DNA from: Cohaesibacter marisflavi
GTDB lineage: Bacteria > Pseudomonadota > Alphaproteobacteria > Rhizobiales > Cohaesibacteraceae
DNA: 64,000 nucleotides
Direction: 5' to 3'
Assembly: GCF_900115225.1 (NCBI RefSeq)
Contig: NZ_FOVR01000012.1
Span: forward strand, 62,001-126,000
The notes beneath the pieces are model-generated. The model ran no database searches. It saw nothing but the letters and a program-made list of their open reading frames with translations, and was not told where the DNA came from. Positions 1-64,000 of this stretch are shown here, piece by piece. Each line of letters starts with the position of its first letter. Positions within the stretch are counted from its first letter, which is position 1. A program made the position numbers and the translations under genes.

Positions 1-1
1 C

Positions 2-1975
2 GGGACGAAAGAGATCGACCGGATATCTATGCCCGAAAGAACAGGACCGGTTTGGCACGGCTATCTACATGGTTTACAGCCGGGAACGCTGTATGGCTAT
101 CGCGCACACGGCATCTATGCACCAGAGCAGGGGCATCGTTTCAATTCCAATAAATTGTTGCTAGACCCTTATACGCGCGAGATTTTCGGGAAATGGACCC
201 CGTCGGCGACCCTGTTTGGATATCAAAAAGGCGCAAGCGGTGGAGACTTGACCTTTGGCGCTGCAGATAGCGCGGCTTGCGTTCCGAAGTCCGTCGTTTC
301 GGATCCGGCACTTAATGACTTTCTGCAAACTGAGGCGCCTGTCATGGATGGGCGTGATTTAATTTATGAGGCCCATGCCAAAGGTCTCACCAAACTTCAC
401 CCTGATGTGCCAGAGAGTTTGCGCGGCACCTATGAAGGGCTCGCCAGTGATGCCATGATTGATCACCTGTTGTCGATCAATGTACGAGCCGTTGAGTTGA
501 TGCCGGTGCACCATTTTCTTGACGACGAATTTTTGCTCGACAAGAATCTGGTCAATTATTGGGGCTATAATTCCATCGGTTTCTTTGCTTTGGAGCCACG
601 GTATCTGGGGCCTGATGGTATTGTCGGTTTCCGAGCCATGGTGCAAAAGCTAAAGGCTGCCGGAATACAGGTCTATCTCGACGTGGTGTTCAACCACACC
701 GCAGAAGGCGACCAGAATGGTCCTACCATTTGTTTCCGCGGTTTGGACAATGCGACCTATTATCGCCTGATTGCTGGCCAGCCACGCTATTATGTCAATG
801 ATACCGGCTGTGGCAACACGGTCAATGTTTCGCACCCGTATGTTCTGCGTATGGTTCTGGATTCCTTGCGCTACTGGGTGCTTTGTATGGGGGTTGATGG
901 CTTCCGCTTCGATTTGGCAACGACGGTTGCTCGAGAAGACTATGGCTTTGATCTTTACGGCGGCTTCCTTGATGCCATCCGACAGGATCCCATTCTCTCC
1001 ACCGTGCGCCTGATCGCGGAGCCATGGGACATTGGCCCGGGTGGCTATCGTCTTGGTGGCTTTCCGCCTGAATTCTCCGAATGGAACGACAGCTATCGAG
1101 ATACCACACGTCGATACTGGAAAGGTGATCCGCAAACAACGCCAGATCTGGCCTCCCGTTTGCTCGGCTCGGCTGACAAATTCGATCGGGCAGGGCGCCG
1201 CGCCTGGTCTTCGGTTAATTTCATTTCTGCCCATGACGGTTTTACGCTGGCCGATATCACCCGCTACAACAATCGCCACAATGATGCGAATGGTGAAAGC
1301 AACATGGATGGCCATGGCGCCAACTATAGTGACAATTGCGGCACTGAAGGCGATACGAAAGATCCGGTCATTCTTGCGCGTCGCAAACGCCGTCAGCGGA
1401 ATTTTCTGGCTACACTGTTTCTCAGTCAGGGTAGCCCAATGTTGCTGGCGGGCGACGAGATTGCCAATAGCCAGAAGGGCAATAATAACGCCTATTGTCA
1501 GGACAACGAAATTGGCTGGGTTGATTGGGCCAATGCCGACAATGACCTGATGGAGTTCGTGCGCTACCTGAGTAGCTTCCGGCGCGAGCACAAGGCTTTG
1601 CGTCAGGACCGCTTTTTGCATGGTGCCAAGCGTCAACAGGACGATCTGCGAGACGTGGAATGGACTGATTTTGGTGGCTTCTCGCTCAAATGGCGCGACC
1701 CAAGCCTCTCAAGCTTCTGTCTCACCTTGCGTTGCTCTGCTGAAGCACCGTCATATGAAAAAGACAATGATGTTGTATTTATAATTTTTAACCGCAGCAA
1801 TGTTGCTGCCAGTGTTGTTTTGCCCTCCTGTCCAGATGGATTTCGCTGGGTCAGGGCCTTGGATACGGCACAACAAACCCAACACCCGAGCCTGGAAACA
1901 CAGCAGGATTCCACCGAAATTTCGGGTTCCTCCGTCGTTGCCCTGATACTAGAAGCGGATACTGCAAACACATGA
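2..1975 (+). CDS. glgX: Glycogen debranching enzyme GlgX (5' end cut off by window)
   Basis: Isoamylase-type GH13 enzyme that hydrolyses alpha-1,6 branches of glycogen or limit dextrin in the cytoplasm. The reading frame is open to the first bases of the window, and the family's conserved PERT..VWHGYL segment lies at the very start, so the N-terminal carbohydrate-binding part lies upstream. Visible GH13 motifs are DVVFNHT, the nucleophile segment GFRFDLA, the acid/base segment IAEPWDIGPGGY and the transition-state pair SAHDGFT. Its stop codon overlaps the malQ start by 4 bases (ATGA), so the two are translationally coupled. The ATG at 29 is internal and is not the start. Identity is firm; only the length is unknown. 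Confidence 0.95.
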   Translation, partial: GTKEIDRISMPERTGPVWHGYLHGLQPGTLYGYRAHGIYAPEQGHRFNSNKLLLDPYTREIFGKWTPSATLFGYQKGASGGDLTFGAADSAACVPKSVVSDPALNDFLQTEAPVMDGRDLIYEAHAKGLTKLHPDVPESLRGTYEGLASDAMIDHLLSINVRAVELMPVHHFLDDEFLLDKNLVNYWGYNSIGFFALEPRYLGPDGIVGFRAMVQKLKAAGIQVYLDVVFNHTAEGDQNGPTICFRGLDNATYYRLIAGQPRYYVNDTGCGNTVNVSHPYVLRMVLDSLRYWVLCMGVDGFRFDLATTVAREDYGFDLYGGFLDAIRQDPILSTVRLIAEPWDIGPGGYRLGGFPPEFSEWNDSYRDTTRRYWKGDPQTTPDLASRLLGSADKFDRAGRRAWSSVNFISAHDGFTLADITRYNNRHNDANGESNMDGHGANYSDNCGTEGDTKDPVILARRKRRQRNFLATLFLSQGSPMLLAGDEIANSQKGNNNAYCQDNEIGWVDWANADNDLMEFVRYLSSFRREHKALRQDRFLHGAKRQQDDLRDVEWTDFGGFSLKWRDPSLSSFCLTLRCSAEAPSYEKDNDVVFIIFNRSNVAASVVLPSCPDGFRWVRALDTAQQTQHPSLETQQDSTEISGSSVVALILEADTANT

Positions 1976-4038
1976 ATCAAGACAAGCTGAACGCTCTTGC
2001 TGGTTTTTTTGGAATTCACACTGCTTACAACGATTTTGACGGCAATCTGGTTCAGACGTCAGCAGAAACTCAGTTGGCCCTTCTGCGCGCCAATGGCTTG
2101 CATCTGGACAATGATGCAATGATCGACGAGGCCATTGACGCCTATGTGGTGGCCGAACAGGATCGATGGTTTCCTCGTGAGTTGATCACCGGTACCGGCT
2201 TTGATTATCAGTGCAATTTCGGCCTTGGTGCCCGTTGGCACATCGAGTTGGATGAAGACCTTTCTGACGAGGTTAGAAGCGGCATACCGGATGAAGCCTT
2301 GTGTGGCATTGCCGACACGCATATCTCCCTGCCACCCTTGCCATCAGGAATCCATGAGCTGGTTTGTGAAGTGGGTGGGCGGGTCGAAATCGTCACGCTT
2401 ATCACTGCCCCGCTTACAGCGCCATCCGTTGAGCAATTGACGGGCAAAGGCCGCGTTTGGGGTATCAATGCGCCGTTATATGGCTTCCGGTCACATCGCA
2501 ATTCCGGCATTGGTGATTTTGAAGACCTGGCTCAGTTTTCCGAGTATGTGCAATCCCTTGGCGGGAGTTTTGTCGGCATAAATCCCGTGCACGCCTTGGG
2601 CTTTTCAGATCGATATGCCATGAGTCCCTATTCTCCGACGCACCGGGGCTTTCTGAACACCCAGCATATCGCGATTGATCGGTTTTGCGGCATGCAGGAT
2701 ACTCCTCAACTTCATGCGTTGTTGCAGGCCGTGGAAACGCAATGGACTGAGTTGAGAGCAACTGATCAGGTCGAATATCAATCCCATCGCGTATGTCACA
2801 ATGCGGCAGTGCGCGATTTACATTCGCTCTTCCTTGCTCATGCAGATCAGGCATCTCTCGACGCTTTGGCGGCCTTCAGAGCTGAGAAAGGGTCTTATCT
2901 TGAACGCTTCGCGCTCTATGAGGCTCTATCAGATCATTACGGCCCTGAATGGCACCGCTGGCCGGTGCAGTTTAGAGATCGCCAAGAAGATGCCATACGT
3001 GCTGCCAGAGAATTGTATGCTGCGCGGATTGACTTCCATGTCTGGCTCCAATGGATAGCAAGTGTGCAGCTGACCCAAACACAGCAACGGGCAAGCGGCA
3101 ATGGTGGCTTGGGGCTCTATCTGGATCTTGCCGTTGGCGCGCGTCGCGGAGGCGGCGAAAGCTGGTGCGAGCATGACAGTGTCGCTCAGGGCATTTCTTT
3201 AGGCGCGCCTCCTGATCAATTAGGGCCTGACGGTCAGAACTGGGGCCTCGTCGCCTATGCGCCCAAAAAGCTGGCCGCGAACAAATACAAGTCTCTACGC
3301 AACATCTATCGATCCGCCATGCAATATGCAGGCGTCCTGCGTATTGATCATGTGCTCGGTTTGAACCGAAGCTTCTGGATACCTGATGGTGGCATACCCG
3401 GAGCGTATGTGACTCAACCACTCGATACATTCCTTTCCATTCTCTCCATTGAGGCAGATGCTTCCAATACGGCTGTAATCGGGGAAGATCTCGGCTTGGT
3501 GCCAGACGGTTTCCGCGATGCTGTGCAAGCGCATGGCATTTATGGCTACTCGGTCCTGCAATATGAAAAATGGCCCGATGGCCGTTTCAAGCATCCCAAC
3601 GAACTAAGAGAATTCAGTCTGGCCAGCTTTAGCACCCATGATACGCCAACCCTCAAGGGCTTCATCTCTGGATGTGACATCAAGTGGCGGGACCGGATCA
3701 GGGGCTCTGAGCATCCTTCAACCGCAGCTTTGGAAGCGCGTGCGCACGATGTCGCGGAACTCGCCAAACTGGATCCGGATGAAAGCACACATGGCGATTT
3801 GAGCTTTGATCATCTCTTTAACTCGATCCATGGGAGTTTGGCGCATTCACCGGTTGCCATGTTGGCTGTGCAGCTGGATGACATTCTGGCTGAGGAAGAA
3901 GCCCAGAATCTGCCCGGGACCGTCGATCAGCATCCAAATTGGCGCAGAAAATGTTCGCTGGAGCTAGAGGATCTGCCCAAGGATAAAGCTTTTGATGAGG
4001 TAGCACATATGATGAAAGAGAGCGGCCGAAGTCTCTGA
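1972..4038 (+). CDS. malQ: 4-alpha-glucanotransferase (amylomaltase)
   Basis: GH77 disproportionating enzyme that moves alpha-1,4-glucan segments between maltodextrins, working with the debranching enzyme GlgX in glycogen and maltodextrin turnover in the cytoplasm. At 688 residues it has the usual bacterial MalQ length, including the N-terminal domain before the barrel. Catalytic landmarks are visible: LRIDHVLGL (nucleophile Asp), IGEDLG (acid/base Glu) and STHDTPTLKGF (third carboxylate). The start overlaps the glgX stop by 4 bases. No other gene follows on this strand before the convergent small gene at 4134-4442, so this is the last cistron of the glycogen operon within the window. Confidence 0.95.
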   Translation: MNQDKLNALAGFFGIHTAYNDFDGNLVQTSAETQLALLRANGLHLDNDAMIDEAIDAYVVAEQDRWFPRELITGTGFDYQCNFGLGARWHIELDEDLSDEVRSGIPDEALCGIADTHISLPPLPSGIHELVCEVGGRVEIVTLITAPLTAPSVEQLTGKGRVWGINAPLYGFRSHRNSGIGDFEDLAQFSEYVQSLGGSFVGINPVHALGFSDRYAMSPYSPTHRGFLNTQHIAIDRFCGMQDTPQLHALLQAVETQWTELRATDQVEYQSHRVCHNAAVRDLHSLFLAHADQASLDALAAFRAEKGSYLERFALYEALSDHYGPEWHRWPVQFRDRQEDAIRAARELYAARIDFHVWLQWIASVQLTQTQQRASGNGGLGLYLDLAVGARRGGGESWCEHDSVAQGISLGAPPDQLGPDGQNWGLVAYAPKKLAANKYKSLRNIYRSAMQYAGVLRIDHVLGLNRSFWIPDGGIPGAYVTQPLDTFLSILSIEADASNTAVIGEDLGLVPDGFRDAVQAHGIYGYSVLQYEKWPDGRFKHPNELREFSLASFSTHDTPTLKGFISGCDIKWRDRIRGSEHPSTAALEARAHDVAELAKLDPDESTHGDLSFDHLFNSIHGSLAHSPVAMLAVQLDDILAEEEAQNLPGTVDQHPNWRRKCSLELEDLPKDKAFDEVAHMMKESGRSL

Positions 4039-4133
4039 GAACTTGACGTTTCGCAATATGTGTCAGGAGGCAGAAATGGCCCGTCAGCTTCATGCCGACA
4101 GGCCATTTTTTTGGTTTCCAATTATCAACCGCG

Positions 4134-4442
4134 TCAGCGACGGCAACCAAACCGTCTTTCCCAATAGACAATGGTGTCAACGCGTCTCTGCTGTGCTGGC
4201 GCCAGACGCCCCCATGGAGCGTAGCAACGCGGACCGAAGACCTGTCGCGCTCTGGCGGTTTTAAAGCAGTAACCTTGTCGGGCAAAAATCGCGTTGCGAG
4301 CATACCAAAGTTCGCCGCAGGTCATATTGCGATAGCCCTGCGCAGCGGCCTTGTTTGGCCCCAACACTCCGTCCAACAATGGTGATATGAACATGATGCC
4401 AGCAGCCATCATGATGGTAGAAAATAACCGAGCCTTCTTCAT
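4134..4442 (-). CDS. Small secreted YARHG-domain protein
   Basis: A 102-residue protein of unknown function. Residues 1-35 look like a Sec signal peptide: KKAR, then a hydrophobic stretch MMAAGIMFISPLL, then a cut near AAAQ. The remainder contains the pattern LWYARNAIFARQGYCF, which matches the YARHG domain found in extracellular or periplasmic proteins of many bacteria. Four cysteines follow the signal (in MTCGEL, GYCF, PRCY and FGCRR), which would suit two periplasmic disulphides. It is transcribed towards malQ and appears monocistronic. The domain match is by eye; the role is not known. Confidence 0.75.
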   Translation of the reverse strand: MKKARLFSTIMMAAGIMFISPLLDGVLGPNKAAAQGYRNMTCGELWYARNAIFARQGYCFKTARARQVFGPRCYAPWGRLAPAQQRRVDTIVYWERRFGCRR

Positions 4443-4580
4443 TAATCTGTCCCCTTGATCAATGGCCTAACGGCCGCCATCCGCTTACCTTCTTGAGATG
4501 ACAGTATAACCCGAAAAGGATTGGGTTAACATTGATCACCTGTACTAGCCTTTCAAAATGCAGGGGGAACAGGGGGCAAT

Positions 4581-4611
4581 AAAAAAAGCCAGCTTTGCGG
4601 GCTGGCTTTTT
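4581..4611. terminator. Bidirectional rho-independent terminator
   Basis: Stem GCCAGC/GCTGGC (4588-4593 with 4601-4606) with a 7-base loop. It is flanked by seven A on the left and five T on the right, so it can work on either strand. On the minus strand it closes the diflavin reductase gene, which ends 20 bases away at 4632. Confidence 0.85.
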
Positions 4612-4631
4612 GTTGGTTATTTTCAACCGGA

Positions 4632-6386
4632 TCAATAGACGTCGCGCACGTAGCGCTTTTCCTTTTTCATCAGATTAACATAGTCCATGGCACCGTCTGA
4701 GCTGAGACCAGCCTGTTCTGAAATCACCTTGTGCAAGGCGCGATCCACGTCTTTGGCCATGCGAGAGGCATCGCCACAGACATAAAAATGACCACCTTCT
4801 TCGAGTGCAGCGTAAAGATCCTTAGCATGCTCTTGCATACGGGTCTGGACATAGATCTTCTCAGCCTGATCGCGAGAGAAGGCAAGATCCAGCCGGTTCA
4901 GAATGCCGTCAGATTGCATCTTGGCCAATTCGTCCTTGTAGATGAAATCGGTCTTTTCATGCTGGTCACCAAAGAATAACCAGTTATAGCCCTTGGCTCC
5001 GATTGCCTGACGTTCCTGAAGGAAGGCGCGGAACGGAGCGATACCAGTTCCCGGTCCAACCATAATCATGGGAACATCGTTGTTTTCTGGCACGCGGAAG
5101 CTCTTGTTGGGCGAAACAAAAACCTTGGATTTTTCATTGCCGACACGATCAGCAAGAAAACAGGATGCAACGCCACCATGTTTGCGCCCATGGCTTTCAT
5201 AGCGTACGGAAGCAATTGTTAGATGCACGCTGTCTGCAAACATCTTCGAGCTGGAGGAGATAGAATAGGCACGATGCTGCAAAGGTTTGAAGAGCTTGAT
5301 CAGCTCATCAACCGAAAAGCGTGCTTTGGGATGCAGTCTTGCAATATCCAGAGCATCCTTGGACCACAAATACGCTTCCATCGCCTCTTTGTCGTTGAAG
5401 TCGACAATATGCTGGAGATGCTCATCATCCGTGCGAGCCGCAATGGCCTTGATGAATTCACTGGACGGTGTTGAAATTTCCAACTGGCTGAACAGCAGTT
5501 CTTCAAGCGACTTGTCTTTGCCGGATACAGCGGTATCTCCGGACACACCCAAATAGTCCAGCCACTCTGAGACGAGGGCAGGGTCGTTGGTCGGGACAAT
5601 GTTCAGGGCATCGCCTGCAACATAGTTTGGCCCATCGTTGGAAAGATCAAATTCGTAATGGCGAATTTCTTTCGCGGAGCCTTCACCTGAAAGCAGATGA
5701 TTGACCGTAACCGGCGCTTCAAACGGGTTCTTGCGCGTCCATTTAGATTTGGCCGGCTTGGCAGCCGCCGCAGCGCTATGCGGGATTGGCCCACCTGCGT
5801 CTTCGGGCTTGTGTTTTGCCAGTTCTTCGCGCGCTGAGGCCATCCAGCCGTCAGCACTTTCTTCAAAGTCGACGTCGCAGTCCACACGAGCCGCCAAACG
5901 CTTGGCACCCAGTTGTTCGAACCGCAGGTCAAACTGCTTACCGGCTTCGCAATAGCCGTCATAGGCGGTATCACCCAGCGCCAGAACAGAGAAATGCATA
6001 TGTTCAAGGCGAGGGGCGTCCGCCGCCTTAAGGGCATCCCAGAAGAGTTGCGCGTTATCAGGCATTTCCCCTTCACCATAGGTGGAGGTAATCAGGAAAA
6101 CATAATTCATTTCGACCAGCGCGGATACTTCCACATCATCCAGCGAGGCGACAACGGCGTTGACGCCTTCTGCCTTGAGCGTCGCGGCGAAATCTTCAGC
6201 CAACCCTTCCGAGTTCCCTGTCTGGGTACCGAAAAGGATGTGAGCGGTAATGGTCGATTGGGATTCGGACGTAGAGGACTTTTTGCCGGCGAGCATCTGG
6301 GTGTGCAGCCCCGCATAGAAGCCAGCTAACCAGGACTTCTGGTCTTCAGAAAAAGGGGAGTCATCAGGAAGGAAAGGTATGGTCAT
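4632..6386 (-). CDS. CysJ-like diflavin reductase (NADPH, FAD, FMN), likely partner of the adjacent GltB-like protein
   Basis: 584-residue NADPH-dependent diflavin reductase. A flavodoxin-like FMN domain (about residues 48-195) has FGTQTGNSEG, STYGEGEMPDNA and LGDTAYDGYC. A linker and FAD domain follows with the RAYSISSS motif. The NADPH domain has GPGTGIAPFRAF and YVCGDASRMAKDVD, and the protein ends in RYVRDVY like CysJ. By family it would be called sulfite reductase flavoprotein alpha, but no CysI haemoprotein or other sulfate-assimilation gene lies in the window. It sits about 60 bases downstream of the oversized glutamate synthase on the same strand. I infer that it delivers NADPH electrons to that enzyme in place of GltD. 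The alternative, a genuine sulfite reductase subunit, cannot be excluded. Confidence 0.85.
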   Translation of the reverse strand: MTIPFLPDDSPFSEDQKSWLAGFYAGLHTQMLAGKKSSTSESQSTITAHILFGTQTGNSEGLAEDFAATLKAEGVNAVVASLDDVEVSALVEMNYVFLITSTYGEGEMPDNAQLFWDALKAADAPRLEHMHFSVLALGDTAYDGYCEAGKQFDLRFEQLGAKRLAARVDCDVDFEESADGWMASAREELAKHKPEDAGGPIPHSAAAAAKPAKSKWTRKNPFEAPVTVNHLLSGEGSAKEIRHYEFDLSNDGPNYVAGDALNIVPTNDPALVSEWLDYLGVSGDTAVSGKDKSLEELLFSQLEISTPSSEFIKAIAARTDDEHLQHIVDFNDKEAMEAYLWSKDALDIARLHPKARFSVDELIKLFKPLQHRAYSISSSSKMFADSVHLTIASVRYESHGRKHGGVASCFLADRVGNEKSKVFVSPNKSFRVPENNDVPMIMVGPGTGIAPFRAFLQERQAIGAKGYNWLFFGDQHEKTDFIYKDELAKMQSDGILNRLDLAFSRDQAEKIYVQTRMQEHAKDLYAALEEGGHFYVCGDASRMAKDVDRALHKVISEQAGLSSDGAMDYVNLMKKEKRYVRDVY

Positions 6387-6444
6387 CTCTCATTGATCCG
6401 TCAATTGAAATTGATATCGAAAGGACGTCTTGGAAAGCAGGTGC

Positions 6445-9400
6445 TCATGGCACCTGCTTGACCAGTTCCTGGCTGGAAGTCGCAGCAAACAAGCTTTCGA
6501 AATCCGGCAACTCGCCCATGGCTTTGCGGTTCAACCGATCCTGAAGCAGGATCCAACCATATGTCCCGATGGAATCCATCAGGCGGACGTTACGGTTGGA
6601 CAGAGCCGTTTTATAGTCCTTCATGCGCTTGTCAGAAACCAGCACGGCCAGTTCCAGATCTGAATAGTCTTCCAGAGCCTTGCGCGCGATGCCGGACAAT
6701 TTCGTCATCAGGGTGAAATCCTCGGTGAGGATTAGCTTGCGAACACCGCTATTGAGCGTTTCCGCACTGATTTCAGCGCCGCGATAGCGCCCTTTGACGA
6801 TCTGCTGGGCCATGTTGATCACGGTGAAATTGTTGATCAGCTCATACATCAGCTTGGTGTCAGTTTCACCTTGCTGAGGAATGATGCCGTTCGCAATCAC
6901 CTTGCCATCCCGATAGGCCAGCTTGAACTTGCGCAGTTGGTACGAAACCAGTGCGTTTGCTAGCTCTTCGGTCAGTTCCTTGCGTGGTTTGGCCTTCAGA
7001 ATAGCTTCATAATTCTGATAGGTTTCAAGCGCCAACGGCGTGGCGAACTTGAAGTTAGCCATTTCAGTATCAAAATTTTCCAGAAGGAACTTGGCTTTTT
7101 CAGAACCGGTGAACTTCACGTGATGACGCAGCAGGCGCTTGACTGCGATCTGGTGGAGCTTGGCCCGGTCACTATCGCCGTCAAGACGATGCAGCTTGAC
7201 CGAGTCATGGCTGTAGAGGGCTTCCAGCTGATCATAAGGATCATACTGGTAGGCAACACCACCGGACATGCCGTTACAGAAGCCCTTGCCAAAGCCGCCA
7301 AGGTTCATGATGGCTCCGTTGGTCATATATTCGCCGCAGAAGTCACCAACCCCTTCGACAACTGCGGTTGCCCCGGAGTTACGAACGCCAAAGCGGTCGC
7401 CAGCGCCCCCTTCAACAAACAGAGACCCGCCAGAGGCGCCAAAGAGAGCGAAGTTGCCGATCAGATAGTTTTCTTCTGTACCACCACCCGGCGTATGGAT
7501 GGCGATGTTGCCACCAGATGCGCCCTTGCCGACACCATCGTTACAGGTGCCGACATGATGGAACACCATGCCGGAGTTACAGAAGGCCGCAAAAGACTGG
7601 CCAGCTGAACCGTGCGTGTGGATTTCCAGCGTTTCTGGCTTGAGCATGTTGCGCCCGCGATCATCGGTATAGACCATCGGCATGGACTTCACATGCTTTT
7701 CAGAAATTTCGTGCTGCAGCATGCGTTCGATGTCAATCGCCAACTGGCCACCAACGGTCTTGTTGCGGTTGTCCAATTTCTTCTCAACAACGAGCTTTGC
7801 ATTTCTGTGATGGCGCTGAACAGCCTTGTTCTTGAATTCCTTCAAGAGCATATCGTCAATTTCAAAATGCGCTTCCAGATAAACCGGCTCTTTGATGTGA
7901 ACTTCTTTGACCACTTGCAGCATGTTGCGCAGATCCATCTGACCGATCGCGCTTGGATGCTTGATCAGGTGCAGATAGTCTGAGCGGCCACGGGCTTCAC
8001 GCATGCTCTTGAAGCCGAGATTTGAGAGAATCTCGCGGCATTCATGGGCGATATTCATCAGATACTGTCCAAGAGCGCGCGGGTCACCATCGAACACTTC
8101 TGAGTTTGTCGTCAGGCCTGCAGGGCATTTGACGTTACAGTTTTTCGCCATGACGCATTTGAGCATCATCAAGGCTGTCGTACCAAACTCGAAGCTGTCG
8201 CCACCAAGCAGGCAGGATTTGATCACATCTGTTGCAGTCTGGTGCGCACCGGAGCAACGCAGGACGACCTTGTCGCGTAGACCGTTGGCACAGAGTGCCT
8301 GATGCACTTCAGCAAGACCGATCTCGGCTGCACGGCCAGTGTTTTTGAGCGAGGTAACCGCAGCAGCCCCCGTGCCACCGGTGTTCCCGGCAATATTGAT
8401 GACGTCAGCACCAGCCTTGGCAACACCCACAGCGATCGTGCCAATGCCTTCAGAGGATACGAGCTTAACGATAACTCTCACACGCGCTGCCTTGGCGTCA
8501 TGAATGAGCTGCGCCAGATCCTCAATGGAATAGGTGTCGTGATGCGGAGGAGGTGAGATAAGCTCGACCCCCGGCGTGCCGCCACGCGCGGCAGCAATCT
8601 CGACCGTTACTTTCTTGCCTGGCAACTGGCCGCCTTCACCCGGCTTGGCACCTTGTGCAATCTTGATCTCGATTTCTTCTAGCGTCGGGTCGGCCAGATA
8701 GCCGGTCCAAACGCCGAAGCGACCGGAAGCAAGCTGCTTGATGCTCGAAGAGCGGATCGTGCCATAACGGGAATAATGCTCACCACCTTCACCAGAGTTG
8801 GAGAAGGCGCCGACCATGTTTGCACCATGGGCAACAGCTTCATGAGCCGGAGCCACCAGAGCCCCATGAGACATGGCGCCAGAGGCTAGCATCGCCGTAA
8901 TTTCATGAGCTGGCTGAACCTTGTTCAGAGCCAACTTGCCGTTTGGACGCTTGTGGTTGGCCAGATAGTTATGCGCAAGCCCCTTGGCGGTGATATGAAT
9001 ATGTTCACCATCAGTTTCCATGGTGAGCAACTCGTCACCGAACTGTTTTTTCAGGGCGACAGAAAGGGCAACCAGTCTTTCGTGGCTATATTTGCTCGCA
9101 AAGAAGGCCGTAAAGCTGTCGTCCTTATTGTGATGAACCCGCAAACCACGCACATAGAAGTTGTTGTTGCCGATCAGATCATGCCGGAACAGTTCGTGTT
9201 GGAATTCATCTGCCGTGGTTGCCCAGCTGATATCCGTTGGGAAGCTCAGTACGTCACGCAGAGCCGCAGGACGTGCTTCACGTTCCTTGGCCAGTTCCAG
9301 AGCAAACTTGCGATAGTTTGGCGTGATTTTGAAGGCGTCGATTTCCTCCGGCGTACGGCGTCCGAAGCTGGTGTTCCGATAGGAATCCGAGCTCTTGCCA

Positions 9401-11925
9401 TAAGCATCCTTGAGTTTCTCGACAGGCAGAAGGCGCAAATCATTGACATTTGCATCGCCCTTTTCAGGGGCGGACAAATCCGACTGGATCGGCTCTTCAG
9501 TCATTTCAACAAACCCGCGAACAGCCAACGTACCATAAGTATGACCGGCCCCCTCGGAACGCTCTTTAAAGAGTCCGAGAAGAGGAATGTCATCTTCGGT
9601 TTTGACTTCGCACGCGCGAATGTGCCAATCAACAACGCTTTTTGCTACAGAAGCAAAGTCAACGCCACCAACCGTGTTCTTCATGTTGGGGAAGTAGCGT
9701 TTCAGAATGGCTTCGTCCGTATCAAGGAAGTTCGGCTCAAAGAATTCACCGCCAATGTAGCTCTCCGCGGTGCAGAGGCCAACCTTACCCATGGTCTTCA
9801 TGAGGGATTTGTTGGCCGCGTAGATGAACTGCTTGATATTTGCCTTGGCAGCGTCAAGGTCGCCCTTAGCAAACTCCATGGCGCGGGCTTCCACGACGAT
9901 CGGCATAACAGCCGAGGCACCAAAGCCCAGAGCCGTCGCGATCTGATGGGCAGAGGCAATCTGACCACTTTCCGCAACAAGAGACACACGGAAGCGCACG
10001 CCCTGTTCAATTAGGCGCTGGTTGGCAGCCGAAATCATCAAAGGCAGAGGAATGGCGGCTCTTTTCTCGTCCACCATCGCGTCGGACAGGATGACGATGC
10101 CACCCTTTTCGCGCGCAGCTTCTTCCACCTCATCGCAAACGGCATCAACCGCGGCGATGAGATCGTCCTGTGCCTTTGTCTTGTTGGCTTTGTGATCAAC
10201 AAGGAAGGTCATGGCGATTTCGGTGACTTCCACATCGCCTTGCGCCCGAATGGCAGCCAGATCATCTGGCGAAAGCACCGGCGTTGGAACGACCAACTGC
10301 TTGGTTTCGCCTTTGTTAAAATGTGGCTTCGCACCCAGGGCAACACGCAAGGTCATGCCGTCTGCTTCGCGTAAACTGTCGAGCGGCGGGTTGGTGACCT
10401 GAGCAAAGCGCTGGGAGAAATATTTCGACATGCCGCCTTCCTGATCGGTCAGCGCGTTGATCGCTACGCCGTAGCCCATAGCCGAAATCTTTTCCTTGCC
10501 GGTCTGCATCATCGGATCGAGCAGGAACTTGAAGCTTTCCTGGTTGAGACCATAGGCAACCGAACGCTGAACATCGGTGAAGGATTCCGCAACCTTGGTT
10601 TTGCCATCTGTGCGCGGCAGATCATCAAGATTTTTGCGGGCTTTCTCAAGCAGCGAACGATAGTCGCGCTTTGACGCAAGCATTTTGAGAGCTTCATCTG
10701 ACGTGAAGGACTGCTTAGCCTCATGATCATAGTAAAGCATGCCACCAGCTTCGATGCGTCCACGCCGCAAGATGCTTTCAGGGTCAAAATCAACCTGACC
10801 GGCCTCTGACATCACACAAAGATATTCGTCCGTCTCTACAGAGCGGAGAGGGCGCAGGCCCAAACGGTCAAGGCGCGCACCCACGACATTGCCGTTACCG
10901 AAGATCAAAGCGGCCGGTCCGTCATTCTTTTCTTCATAAAGAGAGAAATATTCGAGCATCACGCGAACATCTTCGGGAAAACGCGTGTCATTCTCCCAAG
11001 CTGGCGGCATCATGGCCACAACAGCCGTGATCAGATCAAGATCGTCCTCAATCAGACGACGCTCCAGCGTTTGGTCAAGACGCGCAGAATCAGACTGCCC
11101 GGGAGGGGAATAGATCTGCTGATTTTTCATCTGGGCAATGGTTGCTTCAGAGAGACGGTTCTTCTTGTCCGTGTTGAGCTCGCCGTTATGCGCCATCAAA
11201 CGGAACGGCTGCGCCATGGAAGGCTGCGGCTCGGTGTTGGTGGAGAAACGCGTATGGAAGAACAGCGAGTGGATCTTGTGATCCTCATCGGTCAGATCGT
11301 AAAAATAGGGGATGACCTCGTTCGAGTTGAGGCGGCCCTTATAGACCTGCGTATGCGCAGACATGGAAAGCGGGTAAAGCCCCTTGAGGTCAGGATCCAG
11401 ATAAGCCACGGCTTCAATGGCCATTAGCGCATCATGAATCTTGCGGTCAAAGGTCTTGGCATCCATCGTTTCATCTTTAATGAAAACAACCTGATGCACC
11501 GTCAGCATATATTTCAAGGCTGCCGGGCGAATGACCGAATTGTTCACCGGAGCATCGCGTACAAGAACGATGCGCAAACCATTCTTTTCAAGGCTTTCCT
11601 TGATCAGCTTGTCTGCAGCATCCCAGTTCTTTTTCAGCTCTGGCAGGAAGAAGTTGCCAACGCCGAATTCGCCCAGTTCCAAAGTGGGGAGGCCTGTGAT
11701 CTTGCGGAAGAAAGACAGAGACAAATCAACGCAAACGCCAGCGCCATCGCCGACACCTTCCGCGCTCATGCCGCCACGATGGGGAACGGTGCACAAAGCT
11801 TCGTTCGCCTTCAAAAGAACATCATGGGTTTGAACGCCGGATTTGTAAGTCAAGAAGCCAACACCGCAGCTGCTTTTTTCAAAGCTATGGTCATACAGGC
11901 CGAATTGATTCTGAGACTGTTCCAA
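6445..11925 (-). CDS. GltB-like glutamate synthase large subunit, oversized variant without GltD
   Basis: About 1,826 residues, against roughly 1,500 for usual GltB. The N-terminal type II amidotransferase has the nucleophile Cys in SSCGVGF about 20 residues in, implying a short propeptide. The synthase barrel has GEGGQLPGKKV and GNTGGTGAA, with cluster cysteines in CVMAKNCNVKC (spacing C-x5-C-x3-C; canonical enzymes have C-x5-C-x4-C). The GXGXG helix domain follows. Two regions are extra: about 100 residues around HDLIGNNNFYVRGL before the synthase core, and about 200 residues at the C-terminus after FLLENFD. Predicted reaction: glutamine + 2-oxoglutarate + 2e- to 2 glutamate. No GltD is nearby; the next gene is a diflavin reductase. 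Start: TTG at 11925 has AGGA eight bases upstream; the GTG at 11940 has no ribosome site, but would add only five residues. Confidence 0.88.
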   Translation of the reverse strand: MEQSQNQFGLYDHSFEKSSCGVGFLTYKSGVQTHDVLLKANEALCTVPHRGGMSAEGVGDGAGVCVDLSLSFFRKITGLPTLELGEFGVGNFFLPELKKNWDAADKLIKESLEKNGLRIVLVRDAPVNNSVIRPAALKYMLTVHQVVFIKDETMDAKTFDRKIHDALMAIEAVAYLDPDLKGLYPLSMSAHTQVYKGRLNSNEVIPYFYDLTDEDHKIHSLFFHTRFSTNTEPQPSMAQPFRLMAHNGELNTDKKNRLSEATIAQMKNQQIYSPPGQSDSARLDQTLERRLIEDDLDLITAVVAMMPPAWENDTRFPEDVRVMLEYFSLYEEKNDGPAALIFGNGNVVGARLDRLGLRPLRSVETDEYLCVMSEAGQVDFDPESILRRGRIEAGGMLYYDHEAKQSFTSDEALKMLASKRDYRSLLEKARKNLDDLPRTDGKTKVAESFTDVQRSVAYGLNQESFKFLLDPMMQTGKEKISAMGYGVAINALTDQEGGMSKYFSQRFAQVTNPPLDSLREADGMTLRVALGAKPHFNKGETKQLVVPTPVLSPDDLAAIRAQGDVEVTEIAMTFLVDHKANKTKAQDDLIAAVDAVCDEVEEAAREKGGIVILSDAMVDEKRAAIPLPLMISAANQRLIEQGVRFRVSLVAESGQIASAHQIATALGFGASAVMPIVVEARAMEFAKGDLDAAKANIKQFIYAANKSLMKTMGKVGLCTAESYIGGEFFEPNFLDTDEAILKRYFPNMKNTVGGVDFASVAKSVVDWHIRACEVKTEDDIPLLGLFKERSEGAGHTYGTLAVRGFVEMTEEPIQSDLSAPEKGDANVNDLRLLPVEKLKDAYGKSSDSYRNTSFGRRTPEEIDAFKITPNYRKFALELAKEREARPAALRDVLSFPTDISWATTADEFQHELFRHDLIGNNNFYVRGLRVHHNKDDSFTAFFASKYSHERLVALSVALKKQFGDELLTMETDGEHIHITAKGLAHNYLANHKRPNGKLALNKVQPAHEITAMLASGAMSHGALVAPAHEAVAHGANMVGAFSNSGEGGEHYSRYGTIRSSSIKQLASGRFGVWTGYLADPTLEEIEIKIAQGAKPGEGGQLPGKKVTVEIAAARGGTPGVELISPPPHHDTYSIEDLAQLIHDAKAARVRVIVKLVSSEGIGTIAVGVAKAGADVINIAGNTGGTGAAAVTSLKNTGRAAEIGLAEVHQALCANGLRDKVVLRCSGAHQTATDVIKSCLLGGDSFEFGTTALMMLKCVMAKNCNVKCPAGLTTNSEVFDGDPRALGQYLMNIAHECREILSNLGFKSMREARGRSDYLHLIKHPSAIGQMDLRNMLQVVKEVHIKEPVYLEAHFEIDDMLLKEFKNKAVQRHHRNAKLVVEKKLDNRNKTVGGQLAIDIERMLQHEISEKHVKSMPMVYTDDRGRNMLKPETLEIHTHGSAGQSFAAFCNSGMVFHHVGTCNDGVGKGASGGNIAIHTPGGGTEENYLIGNFALFGASGGSLFVEGGAGDRFGVRNSGATAVVEGVGDFCGEYMTNGAIMNLGGFGKGFCNGMSGGVAYQYDPYDQLEALYSHDSVKLHRLDGDSDRAKLHQIAVKRLLRHHVKFTGSEKAKFLLENFDTEMANFKFATPLALETYQNYEAILKAKPRKELTEELANALVSYQLRKFKLAYRDGKVIANGIIPQQGETDTKLMYELINNFTVINMAQQIVKGRYRGAEISAETLNSGVRKLILTEDFTLMTKLSGIARKALEDYSDLELAVLVSDKRMKDYKTALSNRNVRLMDSIGTYGWILLQDRLNRKAMGELPDFESLFAATSSQELVKQVP

Positions 11926-12582
11926 ACCGCTTATCCTCACTTTTTAAGGGCGCGACCTCTAAGTCCGGTCCAAAATATGGACCAAAGTGCGAGATCGTCG
12001 TCTTTATCCGAAACCGGACCATTGCAGTGATCCGTAATGACGACGAGCATACCGCTCGACGGTTCCGCTTTGCATTGCACCTTGGAAGGTGCCTGCGCCA
12101 TTGAACTATCGCGTAATAAAAGGCTGTGAAACCTGAGTTATACAGACAATTATAGCTCAACTCTTGCAAAAAGGGGCGCAAAAACCCCGATCATCTATTT
12201 TACTCTTTAAAACAGATGCCGAGAATTCATGTCACAGAACTAAGGCTGTGCGTAAATGGTATGGGGGAATGCGTCAAGCTCATAAAAGATGAAAACGGAC
12301 GATTTTTTCGTTTGCCGGTCATTTTTCCGTACATTCTGCGCAATTGTTTCTTCAGGTCCGTGTATTAAATACAAACGTTCCAAAGCTGAAGATGTTTGAT
12401 TATATGCAGAAAAGCCCGCAAATGTGCGGCGATAGGCCTCATGATTTCCATTGCTCAAGAGTGCTGATCCACTCGATCAGCAAAAAACTCTCTGTGCCAT
12501 ATCGTTCGCGAGTCCAGTTTTGTGAAACACCATCATTACGCTTGCATAGACTGTCTTTGACTTGAGACTAACCCGGCGAGAT
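11926..12582. other. 657-base non-coding stretch upstream of the glutamate synthase
   Basis: No convincing gene; short open frames here lack ribosome sites and family motifs. It contains two inverted repeats. GGTCCA-AAATA-TGGACC at 11967-11983, about 40 bases before the synthase start, is a possible operator. GCTGATC-CACTC-GATCAGC lies at 12463-12481. The AT-rich block 12100-12400 probably holds the gltB-like promoter, but I cannot assign -35/-10 boxes with confidence. Confidence 0.5.
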
Positions 12583-13641
12583 CTAGTTTAAAATTGCCCA
12601 CGCGTCGTCAAAAGTAAAGCGTATATTGGAGCCTAACCTTGCCGATTGCCCGCTATAGGCAACCACTTCCGCTCCATCACTCATCTCAAGGCAAATACGA
12701 TATCTCTCGCCTAGATAGGTGGAGCCGACAACACGCGCGGGCAATCCGTTTTCCTGATCGAGCCTGATATGCTCGGGGCGTACGCACAAGCTAACCGGAC
12801 AGGCCTCCATCTGTGATGCAACAAATTGATCCTGCCGCGTGCGGAACTCCTGTCCATGAACAACCACATCGCGCCAGCATCCATCCTGTCGCTTTTCCAG
12901 ATAGCCTGTCAGGATGGAACTCTGCCCGATAAAACGGGCTACGCGTTCGGTTTTGGGCTGGCTATAAAGATTTTGCGGCTTATCGACCTGCGCCAATTCA
13001 CCATCAAACATCACAGCAATGCGATCAGCCATGGCCATGGCCTCAGACTGATCGTGCGTTACATAAACCATGGTGGCGCCAGATCGCTCGTGGAATTCGA
13101 CAAAGGAATTCTGCATTACCTCACGCAAATGAGCATCAAGATTGGAAAGGGGCTCGTCGAGCAACACTGCATCTGGTTGCATGACGAGACAGCGAGCAAG
13201 TGCCACCCGCTGCCGTTGCCCGCCAGAGAGTGTCGCGGGTTCCTTGTCCGCAAAGTCTAGCAAAGAAACCATATCAAGTGCATCGAAAAGAATTGCCTCC
13301 ATCTGCTCTTCGGGAATCTTGCGTATCTTGAGAGGATAGGCGACATTCTCGGCCACCGTCATGTTGGGCCACAGCGCGTAGGACTGAAATACAATACCCA
13401 TATTGCGTTTCTCTGGCGCCAAATGGCATCGCGCATCGGATAAGACGCTGCTGCCTTTATAGATGGCGCCAAAGTTGGGGCGCTCAAACCCCGCCGTCAG
13501 CCGCAGCATGGTCGTCTTGCCGCATCCGGAAGGACCGAGTAGGGCAATCATTTCGCCATCTTCAATATCGAGTGAGACGGATTTCAAAACCTCGATATTG
13601 CCGAAGCTTTTAGAAACATTGTCGTATGTCAGCTTCGCCAC
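12583..13641 (-). CDS. ABC transporter ATPase, PotA/FbpC/UgpC class, orphan
   Basis: 352-residue importer ATPase. Walker A GPSGCGKTT, Q-loop FQSYALWPNM, signature [13 protein letters not shown], Walker [12 protein letters not shown] and H-loop YVTHDQSEA are all intact, followed by a C-terminal TOBE-type domain (from about residue 235) typical of polyamine, iron, thiamine or glycerol-phosphate importers. It would drive uptake through inner-membrane permeases, but no permease or binding protein adjoins it on either side, so the partner genes must be elsewhere or the gene is a leftover. Start: ATG at 13641; the long open frame and the conserved beginning LTYDNVSKSFG support it. Substrate unknown. 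Confidence 0.9.
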   Translation of the reverse strand: MAKLTYDNVSKSFGNIEVLKSVSLDIEDGEMIALLGPSGCGKTTMLRLTAGFERPNFGAIYKGSSVLSDARCHLAPEKRNMGIVFQSYALWPNMTVAENVAYPLKIRKIPEEQMEAILFDALDMVSLLDFADKEPATLSGGQRQRVALARCLVMQPDAVLLDEPLSNLDAHLREVMQNSFVEFHERSGATMVYVTHDQSEAMAMADRIAVMFDGELAQVDKPQNLYSQPKTERVARFIGQSSILTGYLEKRQDGCWRDVVVHGQEFRTRQDQFVASQMEACPVSLCVRPEHIRLDQENGLPARVVGSTYLGERYRICLEMSDGAEVVAYSGQSARLGSNIRFTFDDAWAILN

Positions 13642-13967
13642 GGTAGTCTCCTATAGCTATCAAATCGCCACGGGGTGCCGCGGAGGATAGCGACATATCT
13701 CTTCTTGCTATCGATTCTGCTAGATGTGGCGAACGAGTCTTAATCCACCATTTAAAAAGCCGGATATTACGGTTCGATGACGCTTAAATGAAACTAATGT
13801 AGCAAGTTGCATGGTCGCACTATCGGGTTCCCTTTGCTAGATGGTTTTGGCAAGGCATTGAAAATGTGAGATTTTTTAAGGGGTTGTGCAAACGACAAGC
13901 GAACTGAAACGGGAAGTACAACCCGTTTCATTTGAAACAAGAAACTCTTCAACGAGAAAGTCCGTAG
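13642..13967. other. 326-base intergenic stretch between phaC and the orphan ATPase
   Basis: No gene recognised. It contains the hairpin listed at 13905-13930, and upstream of the ATPase start an AT-rich zone likely to hold its promoter. Nothing else was seen. Confidence 0.5.
13905..13930 (-). terminator. Hairpin downstream of phaC
   Basis: A perfect 9-base stem TGAAACGGG/CCCGTTTCA with an 8-base loop, about 40 bases after the phaC stop. There is no T-run after it on the minus strand, so it may be a processing or stability hairpin rather than a classical terminator. Confidence 0.45.
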
Positions 13968-15851
13968 TCAGTATGTCTGTTTCACATAGCTGCCTGGAGC
14001 GTCTTCGAGCGGGGAATATTGTTCCGAGCCTACCGGGCGCGCATCGACGCAAGATGTTTCTTTGGTAATAATCCAACGGTGCCAATCAGGCCACCATGAG
14101 CCCTGTGTTTCCTGCGCACGTTCCAGCCAATCGCCTAGCGCACCTTCTACAGGGCCGCCACGCCAGAATTGATATTTGCGACGCTCTGGAGGATTGACGA
14201 CGCCTGCAATATGTCCCGAGCCGCCTAATCTAAAATCCACCGGTCCCCCAAAGAGCTTGCACCCCTTGAATACGGAGCGGGCAGGGGCGATGTGGTCTTC
14301 CTTCATGGCAAGGCAATAGATTGGCGACCGGATTGCTGAAAGTTGAAGCTGCAGACCATCCAGTATCATAGTTCCCGTTGCCAGCGCATTCTCCAGATAG
14401 CACTTGCGTAAATAATAGGAATGACAAGCCGCCGTCATGCGGGTGCAGTCCTGATTCCAGAACAGAAGATCGAAGGGAAACGGCTCAAGCCCCCGCATAT
14501 AGTTGTTGACGAAATAGGGCCATATCAGATCGTTTGGCCGCAGCATGTTAAAGACATTGCCCATCGACATGCCGTCCAGATAGCCTTGCGCATTCATGAC
14601 CTTTTCCAGCTCGGTGAGTTGCTCTTCATCGATGAATATCTTGAGATCTCCCGCTTCGGTGAAATCCACCTGCGCAGCAAAGAGCGTTATGCTGTTGATC
14701 CAATCAAGATTTTTGGCTGCAAGATAGGCTGCCGCAGCAGAAAGCAAGGTGCCACCAACGCAATAGCCGACTGTATTGACGCGATCCTCGCCTGTTATCT
14801 GTCGAATTGTTTCAATGGAATTGATGACACCATCCTGCATATAGTCTTCAAAGGTCTTGTGCTTCAGGCTTTCATCAGGATTGACCCAGGAGACCGCAAA
14901 CACCGTATGCCCCTGTTCCACGCACCACTTGATGAAGCTTTTGCGCTCATTGAGATCGAGAATGTAATATTTATTGATCCATGAAGAGAGGATGAGGAGA
15001 GGCGTTTTCAAGACCGTGTCGGTGTTGGGTTCGTACTGGATAAGCTGGCAGATATCATTCTGGGCGACCACCTTGCCTGGCGTGATGGCAATATTTTCTC
15101 CCAGACCAAACTCAGAGATATCCGTCTGCCGGATGAGTAAATTGCCGCCACCAGCCTGAATGTCCTCGGCCAGCATCTGCATGCCACGGATCAAATTCTC
15201 TCCGTCATTTTCCAGCGTCTCCCGTAGCAGCTCGGGATTCGTCAAGACATAGTTGGAGGGAGAGAACGCATTGATTATCTGATTGACGTAAAACAGCGCT
15301 TTGAGTCGGGTGTGGTCATCAATCGTCTCGGCCTCGCTGACCATTTCATTGGCCCACTGAGACGCAATAAGATAGAGCTGCCTAACGAATGAGAAGAAAG
15401 GATTACTCTGCCATTCCGGATCATTAAAGCGCAAATCATCCTTGCCGGCAAAGGCGACATCCTCTTCATCTCCTCCGAGCATTTTGCGACTGGATGCTCC
15501 CCAAAGATCAAGACAGCGCCCCCAAAGTCGCGTTTGCGCTTCCATCGCACGCACCGGATCAGAGGACCAGTAGTGCGTCACTTCACCAAAGGTGCGCACC
15601 ATATGGTTTACATAGTCAACCGTATGCGTATCCATGCCATTTTCACGCGGACGAAGATAAGCGGACGCAACCTTGCCAGCCTGCTCAACAACCTTGGCGA
15701 TGTTGGCTGCAAATTTCTCTGGGTCATGGATCATGAAATCAGAAAATTCCGTCGGCCCCGCGCCCCCACTGGTAGAGGAAGACGCATCAGCAGTCTTGTC
15801 CGCGCCGTGCGACCCAGCTGTGTCATCGTCCTTGTCTTTCTCATCAACCAT
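13968..15851 (-). CDS. phaC: Class I poly(3-hydroxyalkanoate) synthase PhaC
   Basis: Polymerises (R)-3-hydroxyacyl-CoA into PHA granules. The lipase-like box GYCVGGT carries the nucleophile Cys364 (numbered from ATG 15851). The Asp (in AMKEDHIAP) and His (in GGSGHIAGVVNPP) of the triad follow in the expected order. The N-terminal half has the class I signature with NPEWQSNPFFSFVRQLY. At 627 residues it is slightly longer than the roughly 590 of the Cupriavidus enzyme because of an acidic, low-complexity N-terminus (DEKDKDDDTAGSHGADKTADASSSTSGG). No phaA, phaB, phasin or phaR adjoins it in the window. It is divergent from the lipoprotein gene at 16259. Confidence 0.96.
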   Translation of the reverse strand: MVDEKDKDDDTAGSHGADKTADASSSTSGGAGPTEFSDFMIHDPEKFAANIAKVVEQAGKVASAYLRPRENGMDTHTVDYVNHMVRTFGEVTHYWSSDPVRAMEAQTRLWGRCLDLWGASSRKMLGGDEEDVAFAGKDDLRFNDPEWQSNPFFSFVRQLYLIASQWANEMVSEAETIDDHTRLKALFYVNQIINAFSPSNYVLTNPELLRETLENDGENLIRGMQMLAEDIQAGGGNLLIRQTDISEFGLGENIAITPGKVVAQNDICQLIQYEPNTDTVLKTPLLILSSWINKYYILDLNERKSFIKWCVEQGHTVFAVSWVNPDESLKHKTFEDYMQDGVINSIETIRQITGEDRVNTVGYCVGGTLLSAAAAYLAAKNLDWINSITLFAAQVDFTEAGDLKIFIDEEQLTELEKVMNAQGYLDGMSMGNVFNMLRPNDLIWPYFVNNYMRGLEPFPFDLLFWNQDCTRMTAACHSYYLRKCYLENALATGTMILDGLQLQLSAIRSPIYCLAMKEDHIAPARSVFKGCKLFGGPVDFRLGGSGHIAGVVNPPERRKYQFWRGGPVEGALGDWLERAQETQGSWWPDWHRWIITKETSCVDARPVGSEQYSPLEDAPGSYVKQTY

Positions 15852-16258
15852 CTAAAGCCGCCGATCCACACAATTCATTAACGGGAAACATCTGACTTGG
15901 TGCCTCAATCCGAGATAGGTCAGGTACGCCAAGATAATCGCTTGCTTGCTTTAGACAACACCGGACAAGCACATATTAACTAGGCCATTGGCATTATAGC
16001 CAAGGACACTCATCGTACTATGGTCGACAAGCTAAAATGTCTAAAAACCCGATGATCTCTTGAAATTTCAAGTGATTGGCATAAATAAATGCATTAATGC
16101 GACAAATCGGAGCAGTACGTGTCTGCTGATTGTAGTATCACGCAGATCATGGTGATCTCATAGAAAAGGAAGCATGATTGGCTTCCTTATCAGTCTGTAT
16201 CTTTTCCCTGGATATACAGATCCATAAAGCGGGCACGCTTCTGACAGGAATGAAACCG
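15852..16258. other. 407-base divergent promoter region between phaC and the lipoprotein gene
   Basis: AT-rich with no supported gene. It must contain the phaC promoter on the minus strand and the lipoprotein promoter on the plus strand. I looked for a clear operator or a consensus sigma-70 promoter and found none I would defend. Confidence 0.5.
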
Positions 16259-16630
16259 ATGAATGAGAAAATTGGCCTTGCTCTTAGCGCTTCTCTCGTT
16301 TTGTTTTTGGCAGGTTGCTCTGCGACGCACTCCGATCTGGCGAGCGGGGAATTGACCGATACCAATGACGTCTATGCTGCATCAACCCCTGATGCTGCCA
16401 ATGCGCAGGCTGGAGAAATCTCCAACGCGCAAGCGTCAACCATCGCGCGCGTACCTTTCGCGCCGAGCCAGTTGGGTTATTCTCTGGATCTTCTCAATGA
16501 AGGCCCCGACACAACGGACTATCCGACGATCACCAATCTCAAGGATAAGGATCCCTCGCTGTTGGCGCCCGAAGAGAGAAAGAAATTGGAAGAAGAGCTC
16601 TTGCAACTGAATGCGCGAGCGAAGCAGTAA
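16259..16630 (+). CDS. Small lipoprotein of unknown function
   Basis: 123-residue predicted lipoprotein. The start at 16259 is preferred over upstream ATGs: GGA sits nine bases before it, and the product then begins MNEKIGLALSASLVLFLAGC, a textbook type II signal with lipobox LAGC, so the mature protein begins at Cys20. The mature part is Ser/Ala/Thr-rich and then has a short charged region ending in a helix (APEERKKLEEELLQLNARAKQ). No domain is recognised. It is monocistronic; a weak hairpin GCCACAT-TTA-ATGTGGC follows at 16709-16725. Likely anchored in the inner or outer membrane. Confidence 0.75.
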   Translation: MNEKIGLALSASLVLFLAGCSATHSDLASGELTDTNDVYAASTPDAANAQAGEISNAQASTIARVPFAPSQLGYSLDLLNEGPDTTDYPTITNLKDKDPSLLAPEERKKLEEELLQLNARAKQ

Positions 16631-16861
16631 AATCCGCTTGGTATTGTTTGGTATTTGACCATTTGATCAAAGTTGCCGATTTGCCAAGAATCCTGTCCGG
16701 AGTCGGTAGCCACATTTAATGTGGCCATCTTATTGACTAATTCCCATGTGCAAAAACTGATTTAGATCTGGCAAACCAATCCGGTTAGCGCCATTTTCAC
16801 CAACACTTCACAAGGCTAAGCCTTCAATTCTGTCCCTGTCCTAATATCAAGGAGCCTAACT

Positions 16862-18037
16862 ATGGATGAGTTCCATAAAATACGCCGTCTCCCTCCTTAT
16901 GTCTTTGAACCGGTCAACCGGATTAAGGCGAAGGCGCGAGCGGCGGGCGCGGATATCATCGATCTGGGCATGGGCAATCCTGATTTGCCAACACCAAAGC
17001 ATATCGTGGAAAAGCTCACCGAAACGATCCAGGATCCCCGGACACACCGCTATTCGACGTCACGCGGCATTCCTGGCCTTCGTCGTGCACAGGCCGCCTA
17101 TTATGAACGTCGGTTCGGTGTGAAGCTCAATCCTGAAACCGAAATCGTCGCTACACTCGGCTCGAAAGAAGGCTTTGCCAATATGGCTCAGGCCATCACC
17201 AGCCCTGGTGATGTGGTGCTCGTGCCAAATCCGACTTACCCGATTCATTCATTCGGTTTCATCATGTCCGGTGGCGTTGTTCGCTCCATGCCAGCTGAAC
17301 CGAATGAAGAATTTTTCCGGTCCATCGACCGTGCCGTACGCCATTCGATTCCAAAACCGATCGCGCTCATAGTCAACTATCCGTCCAATCCGACGGCCTA
17401 CACGGTTGATCTCAACTTCTACAAGGAAGTGGTCAAGATCGCCAAGGAACATGACATCATGGTTCTGAGCGATCTGGCTTATGCCGAGATATATTTTGGC
17501 GATGATTTGCCACCCTCCATTCTGGAAGTGGAAGGGGCCAAGGATATCGCGGTTGAATTCACCTCGCTATCCAAGACCTTCTCCATGCCGGGCTGGCGCA
17601 TGGGATTCGCTGTTGGCAACGAACGGATGATCCGCGCCCTGACTCGCGTTAAATCTTACCTTGATTATGGTGCTTTTACACCTATTCAGGTCGCCGCAGC
17701 GGCTGCCTTGAATGGGGCGGAAGACTGCATCAAGGAAGCACGGGACGTCTACAAATACCGCCGCGATGTAATGGTTGAGAGCTTTACGCGCGCTGGCTGG
17801 CCGATACCAAGTCCGGATGCCACCATGTTTGCCTGGGTGAAGGTGCCTGAGCAATTCCGCGACATCGGATCTCTGGAATTTGCCAAGCGCCTTGTCGAGG
17901 AAGCCCATGTTGCGGTCGCTCCAGGCGTCGGCTTTGGCGAATATGGGGACGACTATGTTCGCCTTGCGTTTGTAGAAAACGAACAACGCATCCGACAGGC
18001 TGCCCGCAACATCCGCCGTTTCATGGCCTCAGCCTGA
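16862..18037 (+). CDS. alaC: Alanine transaminase AlaC-type, fold-type I PLP aminotransferase
   Basis: 391-residue class I/II aminotransferase. The start FHKIRRLPPYVF and the body closely match AlaC (YfdZ) of E. coli. That family makes alanine from pyruvate and glutamate and is often mis-named LL-diaminopimelate aminotransferase. The PLP lysine is Lys238 in SLSKTFSMPGWRMG; GMGNPD, NYPSNPTA and VRLAFVENEQRIRQA are the other family landmarks. The ribosome site AAGGAG lies just upstream of ATG 16862. It precedes hom on the same strand with a 223-base gap, an arrangement common in alphaproteobacteria. The exact amino donor and acceptor are not proven by sequence. Confidence 0.88.
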   Translation: MDEFHKIRRLPPYVFEPVNRIKAKARAAGADIIDLGMGNPDLPTPKHIVEKLTETIQDPRTHRYSTSRGIPGLRRAQAAYYERRFGVKLNPETEIVATLGSKEGFANMAQAITSPGDVVLVPNPTYPIHSFGFIMSGGVVRSMPAEPNEEFFRSIDRAVRHSIPKPIALIVNYPSNPTAYTVDLNFYKEVVKIAKEHDIMVLSDLAYAEIYFGDDLPPSILEVEGAKDIAVEFTSLSKTFSMPGWRMGFAVGNERMIRALTRVKSYLDYGAFTPIQVAAAAALNGAEDCIKEARDVYKYRRDVMVESFTRAGWPIPSPDATMFAWVKVPEQFRDIGSLEFAKRLVEEAHVAVAPGVGFGEYGDDYVRLAFVENEQRIRQAARNIRRFMASA

Positions 18038-18078
18038 GTATAAGTCCTCAGGATCGTTTGTAGATAGAAACAAAAATG

Positions 18079-18131
18079 CCATCCGCGAATGCACACAATT
18101 CTGGCAAAAGCCAGATTGCTCTTGCGGATGG
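18079..18131 (+). other. Nested hairpin between alaC and hom
   Basis: Outer stem CCATCCGC/GCGGATGG (18079-18086 with 18124-18131) encloses a second perfect stem TCTGGC-AAAA-GCCAGA (18100-18115), extended by CAA/TTG across one bulged base. There is no T-run. It may end alaC transcripts or form a leader structure of hom; the sequence does not decide between these. Confidence 0.5.
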
Positions 18132-18260
18132 TCGTTGGCTTGCGTATTTATTCTAGACAACAGCCGTTTTGCTCTTGAATTTCATGAATTTTTTTCTTTC
18201 GGAAATTAATTTGACAAAACAGCAAGCACAATAAACTCGACTTATCGGACTACAAACTAA

Positions 18261-19589
18261 ATGAGCGATCCTCTCAAGCTCGGCCTTGCTGGTCTTGGCA
18301 CTGTAGGCATTTCAGCCCTTAAACGTCTCGTCTCCATGGAAAATGAACTGGCCATCAAATCCAGTCGAGCACTCCGTGTTGAAGCGATTTCCGCAAAAAA
18401 CAAAAACAAGGATCGTGGCATCGACCTGACCGGGTTCGATTGGTACACAGATCCTGTTGAAATGGCCACAAGCGATAAAATCGATGTTTTTGTCGAATTG
18501 ATCGGGGGCGATAGCGGCCCCGCTGAAGATGCCGTAAGAGCTGCCATCAAGGCTGGCAAACATGTCATCACGGCCAACAAGGCGCTGCTTGCCAAACATG
18601 GCAACGAGCTGGCCAAACTCGCCGAAGAGCATAATGTCTCCATCAACTTTGAAGCCGCCGTCGCGGGGGGTATTCCAGTCATCAAGGCTATCCGCGAAGG
18701 TTTGACGAGCAACAATATAACGCGCGTCTATGGCATTCTAAACGGCACCTGCAACTACATCCTAACGCGGATGGAAGATGAGGGACTGTCCTTCGAGGAA
18801 TGCCTCAAGGATGCCCAGCGTCTGGGATATGCTGAAGCGGACCCGACATTCGATGTCGAGGGCAACGATACCGCCCATAAGCTCGCTATCCTTACCAGCC
18901 TTGCATTCGGTCACGAGATCGAAGTGGACTCCATTTTCCTGGAAGGCATCACCTCTATTACGCCTGCCGACATCGCTGCTGCCGAAGAGCTCGGCTATCG
19001 CATCAAGTTGCTTGGTGTCGCACAAAAGACAGATTCCGGTATCGAACAGCGCGTGCATCCAACCATGGTGCCTCAGGATTCCGCCATCGCACAGATTGAT
19101 GGCGTCACTAACGCTGTTGCCATTGAAGGCGATGCGATCGGCTCGATCACGCTGTCTGGTCCGGGAGCAGGGGGCGACGCAACTGCTTCGGCCGTAATCG
19201 CGGATATCGTGGATATTGCCCGTGGTCTTGAGGTGAAACCACTCGGACGTCCGGCGTCCGTATTGGAACCCTACAAGCGCGCTCGTATGCGTGCTCATGA
19301 AGGCGGATATTACATGCGTCTTAAGGTTAGCGATCAGCCGGGTGTCTTTGCATCCATCGCAAATCGCATGGCTGAACAGAGCATTTCACTCGAAAGTATA
19401 GTTCAAAGAAAAGCAAAATATAAAGTAGAACAGAAAAGTGAAACAAACTCAAAGGATAAGAACCATCAGGATGTTGTTCTTATCACCTATGAGACAACAG
19501 AATTAGCTATTCGCACCGCGATCGAAACGATCGTCAGTGACGGACATGTGGTAGCATCTCCACAAGTAATCAGAATTGAGAGATTGTGA
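18261..19589 (+). CDS. hom: Homoserine dehydrogenase
   Basis: Reduces aspartate semialdehyde to homoserine with NAD(P)H, the branch point to threonine and methionine. The N-terminal Rossmann motif is GLAGLGTVG. The catalytic domain includes ILNGTCNYILTRM, YAEADPTFDVEGNDTAHKLAIL and GPGAGGDATASAV. A C-terminal ACT domain (about residues 350-442, beginning YMRLKVSDQPGVFASIA) suggests feedback control by an amino acid. 442 residues is the normal length. The ACT domain holds a lysine-rich, low-GC insertion (KAKYKVEQKSETNSKDKNH) between its first helix and next strand. It is followed by glpX on the same strand. Confidence 0.96.
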   Translation: MSDPLKLGLAGLGTVGISALKRLVSMENELAIKSSRALRVEAISAKNKNKDRGIDLTGFDWYTDPVEMATSDKIDVFVELIGGDSGPAEDAVRAAIKAGKHVITANKALLAKHGNELAKLAEEHNVSINFEAAVAGGIPVIKAIREGLTSNNITRVYGILNGTCNYILTRMEDEGLSFEECLKDAQRLGYAEADPTFDVEGNDTAHKLAILTSLAFGHEIEVDSIFLEGITSITPADIAAAEELGYRIKLLGVAQKTDSGIEQRVHPTMVPQDSAIAQIDGVTNAVAIEGDAIGSITLSGPGAGGDATASAVIADIVDIARGLEVKPLGRPASVLEPYKRARMRAHEGGYYMRLKVSDQPGVFASIANRMAEQSISLESIVQRKAKYKVEQKSETNSKDKNHQDVVLITYETTELAIRTAIETIVSDGHVVASPQVIRIERL

Positions 19590-19675
19590 AATTGGAATAA
19601 TTTCAATTCAATGGCTTTATCTTGAATGCCGATTTCATTGAACATATCGCCCCGCGGGGCAAAAGGGGAATTTGA

Positions 19676-20665
19676 ATGAGTGAAATCAGAGAAGCACCGG
19701 TCCTTGACCGTATCCTGACCTTGGAAATCGTTCGCGTTGTTGAACGTGCGGCCGTTTCCGCAGCACGCCTGAGAGGCAAGGGTAACGAAAAGGCCGCCGA
19801 CCAGGCCGCCGTTGATGCCATGCGCCGCGAGTTGAACCAGCTACCTATCACCGGTCGCGTCGTTATTGGCGAAGGCGAACGGGATGAAGCGCCGATGCTC
19901 TATATCGGCGAAGAGGTCGGTAATAAACAGGGACCGAAAGTTGATATCGCTTTGGACCCTCTTGAAGGCACAACTCTGTGCGCCAAGAACCAGCCAAACT
20001 CCCTTGCCGTCATTTCCATTGCAGATGAAGGCAGCCTCCTGAACGCGCCGGACGTCTACATGGACAAGATCGCGATTGGCCCGGGATATCCCAAGGGGCT
20101 TGTCGATCTTGATCGTTCCCCGGCAGATAACCTCAATGCTTTGGCAAAAGCCAAGGGCGTCGATGTTGCTGATCTCAATGTCTGTATTCTCGACCGTCCA
20201 CGTCATGCCAAACTCATTGAAGATGTACGCAAAACCGGCGCAGCCATCCGTCTGATCGGTGATGGTGACGTGCAGGGCATCATCCATATCACCGACCCTG
20301 ACGAATCCGGCATGGATATCTATATGGGTATTGGTGGTGCACCCGAAGGCGTGCTGGCTGCCTCAGCTTTGCGCTGTATTGGTGGTCAGATGCAAGGCCG
20401 CCTCGTCATCAATAACGACGAACAGCTCCAGCGTGCCATCCGTATGGGCATTGAAGATCCGTCCAAGAAATTCGATATGATGGAATTGGCCGGAGGAGAC
20501 GTTACTTTCGCCGCAACGGGCGTAACCGATGGCAACATGCTTTCCGGTGTGAAATTCGGCAAAGAAGTTATCAAAACCCAGACGGTTGTGATGCGGTCTT
20601 CCACCGGCACTGTTCGCTGGGTCGAAACCGAGCATCGTCAGTTCGAGAAATTCCATCTTGATTGA
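19676..20665 (+). CDS. glpX: Class II fructose-1,6-bisphosphatase GlpX
   Basis: Hydrolyses fructose-1,6-bisphosphate in gluconeogenesis. In alphaproteobacteria it often follows hom, as it does here. The metal- and substrate-binding motifs are clear: GEGERDEAPMLYIGEEVG, DPLEGTTL and GGAPEGVLAASALRC. 329 residues is the typical GlpX length. AGGGGAA lies eight bases before the ATG, and just upstream the palindrome GCCCCGCGGGGC (about 19648-19660) could fold and mask the ribosome site. It is terminated by the hairpin at 20687-20717. Confidence 0.96.
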   Translation: MSEIREAPVLDRILTLEIVRVVERAAVSAARLRGKGNEKAADQAAVDAMRRELNQLPITGRVVIGEGERDEAPMLYIGEEVGNKQGPKVDIALDPLEGTTLCAKNQPNSLAVISIADEGSLLNAPDVYMDKIAIGPGYPKGLVDLDRSPADNLNALAKAKGVDVADLNVCILDRPRHAKLIEDVRKTGAAIRLIGDGDVQGIIHITDPDESGMDIYMGIGGAPEGVLAASALRCIGGQMQGRLVINNDEQLQRAIRMGIEDPSKKFDMMELAGGDVTFAATGVTDGNMLSGVKFGKEVIKTQTVVMRSSTGTVRWVETEHRQFEKFHLD

Positions 20666-20686
20666 TTTGCTTGACCATTGCGTTTG

Positions 20687-20717
20687 AAAAAGGCGGGGCA
20701 AGACACCCCGCCTTTTT
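20687..20717 (+). terminator. Rho-independent terminator after glpX
   Basis: Strong stem AAAAAGGCGGGG/CCCCGCCTTTTT around a short loop (CAAGACA), ending in five T. It separates the hom-glpX unit from recJ. Confidence 0.92.
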
Positions 20718-20793
20718 CGTGGTTCCCCTGCACGAACATGCTAAATTGTCAGCCGAAAACTGATTCCTGCAATCGAGAGACTAGATCCAGCAA

Positions 20794-22608
20794 ATGCTAT
20801 CCGACTATCAAACCAGCAAAAGCTATTTGGGCGTTGATAAATCCGCAAAAGAACGAAGATGGGTAGAAAGCTTGGATCTGAGGGGCGTTGAGCTGGCAAG
20901 CGCCATTGCACAAGGGGAAGATATTCCCGACATCGTCGCTCGGGTCATGGTCGCCCGCGGACAGGATAGCGAAAGCGCCGCGCATTATCTGGACCCTAGC
21001 ATCAAGCGTCTCATGCCAGATCCTTCCTCCATGACGGATATGGATAAGGCCGCAGACCGGATCGTCCGCGCCATTCAAAACCGGGAAAAGATCGCGATCT
21101 TTGGAGACTATGATGTGGATGGAGCCACATCAAGCGCCCTTATGGCTCTGTTTCTGCGCCATTGCGGCTGCGAGGCAACGATCTATATTCCAGACCGCAT
21201 ATTTGAAGGCTACGGCCCGAACCCCGATGCTATGGACCAATTGATCGAGCAGGGGCACACCCTGATTCTTACTCTGGACTGCGGTTCGACCTCCTTCGAT
21301 GCTCTGCAACGCGCCCATGAGCGCAAGACCGATGTCGTAGTCATCGACCACCATCAGGTGGGGGAGGAGCTTCCCCTTTGCGTTGCTTTGGTCAACCCAA
21401 ACCGGCAGGACGATCTGAGCCAATTGGGCCATCTGGCAGCTGTCGGGGTCACATTCATGACCCTTGTTGCCGTGAACAGAGCGCTGCGACAGACTGGCTT
21501 TTACAAAAGTGTTTGCCCTGCACCCGATTTGCTTGGCTGGCTGGATCTGGTAGCGCTGGGAACCGTGTGCGACGTGGTTCCTCTTATTGGCCTCAATCGA
21601 GCGTTCGTTGTTAAGGGGCTCATGGTCATTCGTGCCAACCGGAATCTTGGTTTAAATGCGCTTTTGGCCGTTTCCCGCGTTTCCGGACCTGTCAGTCCCT
21701 ATCATCTGGGCTTCATGCTGGGCCCGCGTATCAATGCCGGTGGCCGTATCGGTGACGCGGCGCTCGGAGCCAAGCTTCTGACCAGTGAGGATCAATCACA
21801 AGCCGAACATATCGCTTCAGAACTAGAAAGACTGAACAAGGAACGTCAGGCGCTTGAACAGATCATGCTGGAAGACGCCATCGCGCAGGCTGAAAGGCAG
21901 CTGATGGAAGACCCCGACGGGGCGGGTCTTGTTACCTACAGTTCTGATTGGCATGCAGGGATCGTCGGGTTGCTGGCTTCACGTCTCAAGGAAAGATTCC
22001 GGCGGCCCGCCTTTGCCATTGCACTCGGCCCCGACGGTACTGGCACGGGCTCAGGTCGCTCCATTGCAGGTTCTGATTTGGGGGGCGCCGTACGCGCAGC
22101 CCATGCGGCAGGATTGCTTGTCAAGGGCGGAGGCCACGCTATGGCGGCCGGTTTAACAATCGAAACCGACAAGATAAAAGAATTCCGCCATTTTCTTCAT
22201 GAACGTCTTAGTGAGCAGGTGGAACAAGCACGCTCCAACGATGAATTGAGAATTGACGCAGCCCTGACAGCGACTGGCGCTACAGAAGATCTTGTCAAGA
22301 TGCTTGAAAAGGCAGGCCCCTATGGCGCAGGCAATCCCGAACCGATCTTTGTGTTTCCCTCCCACAAAATAGCCTTTGCCGATGTCGTAGGGCAGGGGGG
22401 ACACATCCGCTGTACCCTGTCAAACAGTTCAGGCGGCAAGCTGAAGGGTATTTGCTTCAGAGCGGCTGAAGAGCCAATCGGCAAATTGCTGCTGGAGAAT
22501 AGAGGCAGTAGCCTGCATGTGGCAGGCAGTCTCTCCCTTGACTATTGGCAAGGACGGCCCTCCGTTCAGCTCCGCATCATTGATGCCTCCGAAGTCAAAG
22601 GGCCATAG
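20794..22608 (+). CDS. recJ: Single-strand DNA exonuclease RecJ
   Basis: 5'-3' ssDNA exonuclease of recombination and mismatch repair. The DHH domain shows motif I IFGDYDVDGATSS, motif II LTLDCGS and motif III DHHQ. The DHHA1 part carries GPRINAGGRIGDA and GGGHAMAAGLTI, and an OB-fold domain follows at the C-terminus (LDYWQGRPSVQLRI). At 604 residues it has the usual length. It is preceded by the glpX terminator, so it has its own promoter, and is convergent with the MarR-GNAT gene, whose end lies 22 bases away. Confidence 0.96.
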   Translation: MLSDYQTSKSYLGVDKSAKERRWVESLDLRGVELASAIAQGEDIPDIVARVMVARGQDSESAAHYLDPSIKRLMPDPSSMTDMDKAADRIVRAIQNREKIAIFGDYDVDGATSSALMALFLRHCGCEATIYIPDRIFEGYGPNPDAMDQLIEQGHTLILTLDCGSTSFDALQRAHERKTDVVVIDHHQVGEELPLCVALVNPNRQDDLSQLGHLAAVGVTFMTLVAVNRALRQTGFYKSVCPAPDLLGWLDLVALGTVCDVVPLIGLNRAFVVKGLMVIRANRNLGLNALLAVSRVSGPVSPYHLGFMLGPRINAGGRIGDAALGAKLLTSEDQSQAEHIASELERLNKERQALEQIMLEDAIAQAERQLMEDPDGAGLVTYSSDWHAGIVGLLASRLKERFRRPAFAIALGPDGTGTGSGRSIAGSDLGGAVRAAHAAGLLVKGGGHAMAAGLTIETDKIKEFRHFLHERLSEQVEQARSNDELRIDAALTATGATEDLVKMLEKAGPYGAGNPEPIFVFPSHKIAFADVVGQGGHIRCTLSNSSGGKLKGICFRAAEEPIGKLLLENRGSSLHVAGSLSLDYWQGRPSVQLRIIDASEVKGP

Positions 22609-22629
22609 CAAGGGGCTTTAATGAGGAGG

Positions 22630-23574
22630 TTATTCGGCACGTTTGCGCGCAAATTGTTGCTCGATGACTTCCTTGCCCCACGTCGTGTCCGGCTTTTCCT
22701 CTACAAGCTCAAAGCCGTATGACTCATAGATGTGGCGTGCCGCATCTAGTCCCTTGAAAGTGGAAAGATGGGTTTCCTTAAACCCGGCCTCATCAGCAAA
22801 GGCCACAGCGCGACTGAACAGCTGACGCCCGACGCCTCTGCCGCGCAAGCTCGAATCTACGATGAACCATCGCAGATGAGCAATATTGTCGCCTATATCT
22901 TCACCATCCAGAGCAAGGCTGGCCAAAAACTTGCCGTTCTCTTCGACATACCAGAATTGATTGCAAGGCTTGTCCAACCTCTGCGCGAACTCACTCATTC
23001 CGCTCGCGACAATTGCCTCGAATACGGCCCCGAAGCCAACCAAATCAAAATAGAATTGGGAATGCAGCGCTGAAATCTGGCCAATAAGGCCCGCTCTATA
23101 GCCCGTTTTAATCTCGACTCGTTGTGGACTTTCCGCTGTCTCTGTATGCCCAAGAGCATTGGCGTAGAGCCACAAGCCTTCAACGATTTTTACGACACTT
23201 GACCGGTCCACTGAATCGAGTGCATCGCGAACCTGCTCATTGGCATGCAGGTTGATGGCTTCGAAAAGGGTTTTCCCGCTCTCGCTGAGTGAGAGCCCTT
23301 GCTGACGTCTATCGGCTTTGTCGTTTACCTTGACAACCAGTCCCTGTTCAACAAGGCTTTTGACAAGGCGGCTGATGGTCGATTTTTCCAGTATCAGGGC
23401 ATGGGCCAAATCTTTCGACTTAATGCCGTCGGAAAGGCCGATCTCCAACACGGCGTGCACAGCGCTTAGAGAATAGTCGGTCCCTGCCACATGCTTGGCC
23501 AGGACACCCCATTGGCGTACAAGTTGACGCGAAGACGTGCGGATATCATTAACGAGGTTGTCCCTGACATACAT
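22630..23574 (-). CDS. MarR-type regulator fused to a GNAT acetyltransferase
   Basis: 314-residue two-domain protein. Residues 1-145 form a MarR winged helix: SDGIKSKDLAHALILEKSTISRLVKSLVEQGLV, then the wing DKADRRQQGLSLSESG. Residues 155-314 are a GNAT N-acetyltransferase with the acetyl-CoA loop RGRGVGRQLFSRAVAFA and the beta-bulge HLRWFIVDSSLRGRG. Such fusions are widespread in proteobacteria. The regulator part probably controls its own or a nearby gene, and the acetyltransferase part may modify a small-molecule ligand or toxin. It is divergent from tRNA-Glu. Substrate and target are unknown. Confidence 0.9.
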   Translation of the reverse strand: MYVRDNLVNDIRTSSRQLVRQWGVLAKHVAGTDYSLSAVHAVLEIGLSDGIKSKDLAHALILEKSTISRLVKSLVEQGLVVKVNDKADRRQQGLSLSESGKTLFEAINLHANEQVRDALDSVDRSSVVKIVEGLWLYANALGHTETAESPQRVEIKTGYRAGLIGQISALHSQFYFDLVGFGAVFEAIVASGMSEFAQRLDKPCNQFWYVEENGKFLASLALDGEDIGDNIAHLRWFIVDSSLRGRGVGRQLFSRAVAFADEAGFKETHLSTFKGLDAARHIYESYGFELVEEKPDTTWGKEVIEQQFARKRAE

Positions 23575-23722
23575 TCTGGTTCACCGCTGTGTTATCTGAA
23601 TTTTTTAGTTCGATTAAGCAACTAATTACGCCCAAAGCACCCCTTTGCGCAAGGTGAAATGAAAAGTCTTTGGACAAACTGTCATCGGAATGAAAAAAAG
23701 TCTAAAAAGCCAAATTTGAGGC

Positions 23723-23751
23723 TTGCGCTTTAGGACAAAGCTTTTTATAAA
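23723..23751 (+). promoter_or_regulatory. Sigma-70 promoter of tRNA-Glu
   Basis: TTGCGC (-35, 23723-23728), a 17-base spacer and TATAAA (-10, 23746-23751). It lies 19 bases before the tRNA, giving a start near 23758. Confidence 0.75.
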
Positions 23752-23770
23752 CCGCCTCACCGATTGATGA

Positions 23771-23845
23771 GCGCCCTTCGTCTAGCGGTTAGGACGCCGC
23801 CCTTTCACGGCGGTAACACGGGTTCGAGTCCCGTAGGGCGTACCA
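23771..23845 (+). tRNA. tRNA-Glu (anticodon UUC), CCA encoded
   Basis: 75-base cloverleaf. The acceptor stem GCGCCCT/AGGGCGT starts with one G-U pair. The D arm contains AGCGGTTAGGA. The anticodon stem CCGCC/GGCGG has loop CTTTCAC with anticodon TTC, and the T arm is CGGGTTCGAGTCCCG. CCA is encoded. A decayed tyrosine integrase lies immediately downstream, so this tRNA is a likely old integration site, although no second copy of its 3' end is visible within the next 1.3 kb. Confidence 0.97.
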
Positions 23846-23944
23846 CTTTCGACTAAAAGCCCTTGCAGCTCAGGTAGTTGCGAGGGCTTTTGTCCAGCCT
23901 GAGGGTAAAGGTTGGACATCATTTAAGCCTAGCCATGGCATTAT

Positions 23945-24690
23945 CAGCCATCTTCTTCCTGTTCGCTGCCTACACATATTTCCGTGCTTCCTGCGGCGTT
24001 TTGTGTTCCAAGAAGATCATTACCTCATACTCGGAGCCTCCAGCCTCGGCCAGTTTAGTAGCGCCGGCTTTGCGCAATCCATGTGGTGACCCAGGAACGC
24101 GGATTCCTTATATTGTTTCCCAAACCAATTGCCGAACGGTTCAGTTGTATAGCTTTCATCAGAAGATTTGGTTTTCGTGATGAAGGTTTTCTGATGGCTT
24201 GGAATGTTGATTAGAAACTCTTCTAGGTTGGCATGAAGTGGCAGGTCAACCAATCCACCTGTTTTGCCCCTATTGTAGCGAATTCCGTTGTCGTACAAGC
24301 TGTGCCAGCCCATCCGGTTGACGTCCTGTCGAGCAGCTCCCTGCGACGGAACTTCAAAATACTGTCCATCAATATCACCTGTTTATTCCTCCGCACTTGG
24401 TGTGCAGACACTAACGGATACAGGTGCGTCAATTTTAATCGCCAATTCACAAGCGAAAAAAGGTGGAGAGGCTGTTTGCTCATCTCAAGCGCATCATGAA
24501 ACTGCATCGGTTATGCCTCAGAGGGCCAAATGGAGCCAGGGACGAATTCTATGTCGCAGTGACAGCCCGGAACCTGCGCAAGATGACGAATCCGATCTCT
24601 ATCCCGGCGTGAAGTACCATCAACAACCTCTTTACCGCGCCAAATTCCTCCTCAAAATCTGCTACTTTTTCAACGAAATCCGCCGCATAT
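23945..24690 (-). pseudogene. Decayed tyrosine recombinase (phage/island integrase)
   Basis: Read on the minus strand, consecutive pieces of one integrase appear in different frames. Around 24560-24640 is SRRDRDRIRHLAQVPG, resembling the core-binding domain. Around 24020-24330 is DVNRMGWHSLYDNGIRYNRGKTGGLVDLPLHANLEEF, then FGNWFGKQYKESAFLG. After a frameshift comes SPHGLRKAGATKLAEAGG with the catalytic His-Gly-Leu-Arg, and then EYEVMIFLEHKTPQEARKYV. That is cut by an in-frame TAG, with NRKKMADNAMARLK continuing behind it. At least one more stop (TAA near 24387) breaks the upstream part. The gene is therefore dead. It points away from the recJ side, next to tRNA-Glu. Outer limits are approximate. 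Confidence 0.85.
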
Positions 24691-25127
24691 ACCAATCTCT
24701 ACCTCGGATGAGCAATTTCGAAGTATGGAGAGATAGCCCGGTTTGTTTGAACAGTCTTGAGCTAATTTATAAGTGGATCTGGCCTTGTTTCATCCGGCGA
24801 TGTTGAACGGTTTCATTCGATTGAAGTGGACCTGATCTGGTGTCTTGCGGTCAAGGCATAAATTCTGTTTTTGTTGATGAAGTTATTCTAACTCTAATGT
24901 TAAGAAATACGCGCTTTTTTGTTTAATGTAGCTGTAGGTAATATCGACAGTGGAGGATGACATCGTAGGTATGGTCGATCGTAGCGGTTTAACTTTCTGA
25001 GTTGAAGCAACAGCTATGCAAATTGCCCGTTCCGATGTGTCAAATTTGGGTTTCGACTGTTCTGTTGTCTGATGCTTGAAAAGGGTTTCGGACTTTCCGC
25101 AGAGTAGTTCCCTAGTGGAGGAAAAAT
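24691..25127. other. 437-base stretch before the tct operon, no gene seen
   Basis: AT-rich. It should contain the missing 5' part of the integrase, if any survives, and the promoter of the binding-protein gene at 25128. I could not recognise either. Two short related strings, TTTCATCCGG and TTTCATTCGA, occur near 24790-24820 without clear meaning. Confidence 0.4.
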
Positions 25128-26081
25128 ATGAAAATCACACGTCGTTTTGGTCTTGCACTTGCTGCCGGTATGCTGCTCACACCGTTTGTCGCTCAGGCTG
25201 CGGATAATTATCCAGACCATGCAGTTAAAATCATCATTCCCTATGGCGCTGGCGGTACGACCGATACATCCGCACGGCAGCTTGCCTCGCAGACCGAAAA
25301 GCTGCTCGGCCAACCGATCGTTGTTGAAAATATGCCAGGTGGCAGCGGTGCAAACGCCATGCGCGCCGTTGCGGCGGCTGATGCTGATGGATACACATTG
25401 ATTGCTGCGACCTCATCACCCTCTTTTGTAACACCAGCTCTGCGCCCGGTCGGTTACGATCCTCTCAAAGATTTTGAGCCTGTTCTCAACTATTCCGGCC
25501 CCTATCATGGCGTTCTTGTGAAGGCGGATTCGCCCTACAAGACATTTGAAGACATGATTGAGGCGGCAAAATCCGGCACAAGCCTCAGCTTTGGTACGGC
25601 AGGTGCGCTTGGTGGTGCTCATCTGGCATTCACTTCCGTCGCCAAGCAGTCGGGTGGCGCTTTGCAACATGTGCCTTTCAATGGAGCCTCGGCAGCCACC
25701 GCGGCAGTTCTCGGCGGTCATGTCGACATCTCGCTCGTTCCAGCCTATCGTGATCTCGTCCAAGACGGGCAGCTTCGCCTGCTTGGTGTGCTTGATGGCT
25801 CACGAGATCCTGAATTTCCCGATTCGCCTACTTTGAATGATCTTGGCTACAAAGCTGAGTTCCCCTCAATTGTCGGCATTCTGGCTCCTGCTGGAACCGA
25901 CCCTGCGATCATCAGCAAGTTGGAAACTGCGTTCACAAAAGCTGCAAGCTCAGATGAATTCAAGAAATTCATGACCAAGCTCGGCCAACCAGTCCGTATC
26001 ATGTCGGGCGAGGCACTGAAAAAGACGATCTCGGAAAATTTCTACGCCTATCAGGAAATTGCTAAAGAAATCAGCAAGTAA
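25128..26081 (+). CDS. TctC-type tripartite tricarboxylate transporter binding protein
   Basis: Periplasmic solute receptor (Bug/TctC family), 317 residues. The signal peptide is MKITRRFGLALAAGMLLTPFVAQAA. The mature start NYPDHAVKIIIPYGAGGTTDTSARQLA and the later GGSGANAMRAVAAADADGYTL are family hallmarks, as is the GAHLAFT..KQSGGALQHVPFNGASAA block. Ribosome site GTGGAGGAAAAAT. First gene of a tctC-tctB-tctA-amidohydrolase unit. Bug proteins bind organic acids or amino-acid-like compounds, and the linked amidohydrolase hints at a cyclic or lactone-type aromatic breakdown product, but the substrate is not proven. Confidence 0.93.
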   Translation: MKITRRFGLALAAGMLLTPFVAQAADNYPDHAVKIIIPYGAGGTTDTSARQLASQTEKLLGQPIVVENMPGGSGANAMRAVAAADADGYTLIAATSSPSFVTPALRPVGYDPLKDFEPVLNYSGPYHGVLVKADSPYKTFEDMIEAAKSGTSLSFGTAGALGGAHLAFTSVAKQSGGALQHVPFNGASAATAAVLGGHVDISLVPAYRDLVQDGQLRLLGVLDGSRDPEFPDSPTLNDLGYKAEFPSIVGILAPAGTDPAIISKLETAFTKAASSDEFKKFMTKLGQPVRIMSGEALKKTISENFYAYQEIAKEISK

Positions 26082-26085
26082 GTGA

Positions 26086-26550
26086 ATGGCAATGACCTCT
26101 AAAACAAAGCATTTTCAACTGACCATGCCAGCTCTGACCAGCATTCTATTGCTGGTCAGTTCGCTTGTCGGAATCTGGATCGCGGATTCTGAAATTCAGA
26201 TTTTTAGCTTTGGCGATCAGTGGCCGGATGCACGCACGGTTCCCGTGGTCGTGCTCTGGTTGCTGGCAGCAATTTCTGCATTGAGGCTGATCCTGAATTT
26301 CGGGGAACAGAAAACCCCGATCGGTCCTGTCCATCGCTATGGTCAGGTGTTCATCGTTCTGCTGGCCGCAATTATTGCGCTTTGGTCAATGCCGCATTTT
26401 GGTTTTCTTCCTGGAGCCATCTTTTTTGGCATTGTTGCCACGCTGGCGCTGGGTGAGCGGCGGCCGCTGCTTGTCTTGGGGCTTCCTTTGATTGTCGCCA
26501 TTACCGTCTACTATGGCGGGCGTTACGGCATAGGCGTTCCCCTTCCTTGA
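26086..26550 (+). CDS. TctB-type small membrane subunit
   Basis: 154-residue membrane protein with four hydrophobic segments (about residues 13-33, 50-68, 83-100 and 110-145), the typical TctB layout. It begins 5 bases after the tctC stop. It forms the tripartite tricarboxylate transporter with the large subunit encoded next. Sequence conservation in TctB is low, so the assignment rests on size, topology and position. Confidence 0.88.
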   Translation: MAMTSKTKHFQLTMPALTSILLLVSSLVGIWIADSEIQIFSFGDQWPDARTVPVVVLWLLAAISALRLILNFGEQKTPIGPVHRYGQVFIVLLAAIIALWSMPHFGFLPGAIFFGIVATLALGERRPLLVLGLPLIVAITVYYGGRYGIGVPLP

Positions 26551-26585
26551 TGAATTAACATATTTTTAGTGTGAGGACTTCCGCA

Positions 26586-28073
26586 GTGCTTTGGGATGCA
26601 TTTCTTCAATTGCTGGATCTCTGGATTGTGGCTGCGGCCCTGATCGGCATTACAACCGGCGTAATTATCGGCGCCATTCCGGGGCTGGGCCCGACAATGG
26701 CCATCGCGTTGCTTATTCCGGTAACATTTGCCATGCAGCCCGTTCCCGCCATGATACTGCTTCTGGGTGTCTATCAGGGGGCAATTTTTGGCGGATCGAT
26801 TTCCGCTGTCCTCCTTAATGTTCCCGGCACACCATCCTCGGCGGCGACTGCGATGGATGGTTTTCCCATGGCGCGGCGCGGCGAAGGTGGACGCGCCCTG
26901 CGGCTGGCGCTTTTTGCCAGTGTCTTTGGCAATATCTTCAGTTGCCTTGTGCTCATGGCGCTTGCCGAACCTTTGGCGCGACTGGCGCTTGATTTTGGGC
27001 CTGCCGAAATGGCGGTGTTGATGCTGTTTGCACTTTTGGTGATCGTGCTTTTTGGTGGCGGTTCCCGGCTTGATGCCTTGATCATGGTGCTGGTTGGTGT
27101 TTGCGCAGGCATTGTCGGACTTGATCCGATCAGTGGTACACCGCGTTTCACGTTCAATTCCTTCGCCATGGAATCCGGCTTCCAGCTCATTCCGGTCCTG
27201 ATTGGCCTTTTTGCAATGTCGGAAGTGTTTCTGCAGGTATTTAACCGAGCGCCGGAGGTTCGCGCCGATGTCATGCCGGAGCTGCGCTCGTCCCATGTGT
27301 CCGTTGCTGAAATGTGGCGCATGCGCCTGACGCTCCTCTATTCCTCCATGATCGGCACCTTCGTTGGTATTCTGCCGGGCATCGGCTCCACCGTTCCTGC
27401 CTTCATGAGCTACAGTCTGGCGCGCTCACGCTCCAAGGAACCGGAAACATTCGGCAAGGGCGCAGCCGAAGGCATAGCCGCACCCGAGGCTTCCAACAAT
27501 GCTGTGACGGGCGGTGCTCTGGTCCCCACGCTGGCGCTTGGCATCCCCGGAGACGCGGTCACGGCTGTCATTCTGGGCGCATTCATGCTGCATGGTTTGG
27601 CACCCGGTCCGTTTCTCTTTGAAAAGAATGGACTTGAAGTTTACGCCATTTTTGAAGCGTTGCTGTTTTCATCTATTCCGACTGTTATCCTTGGCCTTCT
27701 TCTTTTCCGTGCTGCCATTCATGTAACGCGCATTCAGCCACGGCATCTGCTGCCAGCGATTGCCATTCTGGCATTGTTTGGCGCTTTCTCGGTAAACAAC
27801 AACCTGTTTGATGTTTGGGTCATGTTAGGGGCTGGCTTTTTCGGCTTTCTCTTCAGGCGCAGCGGCTTTCCGCTTCCGCCTCTGCTCATCGGCCTCATTC
27901 TCGGGCATCCCTTTGAGCAAAGCGTGCGTCAAGCTTTGCTGACAAGTGGTGGAAAGTTCGCAATTTTTGCGGATTCTCCCATTACGCTCATTTTGCTGGT
28001 GCTTATTGTGATGTCGATCACAACCAGCGTCTTCGTATATTTCAGAAGCAAGAGGTCCGGTCGCGATGGCTAA
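26586..28073 (+). CDS. TctA-type large membrane subunit
   Basis: About 495 residues with ten or more hydrophobic segments. Motifs of the TctA family are visible: IGAIPGLGPTMAIALLIPVTF near the start, VPGTPSSAATAMDGFPMARRGEGGRALRLA, and GIGSTVPAFMSYSLA with APEASNNAVTGGALVPTLALGIPGDA. Start: GTG at 26586 is chosen because GAGGA lies eight bases before it; the upstream GTG at 26571 would place that site inside the gene and has no site of its own. It overlaps the amidohydrolase gene by 8 bases. Secondary, probably proton- or sodium-driven, uptake. Confidence 0.92.
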   Translation: MLWDAFLQLLDLWIVAAALIGITTGVIIGAIPGLGPTMAIALLIPVTFAMQPVPAMILLLGVYQGAIFGGSISAVLLNVPGTPSSAATAMDGFPMARRGEGGRALRLALFASVFGNIFSCLVLMALAEPLARLALDFGPAEMAVLMLFALLVIVLFGGGSRLDALIMVLVGVCAGIVGLDPISGTPRFTFNSFAMESGFQLIPVLIGLFAMSEVFLQVFNRAPEVRADVMPELRSSHVSVAEMWRMRLTLLYSSMIGTFVGILPGIGSTVPAFMSYSLARSRSKEPETFGKGAAEGIAAPEASNNAVTGGALVPTLALGIPGDAVTAVILGAFMLHGLAPGPFLFEKNGLEVYAIFEALLFSSIPTVILGLLLFRAAIHVTRIQPRHLLPAIAILALFGAFSVNNNLFDVWVMLGAGFFGFLFRRSGFPLPPLLIGLILGHPFEQSVRQALLTSGGKFAIFADSPITLILLVLIVMSITTSVFVYFRSKRSGRDG

Positions 28074-28869
28074 TCTTTCCAATTCCGGCATGGTCTGTGA
28101 TTGCCACATCCATTCCTTCTTCAAACGGCCAGCAAAGACAAGCGGGGCCTATGCCCCCCCACTTGTAGACATTGCGGATTATGCGCAGGAGGTGGCTCCT
28201 TTAGGCATTAAGCGCGCTGTTATCATTCAGGCGTCAGTCGATGGAACAGACAATTCGCGGCTGGTTGAAACACTCTCGCAATCAGTGGGGCTCTCCTTGC
28301 GCGGTGTTGCTGCGATCAACCCGGAAACGGCCGATCTGCCAGCGCTGCATGCAGCTGGCGTGAGTGCCATCAGAATTCAGGACCGCGCGAGATTGGGGGG
28401 CAGCGATCTTCACACATTGCCTGCTCTTGGTGAAGTCGCCGCTGGCCTAGGCTGGCACATCGAGTTGAACACCGAACCACGGAGTTTCGACGACATAGCG
28501 TCTCTTATGCCGAAGCTTCCGAAAGCGGTTTTACTGGTTCTAGATCATATTGCCCATGTCGACCCTGACGTGCCTGTGGATTTGCAAAAATTGTGCCGTC
28601 TGATGGATACGGGCCGCGTCTGGGTCAAGCTTTCCCCCACCCGAGTCAGCCGCCAGATAGGACACTATGACGATCTGGACACTTTGGTCGCAACCATTGC
28701 GCAAGCCTACCCGGACCAATGCATTTGGGGCAGCGACTGGCCGCATGTGATGACGAAGCCGCCGCTTCCACAAATTCCACCTATGCTGAAGCTGCTGCAG
28801 AGGGTTCTGTCTACCGAGCAGTATCTGGCCTGCACATGGAAAAACGCCGAAAAACTTTATGGCTTCTAG
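28066..28869 (+). CDS. Amidohydrolase-2 family hydrolase (LigI-like TIM barrel)
   Basis: 267-residue metal-dependent hydrolase of the amidohydrolase-related family that includes 2-pyrone-4,6-dicarboxylate lactonase and sugar lactonases. Motifs: CDCHIHSF (metal His-x-His) near the N-terminus, VLDHIAHVDP, KLSPTRVSR and WGSDWPHV (metal Asp) near the C-terminus. It is translationally coupled to tctA (8-base overlap), which suggests that it hydrolyses the compound imported by TctABC. The exact substrate cannot be read from sequence. A GMC oxidoreductase scrap follows directly, so the operon once had at least one more enzyme. Confidence 0.85.
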   Translation: MANLSNSGMVCDCHIHSFFKRPAKTSGAYAPPLVDIADYAQEVAPLGIKRAVIIQASVDGTDNSRLVETLSQSVGLSLRGVAAINPETADLPALHAAGVSAIRIQDRARLGGSDLHTLPALGEVAAGLGWHIELNTEPRSFDDIASLMPKLPKAVLLVLDHIAHVDPDVPVDLQKLCRLMDTGRVWVKLSPTRVSRQIGHYDDLDTLVATIAQAYPDQCIWGSDWPHVMTKPPLPQIPPMLKLLQRVLSTEQYLACTWKNAEKLYGF

Positions 28870-28889
28870 GAAGCCACGGGTGGGATTTT

Positions 28890-29025
28890 GAAACCGGATG
28901 ACATTGAAATCTCTGCGTGGAGGGGGCAGGTCATAGACGCTTCTATCATGCCGAAAATTGTCTCCGGCAACACCGCATCCCCTGTCGTGATGATCGCCGA
29001 AAAAGCCGCTGACTTGTTGCGGTAG
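28890..29025 (+). pseudogene. C-terminal remnant of a GMC-family oxidoreductase
   Basis: On the plus strand, in one frame ending at TAG 29023-29025, stands [14 protein letters not shown] followed by [17 protein letters not shown]. This is the diagnostic C-terminus of choline/alcohol dehydrogenase-type GMC flavoproteins, which carries the catalytic Asn in SGN. The preceding 40 bases still fit ([15 protein letters not shown]), but no flavin domain or start exists: the amidohydrolase ends at 28869. It is a truncated leftover of a gene that probably lay in the tct operon. The left limit is approximate. Confidence 0.85.
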
Positions 29026-29519
29026 TAAAGTGGCGGGCTCCAGAGGCTGGCCTAAACACGGTGCTTAAAGATGAGCGAATCAAAATTTGCAGCTTATGCC
29101 ATCGCCCAGTTTTCCGGGAGAAGCTCACACCTGCGAGAATCGGGTGTGGGCCTGTTCGCCATCAACGCCTATGGGTCCAACTAGGTTGATTTGCTAAGAG
29201 AGAGATTCTGTCTCATCTTAACCCCATAGGAAAGGTTATGAGACAGACATCAGGCAAAGAAAAATCATCATACAGGATACACTCGAAAAAAAGGCGCTTG
29301 CTTCACCGAAAAACCGCCGCATAGTATCTACAACCAGATGAGACAAATGCTCTCTTACTTTGAAGCCACTTTGGTACCATTTCATTTGATAACGGACACC
29401 GTCGTGGACCCGGAGTTTGCGTTTATCCTGAAGATCTGCCATCACTTGAAGTGAATTGCCCCTATAATTGTAGACACTTTGGGGTTTCAAACTGCCTATC
29501 ATTTCTCAAGCCTGACGCA
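29026..29519. other. 494-base stretch with an inverted repeat, no gene recognised
   Basis: No family match in any frame. The main structure is an inverted repeat, TCTGTCTCAT (29207-29216) with ATGAGACAGA (29238-29247) and inner AACC/GGTT. It may be a terminator-like hairpin or the end of a lost mobile element. An 88-codon open frame on the minus strand (29236-29502) has no ribosome site and no motif. Confidence 0.45.
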
Positions 29520-30359
29520 TCAGTGAAGAGCCTGTCTGATAACATTGATCGTTTCCTTGATCCTTTCTTGGTGACGCTGAGCATTATGGGTCACGGACCA
29601 GACTTCGCGCTCGACAAGCGGGGTCTTCGCCCCCAACGGCACTAGGTCATCCTGGTGCTCGACGAGGAAATCGGGCAATGCGGCAATGCCGCCCTTTGCG
29701 AGGACAGCGGCCAATTGAAGGTCAATGTCATCCAAATAAATGGCAAACTTTCCGCCAGCTATCTGTTTGAGGGCCACATGTTGTGGCGTAGCTACGGTCT
29801 CGTCGCTTTGACCAATATAGCGCCTCTTATCTTCGGGCGTGTTCGCAACATAATCTCGATGCCCGTAGAGGTGAAACGCAATCGGACTCATTTTGGAAAT
29901 CGCGAGATCCCCTTCTTCCGGGCGAGACAACCGAACCGCTATATCAGCCTCGCCACGATGCAGCGAGGCAAAACCGATTTCACCAATGAGCTCGATTTCT
30001 AGTTTTGGATGCTTAAACCCGAATGCCAAAAGGGGGGCAATCAATCGCGCTTTGGCAAGAGAGGGTGGGGCCGAGATTTTGATGCGACCACTCATCCCCG
30101 GCCGTATCCCTTCCGCACAAAGGGCCGCTTCCTGTGCAGCGTCAGACATGCGGCCCGTTACATGAGCATAATCTTGCCCTGCTGCCGTCAGCACCAATCG
30201 CCTTCCGCGACGGTCAAAAAGCTCGAGCCCTGTTTCTCGCTCGAGCGCTTGTATCCGTCGGGTCACTGTGGTTCGTTCAACGCCTAGGTCACGGGCAGCT
30301 GCGGCAACGCTGCCGGTTTCAATCACGGCTCTGAAATACCGAATATTCTCCCAATCCAT
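29520..30359 (-). CDS. LysR-family transcriptional regulator
   Basis: About 279 residues from ATG 30359; longer open frames upstream would run through the intergenic region and across the divergent gene's start. The LysR winged helix is at residues 1-60: MDWENIRYFRAVIETGSVAAAARDLGVERTTVTRRIQALE, typical of the small subfamily beginning MDW. An effector domain follows (about residues 90-275; GRIKISAPPSLAKARLIAPLL). It is divergent from the quinone oxidoreductase gene, and the palindrome at 30403-30419 between them fits a LysR operator. Likely an activator of that gene; ligand unknown. Confidence 0.9.
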   Translation of the reverse strand: MDWENIRYFRAVIETGSVAAAARDLGVERTTVTRRIQALERETGLELFDRRGRRLVLTAAGQDYAHVTGRMSDAAQEAALCAEGIRPGMSGRIKISAPPSLAKARLIAPLLAFGFKHPKLEIELIGEIGFASLHRGEADIAVRLSRPEEGDLAISKMSPIAFHLYGHRDYVANTPEDKRRYIGQSDETVATPQHVALKQIAGGKFAIYLDDIDLQLAAVLAKGGIAALPDFLVEHQDDLVPLGAKTPLVEREVWSVTHNAQRHQERIKETINVIRQALH

Positions 30360-30402
30360 CACACCAGACACGCCTTTCAAGGTTAAAATATGCATCAAAT
30401 AT

Positions 30403-30419
30403 ATGCGCAATTTGCGCAT
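30403..30419. promoter_or_regulatory. Palindromic operator between lysR and the quinone oxidoreductase gene
   Basis: ATGCGCAA-T-TTGCGCAT, a perfect 8+1+8 inverted repeat between two divergent genes, 44 bases from the regulator start and 59 from the target start. Symmetry and position fit a LysR binding site. Confidence 0.7.
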
Positions 30420-30477
30420 TCCAAAAGGCAAGAAAATTACAGATCCTTCACCTCGTAACGATTTAACGAGGTCAATC

Positions 30478-31446
30478 ATGAACAAGGTTATCGAATTGTC
30501 CGGTCCCGGCGCTGTCAAGAATCTATCACTTGTCGTACGAGATCCTGGAATGCCGAGACACGGCGAAATCCGGCTGCGGCAGACATTCGCAGGCGTGAAT
30601 TTTATCGATATCTATCAACGCAAGGGCATCTATCCGCTCCCCATGCCAGCTATTCTCGGCGTTGAGGGCGTAGGCGTGGTGGAGGAAATTGGAGACGGTG
30701 TTAGCCATCTCGCTGTAGGGGATCGTGTTGGCTACGCCGGCGTTGTGGGTGGATACGCTGAGGCTCGAATTTTGCCGGCATGGCGCGCGATAAAGCTTCC
30801 AGCAGACATTTCTGACTCGCACGCCGCAGGCAGCCTCCTGCGGGCCTTCACCGCCCATATGCTACTCTTTAGAGTGCACGCAGTGTCACTAGGAACAAAA
30901 ATCTTGATCCATGCGGGGGCGGGCGGTCTGGCCAGCATTGTGGTGCCTTGGGCCAAACTGTTGGGCGCGCGGGTTATTGCGACAGCAAGCTCGGATGAAA
31001 AAGCGCAAATTGCTTTCGGCTATGGAGCAGATACCGTGATCATTGGCAGAGATGCGGACATAGCTAAAGCCGTGCTTGATTGGACGGATGGTGAAGGTGT
31101 GGACTTCACAATCGACGGCATCGGCGAGCCAACATTCAGGGCCTCTTTGGAGGCCACGAAGAAATTTGGAACCTTTGCAAGTATTGGCCAAGCTGGCGGC
31201 GCCCTTACATCGCTAACAGCAACAGATTTGAGTCCTTTGAGAAGTCTTGCATTCCATGCACCAAGTGTGATGGCATATCTGTCAGATCCGGTGCGATACA
31301 ATGCAGTGACACCCGTGATGATTCATGCGCTAAAAGCCAGTACTGAAATCCCTAGGGAAATCCTGTATCCGCTGTCTGACGCGGGTGCAGCGCAAACAGC
31401 TTTGGAAAACGGCCGTACAACTGGCATACCCCTGTTGGTAATCTAG
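30478..31446 (+). CDS. Quinone oxidoreductase, zeta-crystallin type (MDR superfamily)
   Basis: 322-residue NADPH-dependent medium-chain reductase lacking zinc ligands. Landmarks: LRQTFAGVNFIDIYQRKGIYPLPMP, LGVEGVGVVEEIGDGVSHLAVGDRVGYAG, and the nucleotide-binding segment ILIHAGAGGLASIVVPWAKLLGARVIATASSDEKAQIA. It reduces quinones or alpha,beta-unsaturated carbonyls by one- or two-electron transfer. Start ATG 30478 has GAGG nine bases upstream; the open frame extends further back but would overrun the operator and the divergent regulator. Monocistronic, presumably under the LysR regulator next to it. Confidence 0.92.
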   Translation: MNKVIELSGPGAVKNLSLVVRDPGMPRHGEIRLRQTFAGVNFIDIYQRKGIYPLPMPAILGVEGVGVVEEIGDGVSHLAVGDRVGYAGVVGGYAEARILPAWRAIKLPADISDSHAAGSLLRAFTAHMLLFRVHAVSLGTKILIHAGAGGLASIVVPWAKLLGARVIATASSDEKAQIAFGYGADTVIIGRDADIAKAVLDWTDGEGVDFTIDGIGEPTFRASLEATKKFGTFASIGQAGGALTSLTATDLSPLRSLAFHAPSVMAYLSDPVRYNAVTPVMIHALKASTEIPREILYPLSDAGAAQTALENGRTTGIPLLVI

Positions 31447-31727
31447 AGCGAGCTTTGGCACGAGACACAAAAGCCTTCTTGTCTCATATGCTGCGCTTCA
31501 ATCGAATGGCTGGGGTGGGAAAACGGGGCTGCCGAGAAAGCTCGTAAACAAGTGTCCGTATTTGGACGGCCCCGTAACATTTTGATAAACGGGAAATCGA
31601 GGCTCTATATATATCACCCCAAATTTCCTAGACATCCAATTGTGCCATAATTCGGATTGGGCCGGCTGTAGCTCTCGCCTTTCTGGCAATAGGTTAAAAA
31701 GTGCTATGCAGCCTCGTCCCGAGTAAT
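31447..31727. other. Intergenic stretch, no gene seen
   Basis: 281 bases between the oxidoreductase stop and the doc remnant. No structure or motif recognised. Confidence 0.4.
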
Positions 31728-31945
31728 CAGGCCTTGCCCAGCTATTCCTCCAAGTCAGCGTGTTCAACACCAAGAGCAGAATCCAGATCGTATTCATTCT
31801 AGGCAAGGAAAAAGTCGTATGTTGGAAACGAATCTCGTTTGATGCCATCAGCAAAGGGATGATTGTGGGGAATATCTTCGGCATGGCTTTCCGCTAGTTT
31901 ACAACAATCCTCTTCTTCATAGGCGATGATGGCGAATATAGTCTC
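31728..31945 (-). pseudogene. Decayed Doc (Fic-fold) toxin fragment
   Basis: The minus-strand frame reads LAESHAEDIPHNHPFADGIKRDSF then PTYDFFLA, stop (TAG), NEYDLDSALGVEHADLEE, stop (TAG), LGKA. HPFADGIKR corresponds to the Fic/Doc motif HPFxDGNKR with Asn changed to Ile, and FLA*NEYDL matches the family's FLALNGYDL with Leu replaced by an amber codon. The N-terminal half and any antitoxin partner (Phd) are missing. It abuts the stop of hpaR. It is thus the dead tail of a toxin-antitoxin module, not a working gene. Confidence 0.8.
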
Positions 31946-32408
31946 ATTTTTCCGGGCTGAGGGCTTCGAGCAGAATCTCGATCTCATCGAGCAACGTGCC
32001 AATTCGTTCGCTGCCAATTTTGCTTTCAATGTCTTGATAAATCTTGGCACTAGCCGGGGCTAGCTTCCGAATGAATTGGCTTCCTTCCTTACTCAGGCAG
32101 ACCAATGTGCGCCGACCATCAGAGCTATCACGGCTCACCTCCACAAACCCGCGAGCCTCCAGCGTTCGCATAATGCGTGTAAGGGAAGGGGCAAGAATAC
32201 AGGCTTGCCGGGCCAGAAAACTGGCGTCCACAGTTCCCAACTCATCCAGTACGCGCATCACGCGCCATTGCTGCTCCGTGACATCATGCTCCGCGAGCAA
32301 AGGCCTGAAATAATCCATCACCGCCTCGCGCGCTCTCAATAGGGCGATTGGCAACGTTCTTTGTGTCTGGCTCAGTTCCATGCCAGCGCGGGTCGGTTGT
32401 TTTGTCAT
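31944..32408 (-). CDS. hpaR: Homoprotocatechuate regulator HpaR (MarR family)
   Basis: 154-residue MarR-type repressor matching HpaR: the N-terminal block RTLPIALLRAREAVMDYFRPLLAEHDVTEQQWRVMRVLDE is characteristic. The recognition helix region is LAPSLTRIMRTLEARGFV and the wing is DSSDGRRTLVCLSKEG. It is divergent from hpaF and the catabolic operon, the classic arrangement. It presumably binds the palindrome at 32543-32554 and is released by a pathway aromatic such as homoprotocatechuate (known for the E. coli family, inferred here). The same motif occurs before two other transcription units of the cluster. Confidence 0.92.
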   Translation of the reverse strand: MTKQPTRAGMELSQTQRTLPIALLRAREAVMDYFRPLLAEHDVTEQQWRVMRVLDELGTVDASFLARQACILAPSLTRIMRTLEARGFVEVSRDSSDGRRTLVCLSKEGSQFIRKLAPASAKIYQDIESKIGSERIGTLLDEIEILLEALSPEK

Positions 32409-32523
32409 TCCCTAAACTCCTTCGGCGTGATTGCTTCTACTGTCGAGAAATATTCAGAAATCGATGCAAGATCGCAAATTACCAGACTTTGTAACACTAG
32501 ACTAAAATTGAATAGTGGCCAGA

Positions 32524-32554
32524 TTGACATTAGCAGAATAATTTAACATGTTAA
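32524..32554 (+). promoter_or_regulatory. hpa operon promoter and HpaR-type operator site 1
   Basis: TTGACA at 32524-32529 is a good -35. TTAACATGTTAA at 32543-32554 is a perfect 12-base palindrome covering the -10 zone, 21 bases before the hpaF start. A repressor bound there would block polymerase. Matching motifs are at 39607 and 45820. Confidence 0.75.
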
Positions 32555-32575
32555 GTAAATAATTGGGAGGAAATC

Positions 32576-32965
32576 GTGCCACATCTGAAAATCGAGTATT
32601 CAGCGGGTCTGGAAAGCCGTGCTGACATGGCGGAGCTATGCCGTGCAGCCTATGAAGCGATGCTTAAAACTGGAATTTTCCCTAAGGCGGGAATTCGAGT
32701 GCGTGCCTTCAAGGCGGATTTTGCCATCGTTGCTGATGGGCTGCCGCAAAATGATTTTGCGGCACTCACCCTGTCGGTCGGTTCTGGTCGTTCAACAGCA
32801 CAGCTCAAGTCCGCAGGGGACGAGATATTCGCAGCAGTCAGCGACGCTCTTCAAGAACCTTTGGCCACGACGCATTTTGCGCTCTCCCTCGAAATTCGTG
32901 TCATCAACCCAGACCTGAGCTGGAAAGACACCCCTATTCATGCCCGCCTATCAGGCCAGAATTAA
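32576..32965 (+). CDS. hpaF: 5-carboxymethyl-2-hydroxymuconate delta-isomerase
   Basis: 129-residue tautomerase-superfamily enzyme. It converts 5-carboxymethyl-2-hydroxymuconate to its 2-oxo-3-ene (OPET) form in homoprotocatechuate breakdown. The GTG start is followed directly by Pro, giving the catalytic N-terminal Pro1 (PHLKIEYSAGLE) after Met removal, which confirms the start. GGGAGG lies seven bases before it. First gene of the operon driven from 32524; the next gene, hpaE, starts 10 bases after its stop. Confidence 0.92.
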   Translation: MPHLKIEYSAGLESRADMAELCRAAYEAMLKTGIFPKAGIRVRAFKADFAIVADGLPQNDFAALTLSVGSGRSTAQLKSAGDEIFAAVSDALQEPLATTHFALSLEIRVINPDLSWKDTPIHARLSGQN

Positions 32966-32975
32966 AGGAAGATCT

Positions 32976-34484
32976 ATGAGCGCTCTTGATGAGAATCTAT
33001 CCAAAGCCCAGGGATATCTTGCGAAATTCCGTGAGACTGGTGTGATGAACCATATCGCCGGGGCCAGTGTCCCTGCGAATACTGGCGATACATTTGAGAC
33101 CATCTCCCCGGTGGACGGCTCTGTTCTGGCGCAAGTCGCCAAAGGGGATGCGTCCGACATCGATGCGGCTGTCGCAGCTGCCAAGGACGCCTTTGTCAGT
33201 TGGTCAAAAATGCCCGGAAAGGAACGAAAGGCCATCCTGATCAAGGTTGCGGAAGCCATTGAAGCCCGGGCCGAGGAAGTTGCCTTTACCGAGTGCATGG
33301 ATACAGGGCAGGCCCTGCGTTTCATGTCGAAGGCTGCTGTTCGTGGTGCCGCAAACTTTCGTTTCTTTGCCGACCAGGCCCCTTCAGCCGAAGACGGGGT
33401 GGCTCTTCGTAATCCCAATCAGATGAATGTGACTTCGCGCCGGCCGATCGGACCGATCGGTGTGATCACGCCGTGGAATACACCCTTCATGTTGTCTACC
33501 TGGAAGATTGCTCCGGCTCTCGCCGCTGGTTGCACCGTGGTGCACAAACCTGCTGAATTTTCGCCCATGACGGCCAAGCTTCTTGTTGAGATCGCGGAAG
33601 AGGCTGGGTTGCCGAAAGGCGTCCTCAACCTTGTCAACGGGTTTGGCGACGGTGCCGGTCGTGCTTTGACCGAGCATCCGGACATCAAGGCTATTGCCTT
33701 TGTTGGAGAAAGTCGCACCGGTTCGCACATCATGCGTCAGGGCGCGGATACCCTTAAGCGGTTCCATTTCGAACTTGGTGGCAAGAACCCGGTAATCGTG
33801 TTTGATGACGCCGATCTTGATCGCGCAGTAAACGCAGCAACCTTCATGATTTATTCGCTGAATGGGGAGCGTTGCACCTCATCCTCGCGCCTGCTGGTGC
33901 AGGAGAGCATCTATGAAGAGTTCACGACCAAGGTGGCAGACGTTGCCAAGAGCATCAAGGTGGGGCATCCGCTTGATCCTGAAACCGTCGTCGGGCCGCT
34001 CATCCATCCGGTCCACGAGGAAAAGGTCTTGTCCTATTTCTCAAAGGCGCGGGAAGAGGGGGCAACCATTGCAGCTGGTGGCGAGAAGGTCGGTGAGGCT
34101 GGCTGCTTTGTTAGCCCAACATTGTTCACCGGTGCCAACAATAGCATGGCCATTGCACAGGAAGAGATTTTCGGTCCCGTTCTGACTGCCATCCCATTCA
34201 AGGATGAAGACGAGGCTTTGGCCCTTGCCAATGATGTCCAGTATGGCCTCGCGGCCTATCTCTGGACAAGTGATCTCGATCGCGCCATGCGCATGACCGA
34301 CAGCCTTGAGGCGGGAATGATGTGGGTGAACTCGGAAAATGTGCGTCATTTGCCATCGCCGTTTGGGGGCGTCAAAGCATCCGGCATCGGGCGAGATGGT
34401 GGGGACTGGTCCTTCGACTTCTATATGGAAACCGTCAATGTTTCCTTCCCAAGACAACATCACAAAGTGCCTCGGTTGGGCTGA
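32976..34484 (+). CDS. hpaE: 5-carboxymethyl-2-hydroxymuconate semialdehyde dehydrogenase
   Basis: 502-residue NAD-dependent aldehyde dehydrogenase. It oxidises the ring-cleavage semialdehyde made by HpaD. ALDH landmarks: [53 protein letters not shown] with catalytic Glu, GERCTSSSRLLV with catalytic Cys, and EEIFGPVL. ATG 32976 has AAGGAA at the right distance; an upstream ATG at 32940 lies inside hpaF and is not used. Close linkage to hpaF and hpaD fixes the substrate better than the family alone would. Confidence 0.93.
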   Translation: MSALDENLSKAQGYLAKFRETGVMNHIAGASVPANTGDTFETISPVDGSVLAQVAKGDASDIDAAVAAAKDAFVSWSKMPGKERKAILIKVAEAIEARAEEVAFTECMDTGQALRFMSKAAVRGAANFRFFADQAPSAEDGVALRNPNQMNVTSRRPIGPIGVITPWNTPFMLSTWKIAPALAAGCTVVHKPAEFSPMTAKLLVEIAEEAGLPKGVLNLVNGFGDGAGRALTEHPDIKAIAFVGESRTGSHIMRQGADTLKRFHFELGGKNPVIVFDDADLDRAVNAATFMIYSLNGERCTSSSRLLVQESIYEEFTTKVADVAKSIKVGHPLDPETVVGPLIHPVHEEKVLSYFSKAREEGATIAAGGEKVGEAGCFVSPTLFTGANNSMAIAQEEIFGPVLTAIPFKDEDEALALANDVQYGLAAYLWTSDLDRAMRMTDSLEAGMMWVNSENVRHLPSPFGGVKASGIGRDGGDWSFDFYMETVNVSFPRQHHKVPRLG

Positions 34485-34506
34485 CCCGTTCAACCCAAGA
34501 GCACAT

Positions 34507-34528
34507 TGGGGCAGGCAAACCTGCCCCA
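34507..34528 (+). other. Intercistronic hairpin hpaE-hpaD
   Basis: TGGGGCAGG-CAAA-CCTGCCCCA, a perfect 9-base stem without a T-run, in the 125-base gap between hpaE and the first hpaD. It probably affects mRNA processing or stability rather than ending transcription. Confidence 0.6.
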
Positions 34529-34609
34529 GACTACTGTTAATCAAGCGTTCCAGTGAGAGCCGCAAGACAAAATACAGGACACCTATATGTGTCCAGGGGA
34601 GAGAGAAAC

Positions 34610-35590
34610 ATGCCTATTCCAGCACCAAATCTGTATCCGCCTTTTAACATTCTACGCCTGAGCCACGTTGTTTTCGGCGTCAAGGATCTCAGCGCCAGTC
34701 GTCGCTTTTATGTAGACACTCTCGGCCTGCAGGTCACCGATGAGACGGATAGCGCAATCTATCTTCGTGCTCTGGAAGAGCGTGGCCATCACTGCCTTGT
34801 TCTGAGCAAAACGGACAAAAGCGATGTACAAAGCCTGTCCTTCAAGGTGTTTTCCGAGGACGAACTGGACAAGGCACATGATTGGTTTAAACAAAAAGGC
34901 CATCCGGTTGAATGGGTCGAACGCGATTATCAGGGGCGCACTCTCGCTACCGTCGACAATTTCGGCATGCCGATTGAATTCTATTTCCAGATGGATCGCC
35001 TTGCTCCAATTCATCAAAAATATGAACTTTACAAGGGCGTGAAGCCGCTACGCATCGATCATTTCAACTGCTTCTCATCTTCGGTTGATGAGAGTGTGGC
35101 TTTCTACAATGAAATTGGCTTCCGTGTAACGGAATATACCGAGGACGAGGAAAGCGGCAAACTATGGGCTGCCTGGACGCATCGCAAGGGCGGCGTGCAT
35201 GATATCGCCTTTACCAATGGTCTGGGGCCACGCCTGCACCACACCGCCTTCTGGGTGCCAACCCCACTCAACATCATCGATCTGTGCGATCTGATGGCGA
35301 CCACTGGCTATGTGAGCAATATCGAACGCGGCCCGGGTCGCCATGGCATCTCCAACGCCTTCTTCCTCTACATTCTTGATCCGGATGGGCACCGCATCGA
35401 GATCTATTGTTCTGATTATCAAACTGTTGATCCCGATCTGGAGGCCATCAAATGGGACCTCAAAGATCCACAGCGCCAGACCCTTTGGGGTGCACCGGCT
35501 CCACGGTCCTGGTTCGAACATGGCTCTCTGTTTGAAGACCTTGAGCCAAAACAGAGCGATATGGCAGCAAGCCCGATCATCGCCCCGTGA
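34610..35590 (+). CDS. hpaD: Homoprotocatechuate 2,3-dioxygenase, extradiol type I (VOC fold)
   Basis: 326-residue Fe(II) or Mn(II) ring-cleavage enzyme of the Brevibacterium/Arthrobacter HPCD type, made of two vicinal-oxygen-chelate modules. Metal ligands by alignment are His151 (LRIDHFN), His210 (PRLHHTAF) and Glu264 (HRIEIYC). GPGRHGISNAFFLYILDPDGH is the conserved second-sphere block. It cleaves 3,4-dihydroxyphenylacetate to the 2-hydroxymuconate semialdehyde that HpaE oxidises. ATG 34610 has GGGGAGAGAG just upstream. A second, structurally unrelated enzyme for the same step is encoded at 42611-43465. Confidence 0.93.
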   Translation: MPIPAPNLYPPFNILRLSHVVFGVKDLSASRRFYVDTLGLQVTDETDSAIYLRALEERGHHCLVLSKTDKSDVQSLSFKVFSEDELDKAHDWFKQKGHPVEWVERDYQGRTLATVDNFGMPIEFYFQMDRLAPIHQKYELYKGVKPLRIDHFNCFSSSVDESVAFYNEIGFRVTEYTEDEESGKLWAAWTHRKGGVHDIAFTNGLGPRLHHTAFWVPTPLNIIDLCDLMATTGYVSNIERGPGRHGISNAFFLYILDPDGHRIEIYCSDYQTVDPDLEAIKWDLKDPQRQTLWGAPAPRSWFEHGSLFEDLEPKQSDMAASPIIAP

Positions 35591-35600
35591 GTTGATGGTT

Positions 35601-35627
35601 CGGGATGGGCCACAAAGGCCCTTCCCG
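35601..35627 (+). other. Intercistronic hairpin hpaD-gabD
   Basis: Eleven-base stem with one mismatch, CGGGATGGGCC/GGCCCTTCCCG, loop ACAAA. It sits in the 62-base gap after the type I hpaD. No T-run. Confidence 0.55.
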
Positions 35628-35652
35628 GGCAGTTCGAAATGAGGACTAACTG

Positions 35653-37101
35653 ATGCTCAAAGATCCGTCACTGCTCAAGCAGGCCGCTCTCGTTGGGGAG
35701 CACTGGATACCTGCGGACGATACGGGAATAGTGGTCACCAACCCGGCGACGGGCGAGACCATCGGCTGTGTCCCAAGCCTTGGAGGCGCTGAAACAGAGG
35801 CAGCTATCAAGGCCGCAGACGCTGCGCAGAAACTCTGGGCTGCCAAAACAGCCAAGGAACGATCGATTATCCTGCGGCGCTGGTACGATCTCGTGATAGA
35901 GAATGCGGATGATCTGGCGCTGATCCTGACATTGGAGCAGGGCAAGCCGCTGGCGGAAGCGAAGGGCGAGATCCTCTATGGCGCATCTTTCATCGAGTGG
36001 TTCGCCGAAGAAGCGCGCAGGGTTTATGGCGATGTGATCCCCGGTCATGCCGAGGACAAGCGGATTGTTGTCATCAAGCAACCGATTGGTGTCGTTGCAG
36101 CGATTACGCCGTGGAACTTTCCCAACGCCATGATCACACGCAAGGCAGGCCCAGCGCTGGCTGCCGGTTGTGCCATGGTTCTCAAACCTGCCGAGCAGAC
36201 GCCCTTTTCTGCCATTGCGCTCGCAGTCCTTGCGCAACGGGCAGGGCTTCCTGATGGTTTGCTGTCGGTCATTACCGGGCCTGCGCGAGCCATTGGGGCT
36301 GTGATGACCGGCAGTGAAAAGGTTCGTAAACTGACCTTTACCGGCTCGACACCGGTGGGGGTGGAGTTGATGCGACAATGCGCTCCAACGGTCAAGAAGC
36401 TGGCGCTCGAGCTTGGAGGCAATGCGCCATTCATCGTGTTCGATGATGCGGATCTGGACGCCGCTGTTGAAGGGGCGATCATCTCAAAGTTTCGCAACAA
36501 TGGCCAAACCTGTGTCTGTGCCAATCGGATCTATGTCCAATCCGGCGTCTATGAGGCTTTTGCACAAAAGCTCGCTGCAAAACTGTCGACCCTTAAGGTT
36601 GGAAATGGTTTGGAGCAAGACACGATCTTCGGACCGTTGATTGACGACAAAGCCATTGCCAAAGTCGAGGAACATATCACAGATGCCACAAGCAAAGGGG
36701 CAAGCCTCATGTGTGGAGGCTCAGTCCATGCACTTGGGGGCACCTTCTTTGAACCAACGGTCCTCACCGGCGTGACACAGGATATGGCGATCGCTTCGGA
36801 GGAAACCTTCGGCCCTGTCGCCCCGCTGTTCCGATTTGAAGAGGATGCGGACGTCGTTGCCATGTCAAACGACACCGAATTCGGCTTGGCTTCCTATTTC
36901 TATACGCGCGATTTGGCGCGTGCGTGGATGGTTGGGGAACAACTTGAATATGGAATGGTCGGCATCAATACCGGTCTTATCTCGACAGCTGAAGCGCCGT
37001 TTGGCGGCATCAAATCCTCTGGCCTCGGGCGGGAAGGGTCCCGTTATGGCATCGAGGAATTCATTGAAATCAAATATCTCTGCTTCGGCGGAATAGCCTG
37101 A
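35653..37101 (+). CDS. gabD: Succinate-semialdehyde dehydrogenase (GabD/Sad type)
   Basis: 482-residue NAD(P)-dependent ALDH. Motifs: [56 protein letters not shown] with catalytic Glu, [11 protein letters not shown] with catalytic Cys, and [31 protein letters not shown], the C-terminal signature of succinate-semialdehyde dehydrogenases. In this operon it oxidises the succinate semialdehyde released by HpaI to succinate, linking the pathway to the TCA cycle. The next gene starts 11 bases after its stop. Confidence 0.92.
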
Positions 37102-37112
37102 GGAGGCTGACT

Positions 37113-37991
37113 ATGAAATCTATTCCCGCACGCATTGCGGCCTTTCATGCCAATGGTTCCGATCGCTATGGCTTGGTAACGGATGAAGGCATTATCGATT
37201 TGACGCCAGAGTTCAGAACGCGTTTTCCGAGCCTCAAGGAAGTCATCGAAGCCGGAGCACTTGAAGAGCTCATCAAGGCAGCGGAAGGGCGTTCTGCTGC
37301 TTATCGAGAAGAGGATGTCGACTATCTCATTCCTATCGACAAGCCGGAAAAGCTGATTTGCATCGGGGTCAACTTCCCAGATCGCAATGCCGAGTACAAG
37401 GACGGGCAGGCCGCCCCGTCCAAGCCGTCGATGTTCATTCGCTTTCCGCGCAGTTTTACTGGTCATGAAGGCAATCTCGTGCGGCCGCCGGAAAGCCCGC
37501 AGCTCGACTATGAAGGCGAAGTCACCATTGTCATCGGCAAGGGCGGGCGGCGGATCGCTGAAGCGGATGCCTATGACCATATCGCCGCTCTGACCCTGTG
37601 TAATGAGGGCACCATTCGCGACTGGGTGCGCCATGCCAAATTCAATGTCACCCAAGGAAAAAACTGGGACAGCTCGGGCGCCATAGGCCCTTGGCTTGTG
37701 CCTTTCCGGTCAGCCGATCAATTGGATGACATTGAACTGACAACCCGGGTCAATGGTGAAATGCGTCAACAGGACCGCACGTCTCGGATGATGTTCAGCT
37801 TCCGCTATATCATTGCCTATGTGTCCACCTTCTGCACTTTGGTTCCTGGCGATGTCATCGTGTGCGGAACACCCACTGGGGCTGGCGCGCGATTTGATCC
37901 TCCTGTCTGGTTGAAGCCGGGCGATGTGATCGAAGTGGAAGCAGAAGGCATTGGCCTGCTTCGCAATGGCGTGGAGGATGAACAATGCTAA
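37113..37991 (+). CDS. hpaG: Fumarylacetoacetase-family OPET decarboxylase/HHDD isomerase HpaG (single-domain)
   Basis: 292-residue FAH-family enzyme. Conserved residues: KLICIGVNFPDRNAEY, DYEGEVTIVIGKGGRRI (metal carboxylates), GKNWDSSGAIGPWLV and TPTGAGARFDPPVWLKPGD. In E. coli the HpaG step is carried by a roughly 430-residue protein with two such domains; here there is one domain, so it must do both decarboxylation and isomerisation alone, act as an oligomer, or leave one reaction to another protein. It overlaps hpaH by 7 bases. Assignment rests on family and context. Confidence 0.85.
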   Translation: MKSIPARIAAFHANGSDRYGLVTDEGIIDLTPEFRTRFPSLKEVIEAGALEELIKAAEGRSAAYREEDVDYLIPIDKPEKLICIGVNFPDRNAEYKDGQAAPSKPSMFIRFPRSFTGHEGNLVRPPESPQLDYEGEVTIVIGKGGRRIAEADAYDHIAALTLCNEGTIRDWVRHAKFNVTQGKNWDSSGAIGPWLVPFRSADQLDDIELTTRVNGEMRQQDRTSRMMFSFRYIIAYVSTFCTLVPGDVIVCGTPTGAGARFDPPVWLKPGDVIEVEAEGIGLLRNGVEDEQC

Positions 37992-38785
37992 GTGAACACG
38001 CTATTCAAAGCGCAGCAGCAGATTTGCTGAAGGCAGAACAGACACGGCAACAGATTGGTCTGCTCTCCGTTCAATATCCTGACATTACTTTGGACGATGC
38101 CTATGCCATTCAGGCCGCTCAAATGCCGCACAAGAAGGCGCAGGGCCGGTCCATCATCGGCTGGAAAATCGGTCTGACGTCCAAGGTCATGCAGGATGCT
38201 CTAGGCATTTCCACGCCGGACAGCGGGGTTCTCTATGACGATATGGACTTTAAGAATGGGGCGTCCATACCGGCGACCCGCTTTATCCAGCCGCGTATCG
38301 AAGCGGAAATTGCCTTCATCATGAAAGCTCCACTGGATGGAAAAGTCAGTCGGGAGGATGTTCTGGCGGCGACCGATTATGTCGCTCCAGCTCTGGAGAT
38401 ACTGGATACGCGGATTGCAAGGCAAGATGCGACTACTGGTCAGACCCGAAAGATTTTCGATACGGTTTCAGATAATGCCGCCAACGGTGGCATCGTGTTG
38501 GGAGAACAGCGCCATGCACCCGAGGCGTATGACCTTCGGTGGGTGGGCGCAATCCTGACCAAGAATGATGAAGTTACGGCCACGGGCCTTGGGGCTGCTG
38601 TGCTGAATGATCCGGTCATGGGCATCGTCTGGCTGTCTGAACGGATGGGGCACTATGGCCAGCGCATCGAAGCAGGGCAGGTTGTCTTGGCCGGCTCTTT
38701 CATCGCGCCTATCGAATGTCCGTCCGGCACGCGCATTGCTGCCGATTATGGCGATTTCGGCCATGTAACTGTAAATTTTGAATGA
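37985..38785 (+). CDS. hpaH: 2-oxo-hept-4-ene-1,7-dioate hydratase
   Basis: 266-residue member of the MhpD/HpaH hydratase family, nearly the same length as the E. coli enzyme. Motifs: GRSIIGWKIGLTSKVMQ, PRIEAEIAFIM (metal Glu residues), DYVAPALEILDTRI and GAAVLNDPVMGIVWLSERMG. It adds water to 2-oxohept-4-ene-1,7-dioate to give 4-hydroxy-2-oxoheptanedioate, the substrate of HpaI. Translationally coupled to hpaG. Confidence 0.94.
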   Translation: MLSEHAIQSAAADLLKAEQTRQQIGLLSVQYPDITLDDAYAIQAAQMPHKKAQGRSIIGWKIGLTSKVMQDALGISTPDSGVLYDDMDFKNGASIPATRFIQPRIEAEIAFIMKAPLDGKVSREDVLAATDYVAPALEILDTRIARQDATTGQTRKIFDTVSDNAANGGIVLGEQRHAPEAYDLRWVGAILTKNDEVTATGLGAAVLNDPVMGIVWLSERMGHYGQRIEAGQVVLAGSFIAPIECPSGTRIAADYGDFGHVTVNFE

Positions 38786-38796
38786 AGGAGGCTCCC

Positions 38797-39558
38797 ATGC
38801 CAGCCCCAGAGAATATCTTCAAAACGCGCCTCAAGGCAGGTGAAACACAAATCGGCCTTTGGCTTGGTCTGGGCGATCCGTCTGTCGCTGAATTGTGCAG
38901 CGGAACCGGATTTGACTGGTTGCTGATTGATGGAGAACACGGGCCAAACGGTTTGCGCGATACGCTTGCGCAGCTCCGTTCAATTGGTGCAAAGACGCAG
39001 GCTGTGGTCAGGACACGCGATGATAATCGGGCCGAGACAAAGCAGATGCTTGATATCGGGGCTCAGACTCTGCTTGTTCCGATGATTGAAAGCGGCAAGC
39101 AGGCTGCCGAGGTCGTTCGGTCGGCGAAATATCCACCACATGGGGTAAGAGGCGTGGGGGCGGCTCTGGCTCGTGCTTCTGAGTATAATGGCATTGCCGA
39201 CTATCTACAAACCGCCAACGAAGAGGTTTGCGTTTTGCTTCAGGTCGAGAGCCGGGCCGGGCTTGATGCTCTTGATGACATTCTTGCCGTTGAAGGCGTT
39301 GATGGCGTTTTTGTGGGGCCAGCTGATCTGGCTGCAGATCTTGGATATTTGGGGCGTCCGGGAGCGCCAGAGGTGCAGAAGATCGTCACCGATACGCTCA
39401 AACGCATTCAGGCAGCAGGCAAAGCAGCAGGAATCTTGACGTCCGATCAATCTCTTGCACAGGGCTACAAGCAATTGGGGGTCGAGTTTCTGGCCGTTGG
39501 CTCCGATGTCGGTGTTATGCGCGCAGGGCTCGTGGCCTTACAAAAGAATTTTGCTTGA
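38797..39558 (+). CDS. hpaI: 4-hydroxy-2-oxoheptanedioate aldolase
   Basis: 253-residue class II (metal-dependent) pyruvate aldolase of the HpcH/HpaI family. Motifs: WLLIDGEHGPNGL (catalytic His), LLVPMIESGKQA (metal Glu), YPPHGVRGVG and VDGVFVGPADLAADLG (metal Asp). It splits 4-hydroxy-2-oxoheptanedioate to pyruvate and succinate semialdehyde. The start is ATG 38797 because AAGGAGG lies six bases before it; the ATG at 38782 that overlaps the hpaH stop would put that site inside the gene. Last enzyme gene of this operon segment. Confidence 0.94.
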   Translation: MPAPENIFKTRLKAGETQIGLWLGLGDPSVAELCSGTGFDWLLIDGEHGPNGLRDTLAQLRSIGAKTQAVVRTRDDNRAETKQMLDIGAQTLLVPMIESGKQAAEVVRSAKYPPHGVRGVGAALARASEYNGIADYLQTANEEVCVLLQVESRAGLDALDDILAVEGVDGVFVGPADLAADLGYLGRPGAPEVQKIVTDTLKRIQAAGKAAGILTSDQSLAQGYKQLGVEFLAVGSDVGVMRAGLVALQKNFA

Positions 39559-39606
39559 ATTCGACAAATGTAGGCAATGGAAAGCAGAACCAACTCTGCT
39601 ATATTG

Positions 39607-39618
39607 TTAACAAGTTAA
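39607..39618 (+). promoter_or_regulatory. HpaR-type operator site 2, before the first TRAP operon
   Basis: TTAACAAGTTAA: the same TTAAC/GTTAA arms as site 1 with centre AA in place of AT. It is followed by ATA as in the other sites and lies 93 bases before the binding-protein start. Confidence 0.65.
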
Positions 39619-39710
39619 ATAAAAATTTGAACTGTGAGCGGCGAACTTTAGAGGAGAGATTGTCCATCAAACCGATTTGATCACAGGCGGTCACAGGGGG
39701 AGGAATATCA

Positions 39711-40736
39711 ATGACCATTTCCAGACGTAATTTTCTTGCAGGGGCTATGCTTGCTGTTTCCATGTTCGCTAGTGGTGGTGCAAGTGCTGAAACTAAACTG
39801 GTTCTGTCCAGCTGGCTGCCGCCACGGCATCCGTTGGTCATGGGAGCCATCAAGCCTTGGGCGAAACAAGTGGACAAGGTTACTGAAGGGCGTGTGACAG
39901 TTCGCGTTCTTACAAAGCCTCTGGGGGCACCTCCTGCGCATTTCGACATGGCAAAAGATGGTGTCGCAGATATCACATACGGTCTTCACAGTTTCACTAA
40001 AGATGATCGCTTCCTGCGCTCTCGTATTGGGCAATTCTCATTTCTTGGCAAGAGTGCGACCGAAATCTCCAAGAATTTCTGGACTATCTATGGTGGTCAG
40101 CTGGAGGCAGCCAAGGAACATGAAGGCACTAAGCTTTTGGGGTTATTTACCCATGGTCCCGGCGTGCTGCTTTCCAAGGACTATCATTTTGACAGCCCGG
40201 ACAGGTTTCAGGGGTTTAAGCTCAGAACTCCGGGGGGCTATCCCGCTGACCTGATGTCAGGGGTGGGCGCGACCACATTGTTCATGTCATCCGGTGAAGT
40301 TTATGAAAAACTCACGCGCGGTGTGATTGACGGCATTTGCATGGCTATGGATTCAGTCCGCGCCTTCAAACTTGATAAGCACATCACCGATGTCATGACT
40401 GTTCCCGGTGGGCTTTACAACACCTCCTGGTTTTTGGTGATGAACCAGGCCAAATGGGATGGCATTTCAGATGAAGACAAGACCGCGATCATGTCGATTT
40501 CCGGTGAGGCTTTTTCTGAACTGGCTGGCAAAGCCTGGGATGAAGCCGATGCCAAGGGGTTAGCGTCCACAAAGAAGGCTGGCATCACTGTCTATGCAGC
40601 AGACGAAGCCGTTTTGGGCAAAATCCTAGACGTCTCGGCTGGCGTTGAGAAACTTTGGATCGAAGCTGTTGAGGCGCAAGGCTACGATGCCGCCGCTGCT
40701 CTTGCGAGCATGCAAACTGTAAAGCCAAACAAATGA
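39711..40736 (+). CDS. TRAP transporter solute-binding protein (DctP/TAXI-like), Tat-type signal
   Basis: 341-residue periplasmic receptor of a tripartite ATP-independent transporter. The N-terminus MTISRRNFLAGAMLAVSMFAS carries a twin-arginine motif (S-R-R-N-F-L), so export may be by Tat. The DctP signature LFMSSGEVYEKLTRGVIDGICMAMDS (substrate Arg and dimer region) is clear. It is first in dctP-dctQ-dctM and overlaps dctQ by 4 bases. The hpa setting and operator site suggest import of a hydroxyphenylacetate or related aromatic acid (inference). A close paralogue stands alone at 45925. Confidence 0.92.
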   Translation: MTISRRNFLAGAMLAVSMFASGGASAETKLVLSSWLPPRHPLVMGAIKPWAKQVDKVTEGRVTVRVLTKPLGAPPAHFDMAKDGVADITYGLHSFTKDDRFLRSRIGQFSFLGKSATEISKNFWTIYGGQLEAAKEHEGTKLLGLFTHGPGVLLSKDYHFDSPDRFQGFKLRTPGGYPADLMSGVGATTLFMSSGEVYEKLTRGVIDGICMAMDSVRAFKLDKHITDVMTVPGGLYNTSWFLVMNQAKWDGISDEDKTAIMSISGEAFSELAGKAWDEADAKGLASTKKAGITVYAADEAVLGKILDVSAGVEKLWIEAVEAQGYDAAAALASMQTVKPNK

Positions 40737-41233
40737 TGGCCGCTCATCGTAAACACCCGAAGCCCCTTAAAGGGCTTCGCTTCATCATCGTACGTGTTCT
40801 GCCTGCAATGGCTGCGGCCTTCCTGCTCACACTCGTGGCGGTCACCGTGATCGACGTTATCGGGCGCTATTTCTTTGACGCCCCATTGCCCGGCGCCTTT
40901 GAATTGACCCAGATCCTGCTTGCCGATCTGGTGCTGGCGGCTCTGCCCATGACTACATTCAAGGACAGTCATGTGGAGGTAGACCTACTAAGCCATTTCT
41001 GGAGTTCCGAGACCTATTTACGGATAGGGCGCTTCGGGGCCGCGGTTACGGCAATTGTGTTCTTTGTTCTCAGCTGGAATGTTGGGGAGCATGGCTTGAA
41101 ATTGTTCGAAGACGGCGCTGTGACCAACGATCTTTCGTTGCCGGTTTGGCCTGCCGCTTTACTTGGAGCCATCACCTATCTGGTCAGCGGCCTGATTGTG
41201 CTCGTTCCAATGCGCAAACGCCAGGAGTTTTGA
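40733..41233 (+). CDS. TRAP transporter small permease (DctQ)
   Basis: 166 residues with four hydrophobic segments (about residues 20-42, 55-75, 95-117 and 137-158), the DctQ pattern. VIDVIGRYFFDAPLPGAFELTQILLADLVLAALP is the family's second-helix motif. The start overlaps the binding-protein stop (ATGA). It bridges receptor and large permease in the inner membrane. Confidence 0.92.
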   Translation: MMAAHRKHPKPLKGLRFIIVRVLPAMAAAFLLTLVAVTVIDVIGRYFFDAPLPGAFELTQILLADLVLAALPMTTFKDSHVEVDLLSHFWSSETYLRIGRFGAAVTAIVFFVLSWNVGEHGLKLFEDGAVTNDLSLPVWPAALLGAITYLVSGLIVLVPMRKRQEF

Positions 41234-41234
41234 T

Positions 41235-42548
41235 ATGACCGAACCTCTCATTGCAACGGCTCTGCTGTTGGCGCTTGCCATGTTTCGCGTCCCAATCGCG
41301 ATCGCCATGATTGTGATTGGGACCATTGGATTTGCTCTTTTACGCGGCATCGATGCGTCTTTGATCATGGTTTCAACGACGGCATTCGATACGGTATTTT
41401 CCTATTCGCTTTCGGTTATTCCGCTGTTCATTTTCATGGGCAATCTGCTTGCCTATTCGGGCGTCGCTGCTGGATTGTTTTCGGCAACCCAGCGTCTTGT
41501 CAGGCGCCTGCCGGGCGGTCTGGCAATGGCTGCGGTTTTGTCTTGCGGCGGCTTTTCGGCCGTATCAGGATCGTCGCTCGCAACGGCTGCGACAATGTCA
41601 AAGGTTGCGATGCCATCCTTACGGAAATTTGGCTATTCCGACAGCCTTTCCTCGGGGGCAATCGCTGCAGGTGGTACACTCGGTATTCTTATTCCGCCTT
41701 CGGTTATTCTAATCATTTACGGGATTTTGACCGAAAGCGATATCGGCCTTCTGTTTCTGGCTGGCATCATCCCCGGGATCATAGGATTGTTGGGCTATGT
41801 TCTTGCGGTTTGGGTCGCTGTCAAGCTGAATCCATCGCTGGCTCCAAAATCCTATGATATTGACGATCATCCGGTCGAAGGCCTCTATGGTGTCATCCTG
41901 TCTGTCGCACTGTTCGCTTTTATCATGATCGGTATCTATGGCGGATTCTTTACTCCGATTGAAGCTGCAGGCATGGGCTCTGGTATGGCGCTCCTTATGG
42001 TCGTTGCAACCGGTCATGCGAAGGTAAAGGAAGTCTGGCGCGCATTGATGGATACGGCGGAAAGCACAGCCATGATCTTTCTTGTCATCATTGGCGCGGA
42101 GGTTTTCTCCAACTATATCAACCTTGCCGGACTACCCGATGAGTTGGCATATTTCATTGATTCTCTTGAGGTCAATGCCTGGATCATCATGGCGATGATC
42201 ATCATCATCTATCTGCTTCTTGGCACTGTGCTGGAAAGCCTTTCCATGATCCTGTTGACCGTTCCGATCTTCTATCCGCTGATGTATCAGTTGGACTTCG
42301 GCATGGATCTGCTGTCTGACACGGAATTCGCCTTGATCTGGTTTGGCATCATTGTAGTTGTTGTCACCGAGATCTCGCTGATCACGCCCCCCATTGGCAT
42401 GAATGTTTTCGTTCTCAAGGCGACCTTGCCCGATGTTTCGCTCAAGACCATCTTCAAGGGCATTCTGCCGTTCTGGATCGCCGATATTCTGCGGCTTCTG
42501 CTGCTGATTTTCTTTCCCGTTCTTTCGCTGTTATTGGTCGCCGGTTAG
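41235..42548 (+). CDS. TRAP transporter large permease (DctM)
   Basis: 437 residues from ATG 41235 with about twelve hydrophobic segments. ATG 41196 upstream lies within dctQ and has no ribosome site, while AGGAG precedes 41235. DctM motifs: VIPLFIFMGNLLAYSGVAAGLF, GGFSAVSGSSLATAATMSKVAMP, GTLGILIPPSVILIIYGILTESDIGLLFLAGIIPG and ITPPIGMNVFVLK. Together with DctPQ it makes an ion-driven importer. The LigB-type hpaD follows 62 bases later. Confidence 0.94.
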   Translation: MTEPLIATALLLALAMFRVPIAIAMIVIGTIGFALLRGIDASLIMVSTTAFDTVFSYSLSVIPLFIFMGNLLAYSGVAAGLFSATQRLVRRLPGGLAMAAVLSCGGFSAVSGSSLATAATMSKVAMPSLRKFGYSDSLSSGAIAAGGTLGILIPPSVILIIYGILTESDIGLLFLAGIIPGIIGLLGYVLAVWVAVKLNPSLAPKSYDIDDHPVEGLYGVILSVALFAFIMIGIYGGFFTPIEAAGMGSGMALLMVVATGHAKVKEVWRALMDTAESTAMIFLVIIGAEVFSNYINLAGLPDELAYFIDSLEVNAWIIMAMIIIIYLLLGTVLESLSMILLTVPIFYPLMYQLDFGMDLLSDTEFALIWFGIIVVVVTEISLITPPIGMNVFVLKATLPDVSLKTIFKGILPFWIADILRLLLLIFFPVLSLLLVAG

Positions 42549-42610
42549 GCCGGGGCCGCAGGAAGTGAGGGAGCGGGTGCACACCATTCACCGTAGAGGG
42601 AGGAAAAGCT

Positions 42611-43465
42611 ATGGGTGAAATCGTATTGGCCGCCAAGGTCACACATGTACCAACCATGGTCATGTCCGAACGGGATACAAAATTGAAAGGCTGCAGACAG
42701 GCCGCCATTGATGGGCATGCCGAGATCGGCCGCCGGGCACGCGAAGCCGGAGCGGATACCTTTGTGGTGCTCGATACCCATTGGCTTGTTAACGCGGCCT
42801 ATCATGTCAACGCCAATCACCGCTTCAAAGGGATGTTCACTTCGCATGAATTTCCCCAGTTCATCAAGGATCTGCCTTACGAATATGAAGGAAACGCGGC
42901 GCTCGGCGACTTGATCGCGGAGACTGCGCGAGAGGATGATGTCTATACGCTGAGCCATCAGGTCGATAGCCTTGACCTTGAATATGGCACGTTGGTTCCG
43001 ATGCGCTACATGAACGCAGACGCTGCTTTGAAAGTAGTTTCCGTTGCAGCCATGTGTACCGTGCACAGCCTTGAAAGCTCGCGCAGGCTGGGATTGGCGA
43101 TCCGCAAGGCAATCGAGAAGTCCGATTCAAAGGTTGCGCTAATCGCCTCCGGCTCACTCAGCCATCAGATCTGGCCCAATGATATCTATGCCGAGAATAA
43201 CGGCACCTTCACCATCTCTTCCAAATTCAATGAGGTCGTGGACCGTCGAGTGCTTGAGATGTGGCAAAATGGCGAGAATGAGCTCTTTCTCGATATGCTG
43301 CCCGACTATGCAAAATATTGTGACGGCGAGGGCGATATGCATGACACCATCATGCTTTTTGGCGCCCTTGGTTGGAAAGACTATAAGGGCAGAGGAGAAG
43401 TGATCACCGAATACTTCCCGTCTTCAGGCACTGGTCAAACCAATGTCGTCTTTTCTCTCGACTGA
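42611..43465 (+). CDS. hpaD: Homoprotocatechuate 2,3-dioxygenase, extradiol type III (LigB family, E. coli HpaD/HpcB type)
   Basis: 284 residues closely matching the E. coli enzyme along its length: LAAKVTHVPTM (metal His), GCRQAAIDGHAEIGRRAREAGADTFVVLDTHWLVN (second metal His), LEYGTLVPMRYMN, ASGSLSHQIW, GEGDMHDTIMLFGALGW (metal Glu) and SSGTGQTNVVF at the end. It does the same ring cleavage as the protein at 34610-35590, yet has no sequence relation to it. GGGAGG lies just upstream. It sits between TRAP genes and the flavoprotein hydroxylase rather than in the main enzyme run, suggesting that the cluster was assembled from two sources. Confidence 0.94.
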   Translation: MGEIVLAAKVTHVPTMVMSERDTKLKGCRQAAIDGHAEIGRRAREAGADTFVVLDTHWLVNAAYHVNANHRFKGMFTSHEFPQFIKDLPYEYEGNAALGDLIAETAREDDVYTLSHQVDSLDLEYGTLVPMRYMNADAALKVVSVAAMCTVHSLESSRRLGLAIRKAIEKSDSKVALIASGSLSHQIWPNDIYAENNGTFTISSKFNEVVDRRVLEMWQNGENELFLDMLPDYAKYCDGEGDMHDTIMLFGALGWKDYKGRGEVITEYFPSSGTGQTNVVFSLD

Positions 43466-43489
43466 TTGGCTGCCTAAGGAAAACAGATG

Positions 43490-43550
43490 CCCGGGACATG
43501 GGGACCCGGGTCATCACGCGCAGTCTCGGTTTGGCCCTTCACCGGGCCAG
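43490..43550 (+). other. Two hairpins between the LigB-type hpaD and the hydroxylase gene
   Basis: CCCGGG (43490-43495) pairs with CCCGGG (43505-43510), and TGGCCC-TTCACC-GGGCCA is at 43533-43550. No T-run. They separate the hydroxylase from the upstream genes and may act in RNA processing or as a weak terminator. Confidence 0.5.
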
Positions 43551-43600
43551 ATCAGTATTTTAAAGCACAAGTGAGCTGCATTGATTTGGGAGGAAACCTC

Positions 43601-45541
43601 ATGCAATTTCATTTAAATGGCTTCAAACCGGGGAATTATCAGATTCCCGATGCTGCTAGAAAACCATATCCGAACCCACCGATTGAAGATCTGCCGGCTC
43701 AAGTTGACGTGCTGATTGTGGGGACTGGTCCCGCAGGTCTGACCATGGCGCGTCAGATGAGCGAGTTTGCAGACATAACCACTTGCATTGTCGACAAAGA
43801 GCCCGGTCCGCTTCTGTTCGGACGTGCTGATGGCATTTCTTCTCGCACTATGGAAATTATGGAAGCGTTTAACAGCAGCGAAATGGTCGTGAAAGAAACC
43901 TATCAGCTGAAACAAAATACATTTTGGGAACCGGATCCGGAAAATCCGCAGAATATCAAACTGACTCATAAAATTCCTGACGCGAGAGCCGGACTTTCCG
44001 AGTTTACTCATGGGATCGTCAATCAGGCACGCCTTCATGAGCTCTTGCTGGATGGTATGAAAAACTCCATCACCGCTTTGCGCCCGCACTACAGCCGCGA
44101 ACTGGTCTCCTTGGAGATTGATGACAGCCTGACACAGGACTTGGACGCATATCCGATCACGGCCACATTCAAGCGCACCGATAAAGAAGGCAAGCAAGCA
44201 GAAGAGGTCATCAAGGCCCGTTATATTGTCGGGAGCGATGGGGCGCGAAGCAGTGTGCGCAAAGCCTTGGATATTCGGCTTCAGGGGGAATCTGCCAACA
44301 AGGCGTGGGGCGTCATGGATATTCTTCTCAAGACGGATTTTCCCTATATCCGTGTGAAGAGTTTCCTCCAATCTCATGACCACGGGGCCGTCATGACGAT
44401 TCCGCGGGAAGGTGGATATCTTTGCAGGTTTTATGTGGAGCTGGATCTGCTGGGCAAAGATAAACGCGTGGCAGATGTCAAACTGACCGAGCAGGATCTG
44501 ATCGCGAAGGCGCAGAAGGTGTTCCATCCATATAAGCTGGATGTGAAAGAGGTCGCCTGGTGGTCCATCTATGAGGTAGGCCAGCGCATTGCAGACCGCT
44601 TTGATAATCGACCGATTGGCTGCTCAGATGACATTATTCCTCGTGCCTTTGTGGCTGGTGATGCCTGCCACACTCATAGCCCGAAAGGTGGGTGGGGGCT
44701 AAACACCTCGCTGCCAGACACCTTCAATCTTGGATGGAAATTGGCCGCTGTTCTGCAAGGTCGCAGCGATCCAAAGCTTTTGAGCACCTATGGCACGGAG
44801 CGTCGCAAGGTTGCGCAACAACTGATTGACGCTGATCGTGAGCTATCAAAATTGGTTGCCACGCGCCCCGTTGCAGGGGACGCTTCCGAGCAGGCCAAGA
44901 TTGATACCACCAAGATTGAAGCGTTCATGAAGCGTCAGAGCGGCTTTGTGGCTGGGACGTCAATCGAATACTACCCGTCATACATTTGCACCGGGCAGGA
45001 AAATCAGGAATTGGCAACGGGCTTTCATATAGGACAGCGGTTCCACTCTGCTGAAGCTACGCGCGTGGCAGACGGCCGGAGCCAACATCTGGGGCATCTG
45101 GTGAAGGCGGATGGTCGTTGGCGCCTGTTTGTGTTTGGTGACACGCAATCGCCAATAGAGCCGACTTCGGCCTCTGCCCGGCTGGTTGATTTTCTTGCCA
45201 ACAATGAAAAGTCGCCGGTGAAGAAATACACTCCGAAAGGGGCGGATATAGATGCGGTCATCGACACGTACTCCGTCTTCCAGCAGCAGGACTTATCCAT
45301 GCACGACCTACAGGACTATCTGTGGCCAGCAAAAGGTAAATACGGGTTGCGGGATTACGAGAAAGTGTTTCAAACCGACCTGGGCAAGGACGTCTATGAA
45401 ATGCGCGGCATTGATCGATCCAAGGGCTGTGTGGTCGTGGTCAGACCAGACCAGCATATTGCGACTATCTTGCCTCTCGATGCGCATGATCAACTCACTG
45501 AGTTTTTTGATGTATTCATGCTGGATCAGCGCGGGCAGTAA
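43601..45541 (+). CDS. MobA/phenol-2-monooxygenase-type FAD hydroxylase
   Basis: 646-residue class A flavoprotein hydroxylase. The beginning MQFHLNGFKPGN and the overall plan match 3-hydroxybenzoate 4-monooxygenase (MobA) of Comamonas. FAD motifs: VLIVGTGPAGLTMARQM, GSDGARSSVRK and FVAGDACHTHSPKGGWGLN. A C-terminal thioredoxin-like domain (about residues 460-646) ends KGCVVVVRPDQHIATILPL. In usual relatives the third motif reads PKAGQGMN; here it is PKGGWGLNTSLPD, next to the flavin. The cluster has no HpaBC, so I infer that this enzyme makes homoprotocatechuate from 3- or 4-hydroxyphenylacetate, with NAD(P)H. ATG 43601 is supported by GGGAGG seven bases before. Confidence 0.87.
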   Translation: MQFHLNGFKPGNYQIPDAARKPYPNPPIEDLPAQVDVLIVGTGPAGLTMARQMSEFADITTCIVDKEPGPLLFGRADGISSRTMEIMEAFNSSEMVVKETYQLKQNTFWEPDPENPQNIKLTHKIPDARAGLSEFTHGIVNQARLHELLLDGMKNSITALRPHYSRELVSLEIDDSLTQDLDAYPITATFKRTDKEGKQAEEVIKARYIVGSDGARSSVRKALDIRLQGESANKAWGVMDILLKTDFPYIRVKSFLQSHDHGAVMTIPREGGYLCRFYVELDLLGKDKRVADVKLTEQDLIAKAQKVFHPYKLDVKEVAWWSIYEVGQRIADRFDNRPIGCSDDIIPRAFVAGDACHTHSPKGGWGLNTSLPDTFNLGWKLAAVLQGRSDPKLLSTYGTERRKVAQQLIDADRELSKLVATRPVAGDASEQAKIDTTKIEAFMKRQSGFVAGTSIEYYPSYICTGQENQELATGFHIGQRFHSAEATRVADGRSQHLGHLVKADGRWRLFVFGDTQSPIEPTSASARLVDFLANNEKSPVKKYTPKGADIDAVIDTYSVFQQQDLSMHDLQDYLWPAKGKYGLRDYEKVFQTDLGKDVYEMRGIDRSKGCVVVVRPDQHIATILPLDAHDQLTEFFDVFMLDQRGQ

Positions 45542-45574
45542 GACCATTACTCTAAACATTCGTTTGTCGGACAA

Positions 45575-45604
45575 GCAGATCCCTTCAGAATAGAAGGGAT
45601 CTGC
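45575..45604 (+). terminator. Hairpin after the hydroxylase gene
   Basis: Perfect 12-base stem GCAGATCCCTTC/GAAGGGATCTGC with loop AGAATA, 34 bases after the stop. It is followed by ATAATA rather than a T-run, so its strength as a terminator is uncertain. Confidence 0.6.
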
Positions 45605-45819
45605 ATAATACGGCCTCGGCCTCCTGTGCGATCAGGGCAAGTCCGCGTCAGATGGCGTCTGGGGTCCACACTCCCAATCATCCGTATAGCCTGTACTTTT
45701 CAATCAGCTTAAAGGTGGGCGCGCGCTTCTCCCGCCGGTTGTTGGTGCTCTTGTGACCTTATCCGGTCGTCGCCAATGCTAAAGAGCTACCGCGAAGGTT
45801 GAACTTGTCTAATTTAAAA

Positions 45820-45831
45820 TTAACATGTTAA
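45820..45831 (+). promoter_or_regulatory. HpaR-type operator site 3, before the orphan binding protein
   Basis: TTAACATGTTAA, identical to site 1 and followed by GTA in both. It lies 94 bases before the TTG start, almost the same distance as site 2 has from the paralogous gene. Confidence 0.7.
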
Positions 45832-45924
45832 GTATTAATCCGGAGGGAGCCTGTTGTGGTGTGAGCGAGGAGAGGAACCTCGTAAACACGCGGCTTCCCA
45901 ATTGACAATCTGGGAGGATCACAG

Positions 45925-46947
45925 TTGAACATCATCAAACGCACTATTCTTGGCGGGGTAGCCCTCGTCACCACACTGACAGCCATGCCTGCTTTTGCGG
46001 CAACAGAGCTTGTTCTTTCAAGCTGGCTACCGCCGCGCCATCAGTTGGTCGTGGGGGCGATCAAGCCGTGGGCAAAGCAGGTCGAAGAGGTCACCGAAGG
46101 TCGTGTGAAAATCCGTGTGTTGGCCAAGCCGCTAGGCGCACCACCCGCCCATTACGACATGGCACGTGATGGCGTGGCTGACATAACCTATGGTCTACAC
46201 AGCTTTATCAACGATGGCCGGTTCCTTAGGTCTCGCGTCGGTCAGTTCTCTTTTCTTGGCAATGATGCCGTGAGCGTTTCGAAGAATTTTTGGACCGTAT
46301 ACACCGAAGATCTCGACGCTGCCGCTGAACATGAAGGGACGCATGTCCTTGGTCTTTTCACCCACGGTCCGGGCGCGCTTCTGTCCAAAGACAGGCATTT
46401 CGAGGCGGCGAGCGATTTTGCCGGCTTTAAGGTGCGTACTCCGGGGGGCTATCCTGCAGATCTGCTAAAAGGTATGGGCGCCACAACGCTGTTCATGTCG
46501 TCAGGCGAGGTCTATGAAAAGCTGACGCGCGGCGTGATTGACGGTGTTTGCATGCCGTTGGACTCGCTTCTGGCTTTCAAACTGGAAAAGCATCTCACCG
46601 ACGTGATGACCGTTAGTGGCGGGCTTTATAACACCTCATGGTTCCTTGTGATGAACCAGGCCAAATGGGAAGGCATTTCCCCGGAAGATCAGGAGGCAAT
46701 CATGTCTGTTTCCGGTCTGGCCTTCTCTGAGCTGGCCGGCAAGGCATGGGACGAGAAAGATGCGGAGGGCTTCGAAGCGACCAGCGATGCCGGAATCAAT
46801 GTCTATTCGGCGGATGGCGCAGTACTTGATCACCTTCTGTCCGTTGCCACTCCGCTTGAGAAAGCGTGGGTAGAAGCCGTCACAGCACAAGGGTTCGATG
46901 CTAAAGAAGCTCTGGCCAAGATGCAGACTGCAAGGCCGTCTAACTAA
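45925..46947 (+). CDS. Orphan TRAP solute-binding protein, paralogue of the 39711 gene
   Basis: 340 residues, roughly two-thirds identical by eye to the receptor at 39711-40736 from LVLSSWLPPRH through FMSSGEVYEKLTRGVIDG. The signal peptide differs: MNIIKRTILGGVALVTTLTAMPAFAA is a plain Sec signal, whereas the paralogue has a twin-arginine motif. It begins with TTG, supported by GGGAGG. No permease genes follow; it ends at the terminator at 47006. It probably feeds the DctQM pair at 40733-42548 and widens the substrate range. Alternatively it acts as a sensor or periplasmic scavenger. Confidence 0.9.
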   Translation: MNIIKRTILGGVALVTTLTAMPAFAATELVLSSWLPPRHQLVVGAIKPWAKQVEEVTEGRVKIRVLAKPLGAPPAHYDMARDGVADITYGLHSFINDGRFLRSRVGQFSFLGNDAVSVSKNFWTVYTEDLDAAAEHEGTHVLGLFTHGPGALLSKDRHFEAASDFAGFKVRTPGGYPADLLKGMGATTLFMSSGEVYEKLTRGVIDGVCMPLDSLLAFKLEKHLTDVMTVSGGLYNTSWFLVMNQAKWEGISPEDQEAIMSVSGLAFSELAGKAWDEKDAEGFEATSDAGINVYSADGAVLDHLLSVATPLEKAWVEAVTAQGFDAKEALAKMQTARPSN

Positions 46948-47005
46948 CGCGTCCGCCTCTTCAACCTTATAGGGTTAGTCACAAGGCGCTTTGCTTTGGT
47001 TTCAA

Positions 47006-47037
47006 CCCGCCAGAGAGACAATCTCTGGCGGGTTTTT
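47006..47037 (+). terminator. Rho-independent terminator after the orphan binding protein
   Basis: Perfect 11-base stem CCCGCCAGAGA/TCTCTGGCGGG with loop GACAA, followed by TTTTT. It marks the end of the hpa region. Confidence 0.93.
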
Positions 47038-47136
47038 AGTGTCCTGAGCAACAGCAATGCTGGTTCATTCAGAGCGCGAAGTTTTTTGTTTTGTGCAATG
47101 GTTTGATGACGAAGTTCTATTGGAGGAAATATTAAA

Positions 47137-47150
47137 ATTGCGCGCGTAAA
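47137..47150 (+). promoter_or_regulatory. LacI-type operator before the polyol regulator
   Basis: ATTGCGCGCGTAAA: one mismatch from the perfect palindrome TTTACGCGCGTAAA found before the transporter operon (48239-48252), in its symmetric core TTxCGCGCGTAA. It lies 30 bases before the regulator start, suggesting autoregulation. Confidence 0.65.
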
Positions 47151-47179
47151 ATTTTTGTGCTTCCCTTGTCAGGACAAGA

Positions 47180-48229
47180 ATGAGATGCAGACAAATGGCC
47201 CGCACACCCAAAATCCGCAATATGGAACAGTTCGCAGAGGCGAGCGGCTTGTCGCGTCCGACCGTTTCCAAATTCTTCAATGACCCGAATAGCGTCAGGC
47301 CCTCGACACGCAAAAAGATCGAGGAGGCGCTGGAACGGTTTGACTATCGCCCCAATATCTACGCCATCAACCAGAACCGGCGATTAACGAAAACGATTGG
47401 CATTGTTGTTCCCTATCTGTCGGATCCCTTTTTCGGGGAGATGGTGCGCAATCTTGAGCAGAAATGTGTTGCTGCTGGCTACTCTCCATCGCTTTTCAGC
47501 TCGAATGGCTCTGCTGAGCATGAGGGCAAGATATTTGATGCTCTTCGATCAATGAAACCTTCCGGGGTCTTGTTGGCACCACTTGGCCGCCTGTCGAACC
47601 AAGACGCTGTTGCCGCCTTTTGTCAGGATGTGCCAACCGTTTTGTTCGATAGCAATATCAAAGATGTAGGGATGGCGTTCGTTGGATCGGACAATGCCCA
47701 GTTTACGACTTTGATGGTTGAATATCTCTACCGGAGTGGTGAACCTCCTGCGCTTCTTGAAATGAAAACGCCACCCAATCCCAACTCGCGCAAACGACGG
47801 CAAGGCTATATCAATTCCATGAAAGATCATGGGCTAGAGCCGGAGATTGTTCAGATTGATGGTGAGGGATGGGCGCTTGAGGATATCGGATATGAGGGTG
47901 GGCTGCGCGCACTTGCCTCTGGGGCTTTCAAATCCCGTACGGTATTATGCAGCAATGATCGTCTGGCAATCGGGTTTCTTGCGGCCTGTCATGAAAAGGG
48001 TCTGAAGGTCGGTTTGGCTCCTGATGCGGATATCCGTGTCGCTGGGCAGGACGATCACCCGTTTTCCCGTTTTACTTATCCACAACTCACGACAATAGCC
48101 CAAGACTATGATGCAATTTCTAGTCGTTCTGTCGAAGTCCTTCTGGAATCTGTCAAAAGTGAAACGACCACGGAGGTCAGGCCCGATACTTTCTTCGAAG
48201 GAAAATTGATTATGCGCAAGTCAGCCTAA
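47180..48229 (+). CDS. LacI-family regulator of the polyol operon
   Basis: About 350 residues. The DNA-binding domain MEQFAEASGLSRPTVSKFFNDPNSVRPSTRKKIEEALERFDYRPNIYA is a LacI helix-turn-helix plus hinge. A periplasmic-binding-protein-like effector domain follows (IGIVVPYLSDPFFGEM, VLCSNDRLAIGFLAA). ATG 47180 has AGGA five bases upstream; ATG 47195, giving the family's MARTPKI start, is an alternative. Its place directly before a smoEFGKS-mtlK operon, and palindromes before both itself and the operon, make it the repressor for sorbitol/mannitol-type polyols (inference). Confidence 0.9.
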   Translation: MRCRQMARTPKIRNMEQFAEASGLSRPTVSKFFNDPNSVRPSTRKKIEEALERFDYRPNIYAINQNRRLTKTIGIVVPYLSDPFFGEMVRNLEQKCVAAGYSPSLFSSNGSAEHEGKIFDALRSMKPSGVLLAPLGRLSNQDAVAAFCQDVPTVLFDSNIKDVGMAFVGSDNAQFTTLMVEYLYRSGEPPALLEMKTPPNPNSRKRRQGYINSMKDHGLEPEIVQIDGEGWALEDIGYEGGLRALASGAFKSRTVLCSNDRLAIGFLAACHEKGLKVGLAPDADIRVAGQDDHPFSRFTYPQLTTIAQDYDAISSRSVEVLLESVKSETTTEVRPDTFFEGKLIMRKSA

Positions 48230-48238
48230 TCCTAAATG

Positions 48239-48252
48239 TTTACGCGCGTAAA
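48239..48252 (+). promoter_or_regulatory. LacI-type operator before the polyol operon
   Basis: Perfect 14-base palindrome TTTACGCGCGTAAA, right after the regulator stop and 74 bases before the binding-protein start. A TTGACC that could serve as -35 begins 8 bases after it. Confidence 0.75.
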
Positions 48253-48325
48253 TAATTAGTTGACCGCGCGATATCGTCATGTTCTATTTCCTCCCTATTC
48301 ACCACAATCTAGGGAGGAAGATTGG

Positions 48326-49621
48326 ATGTTTAGCAAAACACTATTGGGCCTATCGACGGCCATGACTCTTATCGCAACCGGAGCCTTTGCTGCGGATGGG
48401 GACAAATCCTTGACAATCGCGATCGTGAATAACGGTCACATGATCAATATGCAGAAAGTGGCCGAGGCCTACACCGAGAAAACCGGTGTGGCGCTCAACT
48501 GGGTCTCGCTCGAAGAAGGGGTTCTGCGTGAGCAGGTAACCTCGGACACGGCGACCGGAGGAGGCCAGTATGATGTTATCAATATCGGTATGCAGGAAGC
48601 GCCAATCTGGGGGGAAGCCGGTTGGATCGAGCCGCTGAATTTCGGTGACGATTACGATATCGATGACATGCTTCCGGCCATTCGCAACGGCCTGTCTTAC
48701 GATGGTCAGCTATATGCAGCACCATTCTACGGCGAGTCCTCAATGGTCATGTATCGCAAGGACCTGACGGATGCTGCGGGCGTAACAATTGCCGACAATG
48801 ACAGCTGGGACAATATTCTGGCTGCGGCCAAGGCAATCCATGACCCAGATGCAGGCGTGTATGGCGTCTGCCTGCGCGGCAAACCGGGGTGGGGCGACAA
48901 CATGGCTTTCATCACGGCCATGGTGAACTCGTTCGGCGGCGCGTGGTTCGACAAAGACTTCAAGCCTACGATTGACACTGAAGCGTGGCACAAAGCGATT
49001 AACTTCTATGTCAATCTCCTTGGCACCTACGGCCCTCCGGGTTCGGAAGGCAACTCCTTCAATGAAATTCTTGCGCTTTATAATGAAGGCAAGTGTGGCA
49101 TGTGGATCGATGCAACCATTGCGGCCTCATTCCTTGAAGTTGACGGGGTTGCCTATGCGCAGTCTCCAAATGCTGGCAACCCTGTTGGAGCCAACTGGCT
49201 CTGGGCATGGGCAATGGCTGTTCCTACCGGGACAGACAAGGCAGAAGAAGCCAAGGCATTTATCGAGTGGGCAACATCCAAGGACTATATTCAGGCCGTT
49301 GCCAACCATCCGGACTTTGGCTGGGGGGCTGTACCAACCGGTACGCGCAAATCAACTTACGCAAATCCCGAATTTCAGGCCGCAGCAAACTTCGCTTCGG
49401 CAGAACTTGCTGCGATTGAATCCGCCGCGCCTGAAGCAACGGATCTGAAGCCATATGTCGGGGTGCAGTTTGCTGCCATTCCGGAGTTTCCCGAGGTCGG
49501 TTCTGCTGTCGCTCAAGACATGGCTGCCGCTCTCTCTGGTGCGAAAACCGTCGATGAGGCTTTGGAAGCCTCTCAAGATGCGGCCGAATCCATCATGAAA
49601 GAAGCCGGATACTTCGAATAA
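48326..49621 (+). CDS. smoE: Polyol ABC transporter substrate-binding protein (SmoE type)
   Basis: 431-residue periplasmic binding protein of the family 1 sugar class. The signal peptide is MFSKTLLGLSTAMTLIATGAFAA. The mature part has LTIAIVNNGHMINMQKVAEAYTEKTGV, DVINIGMQEAPIWGEAGWIEPL and GVPTGTRKSTY-like C-terminal features of polyol receptors. ATG 48326 is chosen for GGGAGGAAGATTGG directly before; the ATG at 48260 is too far upstream and unsupported. First of six co-oriented genes matching the Rhodobacter smoEFGKS-mtlK order. A strong hairpin follows and may make this message more stable than the permease part. Confidence 0.9.
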   Translation: MFSKTLLGLSTAMTLIATGAFAADGDKSLTIAIVNNGHMINMQKVAEAYTEKTGVALNWVSLEEGVLREQVTSDTATGGGQYDVINIGMQEAPIWGEAGWIEPLNFGDDYDIDDMLPAIRNGLSYDGQLYAAPFYGESSMVMYRKDLTDAAGVTIADNDSWDNILAAAKAIHDPDAGVYGVCLRGKPGWGDNMAFITAMVNSFGGAWFDKDFKPTIDTEAWHKAINFYVNLLGTYGPPGSEGNSFNEILALYNEGKCGMWIDATIAASFLEVDGVAYAQSPNAGNPVGANWLWAWAMAVPTGTDKAEEAKAFIEWATSKDYIQAVANHPDFGWGAVPTGTRKSTYANPEFQAAANFASAELAAIESAAPEATDLKPYVGVQFAAIPEFPEVGSAVAQDMAAALSGAKTVDEALEASQDAAESIMKEAGYFE

Positions 49622-49637
49622 CCATCTCCTCACATCA

Positions 49638-49665
49638 GTGAAGGTCGGCCATGATCGACCTTCAC
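49638..49665 (+). other. Hairpin after the polyol binding-protein gene
   Basis: Perfect 10-base stem GTGAAGGTCG/CGACCTTCAC with an 8-base loop, 17 bases past the stop, no T-run. Such hairpins commonly protect binding-protein mRNA so that receptor exceeds permease. Confidence 0.7.
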
Positions 49666-49785
49666 ATTTACAAAATTATGGGTTGAAAAGGCTCCGGCGA
49701 TCGCAGTGCGTTGCGGTATCGGCCCGAGCCCAACATGCCCGCACTATGGGATGCGAATGGGGTCATTCGCAGGGACGGGTGAGAT

Positions 49786-50724
49786 ATGTCCAAAAGAAAG
49801 CTTGCGCGGCTTCTTCAGACCCCAGCGGTTTTGCTGCTGCTGGTTTGGATGCTGGTGCCTTTGAGCATGACGCTTTATTTCTCGTTCATTCGATACGTTC
49901 TCAATAATTTGCGTCGGCCTGAATGGACAACTCCTGCGCTGAGCAACTGGCGCGGGTTCGGCAATTATGAGTTTGTTCTCGATGCAAAGGACTTCTGGTT
50001 TGCGGTTCAAAATAGTCTGTTCATTGTTGGCAGCATTCTGTTCCTGACCGTTACACTAGGGGTTCTGATTGCCATTTTGATCAATCGGGCCTTTCCGGGG
50101 CGGGGCATTGTAAGGGTTTTGTTGATTTCTCCCTTCTTCGTGATGCCAGCCGTCAACGCGGTTCTCTGGATCAACATGATCCTGGACCCGGTGCTGGGGC
50201 TACAGGGTATTGCCATCGGAGGGATCAACGACCTGATCACCTTGCTCAAGGACGCGCCGCTCGTTGGCTGGTTCTTCTCGCTGTGGCCAACATTGGAGCC
50301 GATTTCCTTTAGGGCTACGCAGACCTCAGCCTACGCCGTAATCATCATGGTCACATGGCAATGGACACCCTTTGCGGTTTTGATTTTCATGACATCTTTG
50401 CAGTCTGAGGATCAACAGCAAAAAGAGGCCGCCGTATTGGACGGCGCGGGGGCATGGTCGCAGTTCCGTTTTCTCACCCTGCCGCATCTTGGGCGACCTA
50501 TCGCGATTGTCGTGATGATACAGGCGATCTTTCATCTCTCGCTCTATGCGGAAATCGAGATCGTTAGTCGCGGAAACGGAAACAAGAATCTTCCCTATCT
50601 GATCGGCGAGTTCGCCAATAACAACATTGGTGCAGCCAGCGCAACAGGGATTTTTGCCGTCATTTTGGCCAATATCGTGGCGATTTTTCTGCTGCGCATG
50701 ATTGGCAAGACATTGATGGATTAA
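49786..50724 (+). CDS. smoF: Polyol ABC transporter permease (SmoF type)
   Basis: 312-residue MalF-like inner-membrane permease with six predicted helices. The cytoplasmic EAA loop EAAVLDGAGAWSQFRFLTLPHLGRPI docks the ATPase. Start ATG 49786 has GGGTGAGAT upstream. It pairs with the next gene's product, which starts 11 bases after its stop. Substrate inferred from the operon (sorbitol, mannitol or related polyols). Confidence 0.92.
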   Translation: MSKRKLARLLQTPAVLLLLVWMLVPLSMTLYFSFIRYVLNNLRRPEWTTPALSNWRGFGNYEFVLDAKDFWFAVQNSLFIVGSILFLTVTLGVLIAILINRAFPGRGIVRVLLISPFFVMPAVNAVLWINMILDPVLGLQGIAIGGINDLITLLKDAPLVGWFFSLWPTLEPISFRATQTSAYAVIIMVTWQWTPFAVLIFMTSLQSEDQQQKEAAVLDGAGAWSQFRFLTLPHLGRPIAIVVMIQAIFHLSLYAEIEIVSRGNGNKNLPYLIGEFANNNIGAASATGIFAVILANIVAIFLLRMIGKTLMD

Positions 50725-50735
50725 GGAGCTGAACC

Positions 50736-51572
50736 ATGGCTATCGTTGCTGAAACAAACAGATTTTCAAAGACAAGTCGTACCGTTCTTGCCTGGTTGGT
50801 CGGCCTGCTATTTTTCTTTCCCATCTTCTGGATGATCCTGACAAGCTTCAAGACGGATGCTGTTGCGGTCAAGCCGGAGTTTCTATTCTCCTTTACGCCA
50901 ACGCTTGATAACTACATCAACATGACGGAAAACTACGACTATTGGCGCTTTGCGGCCAATTCGGTCATCACATCGGTTTTTGCAACAATTTTCACATTGG
51001 TTGTTGGAATTCCGTCTGCCTATGCAATGGCTTTCAACCCAAGCCGACGCACCAAGGACGTGCTGATGTGGATGCTGTCTACCAAGATGTTGCCTGCGGC
51101 CGCAGTGCTCTATCCGATGACCTTTCTTACCAAGAACTTCCTCGGCATCTTCGATACGCACTTCCTGCTGATCCTGGTGCTCAGTCTCATCAACCTGCCG
51201 ATCGTGGTGTGGATGCTGTTCACCTACTTCAAGGAAATCCCGCGAGAGATTATCGAAGCAGGCAAGATGGATGGCGTGAGCACATGGGGGGAGGTGAGGG
51301 AGATCCTCATTCCGCTGGCATGGGGTGGCATCGCCTCTACCGCGCTGCTCTGCTTCATTTTCTGTTGGAATGAAGCCTACTGGACCGTCCGTCTAACCAC
51401 CACGGAAGCTGCAACCCTTTCCAAACTGATCGAGGGCAATCGTGCGCCCGAAGGGCTTTTCTTTGGACGTTTGTCTGCGGTGTCGGCTGCGGCTGTCGGG
51501 CCGATCATCGTGCTGGGATGGTTCTGTCAAAAACAGTTGGTCCAAGGTCTGACCTTTGGTGCCGTGAAGTAG
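50736..51572 (+). CDS. smoG: Polyol ABC transporter permease (SmoG type)
   Basis: 278-residue MalG-like permease with six helices. The EAA motif is REIIEAGKMDGVSTWGEVREILIPLAWGGIAST. AAGGAGCTGAACC is its ribosome site. It forms the heterodimeric channel with SmoF. The smoK ribosome site overlaps its stop codon. Confidence 0.92.
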   Translation: MAIVAETNRFSKTSRTVLAWLVGLLFFFPIFWMILTSFKTDAVAVKPEFLFSFTPTLDNYINMTENYDYWRFAANSVITSVFATIFTLVVGIPSAYAMAFNPSRRTKDVLMWMLSTKMLPAAAVLYPMTFLTKNFLGIFDTHFLLILVLSLINLPIVVWMLFTYFKEIPREIIEAGKMDGVSTWGEVREILIPLAWGGIASTALLCFIFCWNEAYWTVRLTTTEAATLSKLIEGNRAPEGLFFGRLSAVSAAAVGPIIVLGWFCQKQLVQGLTFGAVK

Positions 51573-51581
51573 GAGGAAATG

Positions 51582-52592
51582 ATGGGACGTATAGTCTTGG
51601 AAAATGTCACCAAAAAATTTGGTGATCTGGAAGTCATCCCGCCCTTGAACCTGACCATCGAGGATGGTGAATTCGTGGTTTTTGTCGGGCCATCGGGCTG
51701 CGGGAAATCAACCCTCCTGCGCTTGATTGCAGGTCTGGAGGAGGTAACGTCGGGCCGTATTCTGATCGATGGGGAGGATGTTACCAATATTCCCCCTTCC
51801 AAGCGCGGGCTGGCCATGGTCTTCCAGACATATGCCCTTTATCCGCATATGTCTGTGCGCAAGAATATCGCTTTTCCATTGCGCATGGCCGGAATGAACG
51901 AAGCCGAGCAAAATACGCGCATTGAAGCGGCAGCGACGGCTCTCAACCTCACCGACTATCTCGATCGTAAACCGGGGCAGCTTTCGGGCGGCCAGCGCCA
52001 GCGCGTGGCGATCGGGCGGGCCATTGTGCGGGACCCTACGGCGTTTCTGTTTGATGAGCCCTTGTCGAACCTTGATGCAGCCTTGCGTGTGGGGATGCGC
52101 CTTGAAATCAGCGAAATGCACAAGAAGCTCAAAACGACCATGATTTACGTCACCCACGATCAAGTTGAAGCCATGACGATGGCGGACAAGATCGTTGTGT
52201 TGCAATCGGGCAGGGTTGAGCAGGTCGGCTCTCCGCTCGATCTTTATAGAGAACCCCGCAACGCGTTTGTGGCCGGTTTCATCGGCTCTCCCAAGATGAA
52301 TTTCATCGATGGAGAAAAAGCCGGAACCTTGGGCGCTCATACAATCGGAGTTCGTCCCGAGCATGTTCAGATTTGCCCGAAAGGTGAGGGCGATGTCTGG
52401 CAAGGCAAGGTCGGCGTCGCCGAGCATCTTGGCTCAGACACTTTCATCCACGTGCATGGCATTGACGGATGCGACCCGATGACCGTTCGGGCTGGTGGAG
52501 AAGTAAAAATCAACCATGGGGACACCGTCTATCTCTCCGCCCAAATGGACCAGATCCATAAATTCGATAGCGAGGGGCATCGGGTCTCATGA
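51582..52592 (+). CDS. smoK: Polyol ABC transporter ATPase (SmoK type)
   Basis: 336-residue importer ATPase of the MalK/UgpC class. Walker [12 protein letters not shown]-loop [13 protein letters not shown], signature [19 protein letters not shown], Walker [12 protein letters not shown] and H-loop [11 protein letters not shown] are complete, with a C-terminal OB/TOBE domain ([10 protein letters not shown]). ATG 51582 is preferred over the adjacent ATG 51579, because AGGAGG is only two bases from the first but five from the second. It overlaps smoS by 4 bases. Confidence 0.94.
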
Positions 52593-53362
52593 ACCGTCTT
52601 GAAGGGAAAAAGGCGCTGATTACCGGTGCTGCGCGCGGAATAGGGCTCGCCTTTGCTAGAGCTTATGCAAGTGAAGGCGCAGAGGTGGTCATTGCCGATA
52701 TTGATAGCGCACGCGCTAGAAGCAGTGCGCATGCCATAGGTAGCAAGGCGCACGCAGTTGAAATGGACGTGGCAGACCAGCAAAGCATTGAGACTGCAGT
52801 AGACACCGCAGTCAAGACGTTGGGGCAGGTCGATATTCTAATCAACAATGCAGCCCTCTTTACCGCCGCACCTGTCACCGAGATCCGGCGCGAGGATTTT
52901 CAAAGGGTCTTTGATATCAATGTCGCTGGCACGCTTTTTACGATGCAGGCCGTTGCTCGCCACATGGTCGCGCAGGGCATCAAGGGCAAAATCATCAATA
53001 TGGCCAGTCAGGCAGGCCGAAGAGGCGAGCCTCTTGTGTCCGTCTACTGCGCATCGAAGGCAGCGGTGATCTCGCTCACCCAGTCTGCCGGGCTCAATCT
53101 CATCCAACACGGCATCAATGTGAATGCGATTTCACCCGGTGTGGTCGACGGCGAACACTGGGATGGTGTCGATAGTTTCTTTGCCGATCTCGAGCAGAAG
53201 GCACCCGGCCAGAAGAAAAAGGAGGTCGATGCGGCGGTTCCCTATGGGCGCATGGGGCGTGCAGACGATCTGGTCGGTATGGCCATTTTTCTCGCGAGTG
53301 ATGAAGCAAATTACATTCTCGGACAAACCTATAATGTGGATGGTGGACAATGGTTGAGCTGA
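52589..53362 (+). CDS. smoS: Sorbitol (L-iditol/galactitol) dehydrogenase, SDR family
   Basis: 257-residue short-chain dehydrogenase closely resembling SmoS of Rhodobacter sphaeroides. It has the NAD motif TGAARGIG, catalytic Ser in MASQAG and YCASK, and the characteristic block [22 protein letters not shown]. It oxidises sorbitol to fructose and galactitol or iditol to the matching ketoses. It overlaps smoK by 4 bases and mtlK by 13 bases. Confidence 0.93.
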
Positions 53363-54828
53363 TCCCGCTTAGAAATGACACTCTTGGAGATATACCTTCG
53401 TGCGTTAAAACTCCGACCTATGATCGTTCAACCCTTTCTGCCGGAATAGTCCATATCGGTCTTGGCAATTTTCATCGGGCGCATCAGGCATGGTATCTGC
53501 ATCGCTTGATGGAGATGGGGCTGGCCAAGGACTGGGCGATTGTCGGCGCTGGCGTGCGCGATCATGACAGGGCGCAAAGAGAGCGGTTGGTGGCACAGGA
53601 TTTTCTGACCACGCTCATCAGATTGGACCCCAAGGAGAAGTCCGCCGAAGTCACCGGGTCGATGATTGACTATGTGCCTGTCGAAAAGGGCAATCGCCCG
53701 CTTATCGAGCGCATGTCCCAACCTGATATCAGGATTGTCGCTCTGACTGTCACAGAAGGGGGATATTATCTCGATCCGGCGACAGGACAGTTTGACGCCA
53801 CACATCCTGATATGGAGCATGATGCTGCCAACCCAGATAGCCCGCGAACCGCTTTTGGGGCCATGATTGCAGCGCTCAAGCAGAGAAGGGAGGCGGGAAC
53901 CGGCCCCTTTACCGGCTTGTGCTGTGACAATCTGCAAGGCAATGGAGGCATATTGAAGCGCACCCTTGTTTCGCTCGCCAAATTGTCAGATGCGGATCTT
54001 GCCGACTGGATCGAGACGCATTGCACATTTCCCAATTCGATGGTCGATTGCATCGTTCCAGCCACTGGGGCCAAGGAATTGGCGTTGGTTCATTCTTTCG
54101 GCATCGATGATGCAGTGCCTGTAACCCACGAAAGCTTCAGGCAATGGGTTATCGAAGATAACTTCTGCAAAGGTCGCCCAGATTGGGATAGGGCCGGAGC
54201 TACCTTTGCACCGTCGGTCCATGACTATGAGACCATGAAATTGCGCATCCTTAATGGAGGCCACCAGATAATCTCCATGTCAGGTGATCTGCTCGGTATC
54301 AAGACCATTTCTGGCTGCATGGACCATGAAGCTATTCGGGCATTTTTGCTGAATACGATGAAGCGTGAGGTGTTGCCAAATGTAAAGCCCGTGCCGGACA
54401 TGACGCCATCTTCATACCTCGAGCTTATTGAAGCCCGTTTTTCAAATCCCGAAATTGTTGATACGACGCGCCGTGTTGCCTTTGACGGCTCCAGTCGTCA
54501 ACCGGGCTTCATCATTCCGTCCATTCGTGATGCGCTGGCAAATGGCCAGCCGATAGACGGATTGGCGCTGATGAGCGCTTTGTGGATGCGCTATTGTTAT
54601 GGCAAACGAGAAGACGGCTCTGTGATTGAACCGAATGATCCCAACTGGGCTGCACTGAACAAGGTGGCAGAAGCATCGGTTGATGACCCGACAAACTGGC
54701 TGAACCAGCGACAGTATTACGGGGATATCGCCCAGAATGATCTTTTCCGGGAGGCATTCATCCGGTGGGCAATATGTCTCGCTGAAGATGGTGTAGATAG
54801 CGTCTTGCAGACATATTTGCATCGATGA
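53350..54828 (+). CDS. mtlK: Mannitol 2-dehydrogenase
   Basis: 492-residue long-chain polyol dehydrogenase. The nucleotide motif IVHIGLGNFHRAHQAWYL is near the N-terminus. The catalytic Lys-x4-Asn-x2-His pattern is present in MKLRILNGGHQIIS, as in Pseudomonas mannitol 2-dehydrogenase. It oxidises mannitol (and arabitol or sorbitol) to fructose or the matching ketose with NAD. Last gene of the operon, followed by the terminator at 54842. No fructokinase or xylB is found beside it, so fructose phosphorylation must come from elsewhere. Confidence 0.94.
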   Translation: MVELIPLRNDTLGDIPSCVKTPTYDRSTLSAGIVHIGLGNFHRAHQAWYLHRLMEMGLAKDWAIVGAGVRDHDRAQRERLVAQDFLTTLIRLDPKEKSAEVTGSMIDYVPVEKGNRPLIERMSQPDIRIVALTVTEGGYYLDPATGQFDATHPDMEHDAANPDSPRTAFGAMIAALKQRREAGTGPFTGLCCDNLQGNGGILKRTLVSLAKLSDADLADWIETHCTFPNSMVDCIVPATGAKELALVHSFGIDDAVPVTHESFRQWVIEDNFCKGRPDWDRAGATFAPSVHDYETMKLRILNGGHQIISMSGDLLGIKTISGCMDHEAIRAFLLNTMKREVLPNVKPVPDMTPSSYLELIEARFSNPEIVDTTRRVAFDGSSRQPGFIIPSIRDALANGQPIDGLALMSALWMRYCYGKREDGSVIEPNDPNWAALNKVAEASVDDPTNWLNQRQYYGDIAQNDLFREAFIRWAICLAEDGVDSVLQTYLHR

Positions 54829-54841
54829 CCACTATCTTGGG

Positions 54842-54880
54842 GCCCTGCCTTAGCTTTCGTGGCTATTGCAGGGCTTTCTT
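54842..54880 (+). terminator. Terminator after mtlK
   Basis: GCCCTGC (54842-54848) pairs with GCAGGGC (54868-54874), with an inner TAGC/GCTA helix, followed by TTTCTT. It ends the polyol operon. Confidence 0.8.
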
Positions 54881-54963
54881 GTATTAGGCGCTCGCGTAGA
54901 CGTGCCAATCACAGCAAAAAAACTCGCAGTTTTCAGCCTTCTTGCATGTTTCAACGTTAGGGC

Positions 54964-55599
54964 TCATGACTTGAGCATGGCATATAGAGACTTTCTCATT
55001 TTGTCGGACATGTCTGATGCCTCGCGATAATTACCATTTTGGGCATACATCCATGATCCTCCAACGGAGAGAACAATGGGAATTGATGCATAGCCTGGAA
55101 GGCGCTCATAGCTTATGCCACCAGAAGGCATGACCATGATATCCGGGAAAATGTGCCCGAAGTCCTTGAGGGTTTTGGCACCGCCCATGGCTTCGGACGG
55201 ATAAAATTTGAGAAGATGGAAGCCATCAAGTCGTGCTTGAATGATTTCGGATGGCGTTACGATGCCAGGCACATGCACAACGGAACGCCCCTTCGCCCGT
55301 TTCTCGACATCAAAGCACCGCCCCGGAGCAATGGTAAAATCAGCCCCCAACGCCTCAGCCTGATCATAGCGTTCCACATCCATCACACTCCCAGCCCCGA
55401 TGACAATATCCGGATAGGCCTTGCGGCATTCTTCTAAGGCTTTGGGGGCGATCTCTGAGCGCAGGGTAATTTCGATGGCGATAGCGCCACCAGCAACGAG
55501 CGCATCGGTTGCGTCAAGGCAAGCCTTTACGGACGCAGGATTTATAACGGGAATGACCGGGCCGGCCTTCAGTTTGGAAATCAGGGTTTGCTCATCCAT
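54964..55599 (-). CDS. eda: KDPG/KHG-type aldolase
   Basis: 211-residue class I aldolase of the Eda family. Schiff-base Lys131 lies in LLKFYPSEAMGG, with Glu43 and Arg47 in IEITLRS, each exactly two positions below E. coli Eda (45, 49, 133). It splits 2-keto-3-deoxy-6-phospho-sugar acids to pyruvate and glyceraldehyde-3-phosphate, though the substrate could be a KDPG relative such as KDPGal or a sulfo-analogue. Start ATG 55599 follows GGAGGAAACC; a longer frame to 55698 lies inside the kinase gene. Last gene of the minus-strand operon, overlapping the kinase by 8 bases. Confidence 0.9.
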   Translation of the reverse strand: MDEQTLISKLKAGPVIPVINPASVKACLDATDALVAGGAIAIEITLRSEIAPKALEECRKAYPDIVIGAGSVMDVERYDQAEALGADFTIAPGRCFDVEKRAKGRSVVHVPGIVTPSEIIQARLDGFHLLKFYPSEAMGGAKTLKDFGHIFPDIMVMPSGGISYERLPGYASIPIVLSVGGSWMYAQNGNYREASDMSDKMRKSLYAMLKS

Positions 55600-56521
55600 G
55601 ATAGGTTTCCTCCATGAGCTTGATGGTTTCTGCGCGTCCGGGCGCACCAAGACGTCCTCCGAACACGGTGCATTTGAGTGCCGCAGCAGAACTGGCAAAG
55701 CGGATGGCGTCTTCCATTGGTTGGCCTTCGCATAGAGCTTGCGCTATGGCGCCGTGAAATATGTCTCCAGCGGCTAATGTATCAACGACTTCGACTTTGG
55801 GGCCAGCGACATGCCGTACGGGGCCTCCTTGAGCCGGGCACCAATAGGTGCCGTCGCCACCTGCTGTTACACAGACAACAACGCCGTATCGGTCATTGAG
55901 CGCGGTAACGGCATTTTCGGGAGAACTTTTCCTGTCGCATAGAAGGGAGGCGCCAGGCTCTGATGCAATCAAATGGGTGGCCCGCTTTGCCAGATCAAGG
56001 AGTACATCACGTGGGGCGACGTCTGCATCAAGAATGGCCATTGCTCCGGCGTCCCTGGCTGCATCCAAGGCAAGCGCAGCGGCACCAGGCCAGCGCACAT
56101 CGCACATCACCGCCTTAAACTGTGAGAAGTCATTGGTTGGTAGCCCCTCAGGGGAGGATTGTGTCACCGGGTCATAATCGACGACGATCCAGCGCTCTCC
56201 GGTTTCGTCAACGATAATTATTGCTCGAGCGCTCTTACCTCCAATAACGGTGCGGACAAGACCGCAATCGACGCCTTCGGACTGCAAATCCTTTATCAAT
56301 TCCTTTCCTGAGGCATCGTCACCGACGCTGGCCCAAAGCGTTGCCTTGCCGCCAATGCGAGCGGCAGCCGTTGCTGCGCTTGAAGCCATACCGGCAGCGT
56401 TGCGAGTCGCCCGCTCGGCTATAAACTTGCCGGACCCACTGGAAAATCCACTCACTCGAAAAATACTGTCCTCGGTGAGGGCGCCAACAAAAAGAATGGG
56501 CTTCTGAGAATCTGACGTCAT
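55592..56521 (-). CDS. PfkB-family sugar kinase (2-keto-3-deoxy-sugar-acid kinase candidate)
   Basis: 309-residue ribokinase-fold kinase. The C-terminal signature VVDTLAAGDIFHGAIAQAL holds the catalytic Asp and anion hole. The N-terminal part has GKFIAERATRNAAGMASSAATAAARIGG, and later blocks (CDVRWPGAA, SSAAALKCTVFGGRLGAP) recall the YihV sulfofructose-kinase group more than classic KdgK. Position between the dehydratase and the KDPG-type aldolase argues for phosphorylating a 2-keto-3-deoxy sugar acid at C6. It overlaps the aldolase gene by 8 bases. Substrate uncertain. Confidence 0.85.
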   Translation of the reverse strand: MTSDSQKPILFVGALTEDSIFRVSGFSSGSGKFIAERATRNAAGMASSAATAAARIGGKATLWASVGDDASGKELIKDLQSEGVDCGLVRTVIGGKSARAIIIVDETGERWIVVDYDPVTQSSPEGLPTNDFSQFKAVMCDVRWPGAAALALDAARDAGAMAILDADVAPRDVLLDLAKRATHLIASEPGASLLCDRKSSPENAVTALNDRYGVVVCVTAGGDGTYWCPAQGGPVRHVAGPKVEVVDTLAAGDIFHGAIAQALCEGQPMEDAIRFASSAAALKCTVFGGRLGAPGRAETIKLMEETYHG

Positions 56522-56642
56522 GAATTGCTCCGGCGATAAAAATCAACTTAGCAAGAGGAATACGAGCAGAGGATTGCTCCGAGTTGGGGGAAAGGATTAC
56601 CGGAGGACTGTTGTCGTATCTCCGGCAATCATCTTGTGTGGC

Positions 56643-58442
56643 TTAGTGACTGTGACGCGGAACTTTGGTGTTTCCGATGTCCCGATACTTATCTGCGCCT
56701 TCCAGAACCATACCTTCTGAGAATGGACGGACATGCTTGCGGAACAGTTCTTGCCACGGTGTCTGGCTCTCAGGCACGTTTGGTCCACCACTGGCAAGCA
56801 AGTCGGCGCGTCGCTTGGCAATTTCCTCGTCTGAAACCTTAAGCATTACGGCGCGTTTATTCAGGTCAACACGCACGAAATCTCCGTCCTTGATGATCGC
56901 AAGGTTGCCACCTGCTGCGGCTTCTGGCGATACGTTGAGGATCGATGCCGAGCCGGAGGTGCCTGACTGTCTGCCATCCCCTATGCATGGCATAGCGTGA
57001 ATATCCTGCTTGATCAGATAAGACGGCGGACGCATGTTGACGACTTCCGCACCTCCCGGATAGCCGATTGGTCCGGCACCCCGCATGATCAGAATGCTGT
57101 GTGCCGTTATCCCGAGATCAGGATCGTCAATGCGATTGTGGAAGTCCTCGGGGCCATCAAAGACAAAGGCTGGCCCTTCAAAAGCATTGGGGTCGTCCGG
57201 ATTGGATAGATATCGGCTACGGAATTCGTCATCAATGACTGACGTTTTCATGATTGCAGTATCGAAAAGATTTCCACTTAGATTAAGGAACCCAGCCTGC
57301 GCTGCCAGTGGCTTGCTAATTGAACGAATGACTTCCTGCTCTTCTATTTCGGCTTCCTGATAGAGTTCGCCAAACTTTTTGCCAGTAACAGTGAGTGCTT
57401 CTGGATGAGGAATGAGGCCGGCACGGAGCAGCTCGCCTATAACCGCAGGCAGGCCACCTGCACGGTAGAAATCCTCACTGAGATACTCTCCCGCAGGCTG
57501 TACATTGGTCAACAGCGGAACTTCATAACCAATTGCATCCCAGTCCTCGTTGGAGAGCTCAACACCCAAATGCCGAGCAATGGCATTGAGGTGAATAGGC
57601 GCATTGGTTGACCCACCGATCGCCGAGCAGATCACAATGGCATTTTCAAACGCATCGCGGGTCATGACATCGGCAGGTTTGAGGTCTTCAAACACCATGT
57701 CTACGATGCGTTCTCCCACGTCATAAGAAATCTGCGACCGTTCCCGGTAAGGGGCTGGAATGGAGGCAGAACCGGGCAGCTGCATGCCAAGGGCTTCTGC
57801 CAGACTGTTCATGGTCGAAGCTGTCCCCATCGTGTTGCAATAGCCCACAGACGGAGCTGAGGACGCAGCCATCTGAAGAAACTGCTTGGCGTCAATGGCT
57901 CCCGCTGCGAACTGTTGACGGGCTTCCCAGATAATCGAGCCCGAACCGGAACGCTCGCCCTTATACCAGCCGTTGAGCATTGGGCCGACGGAAAGAGCAA
58001 TAGCCGGAATGTTAACGGTTGCCGCAGCCATAAGCAGGGCAGGAGTGGTCTTGTCACAGCCGATATTCAACACGACCGCGTCAATCGGATAGCCATGCAG
58101 GGCTTCCACAAGGCCGAGATAGGCCAAGTTACGATCAAGCATGGCCGTCGGACGTTTGCCCGTCTCCTGAATAGGATGAACCGGAATTTCCATCGGGATG
58201 CCGCCAGCGGTGAGAATGCCATCGCGGACCCGCTTCGTTAGTTCAAGATGATGCCGGTTGCAGGGTGACAGGTCTGACCCAGTCTGGGCGATGCCGATAA
58301 TCGGTTTGCCAGATTGCAGTTCCTCAAGCGTCATTCCATAATTGAGATAGCGTTCGATATAGATGGCCGTCATTTCAGGGTTGGAGAGGTCGTTGAACCA
58401 GAGCTCCGAACGGAGAGGGCGGCGTTTCTTTTCATTGGACAT
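56643..58442 (-). CDS. IlvD/Edd-family sugar-acid dehydratase, XylD-like
   Basis: 599-residue iron-sulfur dehydratase. It matches Caulobacter D-xylonate dehydratase XylD throughout: [58 protein letters not shown] and [20 protein letters not shown] (cluster cysteines), [14 protein letters not shown], and the end KVPRHSH. It removes water from a sugar acid to give a 2-keto-3-deoxy acid. XylD-type enzymes accept xylonate and gluconate; the kinase and KDPG-type aldolase downstream favour a six-carbon substrate. ATG 58442 follows AAGGA; the longer frame to 58562 would overlap the transporter gene. Confidence 0.9.
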
Positions 58443-58470
58443 AACGAATTCCTTTTGGCTATTCATCTGC

Positions 58471-59791
58471 CTAGCGGCCTGTGATGCCCGGGAAGATGAG
58501 CAAGGTGGCGACTGCCAAGATCTGGAGACAGATGAACGGCAAGAGCGATTTGAAGATTTCACCCAAAGAGATATCCGGTGGTGTAACCGACTTTAGATAG
58601 AAGGCAGCCGGACCGAATGGTGGGGATAGGAAGCTGACTTGCATATTCATGGCAAAGACCACACCGAACCAGACTGGGTCGTAGCCGAGGTCTTTGACGA
58701 TTGGGACAAAGATGGGCATGCAGAGCAGCGCAATACCGACCCAGTCAAGGAACATGCCAAGCAGGAACAGAATGCCCATCATGAACAGGATAATCACAAT
58801 CGGTTCGTTCGATACGCCCTGAATAAGAGCCGAGACAAACCGAGTACCTCCCATAAGATTGAACACTCCCACTAGGGCAGATGCACCAATACCGATCCAT
58901 ACGATCATGCCCACGGTTGCAAGCGTTTGCCGGATGGCACCAAGCAGCAGGGTCTTGTTAAATTCACCCCGAATGACGGTCGAGAGAAGTACGCCTACCA
59001 CGCCTACTGCGGAAGCTTCTGTTACAGAGGCAATACCGCCATAAATGGACCCCAAAACGAAGATCACTACCATGACGGGAAGGAACAGAGCCTTGAGCAG
59101 GCGCAGCTTTTCGGTGCGTGTCATGTCCTCTGGCTCGGCGATGGGTGCGAGAGCTGGATTGGTATAGGCACGAAAGAGAATGTAGGCCGCATAGAAACTG
59201 GCCAGCATGAAGCCGGGAAGGAAGGATGCTGTAAACAGATCGCCGATGGAGACGTTGGCAGTCAAGCCATAGATGATCAGAACGATGGAGGGAGGCACCA
59301 TAGTACCCAACGCGCCACCAGCACAACAAACACCAATGGCAAGCTTGCGGTCGTAACCAAGACGCAGCATTTGCGGCAAGGCAAGCATCCCCAGAAGGAT
59401 GACCTCGCCGCCGACGATACCAGACATGGCAGCCAAGATGACGGCAACCAGCAAGGTCTGCAACGCGACACCGCCACGAATACGACCCGCGAGCAGTTTC
59501 ATGGCATCAAACAAGTCCCTCGCTATGCCTGATCGGTCTAATATGGCAGCCATTAGCACAAACATAGGCACCGAAACAAAGACGAAGGAATTGACGAAAC
59601 TGAAAATGCGGCTTGAAATCAGTGGCAGGACCATGGGGCCCCATCCAGCCAAGCGCGAATATAAGAGCAACCAGCAAGGTAACAAAAGCCAGCGGCATAC
59701 CGGTTAAGAGTAGGCCTACAAGCGTGACGAACATGGCGAGTGTGGCACCTTCAATGCCCAACGCCTTGATATTCATGAGGAAGTCCATCAT
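58471..59791 (-). pseudogene. TRAP large permease (DctM), split by a +1 frameshift
   Basis: Two frames together make one DctM. The N-terminal part, from ATG 59791 (overlapping the dctQ stop by 4 bases), reads MMDFLMNIKALGIEGATLAM through LIFALGWMGP. The frame then shifts, and PMVLPLISSRIFSFVNSFVFVSVPMFVLMAAILDRSG through to ITGR (stop at 58471) continues without loss. Removing one base from the run GGGGCCCC at 59635-59642 joins them exactly as in homologues. Either the gene is newly inactivated, the base is a sequencing or assembly error, or the shift is tolerated in translation. All other DctM motifs ([47 protein letters not shown]) are intact. Partners: dctP and dctQ upstream. Confidence 0.88.
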
Positions 59792-60363
59792 TTAGCTCCC
59801 GCTTTGAAGGCAAACTTGAGTGTGTAGATGAAAAACTGGATCGTCAGGGCAATCATGATGACGAATAGGAACACCTTCAGTGTGCCGGGGAAGGGCGGAT
59901 TCCATGCCGAGCCGCTCGTTTCTAGATGGAATTGTCCCTGCGGTGTCCATATCGCACGCTGGATGCTTGACCATGATGCAAAGGCGAAAAAACCGGTAGA
60001 CACCATGCATACAAACGAGATTACGGCATCAAGATAGCGGCGCGGTCCATCCGGTATCATGCTATAAACCAGCACGACCCGAATGTGTTTGTTATGGGCG
60101 GCAACATATAGGCCGCCGAAGATGAAGGCACATGCGTTGAGAAATACGACGGTTTCATGTGCCCATGTTGTCGGACTATTGAAGACATAGCGCATGACAA
60201 CTTCGACAAAGAGAATTCCTGCAGAGACCAGAATACCGACAGAGAAAACAATCCCCATTCGGTTTACGATCCTGCCGAACAAACCTGCCTCAGGGCATGC
60301 CTTCGGCGGTTTCTTGTGGTCAGCGATACTGGCCTCTTCGTTGGGTTTTTCTAATCCGGTCAT
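59788..60363 (-). CDS. TRAP transporter small permease (DctQ)
   Basis: 191-residue membrane protein with four hydrophobic segments and the DctQ block GILFVEVVMRYVFNSPTTWAHETVVFLNACAFIFGGLYVA. Start ATG 60363 has AGGTG upstream; the longer frame to 60429 runs through intercistronic hairpins. It ends overlapping the dctM start (ATGA). An extended loop before the last helix (QGQFHLETSGSAWNPPFPGTLK) is typical of the DctQ group that handles sugar acids and dicarboxylates. Confidence 0.9.
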   Translation of the reverse strand: MTGLEKPNEEASIADHKKPPKACPEAGLFGRIVNRMGIVFSVGILVSAGILFVEVVMRYVFNSPTTWAHETVVFLNACAFIFGGLYVAAHNKHIRVVLVYSMIPDGPRRYLDAVISFVCMVSTGFFAFASWSSIQRAIWTPQGQFHLETSGSAWNPPFPGTLKVFLFVIMIALTIQFFIYTLKFAFKAGAK

Positions 60364-60394
60364 TTGACACCTGTGGGTGGCCAAGGGGGAGAAT

Positions 60395-60439
60395 GGATCC
60401 AGTCTGGAACGACTGGATCCTCGCCTCATCGGGGAGGCG
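60395..60439 (-). other. Two hairpins between dctP and dctQ
   Basis: GGATCCAGTC-TGGAAC-GACTGGATCC (60395-60420, perfect 10-base stem) and CGCCTC/GAGGCG (60422-60439). Neither is followed by a T-run on the minus strand. They probably let the receptor message outlast that of the permeases. Confidence 0.65.
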
Positions 60440-60534
60440 TTTTAACATTCGGGATCAGCGCGTCAGGTTAGGCGCACATCGGGAAGGCATCTGGGCGACG
60501 CCTCTCCCAGCAGACGGCTCTTGCAGTCCGGTGC

Positions 60535-61560
60535 CTAGTCGGCTCCCATAAGTCCCTTTGATTCCAGATAGGCAATCAGAGTGTCATAGACCTTCTGAGA
60601 ATAGGGCGATGCCTTGGCTGCTTCCGCCCACTGCTTCTTGGCGATAGAACGGAACTTGGCACGTTCGGCTGCTGGCCAGTCGTGAATCACCACATCGGAA
60701 GCCGAATTGGCAACGGCCGCCTGATCGCGTTCATTCAGTTTCTGGATCTGATATTGTGCAAAGTCCTTGGTTGCTTTGGCGACCTGATCTTGCACCTCAG
60801 CCGGCATGGAATCCCACGTCGCCTTGTTGATGCTGACCTCGATCAACGGCAGGGAATGGAAGCCGGGGTAGACAGGGTGTTTGGCAATATCATGCAGACC
60901 TTGCGACTGGTTGGTCGAGAAGGTGTTGTAATCGGCGGCATCAATCACGCCTTTGTCGAGCGAGGTGAAGACTTCCGAGCCAGGCAAGTTAACCGGAGCG
61001 GCTCCTGCGGCTGCAAAAACCTTCTGCACCATGCCTTCTGGCGCACGAAGCTTAAGACCTTTCAGGTCATCGACACCGTCAAGCGGCACCTTGGACACAA
61101 AGGCTTCAAGCCCCGGTGTGGTCGGGCCTATAAAGTGAAGTCCATAAGGTTCAAGAATCTCATTCATGAGTTCTTTGCCACCGCCGTTATAGACGAAATC
61201 GAGCATCTGGTTCGGATCTGACCAGGCTCCGACTGGATTGGCAATAAGCCCGAGAGCAGGTTCCTTACCCGCGAAGTAAGAGGTGTCTGTAAAGTGACCG
61301 TCGATAATCCCCGCAGCCACAGCATCCTGCGTTTCACTATGAGCAACGATGGTTTCAACTGGCATCATTTCGATGGTGACCTTGCCGTCTGTCTGCTCTG
61401 CGACCATTTTGGCCCAGTCTTGCTGTAGTCCGAAATTGGGGTTGCCGGCCGGGTCTGATGACTGGAAGCGCAGGGCATAGTCTTGCGCAAAAGCACCAGA
61501 AGCCAATGCCAGAATAGAGACGGCGCCGAGGGCCAGCGCACGAACAGTAACAAGCTTCAT
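60535..61560 (-). CDS. TRAP solute-binding protein (DctP) of the sugar-acid operon
   Basis: 341-residue receptor. Signal peptide MKLVTVRALALGAVSILALASGAFA. Mature start QDYALRFQSSDPAGNPNFGLQQDWAKMVAEQTDGKV. The DctP core LKLRAPEGMVQKVFAAAGAAPVNLPGSEVFTSLDKGVIDAADYNT contains the substrate arginine. ATG 61560 is supported by GGGAGG; a longer frame to 61686 runs through the operator. First gene of the minus-strand operon dctP-dctQ-dctM-dehydratase-kinase-aldolase. By context it binds a sugar acid such as a hexonate. Confidence 0.92.
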   Translation of the reverse strand: MKLVTVRALALGAVSILALASGAFAQDYALRFQSSDPAGNPNFGLQQDWAKMVAEQTDGKVTIEMMPVETIVAHSETQDAVAAGIIDGHFTDTSYFAGKEPALGLIANPVGAWSDPNQMLDFVYNGGGKELMNEILEPYGLHFIGPTTPGLEAFVSKVPLDGVDDLKGLKLRAPEGMVQKVFAAAGAAPVNLPGSEVFTSLDKGVIDAADYNTFSTNQSQGLHDIAKHPVYPGFHSLPLIEVSINKATWDSMPAEVQDQVAKATKDFAQYQIQKLNERDQAAVANSASDVVIHDWPAAERAKFRSIAKKQWAEAAKASPYSQKVYDTLIAYLESKGLMGAD

Positions 61561-61669
61561 TGTGTGATTCCTCCCGTGAATCCGTAAATGGGCTTTCCCA
61601 TTCTGTGATGGGTAGGCAGGACTCTCCCTTCCTCCAAAGCGAATTGTCGTTGCCTCGCCATAAGTGATA

Positions 61670-61687
61670 AATGATTGCGCAATCATT
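61670..61687. promoter_or_regulatory. LacI/GntR-type operator between the sugar-acid operon and its regulator
   Basis: AATGATTGC/GCAATCATT, a perfect 18-base palindrome with the central GC typical of LacI-family sites. It lies 55 bases before the regulator start and 109 before the transporter start, so one bound dimer could control both directions. Confidence 0.85.
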
Positions 61688-61742
61688 CGTCAATCAACCA
61701 AATGTCTATAGACAGAAATACTCTATAAGTTATGATAAACTC

Positions 61743-62786
61743 ATGGCTAAAAGACGATCATCATCATCCCGCAAGCCAACCCTTGTTGATGTGGCGAAAG
61801 CGGCAAATGTTAGTGCAATCACTGTTTCGCGCACCATTCGTTCGCCGGAACTGGTGTCACCACAGATGCGCATTAGGGTCGAGGCCGCAGTTGAGAAGCT
61901 GGGATACAGCCCGGACCCGGCAGCATCTGCTCTTGCCTCCAGGGTCACGCACAATATTGGCTTATTGCTTCCATCCCTCACCAACACTGTCTTTGAGGAT
62001 GTATTGGATGGGATTTATGAAGTCAGTGAGGAGACGCGGTTTTTCATCCAGATTGGCGACACTCGTTACAGTGCGCTTAAGGAAGAAGCGTTGATTGGCA
62101 CTTTTCTGCGGCAGAAACCGGCAGGACTAATTCTGACAGGCTTTGAACAGACAGAAAAAGCAAGAAAGATGTTGTCTTCTGCACACTGTCCGATTGTTCA
62201 GATCATGGATTATGGTGGAACCCCGATAGATATGGCAGTAGGATTCGACCATGAAGCCGCAGGGTATGCAGCAGCTGCCCACCTAATCGAATGCGGCTAT
62301 CGCAATCCCGGCTGTGTCGGAGCGCGGCTTGACGCCCGTTCTCGCCGTCGACTGGATGGGTTCCGGAAAGCCTGCCAAGAGGCGAATCTCTGGGATGAAC
62401 GAAGAATGGTGACGACCCCACAATCATCCTCGGTTGGGCTCGGCCGTCATATGCTGGAAGAAATGCTTTCAAAAGACGAGACCGTTGACGCTATCTTTTG
62501 CAACAATGATGACATCGGCATAGGTGTCCTTGTCGAGGCACAGAGGCGCCTGATTTCAGTGCCTGATCAACTTGGCATATGCAGCTTTCACGATATGGAA
62601 ATGACCAAGCATATGCATCCAGCTCTCACAGCCATTGCCACGCCTCGCTATGAGATAGGTAAAATGGCATTTGAAATGCTGCTGGCTGAAATAGACCAAC
62701 CTCAAAGCGTCAAAAAGCGGATTGTTAACTCCGGCTTCGAACTAAAAAAGAGGTCGTCGACCAAAAACCTGGCAGGCAAATTTTAA
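61743..62786 (+). CDS. LacI-family regulator, gluconate-repressor (GntR) type
   Basis: 347 residues. The DNA-binding domain is KPTLVDVAKAANVSAITVSRTIRSPELVSPQMRIRVEAAVEKLGYSPDPAASALA. The effector domain has IGLLLPSLTNTVFEDVLDGIYE and AIFCNNDDIGIGVLVEAQRRLISVPDQLGICSFHD. This arrangement matches GntR repressors that bind gluconate or related sugar acids. ATG 61743 gives the natural MAKRRSSSSRKP start; the frame extends further upstream but would run through the operator. Divergent from the sugar-acid operon, which it presumably represses. Confidence 0.9.
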   Translation: MAKRRSSSSRKPTLVDVAKAANVSAITVSRTIRSPELVSPQMRIRVEAAVEKLGYSPDPAASALASRVTHNIGLLLPSLTNTVFEDVLDGIYEVSEETRFFIQIGDTRYSALKEEALIGTFLRQKPAGLILTGFEQTEKARKMLSSAHCPIVQIMDYGGTPIDMAVGFDHEAAGYAAAAHLIECGYRNPGCVGARLDARSRRRLDGFRKACQEANLWDERRMVTTPQSSSVGLGRHMLEEMLSKDETVDAIFCNNDDIGIGVLVEAQRRLISVPDQLGICSFHDMEMTKHMHPALTAIATPRYEIGKMAFEMLLAEIDQPQSVKKRIVNSGFELKKRSSTKNLAGKF

Positions 62787-62827
62787 AAAGGTTGGTCTGC
62801 TTGCGCGCGCTGTCTTTCCCCTCATAG

Positions 62828-63721
62828 TCAGTTTAGCAATTTCTCTATCGCCGTTTTGAAACTGGCTTCGAATAGGGCTGATGGGCCAGTCGGTCTGGCC
62901 TTTTCTAATCTGACCAACTGGTAAGAGACTGACATTGCGGGCTCAAGTTTGAGAATCTTGACTTTTGCAGATGAGGTTTTTGCCACAAGCGGATCTGTGA
63001 TTGTAACGCCCAGATTAGATGAGGCCAGTCGGCAACCATTGGCCAATGACGCTTCAATGGAATTGCTCGTGTTGATGTTGGCAGCGTTAATCGTCTTTTC
63101 CAAGGACAGTCGCAGGGGCGATGTTCTGCCGGGAAGAATGAGGCGCTCTCTGGAAAGATCTTCCATGGAGACGCATTCCTTTTGCGCAAGGGGATGCTCT
63201 TGTGCCACAACAGCAACAGCATCGCCTCTGCCAAGCAAAACGCTGAACAACCCCGTTGGCACATATTCACTACAAATCAGCCCGATATCATAGTGTCTTA
63301 AGCTGACAAGATCCAAAACACGTTCAGTGCTTTCGGTATCGAAAATAACGCTCAGGCGGGGGTGCACTGCAAGAACCTCTGGCAAAACGACAGAAGCACA
63401 CAACTTGTTTAGAGAGCTCACGGTTCCAAGCCGAATAAACCCTTCCGATTCAGCATTAATATCCTGCGCAACACGAGAAATATGGTCAAGCCCAACAAAA
63501 ACCCGCTCAACTTCGTGAAAGAGTTTAGACGCCTGGGCCCGGGGAACCAGCCTGCCGCGCACCCGATTGAAGAGCTGAAAGCCGATTTCCGCCTCAAGGT
63601 CCCGGATCAAACGGCTAACTGCTGGCTGAGTAATATTAAGGTTGGCTGCGGCGGCGCTGATTGATCCTGCGATCATTACGGCGCGAAAAGCCTCAATTTG
63701 GCGCTGTTGGATGTGATGCAT
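62828..63721 (-). CDS. LysR-family regulator
   Basis: About 297 residues from ATG 63721 (ATG 63748 is possible; neither has a strong ribosome site). The helix-turn-helix is IQQRQIEAFRAVMIAGSISAAAANLNITQPAVSRLIRDLEAEIGFQLFNRVRGRLVPR, of the NocR/OccR-like group that often controls amino-acid or opine uptake. The effector domain includes GFIRLGTVSSLN and RERLILPGRTSPLRLSLE. It is divergent from the binding-protein gene at 63857 and probably controls it. Convergent with the GntR-type gene, whose stop is 41 bases away. Confidence 0.9.
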   Translation of the reverse strand: MHHIQQRQIEAFRAVMIAGSISAAAANLNITQPAVSRLIRDLEAEIGFQLFNRVRGRLVPRAQASKLFHEVERVFVGLDHISRVAQDINAESEGFIRLGTVSSLNKLCASVVLPEVLAVHPRLSVIFDTESTERVLDLVSLRHYDIGLICSEYVPTGLFSVLLGRGDAVAVVAQEHPLAQKECVSMEDLSRERLILPGRTSPLRLSLEKTINAANINTSNSIEASLANGCRLASSNLGVTITDPLVAKTSSAKVKILKLEPAMSVSYQLVRLEKARPTGPSALFEASFKTAIEKLLN

Positions 63722-63856
63722 AAAAAGTAGAATATAACATTTCGGCATAGATCGGCAAGAAAATTTGAATTGTGTTCTATTGATTTGCGGCGTTAGGCTG
63801 CAACTGTCCAGAGACCGTGGAGGTACTCTGGATCATAAATTTCGGGAGGAAAATAC

Positions 63857-64000
63857 ATGGTATCGAAACCATGCGTCGCGATGACACTCGCTGCAGGCTT
63901 GCTGGCAACCTGTTTCTCTGCCCCTGCAGCTCTTGCTGCTGATCTGAAGATCGGGATCGCCGGTTCACCAACCTCAATGGACCCCCAGTTCTATGTCATC
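63857..64000 (+). CDS. Oligopeptide/nickel-type ABC binding protein, 5' end only
   Basis: 48 codons are visible. The start ATG 63857 has GGGAGGAAAATAC. The product begins MVSKPCVAMTLAAGLLATCFSAPAALAA, a Sec signal peptide, then DLKIGIAGSPTSMDPQFY, the typical mature start of solute-binding protein family 5 (DppA/OppA/NikA). The gene runs off the window, so no more can be said about its substrate. The divergent LysR gene is its likely regulator. Confidence 0.85.
   Translation, partial: MVSKPCVAMTLAAGLLATCFSAPAALAADLKIGIAGSPTSMDPQFYVI

What the first reader, a model, noticed from the sequence alone, without database searches (positions are those of the whole stretch)
4632..11925. GltD-less glutamate synthase paired with a CysJ-like diflavin reductase
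A GltB-like protein about 300 residues longer than usual is followed by an NADPH diflavin reductase where gltD would be expected. Known bacterial NADPH-GltS uses GltD (FAD, two 4Fe-4S clusters) as electron source; CysJ proteins serve sulfite reductase. No CysI or GltD lies in the window. The two genes are co-oriented, about 60 bases apart, and share one terminator. I infer a distinct enzyme in which electrons pass NADPH-FAD-FMN to the FMN/3Fe-4S synthase.
Basis: partly seen in the sequence, partly recalled or inferred. Interest (0 to 1): 0.75.

Follow-up and report, generated by a model that had tools for sequence, protein, structure and literature searches.

The report
Diflavin-driven glutamate synthase replacing GltBD
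Many bacteria appear to make glutamate from ammonia with an enlarged glutamate synthase powered by a CysJ-like NADPH reductase instead of its usual GltD partner, a third, so far mislabelled, version of a central metabolic enzyme.

Summary
A 1826-residue GltB-like protein (window 6445-11925, minus strand) is followed after 58 bp by a 584-residue CysJ-like diflavin reductase.

It is not a local oddity. All 89 distinct loci examined with this long GltB (Proteobacteria, Actinomycetota, Verrucomicrobiota) have the diflavin gene directly downstream. Of 50 named genomes with the long form, 18 show no ordinary GltB; 14 of those 18 (9 isolates, 5 MAGs) show no GltD-like protein at E<=1e-30. The window's genome has one GltB and no GltD above curated cut-offs.

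The linked diflavins form their own supported clade, apart from those beside sulfite reductases. Long GltBs share a changed [3Fe-4S] motif (C-x5-C-x3-C, not C-x5-C-x4-C), inserts and a helical C-terminal extension without Pfam matches.

A paper reports that knocking out gltB makes Pantoea ananatis a glutamate auxotroph; the identity it gives fits the long form only. So the long enzyme very probably works as a glutamate synthase without GltD.

That the diflavin is its electron donor is inferred, not shown. I judge this a third class of bacterial glutamate synthase, annotated as 'sulfite reductase alpha' or cysJ beside 'glutamate synthase-related protein' or gltB in the three plasmid records opened.

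The parts
6445..11925 (-). Long-form gltB (1826 aa): GATase_2 20-424, central domain 454-730, FMN/synthase domain 990-1305, GXGXG 1419-1585
   Evidence: Pfam; best solved relatives are GltS chains; NCBIfam PRK11750 1018.3 bits, just under its cut-off of 1047
11866..11868 (-). Codon of Cys20, equivalent of the mature N-terminal catalytic Cys1 of the glutaminase domain
   Evidence: aligned to residue 1 of 1ea0 and 1llw; Cys in 88 of 89 long rows, the other is cut at its start
8125..8157 (-). [3Fe-4S] ligands C1257, C1263, C1267 with spacing C-x5-C-x3-C, one residue shorter than in ordinary GltB
   Evidence: 89 of 89 long rows (86 distinct loci) against 0 of 3 ordinary; also L129-L131. Ligand role by alignment, recalled
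9331..9492 (-). Insert 1 of the long form (residues 812-865)
   Evidence: absent from all 3 ordinary GltBs in the alignment
8947..9201 (-). Insert 2 (residues 909-993), predicted small alpha/beta module in front of the FMN barrel
   Evidence: blocks at pLDDT about 85-94; no Pfam match at E<=10 for residues 790-1000
6448..6975 (-). C-terminal extension (residues 1651-1826), all-helical, conserved across the family
   Evidence: alignment A2; AlphaFold2 pLDDT 86.1, pTM 0.80; no Pfam match at E<=10; no PDB match at E<=0.001
6387..6444 (-). 58-bp intergenic gap
   Evidence: in 83 of 88 other long rows measured the gap is -4 to 189 nt, median 19
4632..6386 (-). CysJ-like NADPH diflavin reductase (584 aa): N-terminal helix, flavodoxin 50-174, FAD 217-409, NADPH 442-548
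   Evidence: Pfam; NCBIfam TIGR01931 607.7 (cut-off 668.15), NF004859 447.6 (cut-off 432); cofactor motifs present
4583..4611 (-). Hairpin with A and T runs downstream of the reductase gene, possible shared terminator
   Evidence: 13 pairs, listed on + strand; number of such sites not above chance

Best explanation
The two genes encode one enzyme: a third class of bacterial glutamate synthase. The long GltB does the usual chemistry: glutaminase at Cys20, ammonia tunnel, and reduction of 2-iminoglutarate at FMN in the synthase domain. NADPH reduces the FAD of the CysJ-like protein, electrons pass to its flavodoxin-type FMN, and that FMN docks on the long GltB and reduces its [3Fe-4S] cluster, which feeds the synthase FMN. 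The diflavin thus replaces GltD and its two [4Fe-4S] clusters. The inserts, the C-terminal helical extension and the shortened cluster loop are probably the adaptations of the docking and electron-entry side. Shown here: linkage, absence of GltD in many of these genomes, kept catalytic residues, separate clades, changed cluster motif. Reported in print: gltB is needed for glutamate synthesis in P. ananatis. Inferred: physical pairing, electron path, role of the extra modules.
For: Diflavin gene directly downstream on the same strand in 80 of 80 loci and in 9 further distinct loci (window; L088-L092; L129-L131); also in 3 of 3 plasmid copies opened out of 9 close hits. Order-wide draw of 120 genomes: long form in 8, GltD above cut-off in 1 of those 8. 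Of 20 full-length CysJ places (>=500 bits), 8 lie beside long GltB and 12 beside NIR_SIR proteins. 50 named genomes: 18 show only the long GltB; 14 of those 18 show no GltD-like protein at E<=1e-30. Tree of 95 rows: 64 GltB-linked diflavins in one clade (98) with 3 mycobacterial stand-alone ones; the 21 rows beside NIR_SIR proteins (neighbours checked) lie outside it. [3Fe-4S] spacing 89 of 89 rows against 0 of 3. Distances of the two proteins correlate, r 0.92 in 64 pairs. NADPH motif in 64 of 64. gltB knockout of P. ananatis is a Glu auxotroph (passages of PMC12364357); P. ananatis LMG 2665 shows only the long form and no GltD-like protein (G148).
Against: No biochemistry on the pair. 31 of 50 genomes also have an ordinary GltB, so there the long form is an extra. 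One locus (L129) has an ordinary gltB and gltD directly upstream of the long pair. The window genome has an NfnB/GltA-type GltD homologue elsewhere (L003, over the TIGR01316 cut-off) that could in principle donate electrons, and 4 of the 18 long-only named genomes have some GltD-like protein. 6 of the 18 are MAGs, where absence is weak; at most 36 candidates per genome were scored. Lack of GltD is not special to the long form: G161, which also has an ordinary GltB, shows none either. Three mycobacterial diflavins of the same clade are not directly beside a long gltB. The r of 0.92 would also follow from shared descent. No gene fusion was seen among 6 long forms in 397 genomes, and the family is uncommon in that draw.
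Confidence: 0.85

Rival explanations
1. The long GltB is a ferredoxin- or flavodoxin-dependent glutamate synthase; the neighbouring diflavin is a conserved passenger or only regenerates free flavodoxin/ferredoxin.
For: Fd-GltS also lacks a GltD partner; a flavodoxin-like FMN domain is what would reduce it. Long GltB matches Synechocystis Fd-GltS almost as well as the others (687.5 bits against 708-808).
Against: The long form lacks the extra loop of the Synechocystis enzyme between its residues 914 and 933 (that this is the ferredoxin loop is recalled). A passenger would hardly be kept in 89 of 89 loci, in some overlapping (-4 nt), nor form its own clade.
Confidence: 0.07
2. The reductase is an ordinary sulfite reductase alpha subunit that happens to lie by gltB and serves a sulfite reductase elsewhere.
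For: It reaches the NCBIfam cut-off for 'sulfite reductase subunit alpha' (NF004859) and has an N-terminal helix like that of CysI-linked CysJ. 7 of the 8 long-form genomes of the order draw do have a NIR_SIR gene.
Against: No NIR_SIR protein found in this assembly (a gap is possible). Two relatives of the same genus have a sir next to cysH, in one of them also near DUF934 and an FNR-type reductase gene, and that one has a separate CysJ beside another NIR_SIR protein. Six Pantoea/Erwinia-group genomes carry a second CysJ (895-919 bits) besides the GltB-linked one (608-614 bits); it lies beside CysI in the 5 of 6 opened. No CysI-like ORF was found in the 80 loci. The two kinds separate in the tree.
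Confidence: 0.04
3. In this organism an unlinked GltD homologue (NfnB/GltA type) reduces the long GltB, and the diflavin has another role.
For: L003 is over the TIGR01316 'NADPH-dependent glutamate synthase' cut-off (576.6 against 471.75).
Against: It stays under both GltD cut-offs, is next to an NfnA-like gene (by eye), and 14 of 18 long-only named genomes show no GltD-like protein at E<=1e-30.
Confidence: 0.04

Closest known systems
NADPH-dependent glutamate synthase GltBD (Azospirillum, E. coli)
   Same: GltB domains in the same order, catalytic Cys, M479-equivalent, three cluster cysteines
   Different: No GltD; about 300 residues longer; cluster motif one residue shorter; 35-37% identity to three ordinary GltBs
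Ferredoxin-dependent glutamate synthase (cyanobacteria, plants)
   Same: Large subunit without GltD, electron donor from outside
   Different: Lacks the extra loop at 914-933 of the Synechocystis chain; has its own linked NADPH reductase
NADPH sulfite reductase flavoprotein CysJ (partner CysI)
   Same: FMN-FAD-NADPH diflavin with N-terminal helix, encoded next to its acceptor
   Different: Neighbour is a glutamate synthase; separate clade; under the TIGR01931 cut-off; 19 positions at 90% or more in the GltB-linked rows and at most 10% in 17 of the 21 CysI-linked rows (4 divergent ones left out)
Diflavin-containing monomeric nitrate reductase (title seen in the reference list of PMC10704036; paper not held)
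   Same: CysJ-type module recruited to another oxidoreductase; molybdopterin-diflavin fusions (4 of 7 checked by Pfam) lie next to the GltB-linked clade in the tree
   Different: Fused to a molybdopterin oxidoreductase, not encoded beside GltB; that the fusions are nitrate reductases is by resemblance

Membership tests
GltBD NADPH-glutamate synthase | GltB with glutaminase, central, FMN and GXGXG domains | tested here: met
GltBD NADPH-glutamate synthase | GltD beta subunit in the operon and genome | tested here: not met
GltBD NADPH-glutamate synthase | [3Fe-4S] motif C-x5-C-x4-C | tested here: not met
   C-x5-C-x3-C in 89 of 89 long rows, C-x5-C-x4-C in 3 of 3 ordinary
GltBD NADPH-glutamate synthase | NADPH-dependent glutamate formation | not testable with these tools
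   only indirect: gltB knockout phenotype in P. ananatis (PMC12364357 passages)
Fd-dependent glutamate synthase | extra loop between residues 914 and 933 of the Synechocystis chain | tested here: not met
   alignment; role of the loop recalled
CysJ sulfite reductase flavoprotein | flavodoxin, FAD and NADPH domains with their motifs | tested here: met
CysJ sulfite reductase flavoprotein | CysI or other NIR_SIR partner beside the gene or in the genome | tested here: not met
   none in G000 (an assembly gap is not excluded); no CysI-like ORF in the 80 loci
CysJ sulfite reductase flavoprotein | groups with CysI-linked CysJ in a tree | tested here: not met
   GltB-linked clade 98 without any NIR_SIR-linked row; unrooted, the 21 NIR_SIR-linked rows form one side of a branch of support 78
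Diflavin reductase superfamily | flavodoxin-FAD-NAD(P) domain order, C-terminal aromatic | tested here: met

The most novel reading that the evidence does not exclude
A third class of glutamate synthase: long GltB plus a dedicated CysJ-type diflavin, assembled by capture of a diflavin reductase, spread as a two-gene unit across phyla and on plasmids, and replacing GltBD as the only glutamate synthase in lineages such as Pantoea, Pseudovibrio and Cohaesibacter, where it carries ammonia assimilation.
Probability: 0.82. Interest if true: 0.85.

Novelty: new variant of a known kind. Interest (0 to 1): 0.78.

Why it matters
Glutamate synthase is a main entry of ammonia into biomass when ammonia is low. 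A review of iron-sulfur flavoenzymes, seen in passages, describes a GltD-dependent bacterial form and a ferredoxin form (PMC8097209), and a review of diflavin reductases, seen in passages, does not hold the word glutamate and lists no glutamate synthase in the family (PMC3509625). A diflavin-driven form would add a new acceptor to the one family and a new electron donor to the other. It would explain how Pantoea ananatis can have a GOGAT without a GltD, and it would correct the names of two genes: a 'sulfite reductase alpha' beside a long gltB would be a nitrogen-assimilation gene. Natural genomes that lack GltD make the test simple.

Tried and rejected

Rows dropped: 23 loci, mostly near copies, were left out of the tree by hand, plus stretches under 400 aligned residues and duplicates; one search covers 50 of the 80 named loci, 37 of these 50, 31 genomes (23 of these 50 and 8 of the order draw). 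G169 was not counted as long-only because fragments of what looks like an ordinary GltB lie on other contigs. The 89 rows hold three repeats (86 distinct).

Full report
What is there. The window lies in a 5.34-Mb genome (41 contigs, 98.5% complete) related to Cohaesibacter (83% identity of GltB to C. celericrescens). On the minus strand, 11925-6445 encodes 1826 residues with all four GltB domains, and 6386-4632 encodes a 584-residue protein with flavodoxin, FAD and NAD(P) domains. The gap is 58 bp. The first falls just short of the NCBIfam cut-off for GltB (1018.3 of 1047 bits); the second falls under TIGR01931 cysJ (607.7 of 668.15) but over NF004859 'sulfite reductase subunit alpha' (447.6 of 432). 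This fits the public names: the three plasmid copies opened carry 'glutamate synthase-related protein' (two) or 'gltB' (one), followed by 'sulfite reductase flavoprotein subunit alpha', 'sulfite reductase subunit alpha' or 'cysJ'.

The window's genome. PF01645 finds one gene, the long GltB. PF01077, which covers sulfite and nitrite reductases, finds nothing, while 113 of 120 genomes of the order have it. PF14691 finds four GltD-like proteins elsewhere (five matches). The closest, L003, is over the cut-off of TIGR01316 but under both GltD models, and has an NfnA-like gene beside it; the others are under both GltD cut-offs. The missing sulfite reductase may be a gap: in two genomes of the genus a sir and a cysH lie together, and both are missing here.

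Linkage. A search of GTDB species genomes with the GltB protein alone gave 80 loci (the best 80 of 589 relatives). In 80 of 80 the diflavin gene follows directly on the same strand. None has a GltD-like gene next to it, though one (L076) has a weak hit about 5 kb away and several loci are cut by contig ends; the same query does find the gltD of L129. No CysI-like ORF was found in these loci. The gap between the genes is -4 to 189 nt, median 19, in 83 of 88 rows measured. One exception in context: L129 reads gltB, gltD, long gltB, diflavin.

Replacement of GltBD. In 120 genomes of the order, 8 have the long form (open frames 1832-1879 aa); 7 of these 8 show no ordinary GltB (matches listed down to E about 7e-89). 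TIGR01317 (GltD) is over its cut-off in 1 of the 8 (G071, which also has an ordinary GltB), and in 8 of the 11 other genomes searched. Among 50 named genomes with the long form, 31 also have an ordinary GltB, 18 do not, and one (G169) is unclear. Of the 18, 14 show no GltD-like protein at E<=1e-30; three have weaker homologues and one (G149) a 641-aa protein with an extra ferredoxin-like part (it resembles AegA, a name I recall). By record title 6 of the 18, and 5 of the 14, are MAGs. The 14 include the genome with the complete chromosome of Pantoea agglomerans HJS002 (G146) and that of Aquisalinus flavus (G168). Two more genomes of the order draw, G081 and G062, also show none. Against a simple rule, G161 has an ordinary GltB besides the long one and no GltD-like protein either.

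Two kinds of CysJ. In the 120 genomes, full-length CysJ (>=500 bits) occurs at 20 places in 18 genomes: 8 beside the 8 long GltBs, 10 beside a NIR_SIR match and 2 beside NIR_SIR proteins seen on opening the loci. Six genomes of the Pantoea/Erwinia group carry both kinds. In a tree of 95 rows the 64 GltB-linked proteins fall in one clade with support 98, which also holds three mycobacterial stand-alone diflavins. All 21 rows labelled CysI-linked do have a NIR_SIR-type neighbour; none falls in that clade. Unrooted, these 21 form one side of a branch of support 78 (not starred); drawn from the midpoint, two of them (L095, L096) sit on a long branch nearer the GltB side, as do the diflavin modules fused to molybdopterin oxidoreductases. 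Rhodococcus rows and a Verrucomicrobiales MAG nest among Alphaproteobacteria, which suggests transfer. Distances of GltB and diflavin correlate at r 0.92 over 64 pairs, against at most 0.22 in 2000 permutations; common descent alone could also give this.

Sequence marks. In 92 aligned rows the three cluster cysteines are spaced C-x5-C-x3-C in 89 of 89 long rows (86 distinct loci) and C-x5-C-x4-C in 3 of 3 ordinary ones; the catalytic Cys is kept in 88 of 89 (one row cut at its start) and the M479 equivalent in 89 of 89. A review (passages) says that M479 may control electron transfer between the cluster and FMN. The long form has inserts at 812-865, 909-993, 1402-1421 and a C-terminal extension from about 1651; the extension and the region 790-1000 match no Pfam family at E<=10. 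The GltB-linked diflavins keep FMN, FAD and NADPH motifs; the NADPH motif is in 64 of 64 rows (meaning of the motifs recalled).

Function. PMC12364357 (passages read) reports that P. ananatis AJ13355 has no close homologue of E. coli GOGAT, has a putative gltB 64% identical to that of Agrobacterium tumefaciens, and that a gltB knockout is a glutamate auxotroph (citing Hara 2012, which is not held). In my alignment P. ananatis LMG 2665 long GltB is 67-68% identical to Agrobacterium long forms and about 36% to three ordinary GltBs, so the gene in question is very probably the long form, though I did not see the AJ13355 sequence. LMG 2665 shows no ordinary GltB and no GltD-like protein (G148). 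The words gltD, sulfite and flavoprotein do not occur in the paper's main text, apart from gltBD for E. coli. So the long GltB supports glutamate synthesis where no GltD is found; the linked diflavin is the obvious reductant.

Conclusion. The best reading is a two-component enzyme: NADPH to FAD to FMN in the diflavin, then [3Fe-4S] to FMN in the long GltB. It works like GltBD but fails two of its defining features (GltD, cluster motif), and it is not a sulfite reductase subunit by context or tree. I file it as a new variant, a third class, of glutamate synthase.

Noticed in passing
L129:4174-14001 (minus strand): Ordinary gltB (cut by the stretch), gltD, long gltB and the diflavin gene in one row: both classes of glutamate synthase side by side.
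   Followed up: partly
L046:3140-4753, L049:3189-4802, L124:3056-4663: Mycobacterial stand-alone diflavins without the N-terminal helix that fall inside the GltB-linked clade but are not directly beside a long gltB; partner unknown.
   Followed up: partly
L095:4041-7557 and L096:1959-5482: A second kind of CysJ paired with a NIR_SIR protein of about 580 aa, on a long branch of its own.
   Followed up: partly
L118-L123, L125: CysJ-like modules at the C-terminus of 1290-1383-aa proteins; the four checked by Pfam are molybdopterin oxidoreductases; two different ones (L122, L123) in one Mycobacteroides genome.
   Followed up: partly
G000 contig C11 end (L137:14033-16257): A cysD-like gene and a cysN-like gene cut by the contig end lie near what look by eye like polysaccharide export genes, while sir and cysH are not found in the assembly.
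   Followed up: partly
L138 (NC_014621.1), Ketogulonicigenium vulgare plasmid pYP1: The gltB-diflavin pair lies on a plasmid typed as conjugative.
   Followed up: no
window 13968-15851: Polyhydroxyalkanoate synthase gene (PhaC_N, 236.9 bits) two genes upstream of the pair's start.
   Followed up: no
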